Positions 1 through 64,000 of a stretch of DNA of 64,000 bases are shown here, one piece after another. The notes under the pieces were generated by a model that was not told the origin of the DNA, ran no database searches, and saw only the letters and a list, made by a program, of their open reading frames with translations. Position 1 is the stretch's first letter, and every line of letters starts with the position of its first letter. The stretch is from Streptomyces sp. SLBN-31 (GTDB lineage Bacteria; Actinomycetota; Actinomycetes; Streptomycetales; Streptomycetaceae), in NCBI RefSeq assembly GCF_006715395.1, contig NZ_VFNC01000003.1, positions 1,116,001 through 1,180,000 of the forward strand, in the 5' to 3' direction. The position numbers and the translations under genes are program-made.

Positions 1-2
1 TG

Positions 3-1100
3 GTCGACTGGAATCTCGCGGTCGCGACCGCGACCCGGCTCGTACGGCCGGGCCCCGACGTGAGCCGCGACGAGGCCCGAGAGGTCGTCGCGGAACTGCG
101 TCGGCATGCCAAGGCCTCGGAGGAACACGTCCGCGGTTTCACCCGTCTGGGGACGGAGGAGACGCACGACACCCCGGTCCTCGTCGTCGACCGCCCCGGC
201 TGGGTGAGGGCGAACGTCGCCGGCTTCCGGGAGATCCTCAAGCCGCTGCTGGAGAAGATGCAGGAGCGGCGCAGCAACACGCCGGGCGGAGCGGTCCTCG
301 GCGCGGTCGGCGGCAAGGTCACCGGTGTCGAACTGGGCATGCTGCTGTCGTTCCTGGCCTCCCGCGTCCTCGGCCAGTACGAGACCTTCGCCCCGTCCAC
401 CCGCGACCTCCCGGCCGGCGAGAACGGCGGCGGCCGGCTGCTCCTGGTGGCGCCCAACATCGTGCACGTGGAGCGCGAACTCGACGTCCAGCCCCACGAC
501 TTCCGCCTGTGGGTCTGCCTGCACGAGGAGACCCACCGCACGCAGTTCACCGCGGTGCCCTGGCTGCGCGACCACCTCGAGGGCGAGATCCAGTCTTTTC
601 TCGCCGAGACGGACGTCGACCCGATGACCGTCCTGGAGCGCGTCCGGGAGGCCGCCCAGTCGCTCGCCGGGGGACGCCCGGAGGGCGAGGAGGACGACGG
701 AGGCCGCTCCTTCGTGGAGATCGTGCAGACGCCCGCCCAGCGGGAGATCCTCGGGCGGCTCACCGCCGTGATGTCCCTGCTGGAGGGCCACGCCGACTTC
801 GTGATGGACGGGGTGGGACCGGCCGTCGTGCCGAGCGTCTCCGAGATCCGCGAGAAGTTCCAGCAGCGTCGCGCGAAGGGCGCCTCGCGGCTGGACATCG
901 CCCTGCGCAAGCTGCTCGGCCTGGACGCCAAGCTCAGGCAGTACCGCGACGGCGAGCGGTTCGTACGGGCCGTCGTCGAGGAGGTCGGCATGGACGGCTT
1001 CAACCGCGTGTGGACGTCCCCCAACACCCTCCCCACGAAGGCGGAGATCGCCAAACCGGCGGACTGGGTCGCGCGGGTGCACCGCAAGAGCGAGTCGTGA
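3..1100 (+). CDS. DUF2342-family zinc-dependent hydrolase (5' partial)
   Basis: The reading frame is open from base 3 (V-D-W-N-L-A-V-A) and continues into a GTG at 60, so the true start lies upstream of the window. The protein belongs to the actinobacterial DUF2342 family, annotated as zinc-dependent metalloproteases or 'coenzyme F420 biosynthesis associated' hydrolases. The signature is HEETHR around bases 522-539, an HExxH zinc site in which the two His bind metal and Glu would be the general base. A second conserved acidic segment, EGHADFVMD, follows about 90 residues later. No signal peptide is visible in the part present. It precedes tilS on the same strand with about 190 bp between. The physiological substrate is unknown and the F420 link is only by family name. 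Confidence 0.85.
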   Translation, partial: VDWNLAVATATRLVRPGPDVSRDEAREVVAELRRHAKASEEHVRGFTRLGTEETHDTPVLVVDRPGWVRANVAGFREILKPLLEKMQERRSNTPGGAVLGAVGGKVTGVELGMLLSFLASRVLGQYETFAPSTRDLPAGENGGGRLLLVAPNIVHVERELDVQPHDFRLWVCLHEETHRTQFTAVPWLRDHLEGEIQSFLAETDVDPMTVLERVREAAQSLAGGRPEGEEDDGGRSFVEIVQTPAQREILGRLTAVMSLLEGHADFVMDGVGPAVVPSVSEIREKFQQRRAKGASRLDIALRKLLGLDAKLRQYRDGERFVRAVVEEVGMDGFNRVWTSPNTLPTKAEIAKPADWVARVHRKSES

Positions 1101-1292
1101 GCGTCCTGGGAAGGTCGTGAAACGAATCCGGCCGACGGCAGGCGAACGCCCCTTCAATCACCCGTCCGAGGGACCGTGAGCCATGGGTAGGCGTGCGATG
1201 CTCGGGGAACGCCCCGGTTCTGTCACCATCTACACACTCTGAGTGACCGGCCTCGGGTTCACCCCCCGAAAACTTCATGAAGGGAACCGGAC

Positions 1293-2384
1293 ATGGGTCC
1301 CCATCCTGCGGTCGCGGCGATACGCCTGGCGGTCCGCCGCGTCCTGCACGACATCCTCAACGACTTGAGCTCCGAGCCGCCCGCGGCCTCCGGATCTTCC
1401 GCTGTCTCCGGGTCCTCCGCTGCTTCCGGGCGGACCGTGGTCGCCGAGCAGCGCCCGCACGAGCGCCGGTCCTCGCCGCTCGTGCTCGTGGCATGCTCCG
1501 GCGGCGCCGACTCGATCGCCCTCGCCTCGGCCCTCGCCTTCGAGGCCCCCAAGCTCGGCATCCGCGCCGGTGGCGTCACCGTCGACCACGGCCTGCAGCC
1601 CGGCTCCGACCTGCGCGCCGAGGAAGTCGCCCTGCGCCTGCGCGAGTTGGGCCTCGACCCCGTCGACTCCATCACCGTGACCGTCGGCCGCGAAGGCGGC
1701 CCGGAAGCCGCCGCACGCGACGCCCGCTACGCCGCCCTCGACGCCGCCGCCGCCCGCCACGGCGCCGACGCGATCCTGCTCGGCCACACCCGCGACGACC
1801 AGGCCGAGACCGTCCTGCTCGGCCTCGCCCGCGGCTCCGGCATCCGCTCCCTGTCCGGAATGGCCGCGGTCTCGGGGGCCGGCGGCCGTTACCGCCGCCC
1901 CTTCCTCCAGCTCGACCGACAGACCGCCCGCAAGGCCTGCATGGTCCAGTCCCTGCCCGTCTGGGACGACCCCCACAACGCCGACCCCGCCTACACCCGC
2001 TCCCGGCTGCGCCACGAGGGCCTGCCCGCCCTGGAGAAGGCGCTCGGCAAGGGCGTCGTCGAGGCTCTCGCCCGGACGGCTCAGCTCTCCCGCGACGACG
2101 CGGACGCCCTCGACACCTGGGCGCGCCAGGCCGAGGCCTCCGTACGGGACGCCGCCGGTCTGCTGGAGTGCGCCAAGCTCTACGCCCTGCCGCCCGCCGT
2201 GCGCCGCCGCATCCTGCGCCAGGCCGCCATCGAGGCCGGCGCCCCCGCGGGTTCCCTGTTCGCCCGGCACATCGAGGAAGTCGACCGGCTGATCACCGGC
2301 TGGCGCGGCCAGGGGGCCATCAACCTGCCCGGCAAAGTCGTCGCCCAGCGCCAGGGTGGCAGACTGGTGATTCGGCAAGGCTGA
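1293..2384 (+). CDS. tilS: tRNA(Ile)-lysidine synthetase
   Basis: TilS converts C34 of the CAU-anticodon tRNA-Ile to lysidine with ATP and lysine, changing both charging and codon reading from AUG to AUA. The N-type ATP pyrophosphatase PP-loop SGGADS lies at residues 69-74, followed by the family block [13 protein letters not shown] Ser/Ala/Gly-rich insertion of roughly 25 residues (about 26-50) precedes the PP-loop and looks lineage-specific. The protein is 363 residues and lacks the large C-terminal domains of the E. coli enzyme, as in other actinobacteria. The ATG at 1293 has GAAGGGA upstream. hpt follows 65 bp downstream, an arrangement common in Gram-positive bacteria, where tilS, hpt and ftsH travel together. 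Confidence 0.93.
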
Positions 2385-2452
2385 ATCTCATCCCTTTTGT
2401 GGGGGCCGGACCCCTCCCGGGGCCCGGGCAGCCGGTGGGACGACCGAAAGTG

Positions 2453-3013
2453 ATGCGGGTGGACGCGAAAGACATGGGTGCCGACCTCCAGCAGGTGCTC
2501 ATCACCAAGGAAGAGATCGACGCGAAGCTGGCCGAGCTGGCCGCGAAGATCGACGCGGAGTACGCGGGCAAGGACCTGCTCATCGTCGGTGTCCTCAAGG
2601 GCGCGGTGATGGTCATGGCCGACCTCGCGCGGGCGCTGTCCACCCCCGTCACCATGGACTGGATGGCCGTGTCGTCGTACGGCGCGGGCACCCAGTCCTC
2701 CGGAGTGGTGCGGATCCTCAAGGACCTCGACACCGACATCAAGGGCAAGCACGTCCTGATCGTCGAGGACATCATCGACTCCGGGCTGACGCTGTCCTGG
2801 CTGATCAACAACCTCGGCTCCCGCGAGCCCGAGTCCCTGAAGATCTGCACCCTGCTGCGCAAGCCGGACGCCGCCAAGGTGGCCATCGACGTCGAGTGGG
2901 TGGGCTTCGACATTCCGAACGAATTCGTCGTCGGCTACGGCCTCGACTACGCCGAGAAGTACCGCAACCTCCCGTTCGTCGGTACGCTCGCGCCCCACGT
3001 CTACGGCGGCTGA
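2453..3013 (+). CDS. hpt: Hypoxanthine phosphoribosyltransferase
   Basis: This purine-salvage enzyme transfers phosphoribose from PRPP to hypoxanthine or guanine, giving IMP or GMP. The type I PRTase PRPP-binding loop is [14 protein letters not shown], and a second conserved block [17 protein letters not shown] sits near the N-terminus. The predicted length of 186 residues is normal for the family. I chose ATG 2453 ([12 protein letters not shown]); a GTG one codon earlier (2450) is nearer the GGTGGGA at 2434-2440 and is a real alternative. The open frame extends far upstream through tilS, but that part is a shadow of tilS. It sits between tilS and ftsH on the same strand. Confidence 0.94.
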
Positions 3014-3220
3014 CCAGCCCCTGGGGCCACCCTCGGGGCCAAGAGGGCCGTCTTTGTAGGACGATCGGGAACCCCAGCGGGTTTCGCGCCGTTGGAGCAT
3101 GCAGACGGGTCAGCCAGCCCGGCCGTGCGGCTTCGGGCGACAATGCTGGGGTACCGTCAGAAGAACTGTCTTATCAAACTCACTATGGCAGGAGGGACGG
3201 GGCGGCACCGCTCCGTGTGG

Positions 3221-5260
3221 ATGGACGTGAAGCGATACTTCCGTGGGCCGGTCATGTGGATCGTGCTGGCCGTCCTTGCCGTGGTCGTGTTGATGCAGGT
3301 CGTCGGTTCGTCCGGCGGCTACAAGACGGTGGACACAGGCCAGGTCGTCGCAGCGATCAACGACAACAAGGTGGAACAGGCCAAGCTGACCACCGGTGAC
3401 GAGCAGACCATCAAGGTCCAGCTCAAGTCTGGCGAAAAGGTCGAGGGCAGCTCGAAGATCCAGGCGAGCTACATCGGCGACCAGGGCGTGGCCATCGCCA
3501 ACACGCTGCAGACCAAATACCAGGACAAGCAGATCCCGGACGGCTACACCGTGTCGCCGTCCAAGCAGAACCCCTTCCTGGGCATCCTGCTCTCGCTGCT
3601 TCCCTTCGTTCTGATCGTGGTCGTCTTCCTGTTCCTGATGAACCAGATGCAGGGCGGCGGCTCCCGGGTCATGAACTTCGGGAAGTCCAAGGCCAAGCTG
3701 ATCACCAAGGACACGCCGAAGACGACGTTCGCCGACGTCGCGGGCTGCGACGAGGCTGTCGAGGAACTCCACGAGATCAAGGAGTTCCTGCAGGAGCCGG
3801 CGAAGTTCCAGGCCGTCGGCGCCAAGATCCCCAAGGGCGTGCTGCTCTACGGCCGCCCCGGCACCGGCAAGACGCTGCTCGCGCGTGCCGTCGCCGGTGA
3901 GGCGGGGGTCCCGTTCTACTCGATCTCCGGTTCCGACTTCGTCGAGATGTTCGTCGGTGTCGGTGCCTCCCGGGTCCGTGACCTGTTCGAGCAGGCCAAG
4001 GCGAACGCCCCGGCGATCGTCTTCGTCGACGAGATCGACGCGGTCGGCCGCCACCGCGGCGCCGGCCTCGGCGGCGGTCACGACGAGCGCGAGCAGACGC
4101 TGAACCAGCTGCTCGTCGAGATGGACGGCTTCGACGTCAAGGGTGGTGTGATTCTCATCGCGGCCACCAACCGTCCGGACATCCTCGACCCGGCGCTGCT
4201 GCGCCCGGGCCGCTTCGACCGCCAGATCGCGGTCGACCCGCCGGACCTGCAGGGCCGTCTGGAGATCCTCAAGGTCCACCAGAAGGGCAAGCCGGTCGCG
4301 CCCGACGTCGACCTCGCGGCGGTCGCCCGCCGTACTCCGGGCTTCACCGGTGCGGACCTGAGCAACGTCCTCAACGAGGCGGCTCTGCTCACGGCCCGCA
4401 GCGACCGCAAGCTCATCGACAACTCGATGCTCGACGAGGCCATCGACCGTGTGGTGGCGGGCCCGCAGAAGCGGACCCGGATCATGTCGGACAAGGAGAA
4501 GAAGATCACCGCGTACCACGAGGGCGGACACGCCCTGGTCGCGGCGGCTTCCCCGAACTCCGACCCGGTCCACAAGATCACCATCCTGAGCCGCGGCCGT
4601 GCGCTGGGCTACACGATGGTGCTCCCGGACGAGGACAAGTACTCGACCACCCGCAACGAGATGCTCGACCAGCTCGCCTACATGCTGGGCGGCCGGGCGG
4701 CCGAGGAACTGGTCTTCCACGACCCGACCACGGGCGCGGCGAACGACATCGAGAAGGCCACCACCACGGCCCGCGCGATGGTCACCCAGTACGGGATGAC
4801 CGAGCGGCTCGGCGCCATCAAGTTCGGCGGCGACAACACCGAGCCGTTCCTCGGACGTGAGATGGCTCACCAGCGCGACTACTCGGAAGAGGTCGCCGCG
4901 CTGGTGGACGAGGAAGTCAAGAAGCTCATCGAGAACGCGCACAACGAGGCCTGGGAGATCCTGGTCGAGAACCGCGACGTCCTCGACAACCTCGTCCTGC
5001 AACTGCTGGAGAAGGAGACGCTGAACAAGGAGGAGATCGCCGAGATCTTCGCCCCCATCGTCAAGCGCCCGCCCCGGCCCGCCTGGACCGGTTCCTCGCG
5101 GCGCACGCCGTCCACCCGCCCGCCGGTGCTCTCCCCCAGGGAGCTCGCACTGACCAACGGTGCCAACGGCGCGACCCCGGCGATCTCCACCGCCAAGTCG
5201 ACGGCGACGGAGCACGCCCCGGCGACCGAGGCGATCCCGGAGGACCGCCCGGAGAGCTGA
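3221..5260 (+). CDS. ftsH: ATP-dependent membrane zinc metalloprotease FtsH
   Basis: FtsH is a membrane-anchored AAA+ protease that extracts and degrades membrane and short-lived cytosolic proteins. Starting at ATG 3221 ([10 protein letters not shown]) gives 679 residues: TM1 at about 10-27, an extracytoplasmic segment, TM2 at about 118-143, the AAA module, and an M41 protease domain with the zinc site HEGGH at 433-437. The second region of homology, [17 protein letters not shown], is intact. The Walker A is GRPGTGKT (Arg at 212) where most FtsH have GPPGTGKT. The C-terminal tail is Pro/Thr-rich. Upstream in-frame starts at 3092 and GTG 3215 exist; GGAGGG at 3191 is too far from 3221 to be decisive. 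A strong hairpin follows the gene. Confidence 0.95.
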
Positions 5261-5298
5261 CCTCGTCCTTCCGTCCGTCGGGACCGGAATGGCTGTAC

Positions 5299-5328
5299 GC
5301 GCCCCCCAGGTTTTAGCCTGGGGGGCGC
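5299..5328 (+). terminator. Hairpin terminator between ftsH and folE
   Basis: A perfect 12-bp stem (GCGCCCCCCAGG paired with CCTGGGGGGCGC) encloses a 6-nt TTTTAG loop 38 bases after the ftsH stop. It is followed by GGCGTTTTC, a weak T stretch. It should end or attenuate ftsH transcription before folE. Confidence 0.75.
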
Positions 5329-5399
5329 GGCGTTTTCAGCCAGGCCGCAGACGAGGCGCGTGGCCCGCACGCGTGACCCGCAAAGGAACGAGAATCCAC

Positions 5400-6005
5400 A
5401 TGACCGACCCCGTGACGCTGGACGGCGAAGGCAGCATCGGCGAGTTCGACGAGAAGCGTGCCGAGAACGCCGTCCGTGAGCTGCTGATCGCGGTCGGGGA
5501 GGACCCGGACCGAGAGGGTCTCAAGGAGACGCCGGCGCGGGTGGCGCGGGCGTACAAGGAGATCTTCGCGGGACTGTGGCAGAAGCCCGAGGACGTGCTG
5601 ACGACGACGTTCGACCTGGGGCACGACGAGATGGTCCTGGTGAAGGACATCGAGGTGCTCAGCTCGTGCGAGCACCACCTCGTGCCGTTCGTCGGCGTCG
5701 CCCACGTCGGGTACATCCCGTCGGCGGACGGCAAGATCACGGGACTGTCGAAGCTGGCCCGGCTGGTGGACGTCTACGCCCGCCGTCCGCAGGTGCAGGA
5801 ACGTCTCACCACGCAGATCGCCGACTCGCTGATGAAGATCCTGGAGCCGCGCGGCGTGATCGTGGTCGTCGAGTGCGAGCACATGTGCATGTCCATGCGC
5901 GGTGTCCGCAAGCCGGGCGCCAAGACCATAACGTCGGCGGTGCGCGGGCAGCTGCGCGATCCCGCGACCCGCAACGAGGCCATGAGCCTGATCATGGCGA
6001 AGTAG
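5400..6005 (+). CDS. folE: GTP cyclohydrolase I
   Basis: This enzyme converts GTP to 7,8-dihydroneopterin triphosphate, the first step of tetrahydrofolate synthesis. The zinc and active-site motifs [12 protein letters not shown] and [13 protein letters not shown] are both present, as is the [13 protein letters not shown] block. The 201-residue length is typical of the unicellular-type enzyme. ATG 5400 is preceded by AAAGGAACGAG. It follows ftsH on the same strand, and its stop faces the minus-strand folate block (folP, folB, folK), so the two transcription units together cover much of dihydropteroate synthesis. Confidence 0.96.
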
Positions 6006-6088
6006 GGCCCGCCGGGGCCTCGGCCCCAGTGTCGGTGCCGCGGTGTCGATGCCCCGGCGTCGGTGTGGCTGTGTCGGTGTCCTGGCCG

Positions 6089-6574
6089 TCAGGCCGGAGA
6101 GGCTGCGCCGTTGTCGGTCTCGTCGTCGTCCGGGAGCTTGCACACGCGCTCCAGGAACACGGCCGCCGCTATCACCGCGATGCCCGCCACGACCGAGAAG
6201 CCGGCGTAGATGGCCTGGTCGCGGCGGGCCGGGATGTCCAGGAGCTCCAGCAGGAAGACACCGGTGCCGCCGTACATGCCGGCGACCAGCGCCGCGACCA
6301 GCGCGCTGGCCTGGCCGAAGACGACCGCGCGGGCCGCCATCAGGGGGTCGACGCCCTTGGCCTCGGGCCGGCGCTCGCGCTGGGCCTTGAGGCGGCCGCG
6401 GATCGAGAGCGCCGTGGCCAGCAGGACCACGGCGATCAGGGCGAGGACGATGGGGGCGGCCAGGGGGACACTGGGGAGCGTCCCGATCGAGTTCCACAGG
6501 CGGGCGCCCGCCCAGGACAGGACTCCGGCCACGACGAACACGCCTGCCAGCACCCTGATGCGCAGCTCTCTCAC
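6089..6574 (-). CDS. DUF3180 family membrane protein
   Basis: This 161-residue protein has four predicted transmembrane segments (about residues 9-25, 37-57, 84-103 and 121-141) and a charged C-terminal tail. It matches the DUF3180 family, found in actinobacteria immediately downstream of folK. No enzymatic motif is visible. GTG 6574 is the start. It lies about 100 bp after folK on the same strand, is probably the last gene of the folate operon, and converges on folE. Function is unknown. Confidence 0.85.
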   Translation of the reverse strand: MRELRIRVLAGVFVVAGVLSWAGARLWNSIGTLPSVPLAAPIVLALIAVVLLATALSIRGRLKAQRERRPEAKGVDPLMAARAVVFGQASALVAALVAGMYGGTGVFLLELLDIPARRDQAIYAGFSVVAGIAVIAAAVFLERVCKLPDDDETDNGAASPA

Positions 6575-6677
6575 GGTGTCCCTTCAGCTCCCCCGGTTGA
6601 CGGGCCCTACCCGTGGACCGGGTCGTCCCACGCCCGCGGACGTGTTCGTCCCGGCTTTGTCGTCTTGACCTTAACGA

Positions 6678-7289
6678 CTACTCGGGCAGGTGGAGTTCCA
6701 GGTCCCCGCGAGGCTCCACGCCGTGCCGGGTGACGGTGTCCAGGAGGCCGGCGACCGGACCGCGGCCGGGGAGCTGGGCGTCGGGGTCGACGTCGTGCCA
6801 GGGGGCGAGGACGAAGGCGCGTTCGTGGGCGCGGGGGTGCGGAAGGGTCAGCAACGGGTCGTCGGAGAGGACACCGTCGTACGCGACGATGTCGACGTCG
6901 AGGGTGCGCGCGCCCCAGCGCTCGTCCCGTACGCGGTGGAAAGCCTCCTCGACCGCGTGCGCCCGCTCCAGGAGCGAGGACGGGGGCAGGGTCGTCTTCA
7001 GCAGCACCACCGCGTTGAAGTACGAGGGCTGGCTGCCCGGCTCTACGCCCCACGGCTCCGTCTCGTACACCCGCGACACGGCCTTGACCCGGACACCCGG
7101 GGTGTCCTCCAGGGCGTCGATGGCGCCCTGGAGGGTCTCCAGGCGGTTGCCGAGATTCGAGCCGAGGGAGATGACGGCCCGTTTCGGGTTGTGCAGGGTG
7201 GTGTCGGCGGCGTCCACCTGCTGCACGACGGAGGCGGGCACCGGCTGTACGGTCGGGTCGCTGTGACCTTCGGTGAAGAACGCGGTCAT
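6678..7289 (-). CDS. folK: 2-amino-4-hydroxy-6-hydroxymethyldihydropteridine pyrophosphokinase
   Basis: HPPK transfers pyrophosphate from ATP to 6-hydroxymethyl-7,8-dihydropterin, making the substrate for FolP. The motifs ISLGSNLGNR and RWGARTLDVDIVAYDG are the two classic HPPK signatures. Starting at ATG 7289 (MTAFFTEGHSDPTV) gives 203 residues, with about 40 N-terminal residues before the core. The start overlaps the folB stop as ATGA, so translation is probably coupled to folB. Longer upstream starts would lie inside folB and are unlikely. Confidence 0.95.
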   Translation of the reverse strand: MTAFFTEGHSDPTVQPVPASVVQQVDAADTTLHNPKRAVISLGSNLGNRLETLQGAIDALEDTPGVRVKAVSRVYETEPWGVEPGSQPSYFNAVVLLKTTLPPSSLLERAHAVEEAFHRVRDERWGARTLDVDIVAYDGVLSDDPLLTLPHPRAHERAFVLAPWHDVDPDAQLPGRGPVAGLLDTVTRHGVEPRGDLELHLPE

Positions 7290-7645
7290 ACTCGGCTCCG
7301 GGTGATGGTGACGGTCACGTCGTCGAAGGGGACCGTGATCGGCGCGTCCGGCTTGTGGACGCACACTTCGACCTCCTGGACCCCGTCGTGCTTCAGACAG
7401 GCCTGGGCGATGCGCTCGGCGAGCGTCTCGATGAGATTGACGGGCTCGCCCTCGACGACGGCCACGACCTCCTCCGCCACGATGCCGTAGTGCACGGTCT
7501 TCGCCAGGTCGTCGTCGGCCGCGGCCGGCCGGGTGTCCAGCCCGAGGACGAGGTCCACGATGAAGGTCTGGCCCTCCTCGCGTTCCTTGGGGAACACACC
7601 GTGGTGCCCGCGGGCCTTCAGGCCGCGCAGCGCGACACGATCCAC
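7286..7645 (-). CDS. folB: Dihydroneopterin aldolase
   Basis: FolB cleaves 7,8-dihydroneopterin to 6-hydroxymethyl-7,8-dihydropterin plus glycolaldehyde. Motifs include ALRGLKARGHHGVFPKE at the N-terminus and NLIETLAERIA with the active-site Glu in the middle. The 119-residue length is normal for this octameric enzyme. GTG 7645 is chosen because GGAG sits 8 nt upstream; a longer frame starting at 7750 has no family support. The gene is coupled to folK by an ATGA overlap. About 290 bp separates it from the NTF2-like gene upstream, enough for its own promoter. Confidence 0.93.
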   Translation of the reverse strand: MDRVALRGLKARGHHGVFPKEREEGQTFIVDLVLGLDTRPAAADDDLAKTVHYGIVAEEVVAVVEGEPVNLIETLAERIAQACLKHDGVQEVEVCVHKPDAPITVPFDDVTVTITRSRV

Positions 7646-7935
7646 GCGAATCACTCCTGCAATCGTCGGTGACGGCCGGTCACTGCCGTGTGCGGGCGGC
7701 ACACCGGCCTCGAACGAATCTACCCGCGGACACTGACAGGCCCCGGCCACGGGGGCGGGCCAGTGCCGGGACCAGGAGGTTTCGTCGTGTGTTTCCCCTG
7801 GGGAACCCGGCGGCTCACGGGTTGGTAGCCGCCCCTACCCAGCACGTGGTGATTCCAACCACTTCTTGCCCCCGGCGGGTGCCGATGTGGCCCGCGAGGG
7901 TGCCTGCGGGTCTTCTCGGAGGGTCGCCTACCCCG

Positions 7936-8439
7936 TCAGGTGGGGGTGTCCTCGTCCTCGGCCTCGTCGTTTTCGGACAGAACCGGGGAGGCGTGGTGCG
8001 ACCACATCTTCCAGCCGTCGGGTGTGCGGCGGAACACGTTCGTGGCGACCACCAGCTGCCCGACGAGCGGGCCGAGCTCCTCGCCGCCCTCGGGCGCGGG
8101 GCCGCCGCTGAGGATGTTCTCCGTGCAGGTGACCAGTGCGGTGTCGCCGGTGACGGAGACGTGCACGTCGGTGAGGAAGAACTGGATGTAGTCGGTGTTC
8201 GCCATGATCAGGGCGTACGACCGCAGGACCTCGCCGCGGCCGGTCAGCACCGGCCAGCCGGGGTGCACGCAGGAGACCACGCCGGCGTCCGCCGGGTCGT
8301 GGTACTCCTCGTCGATGCCCAGGTCGGCGGGGGTGAGCCAGAGGGAGGACAGTTCCTCGAAGTCGCCGCGCTCCAGGGCCTCGTAGAAGGCGGTGTTGGC
8401 TGCCTCGACCTGCTCGACGTCCGTGTGGGGGGCGCTCAC
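7936..8439 (-). CDS. NTF2-like (SnoaL-type) protein
   Basis: This 167-residue protein has the NTF2/SnoaL cone fold pattern: an N-terminal helix (EQVEAANTAFYEALERGDFEEL), a W-rich strand region, a middle block with HPGWPVLTGRGEVLRSY, and C-terminal strands ending RTPDGWKMWSHHASPV. Proteins of this type bind small hydrophobic ligands or act as isomerases or cyclases; no specific catalytic assignment is possible here. GTG 8439 overlaps the folP stop as GTGA, so it is translationally coupled to folP. The acidic C-terminal tail looks disordered. The context suggests a pterin- or folate-related role, but that is inference only. Confidence 0.85.
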   Translation of the reverse strand: MSAPHTDVEQVEAANTAFYEALERGDFEELSSLWLTPADLGIDEEYHDPADAGVVSCVHPGWPVLTGRGEVLRSYALIMANTDYIQFFLTDVHVSVTGDTALVTCTENILSGGPAPEGGEELGPLVGQLVVATNVFRRTPDGWKMWSHHASPVLSENDEAEDEDTPT

Positions 8440-9347
8440 CGGGCTCCCTCTGCGCCGGGGGCGGCCGGGCGGGGCGCGTGCTCGGCGGTGCGCGCCTCCT
8501 CCACGGCGCGCGCGACCCGTACCGCGTCCGCCGTGGCGCGCACCTCGTGCACGCGCACCGCCCACGCGCCGGCGTGCGCCGCGAGCGCGGAGACGGCGGC
8601 CGTCGCGGCGTCGCGCTCGCGCGCGGGCGGCGGCGCGCCCTCCGGCCCTGCGAGGACGCGGCCGAGGAACCGCTTGCGGGAGGCGGCGACGAGGAGCGGG
8701 TGGCCGAGCACGAGCAGGCGGTCGAGGTGGGCCAGGAGAGTGAGGTCGTGTCCGGCGTCCTTGGAGAAGCCGAGGCCCGGGTCGACGACGACGCGGTCCG
8801 GGGCGATGCCGCCGGCCAGGACGGCCTCCACGCGCGCGCGGAGTTCGTCGACGACCTCGGTGACGACGTCGTCGTACGCGCCCCTGACGTTGGCGCCCTC
8901 CAGGAGTCCGCGCCAGTGCATGACGACGAAGGGGGCGCCGGAAGCGGCGACGACGGGGATCATCGCGGGGTCCGCGAGCCCGCCGCTGACGTCGTTGACG
9001 AGGCGGGCGCCGGCGGCGAGCGCCTGCTCGGCGACGGACGCGCGCATGGTGTCGACGGAGACGGTGACGCCCTCGGAGGCGAGTCCGCGCACCACGGGGA
9101 TGACGCGCCTGAGTTCCTCGGCCTCGTCGACGCGGGTGGCGCCCGGGCGGGTGGACTCGCCGCCGACGTCGACCATGTCCGCGCCCTCGGCGACCAGCTC
9201 GAGACCGTGTTTGACGGCGGCCGTGGTGTCGAAGAAGCGGCCGCCGTCGGAGAAGGAATCGGGGGTGACGTTCACGACTCCCATGACCGCGCAGCGGTCC
9301 CACTCGGGAAGGCCCGCGACGCGCCCGCGTCCGCTCTGCTTGCTCAT
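8436..9347 (-). CDS. folP: Dihydropteroate synthase
   Basis: DHPS condenses hydroxymethyldihydropterin pyrophosphate with p-aminobenzoate and is the sulfonamide target. Both signatures are present: MGVVNVTPDSFSDGG and VGGESTRPGA. A later block DPGLGFSKD and the ASRKRFLG segment are also typical. The 303-residue length includes an Ala/Arg-rich C-terminal tail. ATG 9347 is preceded by TACGCT exactly 6 nt away, with no Shine-Dalgarno, suggesting a leaderless mRNA. It is the first gene of the minus-strand folate block; the NTF2-like gene overlaps its stop by 4 nt. Confidence 0.95.
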   Translation of the reverse strand: MSKQSGRGRVAGLPEWDRCAVMGVVNVTPDSFSDGGRFFDTTAAVKHGLELVAEGADMVDVGGESTRPGATRVDEAEELRRVIPVVRGLASEGVTVSVDTMRASVAEQALAAGARLVNDVSGGLADPAMIPVVAASGAPFVVMHWRGLLEGANVRGAYDDVVTEVVDELRARVEAVLAGGIAPDRVVVDPGLGFSKDAGHDLTLLAHLDRLLVLGHPLLVAASRKRFLGRVLAGPEGAPPPARERDAATAAVSALAAHAGAWAVRVHEVRATADAVRVARAVEEARTAEHAPRPAAPGAEGAR

Positions 9348-9353
9348 ACGTTC

Positions 9354-9359
9354 AGCGTA
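9354..9359 (-). promoter_or_regulatory. -10 element of folP (leaderless)
   Basis: TACGCT on the minus strand ends 6 nt before the folP ATG, placing the expected transcription start at or next to the start codon. Confidence 0.6.
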
Positions 9360-9407
9360 GGCCCCGGACCGGGCCGTAAGACGCCACGGTCGGCCCTGGA
9401 ACGCGAC

Positions 9408-9458
9408 GGCCCGGACGGAAGCCCCTCGGGCTGGAGGGGCGGGGCTTCCGTCCGGGCC
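9408..9458 (-). terminator. 18-bp-stem hairpin after the MprF-like gene
   Basis: Bases 9408-9425 and 9441-9458 are perfect inverted repeats of 18 bp (GGCCCGGACGGAAGCCCC) around a 15-nt loop. The hairpin lies 70 bases past the stop at 9529 and just upstream of folP, so it should insulate folP from read-through. There is no T tract, as is common for Streptomyces terminators. Confidence 0.75.
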
Positions 9459-9528
9459 TGTCCTTCGCGGCGTACGGCCGTCCGGTCGTCCCGTCCGGCC
9501 GGCGCTCACGCCACGCGCTCGGGGTCCC

Positions 9529-11364
9529 TCACGCGGCGCGTACGTCGCGCTCCGCGACGGAGTGGGTGCACACGCCCGGCGCGGACCTGCGGCGGCGCAG
9601 GAAGCGCGGCAGCGGCAGGGCGAGGTTGACGAAGCCCTCCGCCTGCATGGCGGCGAAGCCGATGCGGGGCAGGTCTGCCGAAGCGCGGTAGACCACGAAG
9701 CGTGGCTCCCAGCGGGGCTGGAACTTCGCGTTGAACTTGTACAGCGACTCGATCTGGAACCAGCGAGAGAGGAAGACCAGCAGTCCGCGCCAGGCCCGCA
9801 GCACCGGGCCGGCGCCGATCTTCTCGCCCCGCGCGAGTGCCGAGCGGAACATCGCGAAGTTGAGCGACACGCGCGTGATGCCGAACTTCGGGGCCGCCTG
9901 GAGGGCGGCGACGATGAGGAGTTCGTTCATGCCCGGGTCGGCCGAGCGGTCGCGACGCATCAGGTCGAGGGAGACGCCGTCATCGCCCCAGGGGACGAAG
10001 TGCAGGATCGCCTTCAGGTCGCCGTACTCGCCCGGCTGGTCGTCGGCCTTGTGGGCGGTGGCGATCAGGCAGTCGCCGTCGGCGGCATCGCCGATACGGC
10101 CCAGGGCCATGGAGAAGCCGCGTTCGGTGTCGGTGCCGCGCCAGTCCTCGGCGGCCTGCCGGATCCGTGCCAGCTCGGTGTCGCCGAGGTCACGTACACG
10201 TCGTACCCGGGTTTCGTAACCGGCGCGCTCGATGCGCTTGACCATCTGGCGCACGTTGCGCATCGCGCGGCCGGCGAGAGAGAAATCCGCGACGTCCACC
10301 ACCGCCTCGTCGCCCAGCTCCAGGGCGTCGAGGCCGGTCTCGCGGGTCCACACCTCACCGCCCGTCTCCGAACAGCCCATCACGGCGGGCGTCCAGGAGT
10401 GGGCCTTGGCCTCGTCCATGAAGCGCTCGATGGCGCCTGGCCAGGCCTCGACGTCGCCGATGGGGTCGCCACTGGCGAGCATCACACCGGAGACGACGCG
10501 GTACGTCACCGCCGCCTTGCCGCTGGGGGAGAAGACGACGGCCTTGTCGCGCCGCAGGGCGAAGTGGCCGAGGGAGTCGCGCCGGCCGTGCTTCTCCAGC
10601 AGGCAGCGCAGACGTGCCTCGTCCTCCGGGGTCAGGCGGGCCGCGGGGTGCTCGGGGCGGAACGCCAGGTAGATCGTCGTCACCGCGGTGAGCAGACCCA
10701 GAGCGCCCAGGGAGAAACCGACGGTCCAGGAGGTGTTGCCCTGGTAGTCGACCGGGCCCTCGAAGCCGAACAGACCGTAGAGGACGTGCGTAATGCGATC
10801 GGCCAGGCTCGGGTCGCCGACCATGCGATTCGGGTGGACGCTGACGATGATCAACCCGAGAACGAGGGATCCGGCGCCCATGAGGACGAAGTTGGCGAGC
10901 GCGCGCCACCGGCTGCGCGGGTCGGGCAGCGCGTTGAACTGGTCGCGGTGGCGCAGCAGCGGAGCGAGCAGTGCCAGCGAGATGACCACTCCGATCAGGG
11001 AGTGGCGGTACGTGAACTGCGCGACGGCACCTGCCGGCAGCAGCGCCACCGCGGCCCGCCACGCCCGCCGCTTGCCTCGCTTGAGTCCGTGCGCGAGCAG
11101 CAGCAGCAGCACGCCGGCGCAGAGCGAGAGCGCGGCCGCGAACGGCCCGAACGCTCCCGGCAGCACTTCGGCGATGGTGTGCATACGGCTGTGCCGGAAG
11201 CGCGGGAAGACGCCCGCGGCGATGTCCAGGACGCCCACGAGCGCACAGGCTCTGGCGACGAGGACGGGGACGGCCTCGGGGCGCGGACCTCGCAGTACGC
11301 GCCGAGCGTTGCGTGATCGAGAGGGAACCCCGCCCGACATTTCCTCATCTGTCCTGACAGACAT
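9529..11364 (-). CDS. MprF-like aminoacyl-phosphatidylglycerol synthase (DUF2156)
   Basis: The protein has about six hydrophobic N-terminal segments (roughly residues 30-225) followed by a soluble DUF2156 domain (about 245-590). That is the GNAT-like domain of MprF enzymes, which transfer an amino acid from aminoacyl-tRNA to phosphatidylglycerol on the inner membrane face. Characteristic blocks include FSPSGKAAVTYRVVSGVMLASGDPIGD, with lysine and arginine patches, and EPRFVVYRASADLPRIG near the end. It lacks the C-terminal lysyl-tRNA synthetase of mycobacterial LysX. ATG 11364 is chosen (MSVRTDEEM); ATG 11343 has a GAGGAA just upstream and is a fair alternative. It diverges from an esterase gene. 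The amino acid transferred cannot be told from sequence. Confidence 0.8.
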   Translation of the reverse strand: MSVRTDEEMSGGVPSRSRNARRVLRGPRPEAVPVLVARACALVGVLDIAAGVFPRFRHSRMHTIAEVLPGAFGPFAAALSLCAGVLLLLLAHGLKRGKRRAWRAAVALLPAGAVAQFTYRHSLIGVVISLALLAPLLRHRDQFNALPDPRSRWRALANFVLMGAGSLVLGLIIVSVHPNRMVGDPSLADRITHVLYGLFGFEGPVDYQGNTSWTVGFSLGALGLLTAVTTIYLAFRPEHPAARLTPEDEARLRCLLEKHGRRDSLGHFALRRDKAVVFSPSGKAAVTYRVVSGVMLASGDPIGDVEAWPGAIERFMDEAKAHSWTPAVMGCSETGGEVWTRETGLDALELGDEAVVDVADFSLAGRAMRNVRQMVKRIERAGYETRVRRVRDLGDTELARIRQAAEDWRGTDTERGFSMALGRIGDAADGDCLIATAHKADDQPGEYGDLKAILHFVPWGDDGVSLDLMRRDRSADPGMNELLIVAALQAAPKFGITRVSLNFAMFRSALARGEKIGAGPVLRAWRGLLVFLSRWFQIESLYKFNAKFQPRWEPRFVVYRASADLPRIGFAAMQAEGFVNLALPLPRFLRRRRSAPGVCTHSVAERDVRAA

Positions 11365-11564
11365 CGCATCCCGTAGTTCTGCGAGAGACCTTGAATCCGG
11401 TGCCGATCGGGGCATCCGGCGACATTGCGCCCTCTAGGACGGTGTCTCGGGGAGCCAGGTTCCAGCCTCTCCTCAAAGCCGGTCCAAAGGCCATGGAAAG
11501 TCCCGGACAAGCCCTTGCGAAGGCGCGGGGGAGCCGGTTGAGAACCGCAGGCAGGAAGCAGGTC

Positions 11565-12692
11565 ATGGGTCTTACGAGCAACAAGGTGCTGTGGCTGGCG
11601 GTCGCGTTCGCCGTGCTGCTGTTCGTCGGCACGGTGTGGCTGTGGCCACGTCTGGCGAGACGGGACTGGCGGGCCGTCAGCGGGCGCGTGTGCCTGCTGC
11701 TCGGCACCCAGTTGGCCCTCTTCGCCTCCCTGGGCCTCGCCGCCAACCAGGCCTTCGGTTTCTACGCCAGCTGGGCCGACCTGCTCGGTCAGGAGAAGGA
11801 CCAGGGCGTGGTGGTCAACCACACGGCGCTCGGCGGTTCGGGCGGCCCGCTGGAGGTGATCGACACGGCACACGTGCGTGGGGCCGCCGGAGCACCGCCG
11901 CAGTCCGGCGGGCAGATCCAGAAGGTCGACATCGTCGGCCGCCGCACCCACATCGCCACGCCCGCGTACGTGTATCTGCCGCCGGAGTACTTCCAGCCGC
12001 GGTACCGGACCCGTACGTTTCCCGCGACCGTCGTTCTCACCGGATATCCGGGTACGGCGCAGGCGCTCGTGGACAAACTGCGCTATCCGAGCACCGCGCA
12101 GACGCTCGCGAAGAACGGCCGTATGCAACCGATGATCCTGGTGATGCTGCGGCCGACGGTCGCGCCGCCGAGGGACACGGAGTGCGTGGACATCCCGGGC
12201 GGCCCGCAGACGGAGACGTTTTTCGCCAAGGATCTGCCGGATGCCGTAATCGCGCACTACAGGGTGGGCAGAAAACCCGGTGGCTGGGGGATCATCGGCG
12301 ACTCCACGGGCGGCTACTGCGCGCTGAAACTCGCCATGCACCATCCCGGCTCCTACGCGGCCGGGGCGGGGCTGTCGCCGTACTACAAGGCGCCCCTGGA
12401 CCCGACCACGGGCGATCTCTTCCGCGGTGACAGGAATCTGCGCGAACGGGCGGATCTGTGGTGGAGCCTCAAGCACCTTCCCGCGCCCGACACTTCACTG
12501 CTCGTCACCAGCAGCCGGATCGGGGAATCCAACTACAAGGACACCCTGAAGTTCATAGAGCGTGTGCGGGCCACCCGCTTGACGCGGATCTCGTCGATCA
12601 TCCTCGACAGCGGAGGTCACAACTTCAACACCTGGCGGCGCGAGATTCCCGCGACTCTCCAGTGGATCAGCGGGCGGCTGAGCGACCGGTGA
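11565..12692 (+). CDS. Membrane-anchored alpha/beta-hydrolase (esterase family)
   Basis: The 375-residue protein begins with two hydrophobic segments (about 6-26 and 42-65) and continues as an alpha/beta hydrolase of the esterase D-like family. The nucleophile elbow is GDSTGG with Ser247, a GxSxG-type motif. The likely catalytic His is H352 in DSGGHNFNTW, near the C-terminus. ATG 11565 has GGAAGC upstream. It is divergent from the MprF-like gene with about 200 bp between. In other bacteria, hydrolases that remove amino acids from aminoacyl-PG are encoded beside the synthase, so it may be the partner of that enzyme; mycolyltransferase-like or generic esterase activity is also possible. Confidence 0.82.
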   Translation: MGLTSNKVLWLAVAFAVLLFVGTVWLWPRLARRDWRAVSGRVCLLLGTQLALFASLGLAANQAFGFYASWADLLGQEKDQGVVVNHTALGGSGGPLEVIDTAHVRGAAGAPPQSGGQIQKVDIVGRRTHIATPAYVYLPPEYFQPRYRTRTFPATVVLTGYPGTAQALVDKLRYPSTAQTLAKNGRMQPMILVMLRPTVAPPRDTECVDIPGGPQTETFFAKDLPDAVIAHYRVGRKPGGWGIIGDSTGGYCALKLAMHHPGSYAAGAGLSPYYKAPLDPTTGDLFRGDRNLRERADLWWSLKHLPAPDTSLLVTSSRIGESNYKDTLKFIERVRATRLTRISSIILDSGGHNFNTWRREIPATLQWISGRLSDR

Positions 12693-12822
12693 GAGGGGAT
12701 TCGCCGGGTTCGGCAGATGATGATCTTGCCGAATTGGCGGGAGCCATTTCCTGATGCCCTGTGAACGTTTCGTTATGGCTGTGTTTTTGCGGGGCGGGGC
12801 GCCATGGGTCGCCTACGCGCGG

Positions 12823-12828
12823 TAAGTT
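12823..12828 (+). promoter_or_regulatory. -10 element, leaderless start at 12836
   Basis: TAAGTT lies 7 nt before ATG 12836 and no Shine-Dalgarno is present. This supports that start over an in-frame GTG-type start further upstream at 12761. Confidence 0.5.
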
Positions 12829-12835
12829 TCTGGCC

Positions 12836-14311
12836 ATGCCACGTGGACGTCACCGCCATTCCCCGCCTCTGCACAGGCTGTTGCCTCCGTCGGCGATAGC
12901 AGGCGTCTCCCTTGTCTGCGCCTTCGGTCCCTGGGTCTTCTCCTCTACGGCCGCGCTCCGTGTCGTCGCCGCGTTCGCCGCCGCCACGGCCGTCGTCGGC
13001 GCGGCCGTCATGCGCCGCTGGGACGCGCAGGCCGGCAAACAGGTGGCCGACCTCACGCGCGCGCGTGCGAGCGACGAGTGGCGGCACGAGGAGCGGGTCG
13101 CGGAACTGGAGGCCGACCTCGACGAGTCCCGCGAGCTGCGCACCAAGCTGGAACAGCGGCTGCGGGCCAAGCGGGCGGAACTGGCGGGCCTGCGCAACGA
13201 ACACGCGGCCCTGCTGCGGCGGTACGCCACCGCCGAGACCGAGCGCGCGAGCGCCCTGGAGGGCCGCCGGCTGCTCGAGATAGAGGCGGGGGAACCCACC
13301 CCCGCGCGCGCGTTGCCGCCGGTGCCGGCGCAGGGGACGAAGTCTCCGACGGACGCCGAGGCTGTGGCTGCCTCGGTGGCCAGGGGCGAGGCCGCGTCCG
13401 GCGGGGCGGACGGCGAGGCGGACGTCACGGCGGACGGTACGGCGGAGACTCCCGCCGTCTTCTCGCCCGAGGGGTCGCAGCTGTTCCTTCGGGCGAAGGC
13501 TGCGCTGGAGAAGTTCGACGAGGACTCCGAGGACGACCTTGAAGACGACCTCGAGGGCGACTTCGAGGACGGCTTCGAAGTGGACTTCGAGGACGACGAG
13601 GACCTCGAGGAGGACGGTGACGGTTCTCCGGAGGGTCACGACGGGGTGAGTGCGGAGGACGGCACCGGCCCCGAGGACGACGGTTCCCCGAAGGGCGACG
13701 GTTCGCCGAAGGGGGACGGCCCCGGGAAGGGTGACGGTCCGGGGAGGACCAAAGGCGCGAAGGGCGGGCCGGTGCGGGCGAAGGACGGTGCCGAGGCCCA
13801 CGCGGCCGAGACCGCCGCGAAGGGCGCCGCCGAGCCGGTCGCCACGGTGACCGGGGCCGCCGAGGACGACACGGAGGCCGCGGCGCGGGAGGACGAGGCG
13901 CAGGGGCAGCCCGAGGCGGTCGACGGGCATGAGCGCGCGACCGCCACCACTCCGGCCCGGACGCCCGCGCCCTCCGCTCAGCAGCCCACCGGGCACTTCG
14001 TCGAGCCGACCGCGGTGGCCGTCGTGCCGGCCGCGCCCGTGCGGCGCCCCTCGGTCGAGGGCGGGTTCGACTTCTTCGGCACCAAGAACGAGTCGTCGTC
14101 CGGCGACCTGGAGTCCGTGCAGAACGAGGACCTCGCCGACGTGGTCGGCCAGGAGGCCCTCGCCCTCCACAAGGCCGAGGCCGAGGCGGACTTCAAGCCC
14201 GCCGACGAGGAGTCGCGCGGTGTGGGTCAGGTGATCGACCTGACGGCGCACGACGAGACGGAACAGATCGACCTTCAGGGGCTGCGGGGCGTACGCAGCG
14301 CGGTTTCCTAG
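12836..14311 (+). CDS. Membrane protein with coiled coil and acidic repeat tail
   Basis: I do not recognise a named family. The 491-residue protein has two hydrophobic N-terminal segments (about 20-37 and 41-58). A charged coiled coil rich in Glu/Arg/Leu follows (about 75-150, with runs such as ELEADLDESRELRTKLEQRL). The remainder is long, disordered and strongly acidic, including Asp/Glu-Phe repeats around residues 225-262 and SPKGDG/GKGDG repeats around 280-305. The C-terminal 90 residues (from about 400) look more conserved, with FDFFGTKNESSS and VIDLTAHDETEQIDLQ. Similar proteins occur at this locus in Streptomyces. The topology suggests a cytoplasmic acidic scaffold tethered to the membrane. 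Function is unknown. Confidence 0.8.
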   Translation: MPRGRHRHSPPLHRLLPPSAIAGVSLVCAFGPWVFSSTAALRVVAAFAAATAVVGAAVMRRWDAQAGKQVADLTRARASDEWRHEERVAELEADLDESRELRTKLEQRLRAKRAELAGLRNEHAALLRRYATAETERASALEGRRLLEIEAGEPTPARALPPVPAQGTKSPTDAEAVAASVARGEAASGGADGEADVTADGTAETPAVFSPEGSQLFLRAKAALEKFDEDSEDDLEDDLEGDFEDGFEVDFEDDEDLEEDGDGSPEGHDGVSAEDGTGPEDDGSPKGDGSPKGDGPGKGDGPGRTKGAKGGPVRAKDGAEAHAAETAAKGAAEPVATVTGAAEDDTEAAAREDEAQGQPEAVDGHERATATTPARTPAPSAQQPTGHFVEPTAVAVVPAAPVRRPSVEGGFDFFGTKNESSSGDLESVQNEDLADVVGQEALALHKAEAEADFKPADEESRGVGQVIDLTAHDETEQIDLQGLRGVRSAVS

Positions 14312-14364
14312 CCGCTCGGCCCCGCGGCGGTGCCCGGGCGGGGATCGGGCCGCCCGGGCGCCGG

Positions 14365-15699
14365 TCAGGCCATCCACCGATCCGGCAGGGCGTCGCGTCG
14401 TCCCGTCCGTGACCGCTCCGCCTGAGCCCGCAGCAGCTCCGCAGCCTCCTGGGCGTCCCTCAGCCGGGCCGTGACGGACTTGTTGGCCCCTGTGTCCACG
14501 TGCACGTCCGCGAGCCGCCACAGCCGCTTCCAGGGCCCTTGCGTCAGCCGCACGCTCTGCACCTTCGCATGCGGTACGAGCGTCAGGCGCCGGCGCAGCA
14601 GGCCGTGCCGGGAGGCGAACACCGCCTCGGTGACGGCCAGTCCGTGGCCGCGCCACCACACCGGCACGCATCGCCGGGCCCGGCGCGGCGGCCGCGACAG
14701 CGCCGCGGCCGCGGGCACGCTCACCCCGGGCAGCACGCGCGCGACGACGTCCTCGGCCATCTCGCGCGGAGCGACCGGCACGAGCACGGAGTTCGACGAC
14801 CCGGCCACGTCGAGTTCCACCCGGACCCAGCCGCGCCGCCGCCACAGCAGCGGCTCCACGATCCGCACGGCCTGCACGCGCCCGGGCGGCACCGTCTCGT
14901 GCGTACGGTCCAGCAGTCCGTGGTCGATGCGCAGTCCGTCCGGCGACTCGCCCACCGTCCAGTCGTACTCGCCGACGAAGCGCCCCACGCTGCTCGTGGC
15001 GGCCGCGCCGAGCAGGGGCACGCCGGTCGCGAGGACCGTCCACACGCTGTGGGTGGCCAGCCACAGCACGGGCGGTACGACGAGGGCGGCGGCGAGGGCG
15101 CCCCAGGTGGAGCCCGTCAGCACGAGGGAGATCGCGAGCTGGAGCGGGGGAGTGCGCAGCAGCTCGCGCGCCGGCGCTTCTCCGACCTCGTGCGCCGTCT
15201 CGGGGGCGAAACCGGCGGCGCGCGCCAGGAGTTCCGCGCGGAGCGCACGCGCCTCGCGCTCCCCGAGAAAAGCGAGTTCGTCCTTCTTGTCGGCCCCTAT
15301 GACGTCGAGCTTCAGCTTCGCGACGCCCGCCACGCGCGCCAGGAGCGGCTGGGTGACGTCGATGGCCTGGACGCGCTCGAGCCGGATGTGCGCGGTGCGC
15401 CGGAACAACAGCCCCGTCCTTATGCGCAGTTCGCTCTCCGTCACCGCGAAGTGCGTGAACCACCAGCTGAGGAAGCCGTACAGGGCGGCGGTCGGCACCA
15501 GGACGGCGAGCGCGATCAGCAGGGCCGTGGTCGTCAGCCTGGTCAGCTGGTGCTGCGCCTGGTCGGGATCGTGCAGCGCCCACCCGATGACCACCGCGAC
15601 CGGGGCCCAGGCCCGTCTGAGGGGCGTCACGGGATGCAGCCGCCGCTCGGCGACCGGCTTCTTCTCCCGTACGGCGTCGTCGACGTCCTGCGTGGTCAC
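14365..15699 (-). CDS. Large bacterial PH-domain (bPH2/YdbT-like) membrane protein
   Basis: The 444-residue protein contains several hydrophobic pairs (about 40-75, 180-215) and repeated bPH2 units. Examples are ESELRIRTGLLFRRTAHIRLERVQAIDV, GLLDRTHETVPPGRVQAVRIVEPLLWRR and the C-terminal ASRHGLLRRRLTLVPHAKVQSVR. This is the YdbT arrangement found in Gram-positive bacteria. Its GTG start (15699) overlaps the stop of the small bPH gene upstream as GTGA, the usual YdbS-YdbT operon order. In other species the pair has been linked to resistance to membrane-active compounds, but the biochemical role is unclear. Confidence 0.85.
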   Translation of the reverse strand: MTTQDVDDAVREKKPVAERRLHPVTPLRRAWAPVAVVIGWALHDPDQAQHQLTRLTTTALLIALAVLVPTAALYGFLSWWFTHFAVTESELRIRTGLLFRRTAHIRLERVQAIDVTQPLLARVAGVAKLKLDVIGADKKDELAFLGEREARALRAELLARAAGFAPETAHEVGEAPARELLRTPPLQLAISLVLTGSTWGALAAALVVPPVLWLATHSVWTVLATGVPLLGAAATSSVGRFVGEYDWTVGESPDGLRIDHGLLDRTHETVPPGRVQAVRIVEPLLWRRRGWVRVELDVAGSSNSVLVPVAPREMAEDVVARVLPGVSVPAAAALSRPPRRARRCVPVWWRGHGLAVTEAVFASRHGLLRRRLTLVPHAKVQSVRLTQGPWKRLWRLADVHVDTGANKSVTARLRDAQEAAELLRAQAERSRTGRRDALPDRWMA

Positions 15700-16208
15700 A
15701 GGCCCGCCGATCGGGCCTCGCCGAGCTCGGTGAGCCGGTCGCGCAGGCGTTCCGCCTCCGCCGGTTCGAGGCCCGGGATGGTCGCGTCGGTCGCCGCGGC
15801 CGCCGTGTGCAGCTGCACGCTGGCCAGCCCGAAGTGCCGCTCGACCGGCCCGGAGGTCACCTCCACCAGCTGCATGCGCCCGTAGGGCACGACGGTCTCC
15901 TCGCGCCACAGCACGCCCCGGCTGATCAGCAGGTCGTCGGCGCGTTCGGCGTACCGCCAGGAGCGCCAGTTGCGGCCGAGGAGCACCCAGCCCCAGGCCG
16001 TCAGTGCGAGCGGCAGCACGGCGAGGGCCGCCCAGGCCGGCCCGGCGAACAGGTACAGCAGCACTCCCAGGACGAGGGCGATCAGCCCCAGCCACACCAC
16101 CAGCAGCAGGCGCCGCATCCGCAGCAGGCCGGGCGGCAGTCCGCGCCACACCGGCTCCGTCGTCCCGTCCCCCCGCGTGCCCGCGTCCTGCGGGCTCCCC
16201 GTCTCCAT
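15696..16208 (-). CDS. Small bacterial PH-domain (bPH2/YdbS-like) membrane protein
   Basis: A 170-residue protein with two transmembrane helices (about 30-50 and 53-73) followed by one bPH2 domain: [27 protein letters not shown] and [20 protein letters not shown] 16208 ([10 protein letters not shown]) is preceded by TACGCT 6 nt away, suggesting leaderless translation. It is coupled to the larger bPH gene by GTGA. Divergent from nuoD with about 30 bp between starts, so their promoters overlap. Confidence 0.85.
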
Positions 16209-16214
16209 ACCGCC

Positions 16215-16220
16215 AGCGTA
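16215..16220 (-). promoter_or_regulatory. -10 element of bPH operon (leaderless)
   Basis: TACGCT on the minus strand lies 6 nt before ATG 16208. It is only about 20 bp from the divergent nuoD start, so the two promoters must overlap. Confidence 0.55.
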
Positions 16221-16239
16221 CGTAGGAGAGACTGTGTCC

Positions 16240-17391
16240 ATGACTCCCACGACGGAGACCATGGTCGGAATCGGCGGCGCCGCGGAGAGCACCGACATGG
16301 TGCTCAACATCGGACCGCAGCACCCGTCCACGCACGGCGTGCTGCGTCTGCGGCTGGTGCTGGACGGCGAGCGGATCACGCACGCGGAGCCGGTGATCGG
16401 CTACATGCACCGCGGCGCGGAGAAGCTCTTCGAGGCGCGCGACTACCGCCAGATCATCATGCTCGCCAACCGCCACGACTGGCTGTCGGCCTTCTCGAAC
16501 GAGCTGGGCGTCGTCCTCGCCGTCGAGCGCATGCTCGGCATGGAGGTGCCCACGCGCGCGGTGTGGACGCGCACCCTGCTCGCGGAGCTGAACCGGGTGC
16601 TCAACCACCTGATGTTCCTCGGCTCCTATCCGCTGGAGCTCGGCGGCATCACCCCGGTCTTCTACGCGTTCCGGGAGCGCGAGGTCCTCCAGAACGTCAT
16701 GGAGGAGGTCTCCGGCGGCCGGATGCACTACATGTTCAACCGCGTCGGCGGTCTGAAGGAGGACCTGCCGGCGGGCTGGGCCGCACGCGCGCGTGCCGCC
16801 GTCGCCGACGTGCGCTCGCGCATGGACCGCTTCGACGACCTGGTGCTCGGCAACGAGATCTTCCGTGGGCGCACGCGCGGCGTCGGGCCGCTCACGCCCG
16901 ACGCGGTGCACGCCTACGGGGTGAGCGGGCCGATCGCGCGCGCCTCGGGCGTGGACTTCGACCTGCGCCGCGACGAGCCGTACCTCGCCTACGGGGAACT
17001 GCAGGACACCCTGAGGGTCGTCACCCGGCAGGAGGGCGACTGCCTCGCCCGCTTCGAGGTGCTCCTGGAGCAGACCCACAACGCCCTCGACCTCGCCGAC
17101 GCCTGCCTCGACCGGCTCGCCGACCTCCCGCCCGGGCCGATCAACCAGCGGCTCCCGAAGGTCCTCAAGGCGCCCGAGGGCCACACCTACGCCTGGACCG
17201 AGAACCCCCTCGGCATCAACGGCTACTACCTCGTCAGCAAGGGCGAGAAGACCCCGTACCGGCTGAAGCTCCGCTCCGCGTCGTACAACAACATCCAGGC
17301 CCTCGTGGAGCTGCTGCCGGGGACGCTGGTCGCGGACATGGTGGCGATCCTGGGGTCGCTGTTCTTCGTGGTCGGGGACATCGACAAGTAG
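16240..17391 (+). CDS. nuoD2: Orphan NADH dehydrogenase I subunit D paralogue
   Basis: NuoD is the 49-kDa-type subunit of complex I that helps form the quinone pocket beside cluster N2. The 383-residue protein has the hallmark [15 protein letters not shown] (His32 matches the quinone-site His) and YMHRGAEKL, where Arg58 matches the bovine NDUFS2 Arg85 that is dimethylated. At the position of the quinone-binding Tyr (bovine Tyr108 in RLDYVS) it has Trp81 (NRHDWLS). No hydrogenase-type CxxC pairs are present. No other nuo gene lies in the window, so this is a stand-alone paralogue. AGGAG at 16224 serves ATG 16240; GTG 16234 is possible. It converges with a MidA-family methyltransferase. Confidence 0.9.
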
Positions 17392-17461
17392 CGGTCGCGG
17401 GGCGGGACGGTCGTGTGCCCTGCCGGTCGTCGGTTGGTCCGGCTCCTCTTGGGGCGGGCCG

Positions 17462-18586
17462 TCAGTCGATCGGCGCGGCCGGGATTCCCACCGGTTGCAG
17501 CAGCCAGCCGAAGTCGCCGAGGCCGCCCGGAGCGGTGAGTTCGGCGGCCTCGCCGGCGCTCGCGAGGGCGCGTACGTAGGCCGCGGGTTGCGTGGACGCC
17601 AGTGCGAGCGGGGGGCGAGCGCCGGTGATGCCGAGGGCGCGCAGCGCGTCGCGCTGACGCATGAGGAGCGCGCGGGGGGTGGTGTGCGCCGCTGAGTGCG
17701 CCTCGTGCGCCACTCGGTCTTCCCTTTCGCGCGCCGTGCGCGCCCCCACCGTCGCCTCCCCGCGCGCCGCGCACGCGTCCAGTGCGACGTGCGCCGTGAT
17801 GTCGCACGACCCGTCCGGCACGGGTGCCGTCTCGCGCCCCGCGCGAAACCCGGTGAGCGTCCCGAACAGGGGGCGCGCGGCCACGGTGTGCGCGTAGTCC
17901 ACGGCGACCGCGAGCCCCCGGTCGACCGAGGCGACCGCCCCGGCCCAGGCCTCGTCCCGTGGAAGCCCAATCTCGGCCCGCAGCCCTTCCTCGCCACCCG
18001 AGGACCCGGCCTCGCCGTCCCCCGGCGTCCCCGCCCCACCGCTCAGCGGCCACCACCGGGCCAGCCACTCCGCCTCCGCCCCGTCGACCCTCTCGCCGAG
18101 ACGCTCGGTGCCGTCCCGGAGTACGAGGACCCGGCGGGGCACGCCGTCGGCGTCCACCTCGGCGATGTCGAGCGGCACATTGTCGAGCCACTCGTTGGCG
18201 AACAGCAGGCCGGTGACGCCGTGCGGCGGCTCGGACAGCCACTGCACGCGTTCGTCCAGACCGGCGGGGCGGTCGGCGACTTCGACGGCGTACACGCACG
18301 TGCGTGCGGCCACGTCGGCGGGCAGGGCGGTCAGGGCGCCGACGGCCAGTTCGCCGCGTCCCGCCGCCATGTCGACGAAGTCCAGCCGGGCGGGCCGGCC
18401 CAGAGCCTCGTCGACCCGGCACAGCAACCTCGCCACGGCTTCGGCGAACAGCGGCGAGGCGTGGACGGACGTACGGAAGTGCCCGGCCGGTCCCTCGGGC
18501 CTGCGGTAGAAGCCCTCCGGCCCGTACAGGGCCGCCCGCGTCGCCGCCCGCCAGCCGTGCCACTCGCCCGCCGCCACTTCCGTCAC
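17462..18586 (-). CDS. MidA/NDUFAF7-family SAM-dependent methyltransferase
   Basis: This 374-residue protein matches the SAM_MT_28 (MidA/NDUFAF7) family. Blocks seen are [23 protein letters not shown] near the N-terminus, a SAM loop [11 protein letters not shown], and [13 protein letters not shown], the family's NE-LD-P signature. The human member, NDUFAF7, symmetrically dimethylates an arginine of NDUFS2, the NuoD orthologue. Here the gene ends 70 bp from the end of orphan nuoD, convergent to it. GTG 18586 is preceded by TAGCCT 6 nt away, so it is probably leaderless. Methylation of a NuoD protein is inferred, not shown. A Gly/Glu-rich insertion sits near residues 185-205. Confidence 0.82.
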
Positions 18587-18592
18587 CGGCCC

Positions 18593-18598
18593 AGGCTA
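18593..18598 (-). promoter_or_regulatory. -10 element of MidA-like gene (leaderless)
   Basis: TAGCCT on the minus strand ends 6 nt before GTG 18586; no Shine-Dalgarno is present. Confidence 0.55.
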
Positions 18599-18691
18599 AG
18601 CGCACAGGCGAACGGAGCCTCCACCTTGCGGAGTATGCGCGCCCGACGCGGATCGGCCCTCCGGTTGACCCCTGCACGCATCTCCCTTCCC

Positions 18692-18697
18692 TACGCT
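18692..18697 (+). promoter_or_regulatory. -10 element of histidine kinase gene (leaderless)
   Basis: TACGCT lies 7 nt before GTG 18705 with no ribosome site between. Together with the divergent TAGCCT at 18593 it forms a compact bidirectional promoter region. Confidence 0.55.
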
Positions 18698-18704
18698 GGG
18701 TTAC

Positions 18705-19907
18705 GTGCAGCGCCTCTATGACTTCCTCCGCAGACACCCGACCGGGGTCGACACCTTCTGGGCCGTCATCCTGTTCGGGATCTCGCTGGTCAGCGAGGCC
18801 GGCCATGGGGACACCCGGGGCACGCTCTCTCCGGCCCTGATCGTTCCGATCTCGCTGCTGCTGTGCCTGGTGATCGCCCTGCGGCGGCGCTTGCCGGAGA
18901 AGATGCTTCTGCTGACCATCGGCCTCGGCGTGGCACAGCTCGCGCTGGACGTGGCGACGATGCCCGCCGACTTCGCCATGCTGGTGATCGTCTACACGGT
19001 GGCGGTGATGGGCACCCGCTGGGCCTCCCGAGTCGGGCTGGCCGTGGGCTTGTGCGCCGCGACCGCGGCGGAGATCCGCTGGCCGGTGGAGCACTCGAGC
19101 ACCGTGGGCCATGTCGCGGTGGTGATCTTCCAGACGGTGCCGTTCGCGCTGGCCTGGGTGCTCGGCGACTCGATCCGTACCCGGCGTGCCTACTTCGCGC
19201 AGCTCGAGGAGCGCAACGCCCGGCTGGAAAAGGAGCGCGAGGCGCAGGCCAAGGTCGCGGTGGCGGCCGAACGCGCCCGGATCGCGCGCGAGCTGCACGA
19301 CGTGGTCGCGCACAACGTGTCGGTGATGGTGGTGCAGGCCGACGGCGCCGCCTACGTCCTCGACACCGCCCCCGACCAGGCGAAGAAGGCCCTGGAGACC
19401 ATCTCCTCCACCGGTCGCCAGGCGCTCGCTGAGATGCGCCGCCTGCTGGGCGTGCTGCGCACCGGCGAGCACAAGGAGGTCGGCGAATACGTCCCGCAGC
19501 CCGACGTCGAGCAGATCGACGAGCTGATCGAGCAGTGCCGCACCTCCGGCCTGCCCGTCGACTTCAAGGTGGAGGGCACTCCGCGCCCGCTGCCCAGCGG
19601 TGTCGAGCTGACCGCGTACCGCATTGTCCAGGAGGCGCTGACCAACACCCGTAAGCACGGCGGGCCCAACGCGGGCGCGAGCGTGCGGCTGGTGTACTTC
19701 GACGACGGCCTGGGACTGCTCGTCGAGGACGACGGCAAGGGCGCCCCGCACGAGCTGTACGAGGAGGGCGGCGCCGACGGACAGGGGCACGGCCTGATCG
19801 GGATGCGCGAGCGGGTCGGTATGGTCGGCGGCACCCTGGACGCGGGCCCGCGCCCAGGCGGTGGGTTCCGCATCAGTGCGCTCCTGCCGCTGAAATCCGC
19901 GCACTGA
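18705..19907 (+). CDS. Two-component sensor histidine kinase (NarL-type, HisKA_3)
   Basis: The 400-residue kinase has five or six N-terminal transmembrane segments (about residues 16-155) and a short linker coiled coil (LEERNARLEKEREAQAKV). The HisKA_3 dimerisation helix has the phosphoacceptor His198 in ARELHDVVAHNVSVM, and the HATPase_c domain has LTNTRKHGG (N box) and a GLIGMRERVGMVGG G-box. The large membrane part with almost no external loop suggests sensing of a membrane or lipid signal. GTG 18705 is probably leaderless. The response regulator gene follows 75 bp downstream on the same strand. The signal is unknown. Confidence 0.92.
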   Translation: MQRLYDFLRRHPTGVDTFWAVILFGISLVSEAGHGDTRGTLSPALIVPISLLLCLVIALRRRLPEKMLLLTIGLGVAQLALDVATMPADFAMLVIVYTVAVMGTRWASRVGLAVGLCAATAAEIRWPVEHSSTVGHVAVVIFQTVPFALAWVLGDSIRTRRAYFAQLEERNARLEKEREAQAKVAVAAERARIARELHDVVAHNVSVMVVQADGAAYVLDTAPDQAKKALETISSTGRQALAEMRRLLGVLRTGEHKEVGEYVPQPDVEQIDELIEQCRTSGLPVDFKVEGTPRPLPSGVELTAYRIVQEALTNTRKHGGPNAGASVRLVYFDDGLGLLVEDDGKGAPHELYEEGGADGQGHGLIGMRERVGMVGGTLDAGPRPGGGFRISALLPLKSAH

Positions 19908-19982
19908 CATGCGCGTACGCACGCCGGTGACACCTGTAACGCCCGTGGAACGACCCAGCCGACGCGAACGGAAGAGGCCCCG

Positions 19983-20654
19983 ATGACGATCCGCGTGATG
20001 CTCGTCGACGACCAGGTGCTGCTGCGCACCGGGTTCCGGATGGTGCTCGCCGCGCAGCCGGACATGGAGGTCGTCGCGGAGGCGGGCGACGGGGTCGAGG
20101 CGCTCCAGGTGCTGCGTTCGACGTCCGTGGACGTCGTCCTGATGGACGTCCGGATGCCCAAGCTCGACGGAGTGGAGACCACCCGCCGCATCTGCCAGGA
20201 GGAGAACCCGCCGAAGGTGCTGATCCTGACGACCTTCGACCTCGACGAGTACGCCTTCTCCGGGCTGAAGGCGGGCGCCTCCGGGTTCATGCTCAAGGAC
20301 GTGCCGCCCGGTGAGCTCCTGCACGCCATCCGTGCCGTGCACAGCGGCGACGCGGTGGTGGCGCCGTCGACCACGCGCCGGCTGCTCGACCGGTTCGCGC
20401 CGATGCTGCCGAGCGCCGGCAAGGAGCCCCAGCACAAGGAACTGGAGCGGCTCACAGAGCGCGAGCGCGAGGTGATGGTGCTGGTCGCGCAGGGGCTGTC
20501 GAACGGTGAGATCGCGGCCCGGCTCGTACTGTCCGAGGCGACGGTGAAGACCCATGTCGGCCGCATCCTGACCAAGTTGGGGCTGCGGGACCGGGTGCAG
20601 GTGGTGGTGCTGGCGTACGAGACGGGGCTGGTGCGCGCCGGCGGGCACGGATGA
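19983..20654 (+). CDS. Two-component response regulator (NarL/LuxR family)
   Basis: A 223-residue regulator with a receiver domain (VMLVDDQVLLRTGFRMVL, phosphoacceptor Asp55 in DVVLMDVRMP, switch Thr in LILTTFDLDEYAF and Lys in FMLKDV) and a C-terminal LuxR-type helix-turn-helix (LTEREREVMVLVAQGLSNGEIA and SEATVKTHVGRILTKLGLRDR). It is the cognate partner of the kinase immediately upstream. The ATG follows GAAGAGGCCCCG. Targets cannot be read from sequence; neighbouring genes such as the TmrB-like gene are candidates. Confidence 0.93.
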   Translation: MTIRVMLVDDQVLLRTGFRMVLAAQPDMEVVAEAGDGVEALQVLRSTSVDVVLMDVRMPKLDGVETTRRICQEENPPKVLILTTFDLDEYAFSGLKAGASGFMLKDVPPGELLHAIRAVHSGDAVVAPSTTRRLLDRFAPMLPSAGKEPQHKELERLTEREREVMVLVAQGLSNGEIAARLVLSEATVKTHVGRILTKLGLRDRVQVVVLAYETGLVRAGGHG

Positions 20655-20691
20655 TCCACGCGAGCGTGATGCCCGCGTGACCGGCGGCCAC

Positions 20692-20697
20692 TAGGGT
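20692..20697 (+). promoter_or_regulatory. -10 element of TmrB-like gene (leaderless)
   Basis: TAGGGT, a good Streptomyces -10 hexamer, lies 6 nt before ATG 20704. No Shine-Dalgarno is visible, so the transcript is expected to begin at the A of the ATG. Confidence 0.65.
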
Positions 20698-20703
20698 CTG
20701 CGC

Positions 20704-21336
20704 ATGCTCCTGTGGATCAACGGCCCTTTCGGGGGCGGCAAGACCCAGACGGCGCACGAGATCCAGCGGCGCCTGCCGGGCAGCGTCATCTGCGACCCCG
20801 AGCACGCCGGTTTCGGTCTGCGCCGGATGCTGCCGCCCGAACTGCGCGGCGATTTCCAGGACTTGACGGCCTGGCGGCAGGGCGTGGTGGAGGTGCTGGA
20901 CCTCGCCCTCACCAAGCACGAGGGGGTCGTCATCGCTCCCATGACGGTCACGGACTCCGGCTACTTCGAGGAGACCGTGGGCCGGTTGCGCGAACTCGGC
21001 CACGACGTACGCCACTTCACGCTGCTGGCCCAGCGCGAGACCGTCATCAAGCGGCTGCGTGAGCGCGGCCTGGGGCACCTCCTTGCGTTCGTCGGCGGGA
21101 AGAACGCCGGTCTGGGCCGGGAGACCTGGGCCGTGCGGCAGCTCGACCACTGTCTGGAGCGGCTGCGGGAACCTCAGTTCGCCGAGCACCTGTGGACGGA
21201 CCGGTCGACCGTCCCGAAGACGGCGGACCGTATCGCCGTGCTCGCCGGGCTGACGCTGCGGCCCAACAACGAGGGCGCGTTGCGCACGAGGCTGCGGCAG
21301 GCCGGGGTGGGCGTCCGGCACATCCGGTTCGACTGA
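20704..21336 (+). CDS. TmrB-like P-loop protein (tunicamycin-resistance family)
   Basis: The 210-residue protein resembles Bacillus TmrB, a P-loop protein that confers tunicamycin resistance. The Walker A is INGPFGGGKTQTA at residues 5-17. Further shared blocks are ICDPEHAGFGLRRMLP, VVIAPMTVTDSGYFEE, RHFTLLAQRETVIKRLRERG and WAVRQLDHCLERLREPQF, ending HIRFD, much as TmrB ends with HIRIK. TmrB is thought to bind tunicamycin, which inhibits the first lipid-linked step of wall and teichoic acid synthesis. Transcription is probably leaderless from TAGGGT. It lies downstream of the two-component pair and converges on an ArsR-type gene. Other nucleotide-kinase roles are possible. Confidence 0.85.
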   Translation: MLLWINGPFGGGKTQTAHEIQRRLPGSVICDPEHAGFGLRRMLPPELRGDFQDLTAWRQGVVEVLDLALTKHEGVVIAPMTVTDSGYFEETVGRLRELGHDVRHFTLLAQRETVIKRLRERGLGHLLAFVGGKNAGLGRETWAVRQLDHCLERLREPQFAEHLWTDRSTVPKTADRIAVLAGLTLRPNNEGALRTRLRQAGVGVRHIRFD

Positions 21337-21367
21337 CGGGCTGCGCGGGGAGCGTCCGCCCCGTGGA

Positions 21368-22468
21368 CTACCTGAGTACGCCTTCCAGGAAGTCGCTGCC
21401 CAGACGGGCCACCACCGTCACGTCCAGCTGGTGCTGGACGTACCGTCCGCGGCGGCGGGTGGTGATCAGGCCCGCCTTCTTCAGGACGCCCAGGTGCCGG
21501 GATATCTCGGGGGCCGTCATGCCGTGTATCTGGGCCAGCTCGCTCGTCGTGAACGCGCTACGGGCAAGGCTGCGGCACAGTCTCATCCGCACGGGGTGGG
21601 ACAGCGCGGTCATCCGCAGGGTGAGCTGCTCCACCGAGGGCGGGGCGGCGAGCTCGGGGGAGCCGACCGGGTAGTGGAGCACCGGCTGCCAGCCGTACCG
21701 GTGCAGGACCATCAGGTGCGGCCAGCCCAGGCTCGTCGGCACCAGGAGCAGATCGCGGCCCGCCGTGGCCGTACGGCCGCTGCCCAGTTTGTCGATCGTG
21801 ATCAGACCGGCCGTCTCGTCCACCGTCACGGCCGGGGAGACCGAGGCCAGTGCCTCGGTGAGACCTCTGCGGCGCAGCAGATCCGTCTTGTGGCGTGCGT
21901 CGGCCGCGAGTTGGTGGCGCAGCCGGGACCAGGTCTCCGCGAAGAACGCCTCGTCGCAGTCTTGCAGGAACTGCCTGAGCCAGGCCCGGATGCGGGGCGG
22001 GTCGGTCAGCAGCCTTTCGCCGAACCGCAGTTGCTGCGGTCCCCGCGCGGCGGCCAGCTCCAGAGCGCGGCGGCGCAGATCCGCGTCGGAGAGCGGGCCG
22101 GGGCCCGGCAGGCCGTACGGGAGGGCGCAGGAGAATTCCAGGGCCGCGTCAACGAACTGCTCGTCCGACAGCTTGTCCAGCAGGTCCAGTTCCTCGGCGA
22201 GGGTCGCGCCGGGCAGCGCGCCCGGAATGCCCGCGTACGGCAGGAAGAGGTCCGAGAACGTCGTCCGCCACAGGAAGTCGGCCTCGCACAACCGGTCGGC
22301 CAGGTGCGAGTCCAGCCGGGCGGTCACGCCGGTCACCCAGCCCTGCAGCCCGGGGTGGTGGCCCGGCTCGGACAGCGCGTGCAGCGCCATGCAGAGCTCG
22401 GCCAGGGGTGAGGGGACGACGGCGACCCTCTCCGGCCGCAGCCCCGCGATGTCGATGCGCACGCTCAT
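21368..22468 (-). CDS. ArsR-type transcriptional regulator with DUF5937-like N-terminus
   Basis: A 366-residue regulator from ATG 22468 (MSVRIDIAGL). The long N-terminal part (about 1-270) is the ligand- or partner-binding region of the DUF5937 type, and the C-terminal 90 residues form an ArsR-like winged helix: ALSHPVRMRLCRSLARSAFTTSELA, then MTAPEISRHLGVLKKAGLITTRRRGRYV with a wing. No ArsR metal-binding cysteine pair is present. The start region has GAGGTC before the ATG. It is convergent with the TmrB-like gene and divergent from a small gene at 22626. Target genes are unknown; the divergent gene is the first candidate. Confidence 0.85.
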   Translation of the reverse strand: MSVRIDIAGLRPERVAVVPSPLAELCMALHALSEPGHHPGLQGWVTGVTARLDSHLADRLCEADFLWRTTFSDLFLPYAGIPGALPGATLAEELDLLDKLSDEQFVDAALEFSCALPYGLPGPGPLSDADLRRRALELAAARGPQQLRFGERLLTDPPRIRAWLRQFLQDCDEAFFAETWSRLRHQLAADARHKTDLLRRRGLTEALASVSPAVTVDETAGLITIDKLGSGRTATAGRDLLLVPTSLGWPHLMVLHRYGWQPVLHYPVGSPELAAPPSVEQLTLRMTALSHPVRMRLCRSLARSAFTTSELAQIHGMTAPEISRHLGVLKKAGLITTRRRGRYVQHQLDVTVVARLGSDFLEGVLR

Positions 22469-22625
22469 GACCTCATGGTGCACCCCGCCACTGACAACGC
22501 CGACCCCGATTGACGGCGCCCGTCAATCGGCACGACTTCCCGGCCGGCGCGGCGCAGCCTGGGACTCCGGGGCAGCCGCGGAGCCCACGCATTCCCGTCT
22601 CCACGTCCCGAGAGGGCCATCGGCC

Positions 22626-22841
22626 ATGAGCATCACGCAGCAGTACTTCCTCGACGCCTACCGTGCCCGGCAGGCCGGCGAGCCCGCCCCGCCCGCGCCG
22701 GGCGCGAACGACTGGCAGGTCGTGCGCGAGTGGCGCGACGAGCGCGAATTCCGCGCGCTCGTCGCCGGCCGCCCGGCCCACGGGCGGACGCGGCTCGCAC
22801 TGGGCCGGTGGCTGCTTCGGCGGCAGCGCTCTACCCGCTGA
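22626..22841 (+). CDS. Small hypothetical protein (71 residues)
   Basis: From ATG 22626 this frame encodes 71 residues (MSITQQYFLDAYRARQAGEP), followed by DWQVVREWRDEREFRALVAGRP and a basic C-terminus. The upstream GAGAGGG could be a weak ribosome site. Small proteins beginning in this way occur beside ArsR-type genes in other Streptomyces, as far as I recall. Its end overlaps the 3' end of the convergent threonine aldolase gene by 11 nt. No domain is recognised. Divergence from the ArsR-type regulator suggests it could be the regulated partner. Confidence 0.55.
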   Translation: MSITQQYFLDAYRARQAGEPAPPAPGANDWQVVREWRDEREFRALVAGRPAHGRTRLALGRWLLRRQRSTR

Positions 22842-24108
22842 CGCTTTCGGTCGTGCCGGCCGTTCCCGCCTCGCCGGTCTCCTCGGTGAGGCGGGAGGCG
22901 AACTCCGCGACCGCCGCCCGCACGTCGTCGGCCGTCCACTCCAGGGCCTCGGCGCGGACGCTCACCTCGGTTGCGGCGAGGCCAGGACCCTTCTCGGCCC
23001 AGGCGTTGGCGAAGAGAACGGTCCTCGTCTCCTCGCCCTGCCGGATCGCCGCCTCCGAGAGCACGTCGGCGTCGTACGGCAGCCAGACCTGGAACTCGTG
23101 CGTGTGCGGCGTCCCGGGGTGCACGCGCGCCCACGGAAGGCCGGCCGCCGCGAACCCCTCGCGGAGCGCGGCGGCCACCACGCGCGCGTGGGCGACGTAC
23201 TCGGGCAGCCGGGGCAGCTCGCGCTCCAGTCCGGCGAGGGCCGACAGCACGGTCGGGAACTGCTGGAAGATCTGGCCGCCGTAGCGGTGCCGCCAGGCCT
23301 TCGCCTCGTCGATGAGTGGCTTCGGGCCGGTGAGGGCGGCACCGCCGTAGCCCCCGAGGGACTTGTAGAACGACACGTAGACGCTGTCGGCCAGGGACGC
23401 GATCTCCTGCAGGGGGCGGCCGAGGTGCGCGGTGGTCTCCCACAGGCGCGCGCCGTCGAAGTGCACCACCGCGTCGCGCTCGCGCGCGGCGTCCACGACC
23501 GCGGTGAGTTCCTCCCAGGAGGGCAGCACGAAACCGGCGTCCCGCAGGGGCAGTTCGAGCATCAGCGCTCCGAAGGGCTCCTCGAAGTCGCGCACCTCGT
23601 CGGCGGTGGGCAGCCGCGGCTCGCTCGTCACCCGCACCGGGCGCAGTCCGCTGACCCGGCTGAACGCGTCGCGTTCGTGCACCTCGGGATGGGCGAGGGC
23701 GTGCAGGGCGACCGTGGGGTCGCCGGTGCGGCCCGCCCAGCAGCGCAGGGCCACCTGCTGGGCCATCGTGCCCGTAGGGAAGAACGCGGCGGCCTCCATG
23801 CCGAGCAGCCCGGCGACCTTCGTCTCCAGGGCCTCGACGACGCCGTCGCCGTAGATGTCCGACGGCTGGTCGAGATCGTGGACGTCGCCCACCCCGTCCA
23901 GCAGCGCAAGGCGCTCCCGGAGCGTGTTCAGGTGACCGGGGCGCCCGAGCACGCGCCGCGCGCCCCGCAGAGCGCTGACGCGCCGTAGGCGCCGACGCCT
24001 GGCCCGCTCCTCCTCGGAGGCCGGCTTGGCCGGCTCCCTCTCGGACACCCGTTCTTCCTCGGACACCGGCTCCCCTGCCTGCCCGTCCTGCTCCACCGCA
24101 TCGCTCAT
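22831..24108 (-). CDS. Threonine aldolase family PLP enzyme
   Basis: A beta-eliminating lyase/low-specificity threonine aldolase of 425 residues, PLP-dependent, fold type I. Visible motifs are DLDQPSDIYGDGVVEALE, FFPTGTMAQQVALRCW, HFDGARLWE (PLP-interacting Asp) and SFYKSLGGYGGAAL with the Schiff-base Lys. Such enzymes split L-threonine or L-allo-threonine to glycine and acetaldehyde. The first ~50 residues are a charged, disordered extension. ATG 24108 was chosen; ATG 24120 (MIRAM) has a better GGGGA spacing and is equally possible. It is divergent from the DUF2520-panC operon. Confidence 0.87.
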   Translation of the reverse strand: MSDAVEQDGQAGEPVSEEERVSEREPAKPASEEERARRRRLRRVSALRGARRVLGRPGHLNTLRERLALLDGVGDVHDLDQPSDIYGDGVVEALETKVAGLLGMEAAAFFPTGTMAQQVALRCWAGRTGDPTVALHALAHPEVHERDAFSRVSGLRPVRVTSEPRLPTADEVRDFEEPFGALMLELPLRDAGFVLPSWEELTAVVDAARERDAVVHFDGARLWETTAHLGRPLQEIASLADSVYVSFYKSLGGYGGAALTGPKPLIDEAKAWRHRYGGQIFQQFPTVLSALAGLERELPRLPEYVAHARVVAAALREGFAAAGLPWARVHPGTPHTHEFQVWLPYDADVLSEAAIRQGEETRTVLFANAWAEKGPGLAATEVSVRAEALEWTADDVRAAVAEFASRLTEETGEAGTAGTTESVSG

Positions 24109-24294
24109 GGCCCGGATCATGCCCGTCCCCGCTCCGCGCGAGCACCCGGATTTCCACAGGCGTTCGGGCCGTGCGAACAACGTGCGATAACCCACAGCCT
24201 GTGGACAAGCGGACGCCCCTCGAACCGATCGCGTTAACATGACGAGAAATCGTCCGGTACCCGGAGCGGACTGGAACGGGAAGGCCGCCGTCGC

Positions 24295-25224
24295 GTGAGT
24301 ACAAGCCAACAGCCAGACCCCAGGGACCGCCCCGCGCGGCTCACCGTCGGCGTCGTCGGCGCCGGTCGTGTGGGCCCCGCACTCGCCGCGTCCCTCCAGC
24401 TCGCCGGACACCGCCCGGTCGCCGTCTCCGGAGTCTCCGACGCCTCTCGCAGGCGCGCCGCCGAGATGCTGCCCGACGTCCCCCTCGTCCCGCCCGCCGA
24501 GGTGCTGCAGCGCGCCGACCTGGTCCTGCTGACCGTGCCGGACGACGCCCTGCCCGGCCTGGTCGAGGGCCTCGCCGAGACCGGGGCCGTGCGGCCCGGG
24601 CAGCTGCTCGTGCACACCTCCGGGCGCTACGGCGCGAAGGTGCTGGACCCCGCCCTGCGCGCGGGCGCGCTGCCGCTGGCCCTGCACCCGGCGATGACGT
24701 TCACCGGCACCCCCGTGGACGTACAGCGGCTCGCCGGTTGCTCCTTCGGGGTCACCGCGCCGGAGGAGCTGCGACTGGCCGCCGAGGCCCTCGTCATCGA
24801 GATGGGCGGCGAACCCGAGTGGATCGCCGAGGAGATGCGCCCGCTGTACCACGCGGCGCTCGCCCTCGGCGCCAACCACCTGGTCACACTGGTCGCGCAG
24901 TCCATGGAACTGCTGCGCGAGGCAGGGGTCTCGGCCCCCGACCGGATGCTCGGCCCGCTGCTCGGCGCCGCCCTCGACAACGCCCTGCGCTCCGGCGACG
25001 CTGCCCTGACCGGCCCGGTCGCGCGCGGGGACGCCGGCACGGTCGCCGCCCATGTCACGGAGCTGCGCAAGTACGCCCCGCAGACCGTCGCCGGCTATCT
25101 GGCGATGGCCCGCGCGACCGCCGACCGGGCACTCGCCCACGGCCTGCTCAAGCCGGAGCTCGCCGAGGACCTCCTCGGGGTACTCGCCACCGGCACCGAC
25201 GGCGCCGAGGGAGACGCCCGATGA
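24295..25224 (+). CDS. Rossmann-fold DUF2520 oxidoreductase next to panC
   Basis: The 309-residue protein has an N-terminal NAD(P)-binding Rossmann motif ([17 protein letters not shown]) and a C-terminal helical DUF2520 domain, including [20 protein letters not shown]. Proteins with this architecture are common directly before panC in actinobacteria. A ketopantoate-reductase-like role (making pantoate for PanC) is plausible from the fold and position, but I cannot verify it. GTG 24295 follows GGGAAGG. Its stop overlaps panC as ATGA, so the two are co-translated. It heads the DUF2520-panC-nadB-nadC-coaX operon. Confidence 0.85.
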
Positions 25225-26255
25225 CCACCACCCTGCTGCGCACCGCCGAAGAACTCCACGCACGCACGCGTACCGGCCGTCGCGCCGTCGTGATGACCAT
25301 GGGCGCCCTGCACGAGGGGCACGCCACCCTGATCCGCACCGCCCGGGAGATCGCCGGTCCGGACGGCGAGGTCGTCGTCACCGTCTTCGTCAACCCGCTG
25401 CAGTTCGGCGCGGGCGAGGACCTGGACCGCTATCCGCGCACCCTGGACGCCGACGTGAAGCTCGCCGGGCTGTCCGGCGCGGACGCCGTGTTCGCGCCCT
25501 CCGTGGACGAGGTCTACCCGGGCGGCGAGCCCCAGGTGCGCATCAGCGCCGGCCCGATGGGGGAGCGCCTGGAGGGCGCCTCCCGCCCCGGCCACTTCGA
25601 CGGCATGCTCACCGTCGTCGCCAAGCTGCTGCACCTCACCCGCCCGGACGTCGCCCTGTACGGGCAGAAGGACGCCCAGCAACTCGCCCTGATCCGCCGC
25701 ATGGCACGCGACCTGAACTTCGGCGTCGAGATCGTCGGCGTTCCCACGGTGCGCGAGGAGGACGGCCTCGCCCTCTCCAGCCGCAACCGCTACCTCTCGC
25801 CCGCGGAACGGCGCACGGCGCTCAACCTCTCCCGCGCGCTGTTCGCCGGCCGCGACCGGCACGCGGCCCAGGAGGCGCTGCGCGCGCGGGCGCTGGCGGC
25901 GCCCGCCACGCACGCGCGGGCCGAAGCGCTCAGCGCGATCGGGGAGTCCCGCGCGGCCGCCGACGCGCACGCCGTCGCCAAGTCCCGTCCCGCCACCGCC
26001 CTCGGCGAGGACGCCTCGCGCGGCACCTTCCACGGCGCCCCCTCCGCCGTACGTGCCGCGGCCCGGCAGGTCCTCGACGACGCCGCGCGCCTCTCGCCGC
26101 CGCTCCAGCTGGACTACCTCGCCCTGGTCGACCCCGCCGACTTCACCGACATCGGGGACGACTTCACCGGCGAGGCCGTGCTCGCCGTCGCCGCCCGGGT
26201 CGGGACGACCCGGCTGATCGACAACCTTCCTCTCACCTTCGGAGCCGCCTCGTGA
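25221..26255 (+). CDS. panC: Pantothenate synthetase
   Basis: PanC joins pantoate and beta-alanine with ATP to give pantothenate. The motifs [14 protein letters not shown] (HxGH nucleotide site), [15 protein letters not shown] and SSRNRYLS (KMSKS-like) are intact, as is [20 protein letters not shown]. The protein is 344 residues against about 283 in E. coli; the extra length is an Ala/Arg-rich insertion of about 45-50 residues in the C-terminal domain (about 228-280). It overlaps the DUF2520 gene (ATGA) and nadB (GTGA) and is therefore translationally coupled on both sides. Confidence 0.95.
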
Positions 26256-27985
26256 CCAGCACAGGCATAAAACTGCACGCGCCCGCACCCGGCTGGGCCA
26301 TCTCCGCCGACGTCGTGGTCGTCGGCTCCGGGGTCGCCGGCCTGACCGCCGCGCTGCGCTGCGAGGCCGCCGGTCTGAACACGGTCGTGGTCACCAAGGC
26401 CCGCCTCGACGACGGCTCCACCCGCTGGGCGCAGGGCGGCGTCGCCGCGGCCCTCGGTGAGGGCGACACCCCCGAACAGCACCTGGACGACACCCTGGTG
26501 GCGGGCGCCGGCCTGTGCGACCAGGAGGCCGTGCGCATCCTCGTCACCGAGGGCCCCGACGCCGTACGACGCCTCATCGCGACCGGCGCGCACTTCGACG
26601 AGTCCGAAGAGGGCGATCTGCAGCTCACCCGTGAGGGCGGCCACCACCGCCGCCGTATCGCGCACGCGGGCGGTGACGCGACCGGCGCGGAGATCTCCCG
26701 GGCGCTCGTGGAGGCGGTACGCGCGCGTGGGCTGCGCACGATCGAGAACGCGCTCGTGCTGGACCTGCTGACGGACGCCGACGGCCGTACCGCGGGCGTG
26801 AGCCTGCACGTCATGGGCGAGGGACAGCACGACGGCGTGGGCGCCGTGCACGCCCCCGCGGTCGTCCTCGCGACCGGCGGAATGGGGCAGGTCTTCTCCG
26901 CCACCACCAACCCCTCGGTGTCCACCGGTGACGGCGTGGCGCTCGCCCTGCGCGCCGGCGCGGAGGTCTCCGACCTGGAGTTCGTGCAGTTCCACCCGAC
27001 CGTGCTGTTCCTCGGCCCCGACGCCGAGGGCCAGCAGCCGCTGGTCTCCGAGGCCGTCCGCGGCGAGGGCGCCCACCTGGTCGACGCCGACGGCGTGCGG
27101 TTCATGGTCGGACAGCACGAACTGGCCGAGCTCGCGCCCCGGGACATCGTCGCCAAGGGCATCATGCGCCGCATGCAGGAGCAGGACGCCGAGCACATGT
27201 TCCTCGACGCCCGGCACTTCGGCGCCGACATGTGGGAGCACCGCTTCCCGACGATCCTGGCCGCCTGCCGCGCGAACGGCATCGACCCGGTCACCGAGCC
27301 CATCCCGATCGCCCCGGCCGCCCACTACGCCTCCGGAGGCGTCCGCACGGACTCCCACGGCCGCACCACCGTCCCGGGCCTGTACGCGTGCGGCGAGGTC
27401 GCCTGCACCGGCGTGCACGGCGCCAACCGGCTGGCTTCCAACTCCCTGTTGGAGGGCCTCGTCTACGCCGAGCGCATCGCGTCCGACATCGCGGCGGCGC
27501 ACGCAGCCGACGGCCTCCACGCGCGCGTGCCCGAACCGGTCGAGCACCAGGACAGGCCCGCGCACCCGCTCCTCGCCCCCGAGGACCGTTTCACGATCCA
27601 GCGGATCATGGCCGACGGAGCGGGGGTCCTGCGCTCGGCCCAGTCCCTGGAGAAGGCTGCCGACCAGCTCCAGCGGCTGCACGCGGACGCCCGCGACGCC
27701 CTCGACGAGAACGGCAAGACCTCCGAGCCGGGCGTCGACACCTGGGAGGCCACCAACCTCCTGTGCGTGGCCCGCGTCCTGGTCGCCGCGGCCCGCCTGC
27801 GCGAGGAGACGCGCGGCTGCCACTGGCGCGAGGACCACGCCGAGCGCGACGACGCGGCATGGCGCCGCCACATCGTCGTACGGCTGAATCCGGACCGCAC
27901 ACTCGCCGTACACACCACCGATAGCCCAGACTTCCCCCCGACCCGGCCGACTCGGCAGCCCCGGCAGCCCCTTCAGGAGCAGTGA
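26252..27985 (+). CDS. nadB: L-aspartate oxidase
   Basis: NadB is an FAD enzyme that oxidises L-aspartate to iminoaspartate for quinolinate synthesis. The FAD-binding motif [20 protein letters not shown] is near the N-terminus. Family blocks [40 protein letters not shown] and [18 protein letters not shown] all match the fumarate reductase/aspartate oxidase superfamily. The length is 577 residues. It starts at GTG 26252 inside the panC stop and ends in a Pro/Arg-rich tail just before nadC. No nadA (quinolinate synthase) is in the window, unlike the mycobacterial nadABC order. Confidence 0.95.
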
Positions 27986-27990
27986 CAGAA

Positions 27991-28971
27991 GTGAGCACCC
28001 CCGAACTCCCCCTCGCCTCGAACGGCGGCTGCGGCGACGGCTGCGCCTGTGGTGGCGCCGACGCCGACGCGGAATACCTGGAGTGCGGGCTCGACCCCGC
28101 GCTCGCCCAGCTCCTGGCCGACGCCGGCCTCGACCCCGTCGAGGTCGAGGACATCGCCAACGTCGCCATTCAGGAGGACCTCGACCACGGCGTGGACGTG
28201 ACCACCGTCGCGACCATCCCCGAGGACGCCGTCGCCACCGGTGACTTCACCGCGCGCGAGGCGGGCGTCGCGGCCGGCCTCAGGGTCGCCGAAGCGGTGC
28301 TGTCCGTGGTGTGCACGGACGAGTTCGAGGTCGAGCGGCACGTGGAGGACGGCGAGCGGGTGGAGGCGGGGCAGAAGCTGCTGTCGGTCACCACGCGCAC
28401 GCGTGACCTCCTCACCGCCGAGCGCAGCGCGCTCAACCTCCTGTGCCGCATGTCCGGTATCGCGACCGCCACGCGCGCGTGGGCGGACGCGCTGGAGGGC
28501 ACGAAGACCCGGGTCCGCGACACCCGCAAGACGACGCCGGGTCTCAGGTCCCTGGAGAAGTTCGCCGTCCGCTGCGGAGGCGGTGTCAACCACCGGATGT
28601 CGCTGTCCGACGCGGCACTGGTCAAGGACAACCACGTGGTCGCCGCAGGCGGTGTCGCGCACGCCTTCAAGGCCGTGCGGGAGGCCTTCCCGGACCTGCC
28701 GATCGAGGTCGAGGTCGACACGCTGCACCAGCTGCGCGAGGTCGTCGACGCGGGAGCCGACCTGATCCTGCTGGACAACTTCACGCCCGGCGAGTGCGAG
28801 GAGGCCGTCGCCCTGGTGCACGGACGGGCCGCCCTGGAGGCCTCGGGACGGCTCACCCTGGACAACGCTTGCGCGTACGCCGACACCGGCGTGGACTACC
28901 TCGCCGTAGGAGCACTCACCCACTCCTCCCCGATCCTGGACATCGGTCTCGACCTGCGAGCGGCGGAGTAG
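27991..28971 (+). CDS. nadC: Nicotinate-nucleotide pyrophosphorylase (carboxylating)
   Basis: NadC converts quinolinate and PRPP to nicotinate mononucleotide, CO2 and PPi. Signature blocks are LLTAERSALNLLCRMSG, RDTRKTTPGLRSLEKFAV, CGGGVNHRMSLSDAALVKDNH and EVEVDTLHQL. The core is preceded by an N-terminal extension rich in Gly and Cys (GGCGDGCACGG), not part of the usual fold. GTG 27991 is chosen because AGGAG at 27975 is 11 nt upstream; GTG 27982, overlapping the nadB stop, has only 2 nt spacing. The gene lies in the panC-nadB-nadC-coaX operon. Confidence 0.94.
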   Translation: MSTPELPLASNGGCGDGCACGGADADAEYLECGLDPALAQLLADAGLDPVEVEDIANVAIQEDLDHGVDVTTVATIPEDAVATGDFTAREAGVAAGLRVAEAVLSVVCTDEFEVERHVEDGERVEAGQKLLSVTTRTRDLLTAERSALNLLCRMSGIATATRAWADALEGTKTRVRDTRKTTPGLRSLEKFAVRCGGGVNHRMSLSDAALVKDNHVVAAGGVAHAFKAVREAFPDLPIEVEVDTLHQLREVVDAGADLILLDNFTPGECEEAVALVHGRAALEASGRLTLDNACAYADTGVDYLAVGALTHSSPILDIGLDLRAAE

Positions 28972-28980
28972 GTACGGGCC

Positions 28981-29778
28981 ATGCTGCTGACGATCGACGT
29001 GGGCAACACCCACACCGTCCTGGGCCTCTTCGACGGGGAGGACATCGTCGAGCACTGGCGCATCTCCACGGACGCGCGCCGCACGGCGGACGAACTGGCG
29101 GTGCTGCTGCAGGGCCTGATGGGGATGCACCCGCTGCTCGGCGACGAGCTGGGCGACGGCATCGACGGCATCGCCATCTGCGCGACCGTCCCCTCCGTGC
29201 TGCATGAACTGCGCGAGGTGACCCGGCGCTACTACGGGGACGTGCCCGCCGTGCTCGTCGAGCCCGGCGTCAAGACCGGGGTGCCGATCCTCACCGACAA
29301 CCCCAAGGAGGTCGGCGCCGACCGGATCATCAACTCGGTAGCGGCCGTCGAGCTCTACGGCGGCCCCGCGATCGTCGTCGACTTCGGTACGGCGACGACC
29401 TTCGACGCGGTCTCCGCGCGCGGGGAGTACGTCGGCGGGGTCATCGCCCCCGGTATCGAGATCTCCGTCGAGGCGCTCGGCGTGCGGGGCGCGCAGCTGC
29501 GCAAGATCGAGGTGGCGCGGCCCCGCAGCGTGATCGGCAAGAACACGGTCGAGGCGATGCAGTCCGGCATCATCTACGGGTTCGCGGGCCAGGTCGACGG
29601 AGTGGTGAGCCGGATGGCGCGCGAGCTCGCGGACGACCCGGACGAGGTGACGGTGATCGCGACGGGCGGACTGGCGCCGATGGTGCTCGGGGAGTCGTCC
29701 GTGATCGATGAGCACGAGCCGTGGCTGACCCTGATCGGACTGCGCCTGGTGTACGAGCGGAACGTGTCGCGGATGTGA
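28981..29778 (+). CDS. coaX: Type III pantothenate kinase
   Basis: CoaX phosphorylates pantothenate, the first committed step to coenzyme A, and unlike CoaA is not feedback-inhibited by CoA. The ASKHA-fold motifs are TIDVGNTHTVLGLF (phosphate 1) and VVDFGTATTFDAV (phosphate 2), with GADRIINSVAA between. The length of 265 residues is standard. It is 9 bp downstream of nadC and closes the operon that begins with panC, so pantothenate synthesis and its activation are co-regulated with NAD synthesis. Confidence 0.94.
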   Translation: MLLTIDVGNTHTVLGLFDGEDIVEHWRISTDARRTADELAVLLQGLMGMHPLLGDELGDGIDGIAICATVPSVLHELREVTRRYYGDVPAVLVEPGVKTGVPILTDNPKEVGADRIINSVAAVELYGGPAIVVDFGTATTFDAVSARGEYVGGVIAPGIEISVEALGVRGAQLRKIEVARPRSVIGKNTVEAMQSGIIYGFAGQVDGVVSRMARELADDPDEVTVIATGGLAPMVLGESSVIDEHEPWLTLIGLRLVYERNVSRM

Positions 29779-29940
29779 GGACGGACGGGTCCGGCCGGGC
29801 GAGGGCGCGGTCGGACCCGGCGTGTGCGCCAGGTCGGTCGGTGGCTCGGCGGGCGCACCCCGGTGGTGTGAGGCGGTCGCGCAGGGCGGCCGGTGCGCCG
29901 ACCGGGAAACGGCACCCGTGAGGGTCTCCGGCCGCGAGGA

Positions 29941-30054
29941 GTCGATGACCGGGCCGATGACGGTCTGCGGGTCGCTCGGGTCGCCGACTTCGAGTGTCTT
30001 GACCTTGGCGGCGAATTTCTCGGTGCGCGCCTGCACGACCTGCGCGCCGTGCGG
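29941..30054 (-). pseudogene. Possible aldehyde dehydrogenase fragment
   Basis: Read on the minus strand from about 30054 the frame gives HGAQVVQARTEKFAAKVKTL, then EVGDPSDPQTVIGPVID. This resembles the region of aldehyde dehydrogenases where a helix ends in K-V-G-D-P and is followed by T-x-x-G-P. Neither the preceding catalytic Cys region nor the following domain can be seen in any frame, and flanking sequence loses the similarity. It would be a decayed relic about 35 residues long. The match is by memory of the family and could be chance. Confidence 0.4.
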
Positions 30055-30152
30055 CCCGGCGCCCGCCGCCGGGTCGAGCGGCCCCGCACGGCAACCGGGT
30101 GGCTCTCGTGCGCCACACCGGTCCCGTATGTCGAATTTGTCTGATTAGCGCG

Positions 30153-30158
30153 TATCGT
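30153..30158 (+). promoter_or_regulatory. -10 element, leaderless start at 30165
   Basis: TATCGT lies 6 nt before ATG 30165 and no ribosome site is present. It supports ATG 30165 over the internal ATG at 30195. Confidence 0.55.
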
Positions 30159-30164
30159 CGCCGC

Positions 30165-30875
30165 ATGCCCACGCCATACGGATCCCGAGGCGGCATGGCG
30201 TTCGGCGTGGAGGAGCTGCGTGTGCTCCGCCGCGCCCTCGCCCTCGCCCTCCACCCCAGCCCCGCCTCGGCCGAGGAGGTCCAGGACTGCCTCCGCCTCG
30301 CCGAGTCCCTCGACGAGGCGATGCGCGAGGGTGCCCGGCTGCGGGCCTTCCTGGTGGCCGACCTCGCCCGCTACCGCGCCGCCCTGCCCGGAACCGCCGT
30401 CGGCTATCTGGCACTGCTGGAGGAGACGCTGGGGACCGGGTACCGGCCGGGCCCCGACGACCTCGCCGCGCTCAGGGCGCTGCGGGGCAACCCGGTCGCC
30501 GCCGCTCTGCTGGGACGCTGCCAGGTGCTCGCGGAGCAGGACGTGCGAACCCGCCTGACGCGCGCCACGGCCCGTACGACGACCCCGGCCGTCCCCGCCT
30601 CCCGCACCCGCCTGACGGCGCTCCGAGGAGGCCTCTCGGGCGCCCTGGAGGGCGCTGGGACGGACTCCGGCGGCCGAGCGGGCCCGGACCCCACGCGCGA
30701 GCCCGAGAAGAAGCCCGCGGAGAAGCCGGCGCCTCCCAAGCCCGCCCCCGCTCCCGCCCCGGCCGAGCCCAAGCCGGGCCGCCCGATCCCCACCCCCGGC
30801 GAGGTCTTCCCGCGCCGCCGGCCGACCCCGCCCCCCACCTCGGCGACCCCGCCCCCGCAGCTCGTCGCGGGCTGA
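30165..30875 (+). CDS. Hypothetical protein with Pro-rich C-terminus
   Basis: A 236-residue protein of unknown function. The N-terminal 125 residues are predicted helical and rich in Ala/Leu (EELRVLRRALALALHPSPASAEEVQDCLRLAESLDEAMREG). The C-terminal 80 residues are disordered, with repeated Pro-Ala and Lys-Pro motifs. There is no signal peptide or transmembrane segment. It sits between coaX and a small membrane-protein gene on the same strand. The short open helical domain could bind a protein partner, but no family is recognised. Confidence 0.7.
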   Translation: MPTPYGSRGGMAFGVEELRVLRRALALALHPSPASAEEVQDCLRLAESLDEAMREGARLRAFLVADLARYRAALPGTAVGYLALLEETLGTGYRPGPDDLAALRALRGNPVAAALLGRCQVLAEQDVRTRLTRATARTTTPAVPASRTRLTALRGGLSGALEGAGTDSGGRAGPDPTREPEKKPAEKPAPPKPAPAPAPAEPKPGRPIPTPGEVFPRRRPTPPPTSATPPPQLVAG

Positions 30876-30967
30876 GACGGGAAGGCGCTCCCGGCCCGCT
30901 CCCGGCCCGCTCCCGGCCCGCGCTCGGCCGCACCCGCCCCCGCCCCGGCCGTCCGTCGCCCCCTGGC

Positions 30968-30973
30968 TACCCT
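30968..30973 (+). promoter_or_regulatory. -10 element, start at 30980
   Basis: TACCCT lies 6 nt before ATG 30980. The six bases between (GGAGGC) also form a perfect Shine-Dalgarno, so initiation may be either leaderless or SD-led from a longer transcript. Confidence 0.45.
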
Positions 30974-30979
30974 GGAGGC

Positions 30980-31159
30980 ATGGACTACGTCTCCGCGCTC
31001 GTGCCCCCGGTCGTCATGGCCGTGTTCTTCATCGGCGTGATCAGGGTGATCGTGAAGACCCAGGGCGGGGCCAACAAGGCCAAGGAGGACGCGGTCGTCG
31101 ACGCCGCCCTCGCACGCACCGAGGGAGTGCGGCAGGAGGCCGCGAAGACCGACGGCTGA
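30980..31159 (+). CDS. Small single-pass membrane protein (59 residues)
   Basis: ATG 30980 follows GGAGG directly and opens a 59-residue frame. The first 24 residues form one hydrophobic helix (SALVPPVVMAVFFIGVIRVI), followed by a charged cytoplasmic tail KTQGGANKAKEDAVVDAALA. Codon bias and third-position GC match those of real genes. It is followed immediately by a strong rho-independent terminator. Small proteins of this kind occur near coaX in other Streptomyces, as far as I recall. Function is unknown. Confidence 0.7.
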   Translation: MDYVSALVPPVVMAVFFIGVIRVIVKTQGGANKAKEDAVVDAALARTEGVRQEAAKTDG

Positions 31160-31189
31160 ACGCGGCCCCGCTCTCCGGCGTCAGGCACC

Positions 31190-31227
31190 GGCGTACGGCT
31201 CGACATCCGAGTCGTACGCCCTTTTTG
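31190..31227 (+). terminator. Rho-independent terminator
   Basis: A 13-bp stem with one G-T type mismatch (GGCGTACGGCTCG with CGAGTCGTACGCC), a 5-nt loop ACATC and a following CTTTTTG. It is the most canonical terminator in the window and closes the small membrane-protein gene. Confidence 0.85.
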
Positions 31228-31282
31228 TCCCCGTTTGCCAGGAAAACTGCCCGTCCGGCACGCGAATGTCGAGTTCTGCCAC

Positions 31283-31288
31283 TATTGT
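31283..31288 (+). promoter_or_regulatory. -10 element of BlaI-type gene (leaderless)
   Basis: TATTGT lies 7 nt before GTG 31296 and so supports that GTG as start rather than the ATG at 31266. Confidence 0.55.
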
Positions 31289-31295
31289 GCGAGCT

Positions 31296-31712
31296 GTGCC
31301 TCGCCCATTGGGAGAACTCGAAGACGCGGTCATGACGCGGGTGTGGAAGTGGAACCGCCCGGTCACCGTTCGAGAAGTCCTGGAAGACCTTCAGCAGGAA
31401 CGGTCCATCGCGTACACCACGGTGATGACCGTTTTGGACAATCTCCATCAGAAGGGCTGGGTGCGCCGCGAAGCGGAAGGCCGGGCCTATCGATATGAGG
31501 CCGTGTCCACACGGGCCGCGTACGCGGCCGCGCTGATGAACGACGCGTGGTCCCAGAGTGACAACCCCGCGGCCGCTCTCGTCGCGTTCTTCGGGATGAT
31601 GAGCGACGAACAGCGACAGGCCCTGCGAGACGCGGTACGGATCGTCCAAGGACCGGAAGAGACGGCCGAACAGGAGAACCCCGGCTCCGCGCCCGACGAC
31701 GGCGGGCGATAG
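31296..31712 (+). CDS. BlaI/MecI/CopY family transcriptional regulator
   Basis: A 138-residue winged-helix repressor. The DNA-binding domain is LGELEDAVMTRVWKWNRPVT followed by VREVLEDLQQERSIAYTTVMTVLDNLHQKGWVRREAEGRAYRYEAV, the standard BlaI layout. The C-terminal helix (about 75-120) would form the dimer. No M56-type sensor protease (BlaR1) is next to it, so the inducing mechanism is not visible. The start at GTG 31296 (MPRPLGELED) agrees with the family and with the leaderless -10. The next gene (GNAT) begins 10 bp downstream. Confidence 0.9.
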   Translation: MPRPLGELEDAVMTRVWKWNRPVTVREVLEDLQQERSIAYTTVMTVLDNLHQKGWVRREAEGRAYRYEAVSTRAAYAAALMNDAWSQSDNPAAALVAFFGMMSDEQRQALRDAVRIVQGPEETAEQENPGSAPDDGGR

Positions 31713-31715
31713 CGT
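31710..31715 (+). promoter_or_regulatory. -10 element for N-acetyltransferase gene, containing a stop codon
   Basis: TAGCGT begins with the TAG stop of the BlaI-type gene and lies 6 nt before ATG 31722. The acetyltransferase thus probably has its own leaderless transcript nested at the end of the upstream gene. Confidence 0.55.
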
Positions 31716-31721
31716 CCGCTC

Positions 31722-32273
31722 ATGTCAGCAGAGAGCCCCGAAGGTCTCGAAGGTCCGGAAGTCAGCGCTAAAGCCATCACCGTCCGCCGGGCACGTACCG
31801 GCGATGTCACGGCCGTGCGTCGTCTCCTCGACACGTACGTGCGTGGCCGCATCCTGCTCGACAAAGCGACGGTCACGCTTTACGAGGACATCCAGGAGTT
31901 CTGGGTCGCCGAACGAGACGACAACGCGGAGGTCGTCGGCTGCGGTGCCCTGCACGTCATGTGGGAAGACCTCGCGGAAGTTCGTACTCTCGCGGTGAAG
32001 CCGGGCCTGAAGGGCGCCGGTGTCGGACACCAGTTGCTGGAGAAGTTGCTGCACACAGCGCGCTGGCTGGGTGTTCGCCGTGTTTTCTGCCTCACCTTCG
32101 AAGTCGACTTCTTCGCCAAGCACGGCTTCGTCGAGATCGGTGAGACGCCCGTGGACACGGATGTCTACGCGGAGCTGCTGCGTTCCTATGACGAGGGCGT
32201 CGCGGAGTTCCTCGGTCTCGAACGGGTGAAACCCAACACCTTGGGCAACAGCCGGATGCTTCTGCATCTGTGA
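31722..32273 (+). CDS. GNAT amino-acid N-acetyltransferase (Rv2747-like)
   Basis: The 183-residue GNAT protein has ITVRRARTGDVTAVRRLLDTYV at the N-terminus, the acetyl-CoA loop LAVKPGLKGAGVGHQLLEKLL, and the C-terminal FCLTFEVDFFAKHGFVEIG. It resembles the short actinobacterial L-glutamate/amino-acid N-acetyltransferase group typified by Mycobacterium Rv2747, proposed to supply the first step of arginine biosynthesis. The full ArgA kinase-like domain is absent, as in that group. It follows the BlaI-type gene by 10 bp and precedes lsr2. Substrate is inferred. Confidence 0.82.
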   Translation: MSAESPEGLEGPEVSAKAITVRRARTGDVTAVRRLLDTYVRGRILLDKATVTLYEDIQEFWVAERDDNAEVVGCGALHVMWEDLAEVRTLAVKPGLKGAGVGHQLLEKLLHTARWLGVRRVFCLTFEVDFFAKHGFVEIGETPVDTDVYAELLRSYDEGVAEFLGLERVKPNTLGNSRMLLHL

Positions 32274-32387
32274 TCACCGATCACCGGAAGTATTCGGCCG
32301 CTCACCTTGCCCACGTTCCCTATGTCCGAAACGCGCATCCTCCCTGACTGTGCCTGACCGGCAGTCCCGCTGTCGAGGGGTTTGTGT

Positions 32388-32439
32388 TTTTCCCGGAAAA
32401 GCGGTTTGCTTTCCGACGTACTGCAGTACTGCATATAAC
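32388..32439 (+). promoter_or_regulatory. AT-rich promoter region of lsr2 with two palindromes
   Basis: The region contains TTTTCCCGGAAAA (32388-32400) and the perfect 12-bp palindrome GTACTGCAGTAC (32418-32429). A possible -10 TATAAC (32434-32439) lies 17 bp after TTCCGA (32411-32416), so the second palindrome fills the spacer. Its local AT content is far above the window average and is a plausible site for Lsr2 autoregulation. Confidence 0.45.
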
Positions 32440-32505
32440 AGGGGACGGCGAAACGGCGGACGCCGCAGACCCCAGGCCCTCAAGTTATGGATGAAAGGAA
32501 ATCCG

Positions 32506-32841
32506 GTGGCACAGAAGGTTCAGGTCCTTCTTGTCGACGACCTCGACGGCGGCGAGGCGGACGAGACCGTTACGTTCGCGTTGGACGGCAAGACGTACGA
32601 GATCGATCTCACGACCGCGAATGCGGACAAGCTCCGCGGCCTTCTCGACCCTTACGTGAAGGGCGGTCGTCGCACCGGAGGCCGTGCTTCGGGTGGGCGT
32701 GGAAAGGCGCGCGCCGCTTCCGGTGGCAGCCAGGACACCGCGCAGATCCGGGCATGGGCGAAGGAGAACGGTTACGAGGTCAACGACCGCGGCCGTGTTC
32801 CCGCGTCCATCCGCGAGGCCTACGAGAAGGCCAACGCCTGA
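32506..32841 (+). CDS. lsr2: Nucleoid-associated protein Lsr2
   Basis: Lsr2 is an H-NS-like silencer that binds AT-rich DNA and bridges it. The 111-residue protein has the N-terminal oligomerisation domain (VQVLLVDDLDGGEADETVTFALDGKTYEIDLT) and the C-terminal DNA-binding domain, with AWAKENGYEVNDRGRVPASI carrying the AT-hook-like RGR. A Gly/Arg-rich linker joins them. GTG 32506 is preceded by GAAAGGA at the right distance. Its 3' end overlaps the 3' end of a convergent hypothetical gene by 22 nt. Confidence 0.96.
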   Translation: MAQKVQVLLVDDLDGGEADETVTFALDGKTYEIDLTTANADKLRGLLDPYVKGGRRTGGRASGGRGKARAASGGSQDTAQIRAWAKENGYEVNDRGRVPASIREAYEKANA

Positions 32842-33443
32842 TCACTGGCCGCAGCATCGGCCGGAGGCTGGGCGCACGCGCGCCGCAGCCACGACCGGTG
32901 GCAGTGCGCTGCCACCGTGCCCACGAGACGTACGAGATCGGGGGCGCCACCGACGCCCCCCGCGGCCGACAGCGTCGGCAGCGAGGCCTCGACCGCGCGC
33001 CCCGGTTCGGGGGGCCGCAGCCATACGGCGGCCCCCTGCAGGGTGTCCCCGCGGTCCGGTGGTGACGGCGCGTCCATGACGCCGCCCTCGCCGATCGCCC
33101 TCAGATCGGGCACCAGGCTTCCCCACTCCAGCCAGTCCAGCAGCCCCGGCAGCTCCTCCGCGCTGCCCGCCGCCACCAGCAGCCGCATCCGCTCGCCCTG
33201 GAGGGCCACCGGAGAGTACGGCGCGAGATGGCGCAGGCCCGCCCGGCCCGCTTCCGCCGGCACGTCCAGGACGTCGAAGCGCTCGCCCACGGAAAGCCGC
33301 AGCGGAGCACCCGGCCGCGCGGGCACCGTCGGCCACTCCAATTCGTTCTCGTACCAGTCGCGGATTCGCGAACCCGCCTCGAGAGGCCGGCGGGGGAGTG
33401 GGACCGTGAGATCCGAGATGACCGGGGGGTCGCTGCCAACCAT
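32820..33443 (-). CDS. Hypothetical protein convergent with lsr2
   Basis: A 207-residue actinobacterial protein, read from ATG 33443 (MVGSDPPVISDLTVPLPRRP). The middle, GERFDVLDVPAEAGRAGL and LPGLLDWLEWGSLVPDLRAIGEGG, resembles the N-terminal part of bifunctional primase/polymerase-like proteins that contain a similar FDVLDVP block, but the catalytic acidic residues are not evident. No signal peptide or membrane segment. The start is uncertain: no good ribosome site is seen and no alternative ATG or GTG lies close upstream in frame. It lies between lsr2 and clpC on the opposite strand. Confidence 0.65.
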   Translation of the reverse strand: MVGSDPPVISDLTVPLPRRPLEAGSRIRDWYENELEWPTVPARPGAPLRLSVGERFDVLDVPAEAGRAGLRHLAPYSPVALQGERMRLLVAAGSAEELPGLLDWLEWGSLVPDLRAIGEGGVMDAPSPPDRGDTLQGAAVWLRPPEPGRAVEASLPTLSAAGGVGGAPDLVRLVGTVAAHCHRSWLRRACAQPPADAAASDQALAFS

Positions 33444-33872
33444 GCCAATTGCAACCGCGAGAAGTGCCGTCGAGTTACGCTGGGTGTTCTTGCGAATGCG
33501 CAGAGTTTGGAAAATGGGGCGTGCGGGGGTGCGGGGAGGCGCAAGGTTGTTCGCCCATAGCGGAGGGACGGGGGGCGCGCGGCATGGAGTGTCAGTCCCA
33601 GCGGGTAAGACATCCCTAGTGGGAGGGGGCGACACGCAGGCAAGGTGGTCTCACGTTCGCCATCGGCGTACTGGCGAGTGGGGTAACTGCCTGGCCTGCG
33701 GGAACATCGTCTCGCACCATCGGGTTGGAGCAGATGTCGGCGTTCGGGGTCAGGAGGCCATCGACGGTGTCGGCAGTTGGAATGAGCGGTCCCCGCTTGC
33801 GGGACTAAGCTGCGGAAGGACAGGGAGGGGAAGTTCCCCCCACTGCCTGACCGCTCTGAGGAGCGATTAACG
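33444..33872. other. Divergent regulatory region upstream of clpC
   Basis: These 429 bp lie between the convergent-to-lsr2 hypothetical gene and clpC. They contain a ClgR-type box at 33655-33668 and no convincing open frame. The clpC ribosome site GAGGAGCG is at its end. Confidence 0.7.
33655..33668 (+). promoter_or_regulatory. ClgR-type binding site upstream of clpC
   Basis: GTTCGC CATCG GCG matches exactly the GTTCGC-N5-GCG consensus reported for ClgR, the activator of clp genes in Streptomyces. It lies 204 bp upstream of the clpC ATG. Fit to the wider consensus (CGC-Y-N-A-N-R-GCG) is good but not perfect. Confidence 0.7.
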
Positions 33873-36398
<2,526 letters not shown>

Positions 36399-36416
36399 GC
36401 CTCACGGCGACGCCAG

Positions 36417-36448
36417 AAGGGGCCGGTGCTTTCGGGCACCGGCCCCTT
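36417..36448 (+). terminator. Terminator after clpC
   Basis: A perfect 13-bp stem (AAGGGGCCGGTGC with GCACCGGCCCCTT) around a 6-nt TTTCGG loop, followed by TCGC. It lies between convergent clpC and the phosphatase gene and probably terminates both. Confidence 0.8.
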
Positions 36449-36471
36449 TCGCATGCCCGCGGCTCGGCGGG

Positions 36472-37071
36472 CTAGGACAACTGACCGTCGTAGTCCGGCA
36501 GTTTGAAGGCCTTGTCGGCGTGGCCGCCCGAGAGGTCGGTCGCGCTGTTGCCGATGTTGGCGATGATGTCGTAGCCCTTGTTCTCGATGGCGACGCGCTG
36601 GGCGGTCTTGTAGGCGGCGACGTCCTTGAAGAGGTCGACGAGGCCGCGGACGTAGAGGCCGGACACCTGGTAGCCGTCGTGCTCCAGGTTGTACTCGGTG
36701 GGCAGATAGATGATGCCGGGGCGGGCGGTGACGAAGAACAGGGAGACGCCGTGCTGCTGGGCGTACTGGGCGACGCTCAGGACGGGCTTGTTGGCCGGCT
36801 GCGGCCAGCTGAAGCCGAAGTCGGTCTCCAGGGCGGTGTTGTCGATGTCGAGGACGATGGCCTGCTTCTCGCCCGCCCCGGCGGCGGCGATGCGCTCCTT
36901 GACGTACGGGAGGGCCTGGTCCATCACGCCCTGGCAGTCCTTCTGCCAGGTGGCGTAGTCGACGCTTGCGGTGCTCGTCGCCGCGTTCGCGGGGGCGGCC
37001 AGCGCCACCAGGGCCGAGGCGGAGACGGTGATGACGGCTGTGCGGCGAGCCCAGGGGCGTCGGCTTGTCAT
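36472..37071 (-). CDS. Secreted HAD-family acid phosphatase (class B-like)
   Basis: A 199-residue exported phosphatase. Residues 1-31 form a Tat/Sec-like signal peptide with RR near the start and an A-x-A cleavage site (PANAATS). The HAD motif I is IVLDIDNTALE (nucleophile Asp, acid/base Asp two residues on), motif II SLFFVTARP, and the C-terminal motif NIGNSATDLSGG. It resembles HAD superfamily subfamily IIIB acid phosphatases, which hydrolyse phosphomonoesters outside the cell. ATG 37071 has GAGAGGACCCC before it. It converges on clpC. Confidence 0.88.
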   Translation of the reverse strand: MTSRRPWARRTAVITVSASALVALAAPANAATSTASVDYATWQKDCQGVMDQALPYVKERIAAAGAGEKQAIVLDIDNTALETDFGFSWPQPANKPVLSVAQYAQQHGVSLFFVTARPGIIYLPTEYNLEHDGYQVSGLYVRGLVDLFKDVAAYKTAQRVAIENKGYDIIANIGNSATDLSGGHADKAFKLPDYDGQLS

Positions 37072-37431
37072 GGGGGGTCCTCTCGCGTCCGTATGTCGTT
37101 GTCCTGTGCATGTTCGAGGGCAAGGGTGGCGCGAGGGGAACCGTAGGGTTACCGACGGGTAAGTGACCAGAGATGTACGTCACATGGGGCCACCGATACT
37201 TTCGGAGCCGGTGACATGCCGCACAGGGGATCGGGCCGGTACTACGGCCGATAGTGCTGCGGCAGGGCCTTTTTCGTCGTAGAACATCAAGTTTCGCGCT
37301 CAATTACTAGAGTGCGTCGTAGATGTCCCATTTTGGGATTGATGTGGGCTCGGGTTACCAAGGATCTGCCCATCCGGCGGCTGCTTGCGCACCGGGTGGT
37401 TCTTTTCTGCTCCCGATCCCCTGAGGTCTCG
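37072..37431. other. Intergenic leader region upstream of the M23 peptidase
   Basis: No gene is seen in these 360 bp. They contain small inverted repeats (for example TCCCA-TTT-TGGGA at 37326-37338) and a run CCTTTTTCG near 37268, with lower GC than the flanks. This suggests a long 5' leader with possible attenuation for the M23 peptidase gene. I could not match it to the c-di-AMP (ydaO) riboswitch as I know it. Confidence 0.45.
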
Positions 37432-38205
37432 ATGTCCCCGCGTGTCACGTCCCGTTCTTCCCGTACGTCCGCCCTGCGCACCCGTGCGGCCGTCCTGGCC
37501 GCCGGCTTCGGTATGTCGGCCGTGCTGGGTGCCGGGGTCGCGGTCGCCGCCGACACCACCTCGGCGACCAACTCCGCCTCCGCCTCCGTCTCCGGCGTGG
37601 CGAGCGCCGTCGAGGCGCAGGCGGCGGCCCAGGCCAAGGCCGCCAAGGCCGCCGCGGCCGCGAAGGCCAAGGCCGCGGCAGCGAAGAAGGCGGCCGCCAA
37701 GAAGGCCGAGGCCGCGAAGAAGGCGGCCGCCAGGAAGGCCGCCGCGAAGAAGAAGGCGGCTGCCAAGGCCGCCGCGAAGAGGGCCGCCTCCTGGGTCCAC
37801 CCGGTCCGGAAGTACACGCTCTCCGCCAAGTTCGCCCAGGCCGGCGGCATGTGGCAGTCCACCCACAGTGGCCAGGACTTCGCCGTGGCCAGCGGCACCG
37901 AGGTCGTCGCCGCGCACGGCGGCACCGTGGTCAAGGCCGGCTCGAACGGCGCCGGTGACGGCCCGGCGTACGGCAACGCCATCGTCATCCGGCACGGCAA
38001 CGGCACGTACTCGCAGTACGCCCACCTCTCGCGGATCGACGTCAGGGTCGGCCAGGTCGTCCGGACGGGCCAGCACATCGCCCTGTCCGGCAACACCGGC
38101 AACTCCAGCGGACCGCACCTGCACTTCGAGATCCGCAGGACCGCCAACTACGGGTCGGCGATCGACCCGGTGGCCTTCCTGCGCTCCAAGGGCCTGGGCG
38201 TCTGA
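37432..38205 (+). CDS. Secreted M23 family endopeptidase with Ala/Lys-rich region
   Basis: A 257-residue cell-wall hydrolase. A signal peptide (about 1-42) precedes a long Ala/Lys-rich segment (about 70-121) made of AKAAA and KKAAA repeats, likely a helical or cationic wall-binding spacer. The LytM/M23 domain follows, with THSGQDFAVASGTEV (zinc His and Asp) and GPHLHFEIR (HxH). M23 enzymes cleave peptidoglycan cross-bridges. ATG 37432 is preceded by GAGG. The gene stands alone, with a TetR gene convergent to it. Confidence 0.9.
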   Translation: MSPRVTSRSSRTSALRTRAAVLAAGFGMSAVLGAGVAVAADTTSATNSASASVSGVASAVEAQAAAQAKAAKAAAAAKAKAAAAKKAAAKKAEAAKKAAARKAAAKKKAAAKAAAKRAASWVHPVRKYTLSAKFAQAGGMWQSTHSGQDFAVASGTEVVAAHGGTVVKAGSNGAGDGPAYGNAIVIRHGNGTYSQYAHLSRIDVRVGQVVRTGQHIALSGNTGNSSGPHLHFEIRRTANYGSAIDPVAFLRSKGLGV

Positions 38206-38209
38206 GCCG

Positions 38210-38809
38210 TCAGTCCTCGGCGTGCGTGCCCTGGTGGGCCTGAACCACCAGGGCCGTCGCCACCTCCAGGACCGCCTCGCGCTTCTCCTCGTCGGTGCCC
38301 GGCAGGTCGTTGAGGGCGAACATCCCGGCGTGCATCGCGAACACCGCGCTGATGCAGCGGACCTGGTCGACGAGCGCGGCGTCCGGGTCGATGAGGATGT
38401 CGCGCATGCCCATCATGCGGTTGCGGAACATCTCGCCGATGCGCAGTTCCTTCACCGTCGCCTGGTTCTCCTGCATGAAGCGGAAGAGCGGCAGGGCCTG
38501 GGACAGGGCCTCGTTGTAGCGGCGGATGATCTCCTGCTTGGTCTCCAGCGTGTGCGGCTGGAGCTTTCCCCACTCGATCAGCTCCTCGATCGGCTCGGAC
38601 AGGTCCTCGAAGATGCTGACGAGGATCTCTTCCTTCGTCTTGAAGTGGTAGTAGAGCGCCGCCTTGGTGACGTCCAGGCTCTCGGCGATCTCGCGCAGCG
38701 AGGTCTTCTCGTAGCCCTGTTCCGCGAAGAGTTCGAGCGCCACGTCCTGGATGCGCTGGCGAGTGTTGCCGCGGCGCTGCCGCTTGGTGCCGTCCATCGT
38801 GCCGCCCAT
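38210..38809 (-). CDS. TetR family regulator of the adjacent MFS exporter
   Basis: A 199-residue TetR repressor. The N-terminal helix-turn-helix is NTRQRIQDVALELFAEQGYEKTSLREIAESLDVTKAALYYHFKTKEEIL, and the C-terminal part forms the ligand pocket. ATG 38809 is chosen because AGGAG sits 8 nt upstream; a GTG at 38824 is an alternative. The gene is divergent from the MFS exporter, and the 167 bp between contain three copies of an imperfect palindrome. It therefore most likely represses the exporter and itself until a toxic compound binds. Confidence 0.92.
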   Translation of the reverse strand: MGGTMDGTKRQRRGNTRQRIQDVALELFAEQGYEKTSLREIAESLDVTKAALYYHFKTKEEILVSIFEDLSEPIEELIEWGKLQPHTLETKQEIIRRYNEALSQALPLFRFMQENQATVKELRIGEMFRNRMMGMRDILIDPDAALVDQVRCISAVFAMHAGMFALNDLPGTDEEKREAVLEVATALVVQAHQGTHAED

Positions 38810-38839
38810 TGTCGCGCTCCTCACGCCCCCTGCGAACTT

Positions 38840-38857
38840 ACTTGTCGCCCGACTAGA
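38840..38857 (+). promoter_or_regulatory. TetR operator copy 1
   Basis: ACTTGTCGCCCGACTAGA is the first of three related 18-bp imperfect palindromes between tetR and the MFS gene, preceded by CTT as in copy 2. Confidence 0.65.
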
Positions 38858-38863
38858 AAACTT

Positions 38864-38881
38864 ACTTGACGCCCGGCTAGT
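38864..38881 (+). promoter_or_regulatory. TetR operator copy 2
   Basis: ACTTGACGCCCGGCTAGT repeats copy 1 24 bp downstream. It contains TTGACG, the -35 element of the predicted MFS promoter. Confidence 0.7.
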
Positions 38882-38895
38882 TACGGGTCTACTTT
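38866..38895 (+). promoter_or_regulatory. Promoter of the MFS exporter
   Basis: TTGACG (38866-38871) and TACTTT (38890-38895) are separated by 18 bp. The -35 hexamer lies inside operator copy 2, so TetR binding would exclude RNA polymerase. Confidence 0.6.
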
Positions 38896-38909
38896 CCTCA
38901 GTGTAGTCA

Positions 38910-38927
38910 ACTAGCCGGGCGGCAAGT
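38910..38927 (-). promoter_or_regulatory. TetR operator copy 3 (inverted)
   Basis: ACTAGCCGGGCGGCAAGT is the best palindrome of the three (ACTAGCCG-GG-CGGCAAGT) and is oriented opposite to copies 1 and 2. It lies just downstream of the expected MFS transcription start. Confidence 0.7.
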
Positions 38928-38976
38928 AAGTGCCCGCCCGGGAGGAAGTGTGCAGGACTGTAGGGGAGTGGGATCG

Positions 38977-40554
38977 ATGGCGGACACAGAGACGGTAGAG
39001 ACCAAGCCGGACAAACAGCCGAAGAGTGTGCGCGTCGTCCTGCTCGCGCTCATGATCACCATGATGCTCGCGATGCTGGACAACATGATCGTGGGCACCG
39101 CGATGCCGACGATCGTGGGCGAGCTCGGCGGCCTCGAGCACCTGTCGTGGGTGGTGACGGCGTACACGCTGGCCACCGCGGCGGCCACCCCGGTCTGGGG
39201 CAAGCTCGGTGACATGTTCGGCCGCAAGACGACGTTCATGACCTCGATCGTGATCTTCCTGATCGGCTCGGCGCTCAGCGGCATGGCCCAGGACATGGGC
39301 CAGCTGATCGGCTTCCGGGCCGTGCAGGGCCTCGGCGCCGGTGGTCTGATGGTCGGCGTCATGGCGATCATCGGTGACCTGATCCCGCCCCGGGAGCGGG
39401 GCAAGTACCAGGGCATGATGGCCGGCGTCATGGCCATCGCGATGATCGGCGGACCGCTGGTCGGCGGCACCATCACCGACAACTGGGGCTGGCGCTGGGC
39501 GTTCTACATCAACCTGCCGCTCGGCGTGGTCTCCCTCGGCCTGATCAGCGCGGTGCTGCACCTGCCCAAGAAGCGGGCCAAGGCCGGCATCGACTACCTC
39601 GGCGTGATCCTGCTGACCGTCGGCATCACCTCGATCGTCCTGGTCACCACCTGGGGCGGCTCGCAGTACGCCTGGACCTCCGCGCGGATCATGGAGCTGA
39701 TCGGCATCGGCGTGGCCGCGCTGATCGGGTTCGTGTTCTGGCAGACCAAGGCCGCCGAGCCGGTCGTGCCGCTGCACATCTTCCGCAGCCGCAACTTCAC
39801 CCTGATGTCGATCATCGGCTTCATCACGGGCTTCGTGATGTTCGGCGCCACGCTCTACCTGCCGCTGTACCAGCAGTCCGTGCAGGGCGCCTCCGCCACG
39901 AACTCCGGTCTGCTGCTGCTGCCGATGCTGGGCGCCATGCTCGTGACCTCGATGGTCGCCGGCCGGGTGACCACGAACACCGGACGCTACAAGCTGTTTC
40001 CGGTCGTCGGCAGCGTCCTGATGATCGTCGGGCTGTACCTGCTGTCCACCATGGACACCGGCACCACGCGGTTCACCTCCGGCGTCTTCATGGCGGTCGT
40101 CGGCCTGGGCATGGGCTGCCTGATGCAGATCACCATGCTGGTCGCGCAGAACAGCGTCGAGATGAAGGACATGGGCGTCGCGTCCTCCTCGACCACCCTG
40201 TTCCGTACGCTCGGCTCCTCCTTCGGCGTCGCGATCATGGGTGCCCTGTTCAACAACCGCGTCCAGCACGTGATGGCCGAGCGGGCCGGAGCACTGGGCT
40301 CGAAGATCACCGAGAAGTCGGCGTCGCTGGACGCCAAGAGCCTGGCCAAGCTGCCGGCGGCGGCGCGCGAGGCATACCAGCACGCGGTGTCCGCGGGTGT
40401 CCACTCGGCGTTCCTGCTCGGCTCGGTGGTGGCCGTGGTCGCCCTGATCGCGGCGGTGTTCGTCAAGGAGGTCGCGCTGCGCGGCACCGGACCGAAGAGC
40501 GAGGGCTCGACCGAGGACGCGGCGGTGCAGCCGCCGGTCGTCGAGGCCGTCTGA
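38977..40554 (+). CDS. MFS drug exporter (DHA2, 14-TMS, EmrB/QacA type)
   Basis: A 525-residue proton-coupled exporter with 14 predicted helices. The DHA motif A-type loop is GKLGDMFGRKTTF, and the motif C-type segment AIAMIGGPLVGGTI marks antiporters; LDNMIVGTAMPTI is the TM1 signature. A charged C-terminal tail of about 60 residues follows the last helix. ATG 38977 has AGGGGAG upstream. Expression is probably controlled by the divergent TetR through three operators. A strong terminator follows. The exported compound is unknown. Confidence 0.93.
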   Translation: MADTETVETKPDKQPKSVRVVLLALMITMMLAMLDNMIVGTAMPTIVGELGGLEHLSWVVTAYTLATAAATPVWGKLGDMFGRKTTFMTSIVIFLIGSALSGMAQDMGQLIGFRAVQGLGAGGLMVGVMAIIGDLIPPRERGKYQGMMAGVMAIAMIGGPLVGGTITDNWGWRWAFYINLPLGVVSLGLISAVLHLPKKRAKAGIDYLGVILLTVGITSIVLVTTWGGSQYAWTSARIMELIGIGVAALIGFVFWQTKAAEPVVPLHIFRSRNFTLMSIIGFITGFVMFGATLYLPLYQQSVQGASATNSGLLLLPMLGAMLVTSMVAGRVTTNTGRYKLFPVVGSVLMIVGLYLLSTMDTGTTRFTSGVFMAVVGLGMGCLMQITMLVAQNSVEMKDMGVASSSTTLFRTLGSSFGVAIMGALFNNRVQHVMAERAGALGSKITEKSASLDAKSLAKLPAAAREAYQHAVSAGVHSAFLLGSVVAVVALIAAVFVKEVALRGTGPKSEGSTEDAAVQPPVVEAV

Positions 40555-40568
40555 TCCCGCAGTGACCC

Positions 40569-40604
40569 GAAGGCCCCCGGCAGGTGTCCGCCCCGGGGGC
40601 CTTC
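40569..40604 (+). terminator. Terminator after the MFS exporter gene
   Basis: A perfect 12-bp stem (GAAGGCCCCCGG with CCGGGGGCCTTC) around a 12-nt loop lies 15 bases past the MFS stop. Confidence 0.75.
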
Positions 40605-40704
40605 GTCATGTCCAGGACCCGAGGGCCGGGCACGGGCCGCCGTCGGTCGCCGCGTCCCCCGCACGCCACGGGTCGTTGTCAGTGCCGCGTGCCACCATCA
40701 CGGT

Positions 40705-41124
40705 ATGGACAAGATGCGGCAGCTGAGGCTGGCGAAGGACGCCATGGACCGGGACTGGGCCGATCCCGGGCTGGACCTCGACGCCGTCGCCGCGCATGCC
40801 GGGTACTCCCGCTTCCACTTCCTGCGGGCCTTCAAGGAGGCCTACGGCGAGACGCCCCGGCAGTACCTGACGCACCGCCGGATCGAGCGCGCCGAGGAGA
40901 TGCTGCGCAGCGCGGACCTGAGCGTCACCGAGATCTGCCACCTCGTCGGCTTCAGCAGCCTCGGGACGTTCTCGGCCCGCTTCAAGACCCGCACCGGCCT
41001 GACACCGAGCGAGTACCGCACCGAGCACGTCGGCAGGGGAGCCGCGCTCATACCCGGCTGCTACGCGATGCTGTGGGCCGGCGGGTTCCCGCGCAGGCAG
41101 AGCAACTCCGAAGAAGCGCCCTGA
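40705..41124 (+). CDS. AraC family transcriptional regulator (short)
   Basis: A 139-residue AraC/XylS regulator consisting almost only of the two helix-turn-helix motifs. The first is LDLDAVAAHAGYSRFHFLRAFKEAYGETP, the second SVTEICHLVGFSSLGTFSARFKTRTGLTPSEYR. There is no N-terminal sensor domain; a 35-residue C-terminal tail follows. It precedes a VOC protein gene on the same strand by 59 bp and probably regulates it together with the methyltransferase gene, as short AraC regulators are often paired with glyoxalase-like proteins. Confidence 0.88.
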   Translation: MDKMRQLRLAKDAMDRDWADPGLDLDAVAAHAGYSRFHFLRAFKEAYGETPRQYLTHRRIERAEEMLRSADLSVTEICHLVGFSSLGTFSARFKTRTGLTPSEYRTEHVGRGAALIPGCYAMLWAGGFPRRQSNSEEAP

Positions 41125-41183
41125 ACCCCGCCCTGCCTACGGTGGCGGACAGGACGACGGCACCGAACAGGGAGAGCACAGTC

Positions 41184-41618
41184 ATGATCCTCGGTCTCGG
41201 CATCAGCACCGTGTGGACCTTCGACCAGCAGCGCACCAAGGCCTTCTTCACCGAGAAACTGGACTTCGAGGTCCGCAACGAGGTCTCCATGGGAGAGATG
41301 AAGTGGGTCACGGTCGCGGCGAAGGACCAGCCCGACCTGGAACTCACCCTGATGAGCCTCGACGGGCCCGGACTCGATCCCGAGTCCGCCGCGGCGCTGA
41401 AGAAACTCGTCAGCAAGGGGGTGCTGGGGGCCGGCGCGTTCCGTACCGACGACTGCCGCGGCGACTACGAGACCTTCAGGGCGCGCGGGGTGGAGTTCCT
41501 GCAGGCCCCGCAGGAACGGCCGTACGGCATCGAGGCGATCTTCCGTGACGACAACGGCAACTGGTACTCGCTGACCGAGCGCAGCGAGGAGCTGGACTTC
41601 TCCAAGGACTTCGGGTGA
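41184..41618 (+). CDS. VOC (glyoxalase/bleomycin-resistance) family protein
   Basis: A 144-residue vicinal-oxygen-chelate protein: TVWTFDQQRTKAFFTEKLDFEV at the N-terminus, PDLELTLMSLDGPG in the centre, and AIFRDDNGNWYSLTE at the C-terminus (metal-site Glu position of the second betaalphabetabetabeta unit). VOC proteins act as dioxygenases, glyoxalases or drug-sequestering dimers; no substrate can be assigned. ATG 41184 follows GGGAGAG. Its stop overlaps the next gene as GTGA. Confidence 0.88.
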   Translation: MILGLGISTVWTFDQQRTKAFFTEKLDFEVRNEVSMGEMKWVTVAAKDQPDLELTLMSLDGPGLDPESAAALKKLVSKGVLGAGAFRTDDCRGDYETFRARGVEFLQAPQERPYGIEAIFRDDNGNWYSLTERSEELDFSKDFG

Positions 41619-42472
41619 GCGTCGGGGAGAAGATCGCACCGGAGCACACCGCCGTGCGGGTCGCCCTGTGGCGGGCCCTGCACCTGCGGGCCGACGCGCC
41701 GCCGCACGTCATCGAGGACGAGGTCGGGCTGCGGATCGCGGACCCGGGGGAGGGATGGCGGGAGCGGCCCGACATGGACGTCGACGCCACGCGCCGAACC
41801 CGGGCGTCCATCGTCGCCCGCGCCCGGTTCGTCGAGGACCTGGTGGGGGAGCTGGCAGAGCACGGGGTGGGGCAGTACGTGGTCCTCGGCGCCGGGCTGG
41901 ACACGTTCGCCCAGCGGCGGGCGGCGGACGCCGAGCGGCTGGGCCTGCGGGTCTTCGAGGTCGACCGGCCGGGCCCGCAGGCCTGGAAGCGGCGACGGCT
42001 GGCCGGCCTCGGCCTGGAGATACCGGAATGGCTGCGGTTCGTGCCCGTCGACTTCGAGGGCGACTGGTGGGGGCGGCTGAGCGAGGCGGGACTCGATCCC
42101 GCACGGCCCGCGGTCGTGGCCTCCGCGGGGGTCACGATGTACCTCAGCCAGGACGCGGTCACGGCCACCTTCCGGCTGGTCGCCGGGCTGGCCCCGGGCT
42201 CGACGTTCGTCACGACCTTCCTGCGGCCCGTCGAGGACGTGGAGCCGGAGCAGCAGGCGCAGCTGCGGGTGGCGATGGAGGGCGCCCGCGCGGCGGGCAC
42301 CCCCTTCCTCAGCTTCTACCGGCCCGCACGGATACTCGCCCTGGCCCGCGAGGCGGGCTTCCACCAGGCCCGCCATGTGTCGGCGGCGGACCTGGAGAAG
42401 CGGTACTTCACCGAGCGCACGGACGGCCTGCGGCCCTCACGCGGGGAAGAGCTGCTCGTCGCCACGGTCTGA
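41615..42472 (+). CDS. Class I SAM-dependent methyltransferase (LCM family)
   Basis: A 285-residue leucine-carboxyl-methyltransferase-like protein. Family blocks are RTRASIVARARFVEDLV, YVVLGAGLDTFAQR (SAM site), RVFEVDRPGPQAWKRRRL and SAGVTMYLSQDAV. Such proteins are frequent in actinobacteria and modify unknown small molecules or carboxyl groups. GTG 41615 overlaps the VOC stop, so it is co-translated with the VOC gene in the AraC-VOC-methyltransferase cluster. It is convergent with cseC with only 17 bp between stops. Confidence 0.87.
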   Translation: MSVGEKIAPEHTAVRVALWRALHLRADAPPHVIEDEVGLRIADPGEGWRERPDMDVDATRRTRASIVARARFVEDLVGELAEHGVGQYVVLGAGLDTFAQRRAADAERLGLRVFEVDRPGPQAWKRRRLAGLGLEIPEWLRFVPVDFEGDWWGRLSEAGLDPARPAVVASAGVTMYLSQDAVTATFRLVAGLAPGSTFVTTFLRPVEDVEPEQQAQLRVAMEGARAAGTPFLSFYRPARILALAREAGFHQARHVSAADLEKRYFTERTDGLRPSRGEELLVATV

Positions 42473-42489
42473 CGGCGGTACGGCAGCGG

Positions 42490-43827
42490 CTACGGCAGCA
42501 TCGGGTAGCTGCCCGTGTTGGTCGGCGCGTGTTCCGGGAGCCACAGGACCGCCACCGCGCCCTCCGCCGGCACATGGTCCGGGGATCCGGCCGGGCGGAC
42601 GTTGCGGAAGGTCAGCCGGGCGCCCAGCACCCGCGCCTGGCCGGCCGCGATCGTCAGGCCGAGACCGTGCCCGTGGCCCGACCGGTCGCTGCTGCCGGTG
42701 CGGAAGCGGCTCGGGCCGTCGGCCAGCAGGTCGGCGGGGAAGCCGGGCCCGTGGTCGCGGACGCGGATCACCCGGCCCTCGACGGTGACCTGGATCGGCG
42801 GCTTGCCGTGCCGGGCGGCGTTGGCGAGCAGGTTGAACAGGACGCGCTCCAGGCGGCGCGGGTCGGTCGTGACCATCGACTCGTGCACCACCCGCACCTC
42901 GATGTCCGGGTCCTTCGCCGCCACCCGCCGGGTGACGAACTCGCCCAGCAGGAGGTCCTGCAGCTCGGCCCGCTCGGAGGCCCCGTCCAGCCGGGCCACC
43001 TCCAGGACGTCCTCGACGAGGGTGCGCATCGCCTTGGCGCGGTCCAGGACCAGCTCGGTGGGGCGGCCGGGCGGCAGCAGCTCGGCCGCCGTCAGCAGAC
43101 CCGTCACCGGCGTGCGCAGTTCGTGCGCGATGTCCGCCGTGACCCGGCGCTCCGCCTCCAGGCGCTGCTGCAGCGCGTCCGCCATGGCGTCCACGGCGCT
43201 GGCCAGGTCGTCGGTCTCGTCCCGGACCACACCGCCGATCGCGGCCCGCACGCGCACGTCCGTCTCGCCCTTGGCGACCTGGTTCGCGGCGGCCGCCGCC
43301 TTGCGCAGCCGGCGCGAGAACTGGCCGCCGATGAGCACGCCGAGCGCGCTGCCGCCGAGGACGACCGCGATGGACCCGATGACCAGCGCCTGGTCGAGGT
43401 CCTTGAGGATGTCCGTGCTGCGGTCGGTGAACCCCGTGTGCAGGGACAGCACATGGCCGTCCTTGACGGGGACGGCGGCCCAGATGTCCGGCACGCCGCT
43501 GTGCCGCTCGGTGACGTACGTGGCCCGCCGGCCCTCGTCGACCTTCTCCCGCAGCGCCCTCGGCAGATCGGGGTCGTCCCGCTGGAGGTTCGGGAAGTTC
43601 AGCCGGCCGGACAGTTCGTAGTTGCGCTGGGCGATCTGCAGCCGCTCGTCGGCGAGGTCGCGCGCGTTGTCCAGCATCGACACCCGGGCCGCGTTGTGCA
43701 CGACCAGGCTGAGCGTGATCGCGATCAGCGCACCGACCAGCGCGATGGCGGCGCTGAGCTTCCAGCGCAGGCCGGTACGGATACCGCCCGCCTCACGTGT
43801 CCCCGGGCTCCGGAAGGTCCCCCGCAT
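42490..43827 (-). CDS. cseC: Sensor histidine kinase CseC
   Basis: CseC senses cell-envelope damage and phosphorylates CseB, which activates sigE. The 445-residue protein has TM1 at about 23-46, an extracytoplasmic sensor domain (about 50-145), TM2 at about 148-168 and a HAMP domain. The HisKA region is RRVTADIAHELRTPVTGLL with the phosphoacceptor His, and the HATPase_c has NLLANAARHG (N box) and GLGLTI (G box). Start at ATG 43827. It is the last gene of the minus-strand sigE-cseA-cseB-cseC operon. Confidence 0.95.
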   Translation of the reverse strand: MRGTFRSPGTREAGGIRTGLRWKLSAAIALVGALIAITLSLVVHNAARVSMLDNARDLADERLQIAQRNYELSGRLNFPNLQRDDPDLPRALREKVDEGRRATYVTERHSGVPDIWAAVPVKDGHVLSLHTGFTDRSTDILKDLDQALVIGSIAVVLGGSALGVLIGGQFSRRLRKAAAAANQVAKGETDVRVRAAIGGVVRDETDDLASAVDAMADALQQRLEAERRVTADIAHELRTPVTGLLTAAELLPPGRPTELVLDRAKAMRTLVEDVLEVARLDGASERAELQDLLLGEFVTRRVAAKDPDIEVRVVHESMVTTDPRRLERVLFNLLANAARHGKPPIQVTVEGRVIRVRDHGPGFPADLLADGPSRFRTGSSDRSGHGHGLGLTIAAGQARVLGARLTFRNVRPAGSPDHVPAEGAVAVLWLPEHAPTNTGSYPMLP

Positions 43828-43845
43828 GTCCGTCGCCGTCCCCGT

Positions 43846-44550
43846 TCAGGCCTTCAACTTGTAGCCGAAGCCGCGGACCGTCTCGATCCGGTCCTGGCCG
43901 ATCTTCGTACGCAGCCGCTGTACATGGACGTCGACCACGCGCGTGTCCCCGCCCCAGCCGTAGTCCCATACGCGCTCCAGCAGCTTGTCGCGGGAGAGGA
44001 CCGTGCCCGGCGCCGAGGAGAACTCCAGGAGCAGCCGCATCTCGGTCGGGGTGAGCGCCACCGGCTGCCCGGCCCGGCGCACCTCCATGCCCTCGGTGTC
44101 GATCTCCAGTTCGCCGAAGGTCAGCACCCCGCCGGACATCCCGTCGGCGCCCTCGTCGGGCTTCTCGCCGCCGCCGGCGTGACCGAAGCGCCGCAACACC
44201 GCGCGGATCCGGGCGACCAGCACGGCGCCGTCGAACGGCTTGGTCACGTAGTCGTCGGCGCCCGCCTCCAGGCCGAGGACCACGTCGATCGAGTCGGCGC
44301 GCGCCGACAGCATGATCACCGGCACGGTCGACTCGTCGCGGATACGACGGCACAGGCTGACCCCGTCGAGTCCGGGCACCATGACGTCGAGCAGCGCGAT
44401 GTCCGGGCGGTTCGCCCGGAACGCCTCCAGCCCCGACAGGCCGTCGGGCATCGCGGTGACCGCGAAGCCGTCCCGCTCCAGGGCGAGCTGGGTGGCCTCG
44501 CGGATGACGTCGTCGTCCTCGACGAACAGGACGTGGGTCTGGTCTGCCAT
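43846..44550 (-). CDS. cseB: Response regulator CseB
   Basis: CseB is an OmpR-family response regulator that activates the sigE promoter. The 234-residue protein has a receiver domain (VLFVEDDDVIREATQLAL, phosphoacceptor Asp in IALLDVMVPGLDG, Lys in DDYVTKPFD) and a winged-helix effector domain (LTPTEMRLLLEFSSAPG, VVDVHVQRLRTKIG). ATG 44550 (MADQTHVLF) is chosen; longer upstream frames lack similarity. It lies 18 bp before cseC and 110 bp after cseA. Confidence 0.96.
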   Translation of the reverse strand: MADQTHVLFVEDDDVIREATQLALERDGFAVTAMPDGLSGLEAFRANRPDIALLDVMVPGLDGVSLCRRIRDESTVPVIMLSARADSIDVVLGLEAGADDYVTKPFDGAVLVARIRAVLRRFGHAGGGEKPDEGADGMSGGVLTFGELEIDTEGMEVRRAGQPVALTPTEMRLLLEFSSAPGTVLSRDKLLERVWDYGWGGDTRVVDVHVQRLRTKIGQDRIETVRGFGYKLKA

Positions 44551-44660
44551 CCCGGTGCTCTCAGTTCTTGTCTCGGTCGTGGTGGAGGTGTACGGCCTGC
44601 TGCAGATGAATCGTTCCGCGGGGGCCGATCGGTTCACTCGTCCTCGCGGCGAGGCCGACC

Positions 44661-45317
44661 CTACGACGAGGGCGACGCGCCGCCTCCGACCGCGTTGCTG
44701 TAGTCGTTGCGCGTGTGGAACCGCTCGGTGAAGCGGCCCGATGACCAGCTGTACGTCGTCACGATCTCGCCGGACGGGCTCGACACCGGGTCACCCTTCT
44801 CGTACACCTGCTTGGTCACCACCAGGTCGCCGCGGTCGATCTCCGCGTAGACCGGGGGTTCCTCGGCCTGGAACACATTCTCGTACCGGCCGCCCTGCCG
44901 GCGATACACGTACGAGCCCACGCCCACCGCGTCCCCGCAGGTCAGCACATTGACGACGACGTCGTCGGCCGCTCCTCCGGTGAGATCCCCGTACGACACG
45001 TCGACCGGGTACTCGTCGGCCACGCACGGCTTCAGCTCGCGCTTGACCTCCGCCGAGACCGTGGGGTCGTCCTTGACGAGCTTGACCGCGTCCACCCGCT
45101 TGGCGGCCTTCGACGGGGCAGGGCTGCTGGACGAGGGCGTGGCGGCGGCGCCCGCGACCGAGTCCGCGTGCGCCGGACCCTCGTCACGGGCGCCGGTGCC
45201 GCCCGTTGCGCAGGCGGACGCCAAAAGCCCGACGGCGGCGAGCACGGCCACCGCCGTGCACGCCGCCCGAAGGTTCCCCCGGCCCGGTTCGGGCCCGGCG
45301 GGGGTCAGACCGCGCAA
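44661..45317 (-). CDS. cseA: Lipoprotein CseA
   Basis: CseA is the extracytoplasmic lipoprotein that dampens expression from the sigE promoter in S. coelicolor. The 218-residue protein has a signal peptide with lipobox LLASAC and lipid-modified Cys36, then a Ser/Pro/Ala-rich linker and a beta-rich domain (DVSYGDLTGGAADDVVVNVLTCGDAVGVGSYVYRR). The start overlaps the 3' end of sigE by 13 bp, so the two are probably co-translated. The role is known from S. coelicolor; here it rests on context and the lipobox. Confidence 0.92.
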   Translation of the reverse strand: MRGLTPAGPEPGRGNLRAACTAVAVLAAVGLLASACATGGTGARDEGPAHADSVAGAAATPSSSSPAPSKAAKRVDAVKLVKDDPTVSAEVKRELKPCVADEYPVDVSYGDLTGGAADDVVVNVLTCGDAVGVGSYVYRRQGGRYENVFQAEEPPVYAEIDRGDLVVTKQVYEKGDPVSSPSGEIVTTYSWSSGRFTERFHTRNDYSNAVGGGASPSS

Positions 45318-45844
45318 CGCTCCCGCTCCTCATGCTCCAGCGCGCGTGCGTCCAGGTCGCGGCTCTCCAGCTCCTCGCGGAGCCGGGCGAGCGCCCGGTG
45401 CAGCGTGCTCTTGACCGTGCCGGCCGACATGCCGAGGGCGGCGGCCGTCTCCTCCGTGGACATCTGCTCCCAGTGTCGCAGCACCACGACGCTGCGCTGC
45501 TTCGGTGCCAGAACTTTCATGATGTCCATCAGGAGCGCGCGGTCGGCGTGCTGCTCGGTGGAGTCGTCGACGCTCGCGTCCGGCAGCTGCTCGGTCGGGA
45601 CCTCCTCCAGCTTGCGCGCCCGCCACCACTCGGTCCGCGTGTTGATCATCACGCGGCGCAGATAGGCGTCCGCGAGGCGCTTGTCCGCGATGCCGTCCCA
45701 GCGGCCGTACGTCCGCACCAGCGCCGTCTGGAGGAGGTCCTGGGCGTCCGTCGGGTCCGGGACCAGCCGGCGCGCGCTGCGCAGCAGCGCGTCCTGCCGG
45801 GTGCGGACATACTCCTCGAACTCGAGCACCTCGCCCTGCGCCAT
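45305..45844 (-). CDS. sigE: ECF sigma factor SigE
   Basis: SigE directs transcription of cell-envelope maintenance genes. The 179-residue protein has the sigma-2 region RLVPDPTDAQDLLQTALVRTYGRWD and the sigma-4 region LAPKQRSVVVLRHWEQMSTEETAAALGMSAGTVKSTLHRALARLREEL. There is no anti-sigma gene; activity is set by CseB-driven transcription. ATG 45844 follows CAGGAGGCGGTTCGAC, a strong ribosome site. The operon order sigE-cseA-cseB-cseC matches S. coelicolor. About 226 bp separates it from mutY, containing its promoter. Confidence 0.96.
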   Translation of the reverse strand: MAQGEVLEFEEYVRTRQDALLRSARRLVPDPTDAQDLLQTALVRTYGRWDGIADKRLADAYLRRVMINTRTEWWRARKLEEVPTEQLPDASVDDSTEQHADRALLMDIMKVLAPKQRSVVVLRHWEQMSTEETAAALGMSAGTVKSTLHRALARLREELESRDLDARALEHEERERCAV

Positions 45845-46070
45845 GTCGAACCGCCTCCTGATCCCCGTTTCCGTCGGCCCCTCGCCGTCGGTCCGTTCCG
45901 TGGGAATGAAGCTACGGAGGCGTTGTCACGGCGCTGTGCGCGGCAGCCCTCGGCTGGCAATCGGCTGTACGTCGGTTGTGTAACGGACGTAGGAACGGGG
46001 TAAAGCAGCACACCAGTTGGCGGCTGTTTGGGGTGATTCGGCTCTGTGGTGGCTGTGATGTTTCGGCGCT

Positions 46071-47036
46071 CTACGTCAACGGCAGCCGATACAAACCACC
46101 GGGAAGGGGCTCCACGAGTCCGTCCGCGACGAGTCCGTCCAGCGCGCGCGCCCGCTGCACCGGCTCGTGCCACACCCGGTCCAGCGTCGACTGCGGGACG
46201 GGTGCGTGGGCTTCCCGGAGTACGGCGAGGAGTTTGCCGCGGACCTGGCGGTCGGTGCCGGCGTAGGTCTGGCCGCGGCGCGGGGGACCGTCGTGCTCGG
46301 GCTTGCCCGCCAGGCGCCAGGCGCACTGCGCGGCGATGGGGCAGCGGTGGCAGGACTCGTTCTTGGCGGTGCAGACGAGTGCGCCGAGTTCCATGGAGGC
46401 CGCCGCCCAGCGCGAGGCGGTGTGCTCGTCGTCGGGCAGAAGGGCGCGGGCGAGCCTGCGTTCGGCGGCGGTGGTGGCGTTCGGCGGGTACTGCACGCCG
46501 GTGACGGCCCGGGCGAAGACCCGGCGGACGTTGGTGTCGAGGACCGGGTGGCGCTGGCCGTACGCGAAGGAGGCGACCGCCGCGGCCGTGTACTCGCCGA
46601 TGCCGGGCAGGGCGAGGAGCTGGGCGTGGTCGGTGGGTACGTCGCCGCCGTGGCGTTCCGCTATGGCCACCGCCGCGCCGTGCAGCCGCAGGGCGCGGCG
46701 CGGGTAGCCCAGGCGGCCCCAGGCGCGGACGGCCTCGCCCGGGGGCTCCTCGGCGAGGTCGGCGGGGCGGGGCCAGCGGGACAGCCACTGTTGGTAGACC
46801 GGCAGGACGCGGCTGACCGGGGTCTGCTGGAGCATGAACTCGCTGACCATCACGCCCCAGGGGCCGGCCTCGGGGCGGCGCCAGGGCAGGTCGCGGGCGT
46901 TCTCGGTGAACCAGTCGATGACGGGGGAGTGCAGCGCCGTGGGGGCGGCGGCCGTCTCCGGGGTGGCGATCTGCGGGACGGTCTCGGGGGTGGGGGGCTC
47001 GGCGGTGGCCGTGGAGGGGTTCGTGAGCGCAGTCAT
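46071..47036 (-). CDS. mutY: A/G-specific adenine glycosylase MutY
   Basis: MutY removes adenine mispaired with 8-oxoguanine. The 321-residue protein has SEFMLQQTPVSRV (catalytic Glu66), the helix-hairpin-helix LPGIGEYTAAAVASFAYG followed by catalytic Asp in VLDTNVRRVFARA, and the [4Fe-4S] motif C-x6-C-x2-C-x5-C in CTAKNESCHRCPIAAQC. The long C-terminal NUDIX-like 8-oxoG domain of E. coli MutY is replaced by a short region of about 75 residues ending in a winged-helix-like segment. A 35-residue Thr/Pro-rich N-terminal extension precedes the core. It is upstream of sigE on the same strand. Confidence 0.93.
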   Translation of the reverse strand: MTALTNPSTATAEPPTPETVPQIATPETAAAPTALHSPVIDWFTENARDLPWRRPEAGPWGVMVSEFMLQQTPVSRVLPVYQQWLSRWPRPADLAEEPPGEAVRAWGRLGYPRRALRLHGAAVAIAERHGGDVPTDHAQLLALPGIGEYTAAAVASFAYGQRHPVLDTNVRRVFARAVTGVQYPPNATTAAERRLARALLPDDEHTASRWAAASMELGALVCTAKNESCHRCPIAAQCAWRLAGKPEHDGPPRRGQTYAGTDRQVRGKLLAVLREAHAPVPQSTLDRVWHEPVQRARALDGLVADGLVEPLPGGLYRLPLT

Positions 47037-47338
47037 GGCTTTCCGATCCTGCCATGGCCTGTGGCGGTTTGGCCGGTGTGGCGCCAGGGGCGTGTGGTGG
47101 GTCGGGGTCGGGGTCGTGGCGGTGCGGGGAGCCCGCCGCCGACGGGGCGCCTTCCCGCTGAAGTAGTGGAACGTGCGCGGGAGGCGTGCGCGACGGGGTG
47201 CGCCCCACCGTCACGACCCGCTCCGGTGCGTGCGCGGGTGCGCCTGGTCGTCTCCTCCGGGATGATGATCCGGAAAAGTTGCGCTGCGGGCGGCGGGTAC
47301 GGCAAGCGAAAGCCTCGATCTCTCGTACAGTTTGCGCC
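47037..47338. other. Divergent intergenic region mutY / secreted Gly-Ser-rich gene
   Basis: No gene is recognised in these 302 bp. The first part has short G-rich direct repeats (GGGTCGGGGTCGGGGTCG). The right end carries TACAGT at 47326, a -10 element for the gene at 47339. Confidence 0.5.
47326..47331 (+). promoter_or_regulatory. -10 element, leaderless start at 47339
   Basis: TACAGT lies 7 nt before GTG 47339, and no ribosome site is seen. It favours GTG 47339 over the open frame that continues upstream. Confidence 0.5.
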
Positions 47339-48169
47339 GTGGGATCTCTGCGCAATCCTGTCGGGCCGCTTCCCTCCACCATCTACTGGCGCCGGAGGGT
47401 CGTACTGCTGTCCGTACTGGCCCTGTTGGCGTTGCTGATCACGTGGATCGTGACCTCGAGCGGCGGGGGCGGCAAGAAGGACGACGGGGCGAACGGCAAG
47501 ACTCCCGCGCCCACCATCAGTGCGGGACCGTCCAGTTCGGGGCCCGCGATCAGTCAAGCCCCGGGCGGGCGTGACGAGTCGAGTGGCGGTGGCTCCGGTT
47601 CGGATGCCGGGGGGACGGGCTCCGCGGGGAGTTCGGGCTCCGGCGGTGACGGAAGTGGTTCCGGCGCGGGGGCGGGCGGCTCCTCGGGCGCGGGCGGTAC
47701 GAGCGGTGGGGGCGCCGGTAGTGGGGTCGGGCAGGGGGACACCGTGCCCGCCGGGTCCACGTTGCCCAACTGCACCGCCGGTGCGGTGAAGTTGAGCGTG
47801 CGGAGTCTGCACAACACCTACAGTCCCGGTGACACCGTCACGCTGCTGGTGACCGCGAAGAACTCCTCCGGCGGCGACTGCAAGGTCGATCTCGGGCCCA
47901 AGCGCGCGGTGTTGACGATCTCCAAGTCGACCGACAGTGCCGATGACTACTGGTCCTCCGCGGACTGCCCGAAGACCGCGGGCAGCCTGCTGTTCCGGGC
48001 CCCCGCCGGGTCCAGCATCACCTACACCGTGAAGTGGGACCGCAAGCCGAGCGCTCCGCAGTGCGCGACGCCTCCGGCGGGCTCGGCCGGGGCCGGGACC
48101 TACCTCGTGGAGCTGGCCGCGTCGGGGTACGGGAAGACGCAGACGTCCTTCGTGCTGGACAACGACTAG
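47339..48169 (+). CDS. Membrane-anchored Gly/Ser-rich extracellular protein
   Basis: A 276-residue protein: a short cytoplasmic N-terminus (GSLRNPVGPLPSTIYWRRR), one transmembrane helix (about 21-40), a long Gly/Ser-rich linker (about 42-138) and an extracellular beta domain of about 130 residues. That domain has four cysteines (for example LPNCTAG, GGDCKVDL, SADCPKT, APQCATP), likely disulfide-bonded. It resembles the actinobacterial proteins at this locus annotated only as membrane proteins. Expected to display the C-terminal domain outside the cell. Convergent with disA. Confidence 0.8.
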   Translation: MGSLRNPVGPLPSTIYWRRRVVLLSVLALLALLITWIVTSSGGGGKKDDGANGKTPAPTISAGPSSSGPAISQAPGGRDESSGGGSGSDAGGTGSAGSSGSGGDGSGSGAGAGGSSGAGGTSGGGAGSGVGQGDTVPAGSTLPNCTAGAVKLSVRSLHNTYSPGDTVTLLVTAKNSSGGDCKVDLGPKRAVLTISKSTDSADDYWSSADCPKTAGSLLFRAPAGSSITYTVKWDRKPSAPQCATPPAGSAGAGTYLVELAASGYGKTQTSFVLDND

Positions 48170-48181
48170 CGAAGGACCCGG

Positions 48182-49306
48182 TCAGACGTAGCGTTCCAGG
48201 ATCGAGCTCTCGGCCAGGCGGGACAGGCCCTCGCGAACGCTCCGGGCGCGGGCCTCGCCCACGCCGTCCACCGTCTGGAGGTCGTCCACGCTCGCGGCGA
48301 GCAGCTTCTGCAGGCCGCCGAAGTGCTCCACCAGCCGGTCGATGATCGCGCCGGGGAGGCGGGGCACCTTGGCCAGGAGGCGGAAGCCGCGCGGGGAGAC
48401 CGCCGAGTCCAGCGCCTCCGGGGAGCCCGTGTAGCCCATCGCCCTTGCCACCGTGGTGAGTTCGAGGAGCTCGGCGTGGGTGAGGGCGTCGAGTTCGTAG
48501 AGGGCCTCGTCTACGGTGCGGGAGCGCTTGGCGGTCGGTTCGGGGACGTAGTCGCGGACCACCAGCTCACGCTCGGGCTCGACGCCGGCGATCAACTCGT
48601 CCAGCTGGAGGGCGAGGAGACGGCCGTCGGTGCCCAGTTCGACCACGTATTCGGCGATTTCGGTGGCGATGCGGCGGACCATCTCCAGACGCTGGGCCAC
48701 CGCGGAGACGTCCCGGACCGTGACGAGGTCTTCGATTTCCAGCGCGGAGAGGGTGCCGGCCACCTCGTCCAGGCGGAGCTTGTAGCGCTCCAGGGTCGCC
48801 AGGGCCTGGTTGGCGCGGGAGAGGATCGCCGCCGAGTCCTCCAGCACGCGGCGCTGGCCGTCCACGTAGAGGGCGATCAGGCGCATCGACTGGGAGACCG
48901 AGACCACCGGGAAGCCGACCTGCTTGGAGACGCGGTCCGCGGTGCGGTGACGGGTGCCCGTCTCCTCCGTGGGGATCGTCGCGTCCGGCACGAACTGGAC
49001 GCCCGCCCTGAGGATCTTCGACAGGTCGGAGGAGAGCACGATGCCGCCGTCCAGCTTGCACAGCTCGCGCAGGCGCGTGGCCGTGAACTCGACGTCCAGG
49101 ACGAAACCGCCCGTGGACATGGCCTCGACGGTCTTGTCGAAGCCGAGCACGATGAGTCCGCCGGTGTTGCCGCGGAGCACGCGCTCCAGCCCGTCGCGCA
49201 TCGCCGTGCCGGGTGCCACGGCGCTCAGAGAGGCGCGCATCAGGCCATCGGCACCGGAACTCCCGCCGGACTTTCCGGGAGCTGCTGCCCGGTCGTTGGC
49301 TGCCAC
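48182..49306 (-). CDS. disA: DNA integrity scanning protein DisA (diadenylate cyclase)
   Basis: DisA makes c-di-AMP and scans DNA for branched structures, which inhibit it. The 374-residue protein has the DAC domain with GTRHRTADR (RHR at 119-121) and, where most DisA have [14 protein letters not shown] with Asp86-Gly87-Gly88. A linker helix region follows, then the C-terminal helix-hairpin-helix domain [22 protein letters not shown] 49306 follows GGAGGAGTGC. It is 80 bp downstream of radA on the same strand, the usual radA-disA pairing. Confidence 0.95.
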
Positions 49307-49386
49307 TGCACTCCTCCGGTCGCAGGTTCTGGGGCGCCCCCGTGTCGCACATTTGGTCGTACGGACGGGCGAGACCTGGGCAAAGT

Positions 49387-50796
49387 CTACCGGCGGTCCT
49401 CCTCCTCCCGTGGGGCCTCTCGGCGACGCGAGCGCGGAAGGACCCGCAGAGCGTCTCCTATGTCGGCGACTTCCAGGACCTTCATGCCCGGAGGGATCTT
49501 GCCGGGATCGCCCGGTACGAGCGCGTGCGTGAAGCCCAGACGGTGTGCCTCGGAGAGCCGGCGCTGGACGCCCGTGACCCGTCTGACCTCGCCCGCGAGG
49601 CCCACTTCACCGATCGCGACCAGGTTCTTCGGCAGCGGGGTGTCGCTGGCGGCGGAGGCCAGGGCGAGGGCGATGGCGAGGTCTGCGGCGGGCTCGGAGA
49701 GCTTCACGCCGCCGACGGTCGCCGAGTAGATGTCCCGCTTGCCGAGCGCGCTGATGCGGCCGCGCTGCTCCAGGACCGCCAGCATCATCGAGACGCGGGA
49801 CGTCTCGAGACCGGAGGTGGTGCGGCGGGGCGAGGGGATCTGCGAGTCGACCGTGAGCGCCTGCACTTCGGCCACCAGGGGGCGGCGGCCCTCCAGGGTC
49901 ACCGTCAGGCAGGTGCCGGGGACCGGTTCGTCACGTCGTGTCAGGAAAAGTCCGCTTGGGTCGGCGAGGCCTGTGATGCCCTCGTCGTGCAGTTCGAAGC
50001 AGCCGACCTCGTCGGTGGCGCCGTAGCGGTTCTTGACACCCCGGACCAGGCGGAGGCGGGCGTGGCGGTCGCCCTCGAAGGAGAGGACGACGTCCACGAG
50101 GTGTTCCAGCAGGCGGGGGCCGGCGATCGCGCCGTCCTTGGTGACATGGCCCACCAGGAGTGTGGACATGCCGCGCTCCTTCGAGGCGCGGATGAGGGCG
50201 CCCGCGACCTCGCGGACCTGCGCCATGCCGCCGGGGGCGCCGTCGATCTCGGGGGAGGCGACCGTCTGCACGGAGTCGAGGATGAGGAGGGACGGCTTGA
50301 CGGCGTCCAAGTGGCCGAGAACGGCTGCCAGATCGGTCTCGGCGGCGAGGTAGAGGTGGTCGTCGATCGCCTTGATGCGGTCGGCGCGCAGCCGGACCTG
50401 GCTCGCCGACTCCTCGCCCGTGACGTAGAGGGTGCGGTGCTCGTCGCTCGCCGACTTGGCCGCCACGTCCAGCAGGAGCGTCGACTTGCCCACTCCGGGC
50501 TCGCCCGCGAGCAGGACGACGGCGCCGGGCACCAGGCCGCCGCCGAGCACGCGGTCCAGCTCCGGCACGCCGGTGGAGCGGGCGGTGGCCTGGCGGCCGT
50601 CGACCTGGCCGATGGGCACGGCGGAGGTGGTGACGCGGCCGGGTGTCGTCGTACGGACCGCGGGCGCGCCGTACTCCTCGATCGTCCCCCAGGCCTGGCA
50701 CTCGGGGCAGCGACCGAGCCACTTGGCCGTCTGCCAGCCGCACTCGGTGCAGCGGTAGGAGGGCCGGTCCTTGGTGGTCCTGGTACGGGCAGCCAT
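49387..50796 (-). CDS. radA: DNA repair protein RadA
   Basis: RadA (Sms) is a RecA-like helicase that promotes branch migration in recombination repair. The 469-residue protein has a C4 zinc finger ([18 protein letters not shown]), RecA domain with Walker A GEPGVGKS, the RadA motif KNRYG (KNRFG in most) and a C-terminal Lon-protease-like domain ([16 protein letters not shown]). ATG 50796 ([11 protein letters not shown]) is preceded by TACGGT 7 nt away. It pairs with disA downstream, linking recombination repair and c-di-AMP signalling. Confidence 0.95.
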
Positions 50797-50803
50797 GCCG
50801 AGA

Positions 50804-50809
50804 ACCGTA
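50804..50809 (-). promoter_or_regulatory. -10 element of radA (leaderless)
   Basis: TACGGT on the minus strand ends 7 nt before ATG 50796 and supports this start over the longer frame that extends to 50910. Confidence 0.55.
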
Positions 50810-51015
50810 ACCGGCGGCACTGACAACGCGTGGGGGCGCGTCCCCGGAGCACGGCCGGCGGTGCGGAAGGCGCCCCACGTGAATCGGCCACTCAGCCTCG
50901 AACCGGCCATGGAGCGAAAGGTTCCTGTACTCGATTGAGGGATCGTTTCACCCGTACGGAGTAAATGTGCTCAAGTTGGCAGAAGGGCCTGCTCTCCGGC
51001 GCCTACCTTCCACGG

Positions 51016-52701
51016 ATGATGAGCAGCAGTCCGGAGACCTCGACCCGCATCACCGGCGCACACCGGGCGCGCCGAGAGGCGCGTGACCGCGCCGCCGCGC
51101 GTACCTTGGCGCAGCGACCGCCCGCGCGCTACGAGCCGCATCTGGACGGGCTGTTCACCTATTGCCTGTCCGTCCTGTGCGACCACGACAGCGCCACCGA
51201 GGCCCTCGGCGACGTCCTCGCGCTCGCCGAGAAGCGCCGCGGCCCGGAGGCGGCCGGTGACCGCCGGGCCTGGCTGTACGCCCTGGCCCGCTGGGCGTGC
51301 CTGCGCAAGCTCGCCGAGGCCAGGCAGAAACGTCAGGGCACGCACGCGGCGGGCAGACACGGCGGCGAGAAGGCACCCCCGGGGCCGCCCGTCTCCGAGG
51401 AGGTCCAGGAGCAGCGTCGGAGCCAACTCGCCCAGCTCGCCTGGCCGGAGGCGGCCGGCACCACCCCGGAGCAGCGCGAGGCCCTCGAACTCGCCGTGCG
51501 CCACCACCTCGCCGCCCACGAGGTCGCCGCCGTCCTCGGCCAGGACCTCGCCGCCGCCCGTGAACTGCTCGCCTCCGCCGCCTGTGAGGTGGAGCGCACG
51601 CGCGCGGCCCTCGCGGTCGTGGAGACCGGCGGCTGCCCGGCCGTCGCCCGGCTCGCCGGCGACCACCAGCTGGTGCTCAGCTCGGCGGTGCGCAAGGAAC
51701 TCGTCCGGCACGTCGACGACTGCCCGGTCTGCCGGCGCGCCGCCGAGCGCGCGATCCCGGGGCGGTGGCCCGGCGCGACGGTCACCCCGGCCGAACTGCC
51801 GGTGCTGGAGGCGCCCCGCGCGGCCCTGCACGTCGCGCTGGCGCATCACGCACGCACGCGTGGCGCGACTGTGCCCCGGTTCGACCGGCGCGGCTTCCCC
51901 ATGGGCCCCAAGGACCGGGCCGCCCGCCGCGACCGGCTGCGGGCGCGTGCCGTGACGACGACGGTCGTGGCCACCGTCGTGGCGGCCCCGGTGCTGGCGC
52001 TGTGGGCCGCCTACCGGGCCGCCCCGGCCGGGGAGGGCGCGGACGGCCGTTCCGCCAGCGCCAGCGAGGCGCACGGTGTCGACACCCTCGACGGCGAGGC
52101 GGCCGGCGGCTACGAGAACGCCGGGAACGCCAGCGCCAAGCCCGACGGACGCTTCGGCAAGGGCGCCGGGACGGACGTCTCCGTCGAGGTCATCGGGGTC
52201 GCCGGTGCAGGGGGGAAGGGCGCGGGCGATCTGCGCGTGTCGGCCGGCAACAGCGGCGACACCACCCTCGTCACCCTCACCGCGATCGGTTCCGCGCCGG
52301 TGAGCTGGTCCGCGACCACCGGCGCCTCCTGGCTCTACTTCAGCAAGTCCTCGGGAACCCTCGCACCGGGCGAGACGTTCACGATCAAGGTGTACGTCGA
52401 CCATCTGCGCGAGCCTTCCGGCCACTGGAGCGCACGGGTGGCGATCGCACCGGCCGGCGCCGTCGTCACCATCGACGGCTACGGCACCGCGCCCAGCCCC
52501 TCGGACCCGACCGGCCCCGGCCCCACCGCCCCGGCCGACCCGCCGCCCCCGTCCGACCCGGACCCGACGAGCTCGGCACCGTCGACCCCGACCGACCCGC
52601 CGTCGTCCCCCGACCCCACCCCCACCGACTCCGCCCCCTCCGACCCGGCGGGCTCGACACCACCCCCGGGCGACAGCAGCACCCCGAGCCCGTCGACGTA
52701 G
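51016..52701 (+). CDS. Sigma-like / zinc-motif / TM / BACON fusion protein
   Basis: A 561-residue protein of mixed architecture. Residues 35-100 resemble an ECF sigma-2 region (RYEPHLDGLFTYCLSVLCDHDSATEALGDVLAL). Residues 145-205 resemble a sigma-4 segment without a clear recognition helix. RHVDDCPVCRRAAERA (His232, Cys236, Cys239) matches the H-x3-C-x2-C core of zinc-binding anti-sigma factors. One TM helix lies at about 312-333. Outside the membrane a BACON-like beta domain (about 400-475, GASWLYFSKSSGTLAPGETF) is followed by a long Pro/Asp/Ser tail. ATG 51016 (MMSSSPETST) was chosen. It is divergent from radA. A membrane-tethered signalling role is inferred. Confidence 0.75.
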   Translation: MMSSSPETSTRITGAHRARREARDRAAARTLAQRPPARYEPHLDGLFTYCLSVLCDHDSATEALGDVLALAEKRRGPEAAGDRRAWLYALARWACLRKLAEARQKRQGTHAAGRHGGEKAPPGPPVSEEVQEQRRSQLAQLAWPEAAGTTPEQREALELAVRHHLAAHEVAAVLGQDLAAARELLASAACEVERTRAALAVVETGGCPAVARLAGDHQLVLSSAVRKELVRHVDDCPVCRRAAERAIPGRWPGATVTPAELPVLEAPRAALHVALAHHARTRGATVPRFDRRGFPMGPKDRAARRDRLRARAVTTTVVATVVAAPVLALWAAYRAAPAGEGADGRSASASEAHGVDTLDGEAAGGYENAGNASAKPDGRFGKGAGTDVSVEVIGVAGAGGKGAGDLRVSAGNSGDTTLVTLTAIGSAPVSWSATTGASWLYFSKSSGTLAPGETFTIKVYVDHLREPSGHWSARVAIAPAGAVVTIDGYGTAPSPSDPTGPGPTAPADPPPPSDPDPTSSAPSTPTDPPSSPDPTPTDSAPSDPAGSTPPPGDSSTPSPST

Positions 52702-53194
52702 CAGCCCGCGGTGGCCACCCGGCGAGACAACCGACGACCGTCGCCGCCCGCGGTGGCCCTCCGGCGCAGCCTTCCGCCATTGCCGTCGTCCGCGGTGGCG
52801 GCCCGGGGGGACCGTGCATGCGTCGCGGTTTCCTGCCGTGGCCGTCCCGCTGGTCATCCTGCCGTCGCCGCCGCGCGCGGTGGCCGGCCGGCGCAGCCTC
52901 TCGCCCTTGCCGTCGCCCGAGGCGGCCGCCTGGCCAATCGCGCATGCGTCGCCGTCGCCCCCGGCGGCTGCCCGGCGGGCTGTGCCGCTGGCGCCCGCCG
53001 TCGCCCCGACCCGCCGGACGGGCTTCTCACCCTGCCGGCCCGTTGGCCTGGCGTGTCCAGCGGACTTCTCAGCCCGCCGGTCCGTCCGATCGGCCCGCGG
53101 ATCCGGCTTTTCAGCCCGCGGGTCCGTCCGACCGGCCTGCCGATCCGGCTTCTCAGCCCGCCGGTCCGTCCGACCGGCCCGCCGATCCGGCTTC
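52702..53194. repeat. Non-coding GC-rich repeat region
   Basis: These 493 bp hold no credible gene. The left part (52700-53030) is made of degenerate repeats sharing CCCGCGGTGGCC- and GCATGCGTCGC-like words. The right part is the 42-bp tandem array listed separately. The region lies between the stops of two convergent genes. Confidence 0.6.
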
Positions 53195-53206
53195 TCAGCT
53201 CGTCGG
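53065..53206 (+). repeat. 42-bp tandem repeat (3.4 copies)
   Basis: Three 42-bp units start at 53065, 53107 and 53149, each beginning CTTCTCAGCCCGCCGG (with small changes), followed by a partial fourth at 53191-53206. Each unit contains TCAG, so on the minus strand each repeats the TGAGAAG that holds the stop codon of the gene ending at 53195. The array looks like serial duplication of that gene's 3' boundary. Confidence 0.8.
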
Positions 53207-54079
53207 GTCGGCCGGGTGTGGAGCCAGCAACGGGAGCTGGGCGGCCAGTCGCTGCTCGCAGAGTTCCGCGAGGCGGTCGTAGCCGGCCTTGCCCATCAGC
53301 TCGGTCAGCTCCGCCCGGTAGGACACGTACACGGGCTCGCCCGCGCCGTGCGCCGAGGTCGCCGACGTGCACCACCAGTGCAGGTCGTGACCGCCGGGAC
53401 CCCAGCCCCGGCGGTCGTACTCACCGATGGAGACCTGCAGGACCCGGGTGTCGTCGGGGCGGTCGATCCAGTCGTAGGTGCGCCGGACCGGAAGCTGCCA
53501 GCAGACGTCCGGCTTGGTCTCCAGCGGCTCGCGGCCCTCCCGCAGCGCCAGGATGTGCAGCGAGCAGCCCGCGCCGCCCGCGAACCCGGGCCGGTTCTGG
53601 AAGATGCAGGAGCCCTGGTACGGGCGGGTCTGGCGGTCGCCGTCCTCGTCCTCGGAGACCCAGCCGTGCGCCGTGCCCTCGGCGTGGTGCTGCCAGATGT
53701 CCGGTGTGAGCCTCGCCACGTGCTCGGCGACGCGCTTCTCGTCGTCCTCGTCGGAGAAGTGGGCGCCCAGCGTGCAGCAGCCGTCGTCGGCGCGGCCCGC
53801 CTGGATGCCCTGGCAGCCGCTGCCGAAGATGCAGTTCCAACGAGAGGTCAGCCATGTCAGATCGCACCGGAAGACCTGTTCGTCGTCCGCCGGATCAGGG
53901 AACTCCACCCACGCGCGCGCGAAGTCGAGGCCCTTCTCGTCGGCCTCCCGGGCCTTCTTCGACATCCTCACCTGCTTCGGAGTCTTCGACGGCTTCTGTG
54001 ACTTCGCCCGCAAAGGACCCTCGGCGGCTGTGGCTGCCGCCGCCGACTTGTCGTCCTTTGCCTTTTTCGTCTTTGGCAC
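53195..54079 (-). CDS. Cysteine-rich hypothetical protein
   Basis: A 294-residue protein with a basic Lys/Ala-rich N-terminus and a cysteine-rich core. Notable segments are [56 protein letters not shown] and [16 protein letters not shown]. At least eight cysteines sit in conserved-looking blocks, suggesting a metal or Fe-S site (YkgJ/DUF3109-like), but I cannot confirm the family. GTG 54079 is preceded by TAGGCT 6 nt away. It is divergent from ppx with a 71-bp shared promoter region. Confidence 0.75.
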
Positions 54080-54085
54080 AGGACC

Positions 54086-54091
54086 AGCCTA
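54086..54091 (-). promoter_or_regulatory. -10 element of cysteine-rich gene (leaderless)
   Basis: TAGGCT on the minus strand ends 6 nt before GTG 54079. Together with TAGCGT at 54138 it makes a compact back-to-back promoter pair. Confidence 0.55.
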
Positions 54092-54137
54092 AGGCTCCCC
54101 CGACCCCACCGAGGACGGAGTACGGGCCAGCGGGCAG

Positions 54138-54143
54138 TAGCGT
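54138..54143 (+). promoter_or_regulatory. -10 element of ppx (leaderless)
   Basis: TAGCGT lies 7 nt before ATG 54151, with no ribosome site between. Confidence 0.6.
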
Positions 54144-54150
54144 TCCGTAC

Positions 54151-55083
54151 ATGAGACTCGGTGTCCTCGACGTGGGTTCGAACACGGTGCATCTACTGGT
54201 GGTGGATGCACACCCCGGCGCGTGCCCGCTGCCCGCGCACTCGCACAAGGCGGAGCTGCGCCTCGCCCAACTCCTCGACGACAGCGGAGCGATCGGCCCC
54301 GAGGGCGTCGAGAAGCTGGTCGCCGTGATCCACGAGTGCCTGCAGGCCGCCGAGGACAAGGGCGTCGAGGACCTGCTCCCCTTCGCCACCTCCGCCGTCC
54401 GCGAGGCCGGCAACGCCGACGACGTCCTCGCGCGCGTGAAGGACGAGACCGGCGTCGAGCTGCAGGTTCTCACCGGCGCGGAGGAGGCCCGGCTCACCTT
54501 CCTCGCCGTCCGCCGCTGGTTCGGCTGGTCCGCGGGCAAGCTGCTCGTCCTCGACATCGGCGGCGGCTCCCTGGAGATCGCCTACGGCATGGACGAGGAA
54601 CCGGACGCCGCCGTCTCCCTCCCCCTGGGCGCCGGCCGCCTCACCGCGGCCTGGCTGCCCGGCGACCCGCCCGGCCCGGAGCCGATAAGGGCCCTGCGCC
54701 GCCATGTGCGCGCCCAGATCGCCCGGACCGTCGGCGAGTTCAGCCGCTTCGGCACCCCCGACCACGTCGTGGGGACGTCGAAGACCTTCAAGCAGCTCGC
54801 CCGGCTCGCGGGCGCGGCCAGGTCGACGGAGGGTCTGTACGTCCAGCGTGAGCTCAAGCGGGAGTCCCTGGAGGCCTGGGTCCCGAAACTGGCGGAAATG
54901 ACGACGGCCCGGCGGGCCGAACTCCCCGGCGTCTCGGAGGGCCGGGCGGGGCAGTTGCTGGCGGGCGCCCTGGTCGCCGAGGGTGCGATGGACCTGTTCG
55001 GCGTGGACAGCCTGGAGATCTGCCCCTGGGCGCTGCGCGAGGGCGTGATCCTGCGCCGACTCGATCACATGGGGTCGGCGTAG
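54151..55083 (+). CDS. ppx: Ppx/GppA family phosphatase
   Basis: Ppx/GppA enzymes hydrolyse polyphosphate or pppGpp. The 310-residue protein has [18 protein letters not shown] (phosphate 1 loop), [15 protein letters not shown] with catalytic Glu, and [15 protein letters not shown] (phosphate 2 loop). It is a short two-domain form like mycobacterial Ppx1, lacking the C-terminal HD-like domains of E. coli Ppx. Probably leaderless from TAGCGT. It is divergent from the cysteine-rich gene and precedes a sugar-isomerase-like gene by 121 bp. Confidence 0.92.
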
Positions 55084-55192
55084 CGACCCGGGGCGCGGGG
55101 AACGGCGCGACACGCCACAAAACACCCGCACGCGCCCGTGGTGAATCCCACAACGGCGAATAGGGGCCCCGCACCCGGCCCACCGCACCCCG

Positions 55193-55198
55193 TAATCT
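55193..55198 (+). promoter_or_regulatory. -10 element of isomerase-like gene (leaderless)
   Basis: TAATCT lies 6 nt before ATG 55205. Confidence 0.55.
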
Positions 55199-55204
55199 GT
55201 CGGC

Positions 55205-56026
55205 ATGGCGGAGCCAGTGTGCATCCCGGATGCGAAGGTCGCGCTGTCCACGGCCTCCGTGTACCCGGAGTCCACGGCGACGGCCTTCGAGATCGCCGCG
55301 CGCCTCGGGTACGACGGTGTCGAGGTCATGGTCTGGACCGACCCGGTCAGCCAGGACATGGAGGCGCTGCGCAGACTCAGCGACTACCACCAGATCCCGA
55401 TCCTGGCGGTGCACGCCCCCTGTCTGCTCATCACACAGCGCGTCTGGTCCACCGACCCCTGGGTCAAGCTCCAGCGCGCCCAGGCGGCGGCGGAGAAGCT
55501 CGGCGCGAGCACGGTCGTCGTCCACCCGCCCTTCCGCTGGCAGCGCCAGTACGCCCGTGACTTCGTCACCGGGATCTGGCGCATGGCGAACGAGACGGAC
55601 GTGCGGTTCGCCGTCGAGAACATGTACCCCTGGCGCTACCGCGACCGCGAGATGCTGGCGTACGCCCCCGACTGGGACGTGACCAAGGAGGACTACCGCC
55701 ACTTCACGATCGACCTCAGCCACAGCGCGACGGCCCGTTCCGACGCGCTGCAGATGGTCGACCGGATGGGCGACCGCCTCGGCCATGTGCACCTGGCGGA
55801 CGGCAAGGGCTCGGCCAAGGACGAGCACCTCGTGCCCGGCCGCGGCTCCCAGCCCTGCGCCGAGCTGCTGGAACGTCTCGCCCGGACGGGCTTCGACGGC
55901 CATGTCGTCATCGAGGTCAACACCCGCCGTGCGATGTCCGGCGCCGAACGCGAGGCCGACCTGGCGGAGGCCCTGGCCTTCACACGCCTGCACCTCGCGT
56001 CCGCGGTGCGGGTGCCCCGGCCGTGA
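55205..56026 (+). CDS. Sugar phosphate isomerase/epimerase-like TIM barrel
   Basis: A 273-residue xylose-isomerase-like (AP_endonuc_2) protein. Blocks [51 protein letters not shown] and [21 protein letters not shown] give the metal-binding His/Glu/Asp pattern of the family. Such TIM barrels isomerise sugars or inosose-like compounds; no substrate is assigned. ATG 55205 is probably leaderless. Its stop overlaps a TetR gene as GTGA, so the regulator is co-translated. Confidence 0.87.
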
Positions 56027-56634
56027 CCGGGCCCGAGGTCACCTCCCGGCGCCGGGGCCGGCGTACCCGTACGGAGTCCGCCGGCACCCGCGACCGCATC
56101 CTGACCGTGGCCCGCCAGGAGTTCTCCGAACGCGGATACGACAAGACGTCCGTACGGGGCATCGCGAAGGCGGCCGGTGTGGACTCGGCGCTGGTGCACC
56201 ACTACTTCGGCACCAAGGAACAGATCTTCGCGGCGGCCATCGAGGTCGCCTTCGCACCCGCGCTGAACGCGCCGGAGGCGGTTGCCGACGGTCCGCTGGA
56301 CGGCGTCGGCGAGCGTCTGACCCGCTTCATCTTCGGCGTCTGGGAGAACCCCGCCACCCGTACGCCCCTGCTGGCGATCCTGCGTTCCGCCGTCAACAAC
56401 GAGACCGCCGCCACCGTCTTCCGCCGTCTGATCTCCTCCCAGCTGATGCGCCGCGTAGCCGCCCAGCTGGACGCGCCGGACGCGGAGCTGCGCGCCGAGC
56501 TGGCGGCCGCGCAGCTGGTGGGGTGCGCCATGATGCGGTACGTGATCAAGCTGGAGCCGCTGGCCTCGGCGGACGTCGAGCAGATCATCGCGCGGGTGGC
56601 GCCGGTGGTGCAGGGGCACCTCACCGGGCGCTGA
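56023..56634 (+). CDS. TetR family transcriptional regulator
   Basis: A 203-residue TetR regulator with the N-terminal motif [52 protein letters not shown] and a C-terminal ligand domain of the TetR_C_7/33-like type ([18 protein letters not shown]). GTG 56023 overlaps the stop of the isomerase-like gene. ilvD begins 141 bp downstream on the same strand. The target is unknown; autoregulation with the isomerase-like gene is the simplest guess. Confidence 0.9.
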
Positions 56635-56775
56635 GCCCCACCGGCTGCTGAACCCCTACGACGACGGCAGGGCCGTACGAGACGATCGTCCCGCATTCCG
56701 GACACCGCGTCCCGACCCCTGGATGACCGGCGTAGGCTCGGTAGCAGCCCTACCTGTCTGAAGGAGCGAGCGACG

Positions 56776-58629
56776 ATGCCCGAGCTGAGGTCCCGCACAG
56801 TCACCCACGGCCGCAACATGGCGGGCGCCCGCGCCCTTATGCGCGCCTCCGGTGTACCCGGTGCGGACATCGGCCGCAAGCCGATCATCGCCGTCGCCAA
56901 CTCCTTCACCGAGTTCGTCCCCGGCCACACCCATCTGCAGCCGGTCGGACGGATCGTCAGCGAGGCGATCGTCGAGGCGGGCGGCATCCCGCGCGAGTTC
57001 AACACCATCGCCGTCGACGACGGCATCGCGATGGGCCACGGCGGCATGCTGTACTCGCTGCCCTCCCGGGACCTGATCGCGGACTCCGTCGAGTACATGG
57101 TCGAGGCGCACTGCGCCGACGCCCTGGTCTGCATCTCCAACTGCGACAAGATCACGCCTGGCATGCTGAACGCGGCCCTGCGCCTGAACATCCCGACGGT
57201 GTTCGTCTCCGGCGGCCCCATGGAGTCCGGTCGCGCGACCCTCGTCGACGGCACGGTCCGCACCCTCGACCTGGTCGACGCGATCTCCGACGCCGTGAAC
57301 GACAAGATCTCGGACGAGGACATCCTCCGTATCGAGGAGAACGCCTGTCCGACCTGCGGCAGCTGTTCCGGCATGTTCACCGCCAACTCGATGAACTGCC
57401 TGACGGAGGCCATCGGCCTCTCCCTGCCCGGCAACGGCTCGGTCCTCGCCACCCACACCGCGCGCAAGCAGCTCTACGTCGCCGCCGCGCGGACGGTCAT
57501 GGACATCACCCGCCGCTACTACGAGCAGGACGACGACACGGTCCTGCCCCGCTCGATCGCGACCTTCTCCGCCTTCGAGAACGCGATGGCGCTGGACATC
57601 GCCATGGGCGGCTCGACCAACACCATCCTGCACCTGCTGGCCGCGGCCCAGGAGGCGGGCGTCCCGTTCGGCCTGGAGGAGATCAACGAGGTCTCGCGCC
57701 GCGTGCCGTGCCTCGCCAAGGTCGCCCCGAACGTCGCGAAGAACCGCACGTACTACATGGAGGACGTGCACCGCGCGGGCGGCATCCCGGCCCTGCTCGG
57801 CGAACTGCACCGCGCCGGCCTGCTCAACGAGGACGTCCACTCGGTCCACAGCCCCTCCCTCGCGGACTGGCTGAAGACCTGGGACGTGCGCGGCGGCTCC
57901 CCCTCGCCCGAGGCGGTGGAACTGTGGCACGCGGCCCCGGGCTGTGTCCGCTCCGCCGAGGCCTTCTCCCAGTCCGAGCGCTGGGAGGCCCTCGACGAGG
58001 ACGCGGCGGAGGGCTGCATCCGCTCCGTCGAGCACGCCTACTCCAAGGACGGCGGCCTCGCGGTCCTCAAGGGCAACCTCGCGGTGGACGGCTGCGTGGT
58101 CAAGACGGCCGGCGTCGACGAGTCGATCTGGACCTTCGAGGGCCCGGCGGTCGTCTGCGAGTCGCAGGAGGAAGCCGTCGAGAAGATCCTCAACAAGCAG
58201 GTCACGCACGGCGACGTGGTCGTCATCCGCTACGAGGGCCCCAAGGGCGGCCCCGGCATGCAGGAGATGCTCTACCCGACGTCGTTCCTCAAGGGCCGCG
58301 GCCTCGGCAAGACCTGCGCGCTGATCACCGACGGCCGTTTCTCGGGCGGCACGTCGGGCCTGTCCATCGGCCACGCCTCCCCGGAGGCCGCGTCCGGCGG
58401 CACGATCGCGCTCGTCGAGGACGGCGACCGCATCCGCATCGACATCCCGAACCGCACGATCGAGCTCCTCGTCGACGAGGCCGAACTCGCGCGCCGGGAA
58501 GCGGCCCTGGGCGGCACGTACGCGCCCAAGTCGCGCGAGCGCAAGGTGTCGGCGGCGCTGCGCGCCTACGCGGCGATGGCGACCAGCGCGGACAAGGGCG
58601 CGGTCCGGGACGTGTCGAAGCTGGGCTGA
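56776..58629 (+). CDS. ilvD: Dihydroxy-acid dehydratase
   Basis: IlvD dehydrates 2,3-dihydroxy-isovalerate and 2,3-dihydroxy-3-methylvalerate in valine and isoleucine synthesis. The 617-residue length fits the long, E. coli-type enzyme. Fe-S ligands lie in [10 protein letters not shown] and [19 protein letters not shown], and the C-terminal [14 protein letters not shown] block is intact. ATG 56776 follows GAAGGAGCGAGCG. It stands alone with a terminator after it. The remaining branched-chain genes are not in the window. Confidence 0.96.
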
Positions 58630-58644
58630 CGACATCCCGAGCAC

Positions 58645-58673
58645 GGGGCCGCCTCCTTCACGGGGGCGGCCCC
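58645..58673 (+). terminator. Terminator between ilvD and the kinase gene
   Basis: A 9-bp GC stem (GGGGCCGCC with GGCGGCCCC) around an 11-nt loop, followed by TTCGC. It lies between two convergent genes and may serve both. Confidence 0.7.
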
Positions 58674-58695
58674 TTCGCATTCCGGCGCGACCGGG

Positions 58696-60795
58696 CTACC
58701 AGGCGGCGGGGTTACGGGAGTCGACGGAGAAGACGGTGCCGTCGGGGGCGGAGGCGTAGATGTGGGGGGTGGAGAGCTGGGGGGCGGGAAGAGCGGCCAC
58801 CACCTCGTCCGTGCCCAGTCGTGACGGCGTCTGCCCGACGAGCCTGCCGTGGGCGACGTCGATGGACAGCAGCCGCCCGTCAGCGGCCGTCAGATACACG
58901 TGGCCGCCGTCCACGACCGGCGACGAGCCGCGGCTGACGGAGGTTTCCAGGGACCACAGCCGCCGCCCCGCCGCCGTGTCGACGGCGACGAGCGAACCGC
59001 CCGTGCCGATCAGGAAGACGAGGTTCCCTCGCACTCCCGCGTGCGCCTGCGTGAGCGGAACCCGCAAGGAAACGCGACGGACCGCCTTCGAAGCCGGGTC
59101 GTAACGGACCACCGCGTCGGTCACTCCCTGGGCGTCGTCGCCGGAGACGAAGAAGACCCTGCCCTTCGAGACGCCGACGGGAGACAGGGCACCGCTGAGC
59201 CGGGCGTCCCACCGCGCCTCTCCCGTGCCCGGGTCCAGGGCGACGACCCGGGTGTGCGAGCCGTCGTATGACGTGCTCGTGGCCAGAACCCAAGGACTGC
59301 CGGCGAACGAGTCCAGGGACGTCTCCCGCAGCCCCGCTGCCGACCGTTTCCACTTCGTCGCGCCCGAGGAGCTGTCCACACCGGTGAACTTGCCGTCGGC
59401 GCCGACGAGTACGAGCATCCCGCCCGCGTATCCGAAGCTGCGGTAGGCGGCCAGGTCCAGCGTCCACCGCGGCTCGCCCGTCGAGGGATCCAACGCCTCC
59501 AGACGCCTGCCCTGCCGGGTGACGACGTGGGCCAGCCCGCCCGAGAACACCGGCGCCTCGTCGGCTGCCTGGCCCTTTGCGATGGGATGCCGCCACAACA
59601 CCCTGCCGTCGGCCGGGTCGAGGGCGCTGGCCAGCCCCGACTGGACACACAGGAGTTCGTGGTCCCCGTACGAGCACTTGGGCATGCCGTTCGTCGCGCC
59701 TGCCGGCTTCACCGCCCAGGGCTTGAACGCGCCCAACGCGGACGACGAGACCGAACTCCCCGTCCGCGGCGCCGCCTCGCCCTCCGGAAGCAGCTTCACG
59801 GCGGCCAGCCCTGCCGCCGCCAGGAGCACCCCGGCGAGTGCCGCCAGAGCCGCCCGTCTGCCGACGCGTCTCGGGCGGGGCCGCGCCGGCGGCTCCTCGG
59901 GGGCCCTGTCCGGCTCGGTCGGCTCCAGCGACCGCTGTGCCGGTATGAACGCCTGGGTGTCGTACGAGGCCGCCACCGAGCGCAGTTCCCGCATCAATTC
60001 GTCGGGTGTGGGCCGGTCCTCGGGTTCCTTGGCGAGGCACCGCAGCACCAGGGGCGCGAGATTCGCCGGGACGCCGGCCAGGTCCGGCTCGTCGTGCACC
60101 ACCTGGTAGGCGACGATGTACGGGCTGTCGGAGTCGAACGGCCCGCGCCCCGTCGCCGCGTGCACCATCACCGACCCCAGCGCGAAGACGTCCGCCGCCG
60201 GCCCCACCTCCCGCGGACGCCGGAACTGCTCGGGCGCCATGAACGGCGGCGTCCCGATCAACTTCCCTGTCTCGGTCCGCAGTTCGCTGTCCTTTGGCCG
60301 AGAAATGCCGAAGTCGATGACCTTCGGCCCGTCGTCGGCGAGCAGCACGTTGCTCGGCTTCAGGTCCCGGTGCACGACGCCCACCCGGTGGATGTCCCGC
60401 AGGGCCTCGGCCAGCCCCGCCATCAGCCGGCGCAACTGAGCGGCGTCCATCGGCCCGTTCCGCTTCACATGATCGGAGAGCGTGGACCCGGGGATGAACA
60501 GGGTGGCCATCCAGGGCCGTTCGGCCTCCGGATCGGCGTCGACCACAGGTGCGGTGAAGGCCCCGCTGACTCGCCGAGCCGCGGCCACCTCCTGCCGGAA
60601 ACGCCCCCTGAACTCGGGGTCCTTGGCGAACTCGGCGTGGACGACCTTCACCGCCAGCTTCATGCCGGAAGTGCTCCGCGCCAGGTGCACCACACCCATG
60701 CCGCCCGAGCCGAGGCAGGACTCCAGGCGGTAGTGACCGGCGTATTCGGGAAGTTCCGCTTCCGCGCCCGCTCCGGTGTTGTGCTGTGGCGCCAT
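58696..60795 (-). CDS. Ser/Thr protein kinase with extracellular PQQ-type beta-propeller
   Basis: A 699-residue transmembrane kinase. The Hanks domain (about 20-280) has LGSGGMGVVHLAR, catalytic Lys50 in KLAVKVV, HRDLKPSNVLL, and IDFGISR (DFG). A Pro/Arg-rich juxtamembrane segment and one TM helix (about 311-331) lead to an extracellular domain of about 350 residues with PQQ/YWTD-like propeller repeats (ALDPADGRVLWRHPI, ALDPSTGEPRWTLDL, ALDPGTGEARWDARL, AVDTAAGRRLWSLE). Such kinases are frequent in Streptomyces; ligand unknown. ATG 60795 follows GGGGGTGG. Divergent from the SH3-like genes. Confidence 0.92.
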   Translation of the reverse strand: MAPQHNTGAGAEAELPEYAGHYRLESCLGSGGMGVVHLARSTSGMKLAVKVVHAEFAKDPEFRGRFRQEVAAARRVSGAFTAPVVDADPEAERPWMATLFIPGSTLSDHVKRNGPMDAAQLRRLMAGLAEALRDIHRVGVVHRDLKPSNVLLADDGPKVIDFGISRPKDSELRTETGKLIGTPPFMAPEQFRRPREVGPAADVFALGSVMVHAATGRGPFDSDSPYIVAYQVVHDEPDLAGVPANLAPLVLRCLAKEPEDRPTPDELMRELRSVAASYDTQAFIPAQRSLEPTEPDRAPEEPPARPRPRRVGRRAALAALAGVLLAAAGLAAVKLLPEGEAAPRTGSSVSSSALGAFKPWAVKPAGATNGMPKCSYGDHELLCVQSGLASALDPADGRVLWRHPIAKGQAADEAPVFSGGLAHVVTRQGRRLEALDPSTGEPRWTLDLAAYRSFGYAGGMLVLVGADGKFTGVDSSSGATKWKRSAAGLRETSLDSFAGSPWVLATSTSYDGSHTRVVALDPGTGEARWDARLSGALSPVGVSKGRVFFVSGDDAQGVTDAVVRYDPASKAVRRVSLRVPLTQAHAGVRGNLVFLIGTGGSLVAVDTAAGRRLWSLETSVSRGSSPVVDGGHVYLTAADGRLLSIDVAHGRLVGQTPSRLGTDEVVAALPAPQLSTPHIYASAPDGTVFSVDSRNPAAW

Positions 60796-60977
60796 GGAAC
60801 CACCCCCGTGCTGTACGTCCGCGCGCGCGACGCACGGAGCCTAGTCGATGGCTCGTACGAGACAGAGGCGGCGTGCTAGCTTCCGCGTGCGATTCGCGTA
60901 CGTGTGTTTCATGGCGCGATTCAGGGGAATCAATGGGGCCCCATGGATGTCATGGGGAGCAACGGGGGAGGTTTTTC

Positions 60978-61295
60978 ATGTCTGTTGACCACGTGGAAGA
61001 GATCGAGGGCGGCAACGAGAAGGCGGCCGTCACGGCAGCCACGACCGTCCGCTACTACTCGGTGGCCCCGGGCGTCCGTCTCAACGTCCGCAGTGGACCC
61101 GGCACCGGTTACTCCATCGTCCGCGTCCTGCCCGAGGGCGCATCGGTACCGATCTTCTGCCAGCGCCCCGGCACCAGCGTCGCGGGCTACTACGGCACCT
61201 CGAGCATCTGGGACAACATCGACAGCGGCGAGTACGTCTCCGACGCGTACGTGAACACCGGCACCGACGGTTACGTGGCGCCTCGCTGCTCCTGA
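60978..61295 (+). CDS. SH3-like small protein without a signal peptide
   Basis: A 105-residue protein with one bacterial SH3 domain: VAPGVRLNVRSGPGTGYSIV, VLPEGASVPIFCQRPG and YYGTSSIWDNI. ATG 60978 is fixed by GGGGGAGG 7 nt upstream, so there is no signal peptide. Its N-terminus MSVDHVEEIEGGNEKAAV ends in Gly-Gly, which recalls double-glycine leader peptides. It is followed 25 bp later by a paralogue that does have a signal peptide. Two cysteines probably form a disulfide if it is exported. Function is unknown. Confidence 0.8.
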   Translation: MSVDHVEEIEGGNEKAAVTAATTVRYYSVAPGVRLNVRSGPGTGYSIVRVLPEGASVPIFCQRPGTSVAGYYGTSSIWDNIDSGEYVSDAYVNTGTDGYVAPRCS

Positions 61296-61320
61296 TCCGA
61301 ACGAAGCAGGAGGAGAACTC

Positions 61321-61662
61321 ATGGCGTCCAGGAGACGCAGATCCGTCGTGCTCGCGGGCATGACGGGCGCCCTTCTCACGGTGATGGGCACGGCGACCAG
61401 CGCCTCGGCCGCGACCACCTACCCGATCGCCCCGGGCCTCAAGTTGAACGTCCGCAGTGGCCCCGGCACCAGCTATCCCATCGTCAGGGTCCTGCCCGAA
61501 GGGTCCTACGTCGCCATCCTCTGTCAGAGCCCGGGCACCACAGTCTCGGGGTACTACGGCACCTCGAACATCTGGGACTGCATCGGCAGTGACGAGTTCA
61601 TCTCGGACACCTACGTGAAGACCGGCAGCGACGGTTACATCCGCCCCCGCTGCGGTTCCTAG
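61321..61662 (+). CDS. Secreted SH3-like small protein
   Basis: A 113-residue paralogue of the preceding gene (similar blocks IAPGLKLNVRSGPGTSYPIV, VLPEGSYVAILCQSPG, YYGTSNIWDCI). It has a clear Sec/Tat-type signal peptide (MASRRRRSVVLAGMTGALL), with cleavage near SASAAT. Three cysteines are present. Both genes end in P-R-C, and the C-terminal DGY-x-PRC is shared. ATG 61321 follows AGGAGGAG. A tandem duplication followed by loss or gain of the signal peptide is likely. Secreted SH3-like domains often bind peptidoglycan. Confidence 0.85.
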   Translation: MASRRRRSVVLAGMTGALLTVMGTATSASAATTYPIAPGLKLNVRSGPGTSYPIVRVLPEGSYVAILCQSPGTTVSGYYGTSNIWDCIGSDEFISDTYVKTGSDGYIRPRCGS

Positions 61663-61694
61663 AGCCCCGCCGGAGCCCGCCCCCACCCCACCGC

Positions 61695-61700
61695 CATAAT
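61695..61700 (+). promoter_or_regulatory. -10 element, leaderless start at 61707
   Basis: CATAAT lies 6 nt before GTG 61707 with no ribosome site. It is a weaker -10 match (C at position 1). Confidence 0.45.
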
Positions 61701-61706
61701 CGTCCC

Positions 61707-62210
61707 GTGAGCGACGAACCCGGCACCCAGGACAAGGCGGGCTCCACCGGAGGCCCTCGGCCCGAGCCCCTGCGCTTCTTCGGCACCACCTGGGTGGAGC
61801 ACGACAACGGCTACGCCCTGCGCCGCGCCGCCGTGGCCGTCGGCTCGCTCGTCGCCGCCGTCGCCTCCTGCCTGGTGCTGCGCTTCGCCTACGAGGGCCT
61901 GCGGATCGCCGACACCGGCGCCTTCGTGGCCGTCCTGGTCGTCGTGATGTTCGCCGTGTGCAGCGCGCTGGCCTTCCGCAACACCTGGGACTCCTTCTCC
62001 CGGCGCCCCGACCCCGACCGCCAGGCCTCCCTGCGCGGCCTGCTGGCGATCGGCTTCGTCGGCTCGCTCCTCGCCTACTTCTTCCGCTCCCTCACCGAGG
62101 CCCCCGGCGAGAAACTCCACCGGCAGGAGTACGAGGCGGCACGCGAGCGGCACGACAAGCGCGGCACCCGCCGCACCGGCAACCCGTCCAAGAGGCGCCG
62201 CCGCTCCTGA
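61707..62210 (+). CDS. Small integral membrane protein
   Basis: A 167-residue protein with three hydrophobic segments (about 44-62, 68-88 and 110-128) and basic C-terminal tail (RGTRRTGNPSKRRRRS). The N-terminus contains RFFGTTWVEHDNGYALRRAA, a conserved-looking amphipathic stretch. It resembles EamA/YIP-unrelated actinobacterial membrane proteins of unknown function. GTG 61707 is probably leaderless. A minisatellite lies between it and the next gene. Confidence 0.75.
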   Translation: MSDEPGTQDKAGSTGGPRPEPLRFFGTTWVEHDNGYALRRAAVAVGSLVAAVASCLVLRFAYEGLRIADTGAFVAVLVVVMFAVCSALAFRNTWDSFSRRPDPDRQASLRGLLAIGFVGSLLAYFFRSLTEAPGEKLHRQEYEAARERHDKRGTRRTGNPSKRRRRS

Positions 62211-62521
62211 CGGCCCCGGCCGCCGCAAGCCCCGGCTGGCGAAAGCCCCGGCCACCGCAAGCGCCGGCCGCAGCAAGGCCCGTGCACCGAAGGCCCGTGC
62301 ACCGAAGCCCCGTGCACCGAAGCCCCGTGCACCGAAGCCCCGTGCACCGAAGCCCCGTGCACCGAAGCCCCGTGCACCGAAGGCCCGTGCACCGAAGCCC
62401 CGTACGCCGATGGCCCGCATAGGGAAGCCCGTAAGCCCGTAAGCCCGTAAGCCCGAAGGCCCGAAGATCCCGACACCGGAAACCCGGCGCCCCCGCGCCC
62501 CACCAGGGCCACCATGGCCGT
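62211..62521. repeat. Intergenic region with 15-bp minisatellite
   Basis: No gene is recognised here. The core is the tandem array at 62281-62415. To its left lie diverged copies of related words (CCGGCCACCGCAAGC-like), and to its right 9-bp AAGCCCGTA repeats (about 62430-62460). Confidence 0.6.
62281..62415 (+). repeat. 15-bp tandem repeat, nine copies
   Basis: Units of CGTGCACCGAAGCCC or CGTGCACCGAAGGCC run from 62281 to 62400 (eight copies), followed by one decayed unit at 62401-62415. The period is 15 bp, so the array would encode pentapeptide repeats if translated, but no gene covers it. Such arrays change copy number readily. Confidence 0.9.
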
Positions 62522-63295
62522 ATGACGGCTCCCTCCCGCACCACCCGCGCCCGCTCCTTCGATGCCGCCGCGGCCCAGTACGCCGCCAACCGTCCCTCCT
62601 ATCCACCCGCCCTCTTCGACGCGATCGAAGACCTGGCGGGCCGCTCCCTCGCGGGCGCCCGGGTCGCGGACGTAGGCGCCGGGACCGGTATCGCGACCGG
62701 CCTGCTGCGGGCCCGCGGGGCCGAGGTGATCGCGGTGGAGCCCGGCGAGGGGATGGCGGCCGAGTTCCGTCGCGCACTGCCCGGCGTGCCGCTCGTCCTC
62801 GGCGACGGCGACGCCCTCCCGCTCGCGGACGACTCGGTCGACCTCGTCACCTACGCCCAGGCATGGCACTGGACGCGGCCGGCCCGCTCGCTGGCCGAGG
62901 CACGGCGCGTGCTGCGGCCCGGCGGGGCGCTGGCGATGTGGTGGAACCAGGACGCGTTCGACGTTCCGTGGATCGCCGAGCAGGGCGACCGCATCCGGCA
63001 CCACTTCCGCGGCGAGTACGGCAACAAACAGGGCGCGGCCACCGTCCGCACGGCCCTCGCCTTCGAGGGCGTCCACGAGATACCCGCCCACGGCCACCGC
63101 GTCGTGCGCTGGAGCCGCACGGTCCCCGTCGACACCCATCTGGCCAACATCGGCAGCCACTCGATCTTCCTGGTGCAGGGCGCGGAGGCGACGACCGCCT
63201 TCCTCGCCGAGGAGCGCGAGCACCTGCTGCGGTCCTTCCCCGACGGCACGGTCGAGGAGACGTACGACGTCCTGTTGATCGTCGCCGCCTTCTGA
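62522..63295 (+). CDS. Class I SAM-dependent methyltransferase
   Basis: A 257-residue methyltransferase of the UbiE/Methyltransf_11 type. Motif I is ARVADVGAGTGIATGLL, with acidic VIAVEPGEGMAAEF, VLGDGDALPLADDSVDLVTYAQAWHWT and LRPGGALAMWWNQD. The AxxYAxxRPSYP-like start (AAAAQYAANRPSYPP) is typical of the small-molecule methyltransferases in this group. ATG 62522 has no obvious ribosome site. The substrate is unknown. It precedes an ABC transporter gene. Confidence 0.9.
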   Translation: MTAPSRTTRARSFDAAAAQYAANRPSYPPALFDAIEDLAGRSLAGARVADVGAGTGIATGLLRARGAEVIAVEPGEGMAAEFRRALPGVPLVLGDGDALPLADDSVDLVTYAQAWHWTRPARSLAEARRVLRPGGALAMWWNQDAFDVPWIAEQGDRIRHHFRGEYGNKQGAATVRTALAFEGVHEIPAHGHRVVRWSRTVPVDTHLANIGSHSIFLVQGAEATTAFLAEEREHLLRSFPDGTVEETYDVLLIVAAF

Positions 63296-63376
63296 TCCCG
63301 GCTCGGTCAGGCCCTCGTGAGCCATGGCCCCTTCAGCCCTTGACGCCGAAACGCGGCCGAGAGGATTATTCAGCGC

Positions 63377-64000
63377 ATGATGAATTACGAGTCCACGCGC
63401 ACCGAGCCCCCGGGGACCACCCGGGAAGAACCCGCCGTCCGGGCCGACGCCCTGAACGTCGTCCGCGGCGGCCGCCAGGTCCTCCGCGACCTCTGCTTCA
63501 CCGTGCCGCACGGCCAGATCACCGGCCTGCTCGGCCCCTCCGGCTGCGGCAAGACCACCCTGATGCGCTCGATCGTCGGCACCCAGGCCAAGGTCACCGG
63601 CACCCTGGAAGTCCTCGGCCGGCCGGCCGGCGATGCCGCCCTCCGCTCCCGCATCGGCTACGTCACCCAGGACCCCTCCGTCTACGACGACCTGACGATC
63701 CGGCAGAACCTCCACTACTTCGCGGCGATCCTCGACCCCGGCCGTGCCGCCGCCGAGCGCCGCCACGACAACGTCACCCGCGCCATCGCCGACGTCGACC
63801 TCACCTCGCACGCCGACGCCCTCGCCGGCAACCTCTCCGGCGGCCAGCGCAGCCGCGTCTCCCTCGCCGTGGCCCTGCTCGGCACCCCGGAACTCCTGGT
63901 CCTCGACGAACCGACCGTCGGACTCGACCCGGTACTGCGCCGCGACCTGTGGAACCTCTTCCACCGCATCGCCGACGAGCGCGGCGCCACCCTCCTCGTC
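63377..64000 (+). CDS. ABC transporter ATP-binding protein (3' truncated by window)
   Basis: From ATG 63377 (MMNYESTRTEPP) the frame stays open to the end of the window (208 codons). Walker A is GPSGCGKTT, the Q-loop is GYVTQDPSVYDDL, the signature is LSGGQRSRVSLA, and Walker B is LLVLDEPTVGLDP. It belongs to the DrrA/CcmA-like export group. Permease genes would be expected to the right, outside the window. An acidic 25-residue N-terminal extension precedes the domain. No ribosome site is clear; GGATTATTC just upstream could be a -10. Confidence 0.9.
   Translation, partial: MMNYESTRTEPPGTTREEPAVRADALNVVRGGRQVLRDLCFTVPHGQITGLLGPSGCGKTTLMRSIVGTQAKVTGTLEVLGRPAGDAALRSRIGYVTQDPSVYDDLTIRQNLHYFAAILDPGRAAAERRHDNVTRAIADVDLTSHADALAGNLSGGQRSRVSLAVALLGTPELLVLDEPTVGLDPVLRRDLWNLFHRIADERGATLLV

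Follow-up and report, generated by a model that had tools for sequence, protein, structure and literature searches.

Members of the NDUFAF7 family methylate one arginine of the complex I D subunit in human mitochondria. Both Dictyostelium MidA and human NDUFAF7 are described as binding NDUFS2 in the available text of one report (PMC9006661). In E. coli the same arginine is present and unmethylated, and a glycine is said to follow most methylated arginines, according to the accessible part of another (PMC3750175). The arginine of the D-subunit HRG motif lies beside cluster N2 in Y. lipolytica, whereas in T. thermophilus this D residue is a threonine and an arginine from the B subunit occupies the same space (PMC8042128, available text). 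At the quinone site, Tyr87 of T. thermophilus (Tyr108 in mammals) is expected to act with a histidine in protonating quinone (PMC9120487, in the portion available). In Streptomyces, nuoD2 is the separated member of a second-copy set of nuo genes from which the N-module genes are missing (PMC3765725 and PMC8388888, in the text available), and the separation of nuoD2 from nuo2 is therefore already in print. The function of the nuo2 cluster is called unclear, and the S. coelicolor cluster is said to be without NuoC2, in the accessible part of PMC9239103. The available text of these three papers contains no mention of MidA, the split between arginine and threonine, the matching NuoB residues or the tryptophan described below.

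The DNA analysed here, a stretch of 64,000 nucleotides (the window; contig C3, positions 1116001-1180000), belongs to a 9.47-Mb Streptomyces genome in three contigs. An earlier note had described in it a stand-alone complex I subunit D gene and a MidA-family methyltransferase gene ending 70 bp apart. The spacing is exact (17391 to 17462), and both identities were borne out by family profile searches (Table 1). The product of nuoD2 matches PF00346 with 234.5 bits, scores above the cut-off of one NCBIfam NuoD model and matches complex I D subunits from the PDB with E values down to 1e-81, while the methyltransferase, hereafter MidA, matches PF02636 with 58.3 bits against a curated cut-off of 23.3. 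An alternative nuoD2 start, GTG 16234, gives the length of 385 residues used in several database entries. Streptomyces-named proteins match NuoD2 at up to 96%, and the gene order of the window is common to named Streptomyces loci; the genus of the host is assigned on these two grounds. Arg58, which the note had singled out as the matching arginine, lies within an 11-residue segment and indeed aligns with the HRG of the eukaryotic 49-kDa subunit (9f5x).

Table 1 Features of the nuoD2-MidA locus, in window coordinates.
Feature	Position	Strand	Boundaries or basis
nuoD2, NADH-quinone oxidoreductase subunit D, Arg-type, 383 aa	16240..17391	+	ATG to TAG
MidA/NDUFAF7-family SAM-dependent methyltransferase gene, 374 aa	17462..18586	-	start GTG 18586, stop 17462-17464
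Gap between the two stop codons, 70 bp, genes convergent	17392..17461	.	read from sequence
Arg58 codon (HRGAEK), counterpart of mammalian NDUFS2 Arg85	16411..16413	+	alignment
Trp81 codon, quinone-site Tyr replaced (T. thermophilus Nqo4 Tyr87)	16480..16482	+	alignment
MidA SAM-binding glycine motif DMAAGRGEL, residues 72-80	18347..18373	-	alignment
MidA conserved motif NEWLDNVP, residues 131-138	18173..18196	-	alignment
bPH_2 (bacterial PH domain) gene, divergent from nuoD2	15696..16208	-	domain match
DUF7134 histidine kinase gene, beyond MidA	18705..19907	+	DUF7134, HisKA_3, HATPase_c
Response-regulator-like ORF	19983..20654	+	assigned by eye
Beta_elim_lyase gene, threonine-aldolase-like	22834..25260	-	PF01212

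Several neighbouring genes recur at related loci. The bPH_2 gene also adjoins nuoD2 in some relatives and was counted as a neighbour, not as a member of the system. The histidine kinase and response regulator genes adjoin MidA in the checked loci of Streptomycetaceae, Actinomadura and Catenulispora, and no match to them is present in the checked loci of Kribbella, Actinoplanes and Terrabacter. Homologues of the Beta_elim_lyase gene adjoin MidA in Actinoplanes, Terrabacter, Aeromicrobium and others.

The genome contains two kinds of NuoD. The PF00346 genes found are NuoD1, present twice at a contig-end overlap, and NuoD2, with none further, and PF02636 identifies a single gene. NuoD1 reads IGYLHTGIEK, with a threonine at the position of NuoD2 Arg58, and T. 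thermophilus Nqo4 reads HTGFEK at the same site; these two proteins contradict the earlier statement that HRGxEK is found in all NuoD. The linkage, put forward in the note as the new point, holds but is not the only one, the missing arginine of NuoD1 being new as well. Since NuoD1 lacks the arginine, NuoD2 is the sole candidate substrate of its kind found in the genome, and the single methylatable NuoD found adjoins the single enzyme found of the MidA family. We rejected the idea that NuoD2 is a recent copy of NuoD1, as the two are 35% identical and deeply split in the tree. One branch (support 100/97) parts the Arg-type (50 rows) from the Thr-type proteins (21 rows), a count that omits row L183, which was mislabelled by a regular expression and reads Arg. 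Nor did we accept that contig C1 opens with a true duplicate of the main operon (1 to ~21600). Places at the C1 start repeat places at the C3 end at a nearly constant offset and with small differences, and the doubled main nuo operon is probably an unmerged contig overlap.

The nuo2 cluster is located at ~48.9-59.1 kb on contig C1 and comprises A2, B2, C2, H2, I2, J2, K2, L2, M2 and N2, of which the NuoH and NuoL/M/N-type genes were called by family, NuoC2 by PF00329 and the others by eye. The genome profile search found no PF00346 gene in this cluster, and no E, F or G was seen by eye among its ORFs. NuoD2 is not the NuoD of the main operon, being of the Arg type and encoded ~176 kb from nuoA-N on the same contig; nuoD2 is thus stand-alone as the note had said. 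Assuming that the overlap joins C3 to C1, ~220 kb would separate it from nuo2.

The B subunits nevertheless assign NuoD2 to a partner. NuoB1 reads VAGRVSQKM, like the mycobacterial 8e9g chain, and NuoB2 reads VSGTVTDKM, aligned with the mitochondrial VAGTLTNKM, so that Arg58 of NuoD2 is complemented by a threonine in NuoB2. DNA patterns for the Arg and Thr forms of NuoB and NuoD were run over 217 genomes of the actinobacterial phylum, and a NuoB match was taken as linked when a NuoD match followed it on the same strand at a distance of at most 3 kb. Among the 128 linked pairs, 37 combine Thr-type NuoB with Arg-type NuoD, 91 combine Arg-type NuoB with Thr-type NuoD, and none is crossed. NuoB matches without a NuoD motif within 3 kb number 45 of the Thr type and 6 of the Arg type, and all eight sampled genomes of the host genus fall among the 45, as would be expected of a detached D gene. 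The scan leaves unaccounted 34 genomes in which Arg-type NuoD is not accompanied by a Thr-type NuoB pattern, as well as 19 with Thr-type NuoB in which Arg-type NuoD was not found, one of which (G134) later read HRCFEK. Three genomes of a single family (G113, G127 and G141; f19) have Thr-type NuoB, with neither Arg-type NuoD nor MidA found. In the tree, relatives of NuoD2 (74-95% identical; from Streptomyces, Actinoplanes, Kribbella and others) share one branch (100/98) with in-operon nuo2-type NuoD; the placement rests on these relatives, NuoD2 itself having no row, and NuoD2 carries the tryptophan of that branch. The description of nuoD2 as an orphan therefore applies to the gene, which stands alone, but not to its function, since the residue match between NuoB and NuoD assigns it to nuo2. 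Its position far from nuo2 on the chromosome would also suit a role as an alternative D subunit for the main complex I of 14 subunits. We consider such a role very improbable: it would put two arginines, of NuoB1 and NuoD2, in one space, a crossed combination absent from all 128 pairs, NuoD2 and NuoD1 form old separate branches, and no other D for nuo2 was found in the genome.

The MidA protein has the MidA fold over its whole length. Its SAM motif keeps two of three glycines, the first being alanine here and in some other Streptomyces MidA proteins, and Glu132 and Asp135 of the NEWLDNVP motif are invariant over 82 rows. Likeness to NDUFAF7 was judged through the Dictyostelium homologue, not the human protein, and is a weak sequence match (E 1e-3 to PDB 5ztz, which bears the title of the study of Shahul Hameed et al. 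2018). Some NuoD2-type proteins (L149-L160; families f14, f49 and f53) read HRAAEK, with alanine for the glycine after the arginine, though MidA is adjacent. The alanine in the SAM motif and the binding of NDUFS2 by the Dictyostelium and human proteins (PMC9006661, available text) would agree with a chaperone or assembly factor of NuoD2 whose methyl transfer is lost or unused, yet the other SAM-motif glycines, the NExLDN motif and the full-length fold are all kept, which makes this improbable.

In the host genus, nuoD2 (87-100% identity) was found in 100 of 101 genomes and PF02636 in 99. One genome (G028) yielded neither, and in another, 82% complete (G050), nuoD2 lies near a contig start and MidA was not found. 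Measured between matched stretches, not gene ends, the two lie within 2 kb in 84 of the 100 nuoD2 genomes, 2-10 kb apart in 11, more than 10 kb apart in 2 and on different contigs in 2, with no MidA in 1. Among the 84 close pairs, MidA lies downstream on the opposite strand in 41, the arrangement of this locus; in the others it shares the strand of nuoD2 and is upstream in 41 and downstream in 2. The survey of co-occurrence and adjacency proposed in the note thus came out in favour of the pairing. A literature search found nothing on SCO3392, which we take to be the nuoD2 of S. coelicolor.

Across the 217 genomes, the pattern alone gave both Arg-type NuoD and MidA in 54, Arg-type NuoD only in 30, MidA only in 18 and neither in 115 (Fisher p 1e-14, a significance overstated by the relatedness of the genomes). 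Twelve pattern-negative MidA genomes encode a NuoD reading HRAAEK or HRSVEK, in which the arginine is kept and the next glycine lost. With these added to the Arg list, the counts become 66, 30, 6 and 115; the twelve were inspected since MidA was present, and re-reading restricted in this way favours the association. Five pattern rows had been dropped before counting, two that encode Ser (G241, G140) and three judged not to be NuoD (G056:C13, G143, G303), and two Arg-only families that look hydrogenase-like (f25 and f39) were retained. By family, the distribution is 25 with both, 8 with Arg only, 1 with MidA only and 25 with neither (59 families). Where only Thr-type NuoD was found, MidA is present in 5 of 41 genomes and absent from 36. 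Among the six MidA genomes without an Arg-type NuoD found, G151, G163 and G205 have Thr-type NuoB, so that an Arg-type NuoD could have escaped detection, PF00346 has no match in G273 (83% complete), and G191 and G302 are unexplained. MidA presence nearly always predicts Arg-type NuoD.

The converse does not hold. NuoD proteins reading GYMHRGFEK are of the nuo2 type and belong to the same Trp branch, and MidA is absent from 14 of the 15 genomes that encode them; named relatives are Nitriliruptorales and others. No diverged MidA was found near nuo2 in this branch, and one genome (G185) gave a weak BLAST match (E 7e-5) without a profile match. Together with the unmodified arginine of E. coli, this branch indicates that the arginine neither predicts nor needs the enzyme. 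In two further genomes (G122, G242), Arg-type NuoD lies near a contig end and MidA was not found.

The arrangement of the pair varies among actinobacteria. Outside the host's class, the genes again lie tail to tail, fewer than 100 bp separating the matches in five genomes (G194, G276, G266, G286 and G235), and elsewhere MidA lies ~9 kb downstream of Arg-type NuoD on the same strand. In 80 named NuoD2-type loci, the fetched flanks contain MidA in 64 (convergent in 26, upstream on the same strand in 38). Of the 16 without it, 8 have NuoD amid several nuo2-type genes and some others end at a contig edge; lone NuoC2 or NuoL2 matches, whose queries are of low complexity, were judged chance and ignored. 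Actinoplanes and Terrabacter loci have a threonine-aldolase-like gene (PF01212), MidA and nuoD2 in a row. Such neighbourhoods might reflect ancestral synteny only, with MidA acting on another protein or a small molecule. The histidine kinase, the response regulator and other window genes also stay near in Streptomyces relatives, the two regulatory genes moving with MidA, so that the adjacency within Streptomyces is partly a matter of common gene order; this reading would also accommodate the branch that has arginine without MidA and the weak sequence likeness to NDUFAF7. It fits less well with a pair that persists where the neighbours change (in Kribbella, Actinoplanes and Terrabacter), takes three forms within a single genus, recurs tail to tail in other classes and is ~9 kb apart elsewhere, and with the absence of MidA from most genomes whose only NuoD found was of the Thr type; we regard it as unlikely. 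Co-conservation of the two genes, on which the note had staked its proposal, thus holds in both genus and phylum, and the proposed enzyme-substrate pair apart from the main nuo operon is favoured by it and by the missing arginine of NuoD1, but is qualified by the branch that has arginine without MidA.

A second residue of note lies at the quinone site, where Trp81 of NuoD2 aligns with T. thermophilus Tyr87. Tryptophan occurs here in 40 of 73 aligned NuoD, namely NuoD2 itself and 39 rows of one tree branch; tyrosine is found in all 21 Thr-type rows and in the 10 remaining Arg-type ones, and glycine in 2 hydrogenase-like rows. His32, Arg58 and Trp81 are identical in all 110 loci compared (30 of the genus and 80 named), although the named loci were picked by patterns including GYMHR, so that the arginine, unlike the tryptophan, is partly a product of selection. 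We put forward the tryptophan at the quinone site as an observation that is tentatively new.

Taken together, the genomic evidence supports the enzyme-substrate pairing well, and the probable explanation is that MidA dimethylates Arg58 of NuoD2 in the course of nuo2 assembly. The nuoD2 and MidA genes would form a dedicated substrate-enzyme pair for nuo2, to which NuoD2 would supply the D subunit in trans. MidA may bind NuoD2 before or during its joining with NuoB2 and symmetrically dimethylate Arg58 at its site next to cluster N2, where this arginine would fill the space taken in the main complex by the NuoB1 arginine. Activity of the enzyme, Arg58 as its target, symmetric dimethylarginine as its product and a role of the modification in nuo2 assembly are the inferred parts of this scheme.

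In Streptomyces and many other actinobacteria, the nuoD2-MidA neighbourhood looks like a dedicated enzyme-target pair. If this is true, a D subunit has been kept in these organisms beside its modifying enzyme and apart from its complex. At the level of residues the analysis explains why NuoD2 should belong to nuo2, and it offers this cluster a probable maturation factor. One cell would contain two complexes I, one with the arginine and MidA and the other with neither, a natural experiment in which loss of midA should hit nuo2 only and leave the main complex intact. Candidate roles of arginine methylation beside N2 are assembly, redox tuning or both. The tryptophan, if real at the quinone site of the assembled enzyme, limits the universality of the tyrosine mechanism. 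More tentatively, nuo2 could be an ancient actinobacterial second complex I with a doubly unusual redox site (a methylarginine made by MidA, and tryptophan for the proton-donor tyrosine) and non-canonical menaquinone reduction, with D and MidA as a maturation cassette apart from the complex; nuo2 might then rely on a different acceptor, operate in reverse or follow another proton route.

Literature searches found no report on a MidA methyltransferase and complex I in actinobacteria, and nothing beyond proton pumping on NDUFAF7 with bacterial nuoD. Compared with the Streptomyces nuo2 and nuoD2 in print, the locus shows the same separation of nuoD2 and the same missing N-module genes (PMC3765725, PMC8388888, available text), whereas NuoC2, absent from the S. 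coelicolor cluster according to the accessible part of PMC9239103, was found here by PF00329. As in T. thermophilus and Y. lipolytica, between which the arginine switches subunit, each complex has one N2-side arginine, from B or D; the two states occur there in different species (PMC8042128, available text) and here in one genome. With NDUFAF7 or MidA acting on NDUFS2 in human and Dictyostelium, and with the dimethylated Nqo4 of Paracoccus, the system shares the enzyme family and fold, the subunit and the HRG arginine that corresponds to NuoD2 Arg58. It differs in that the methylation is predicted, that the enzyme gene adjoins the gene of its probable substrate, and that the main complex I lacks the arginine, the predicted target belonging to a second complex.
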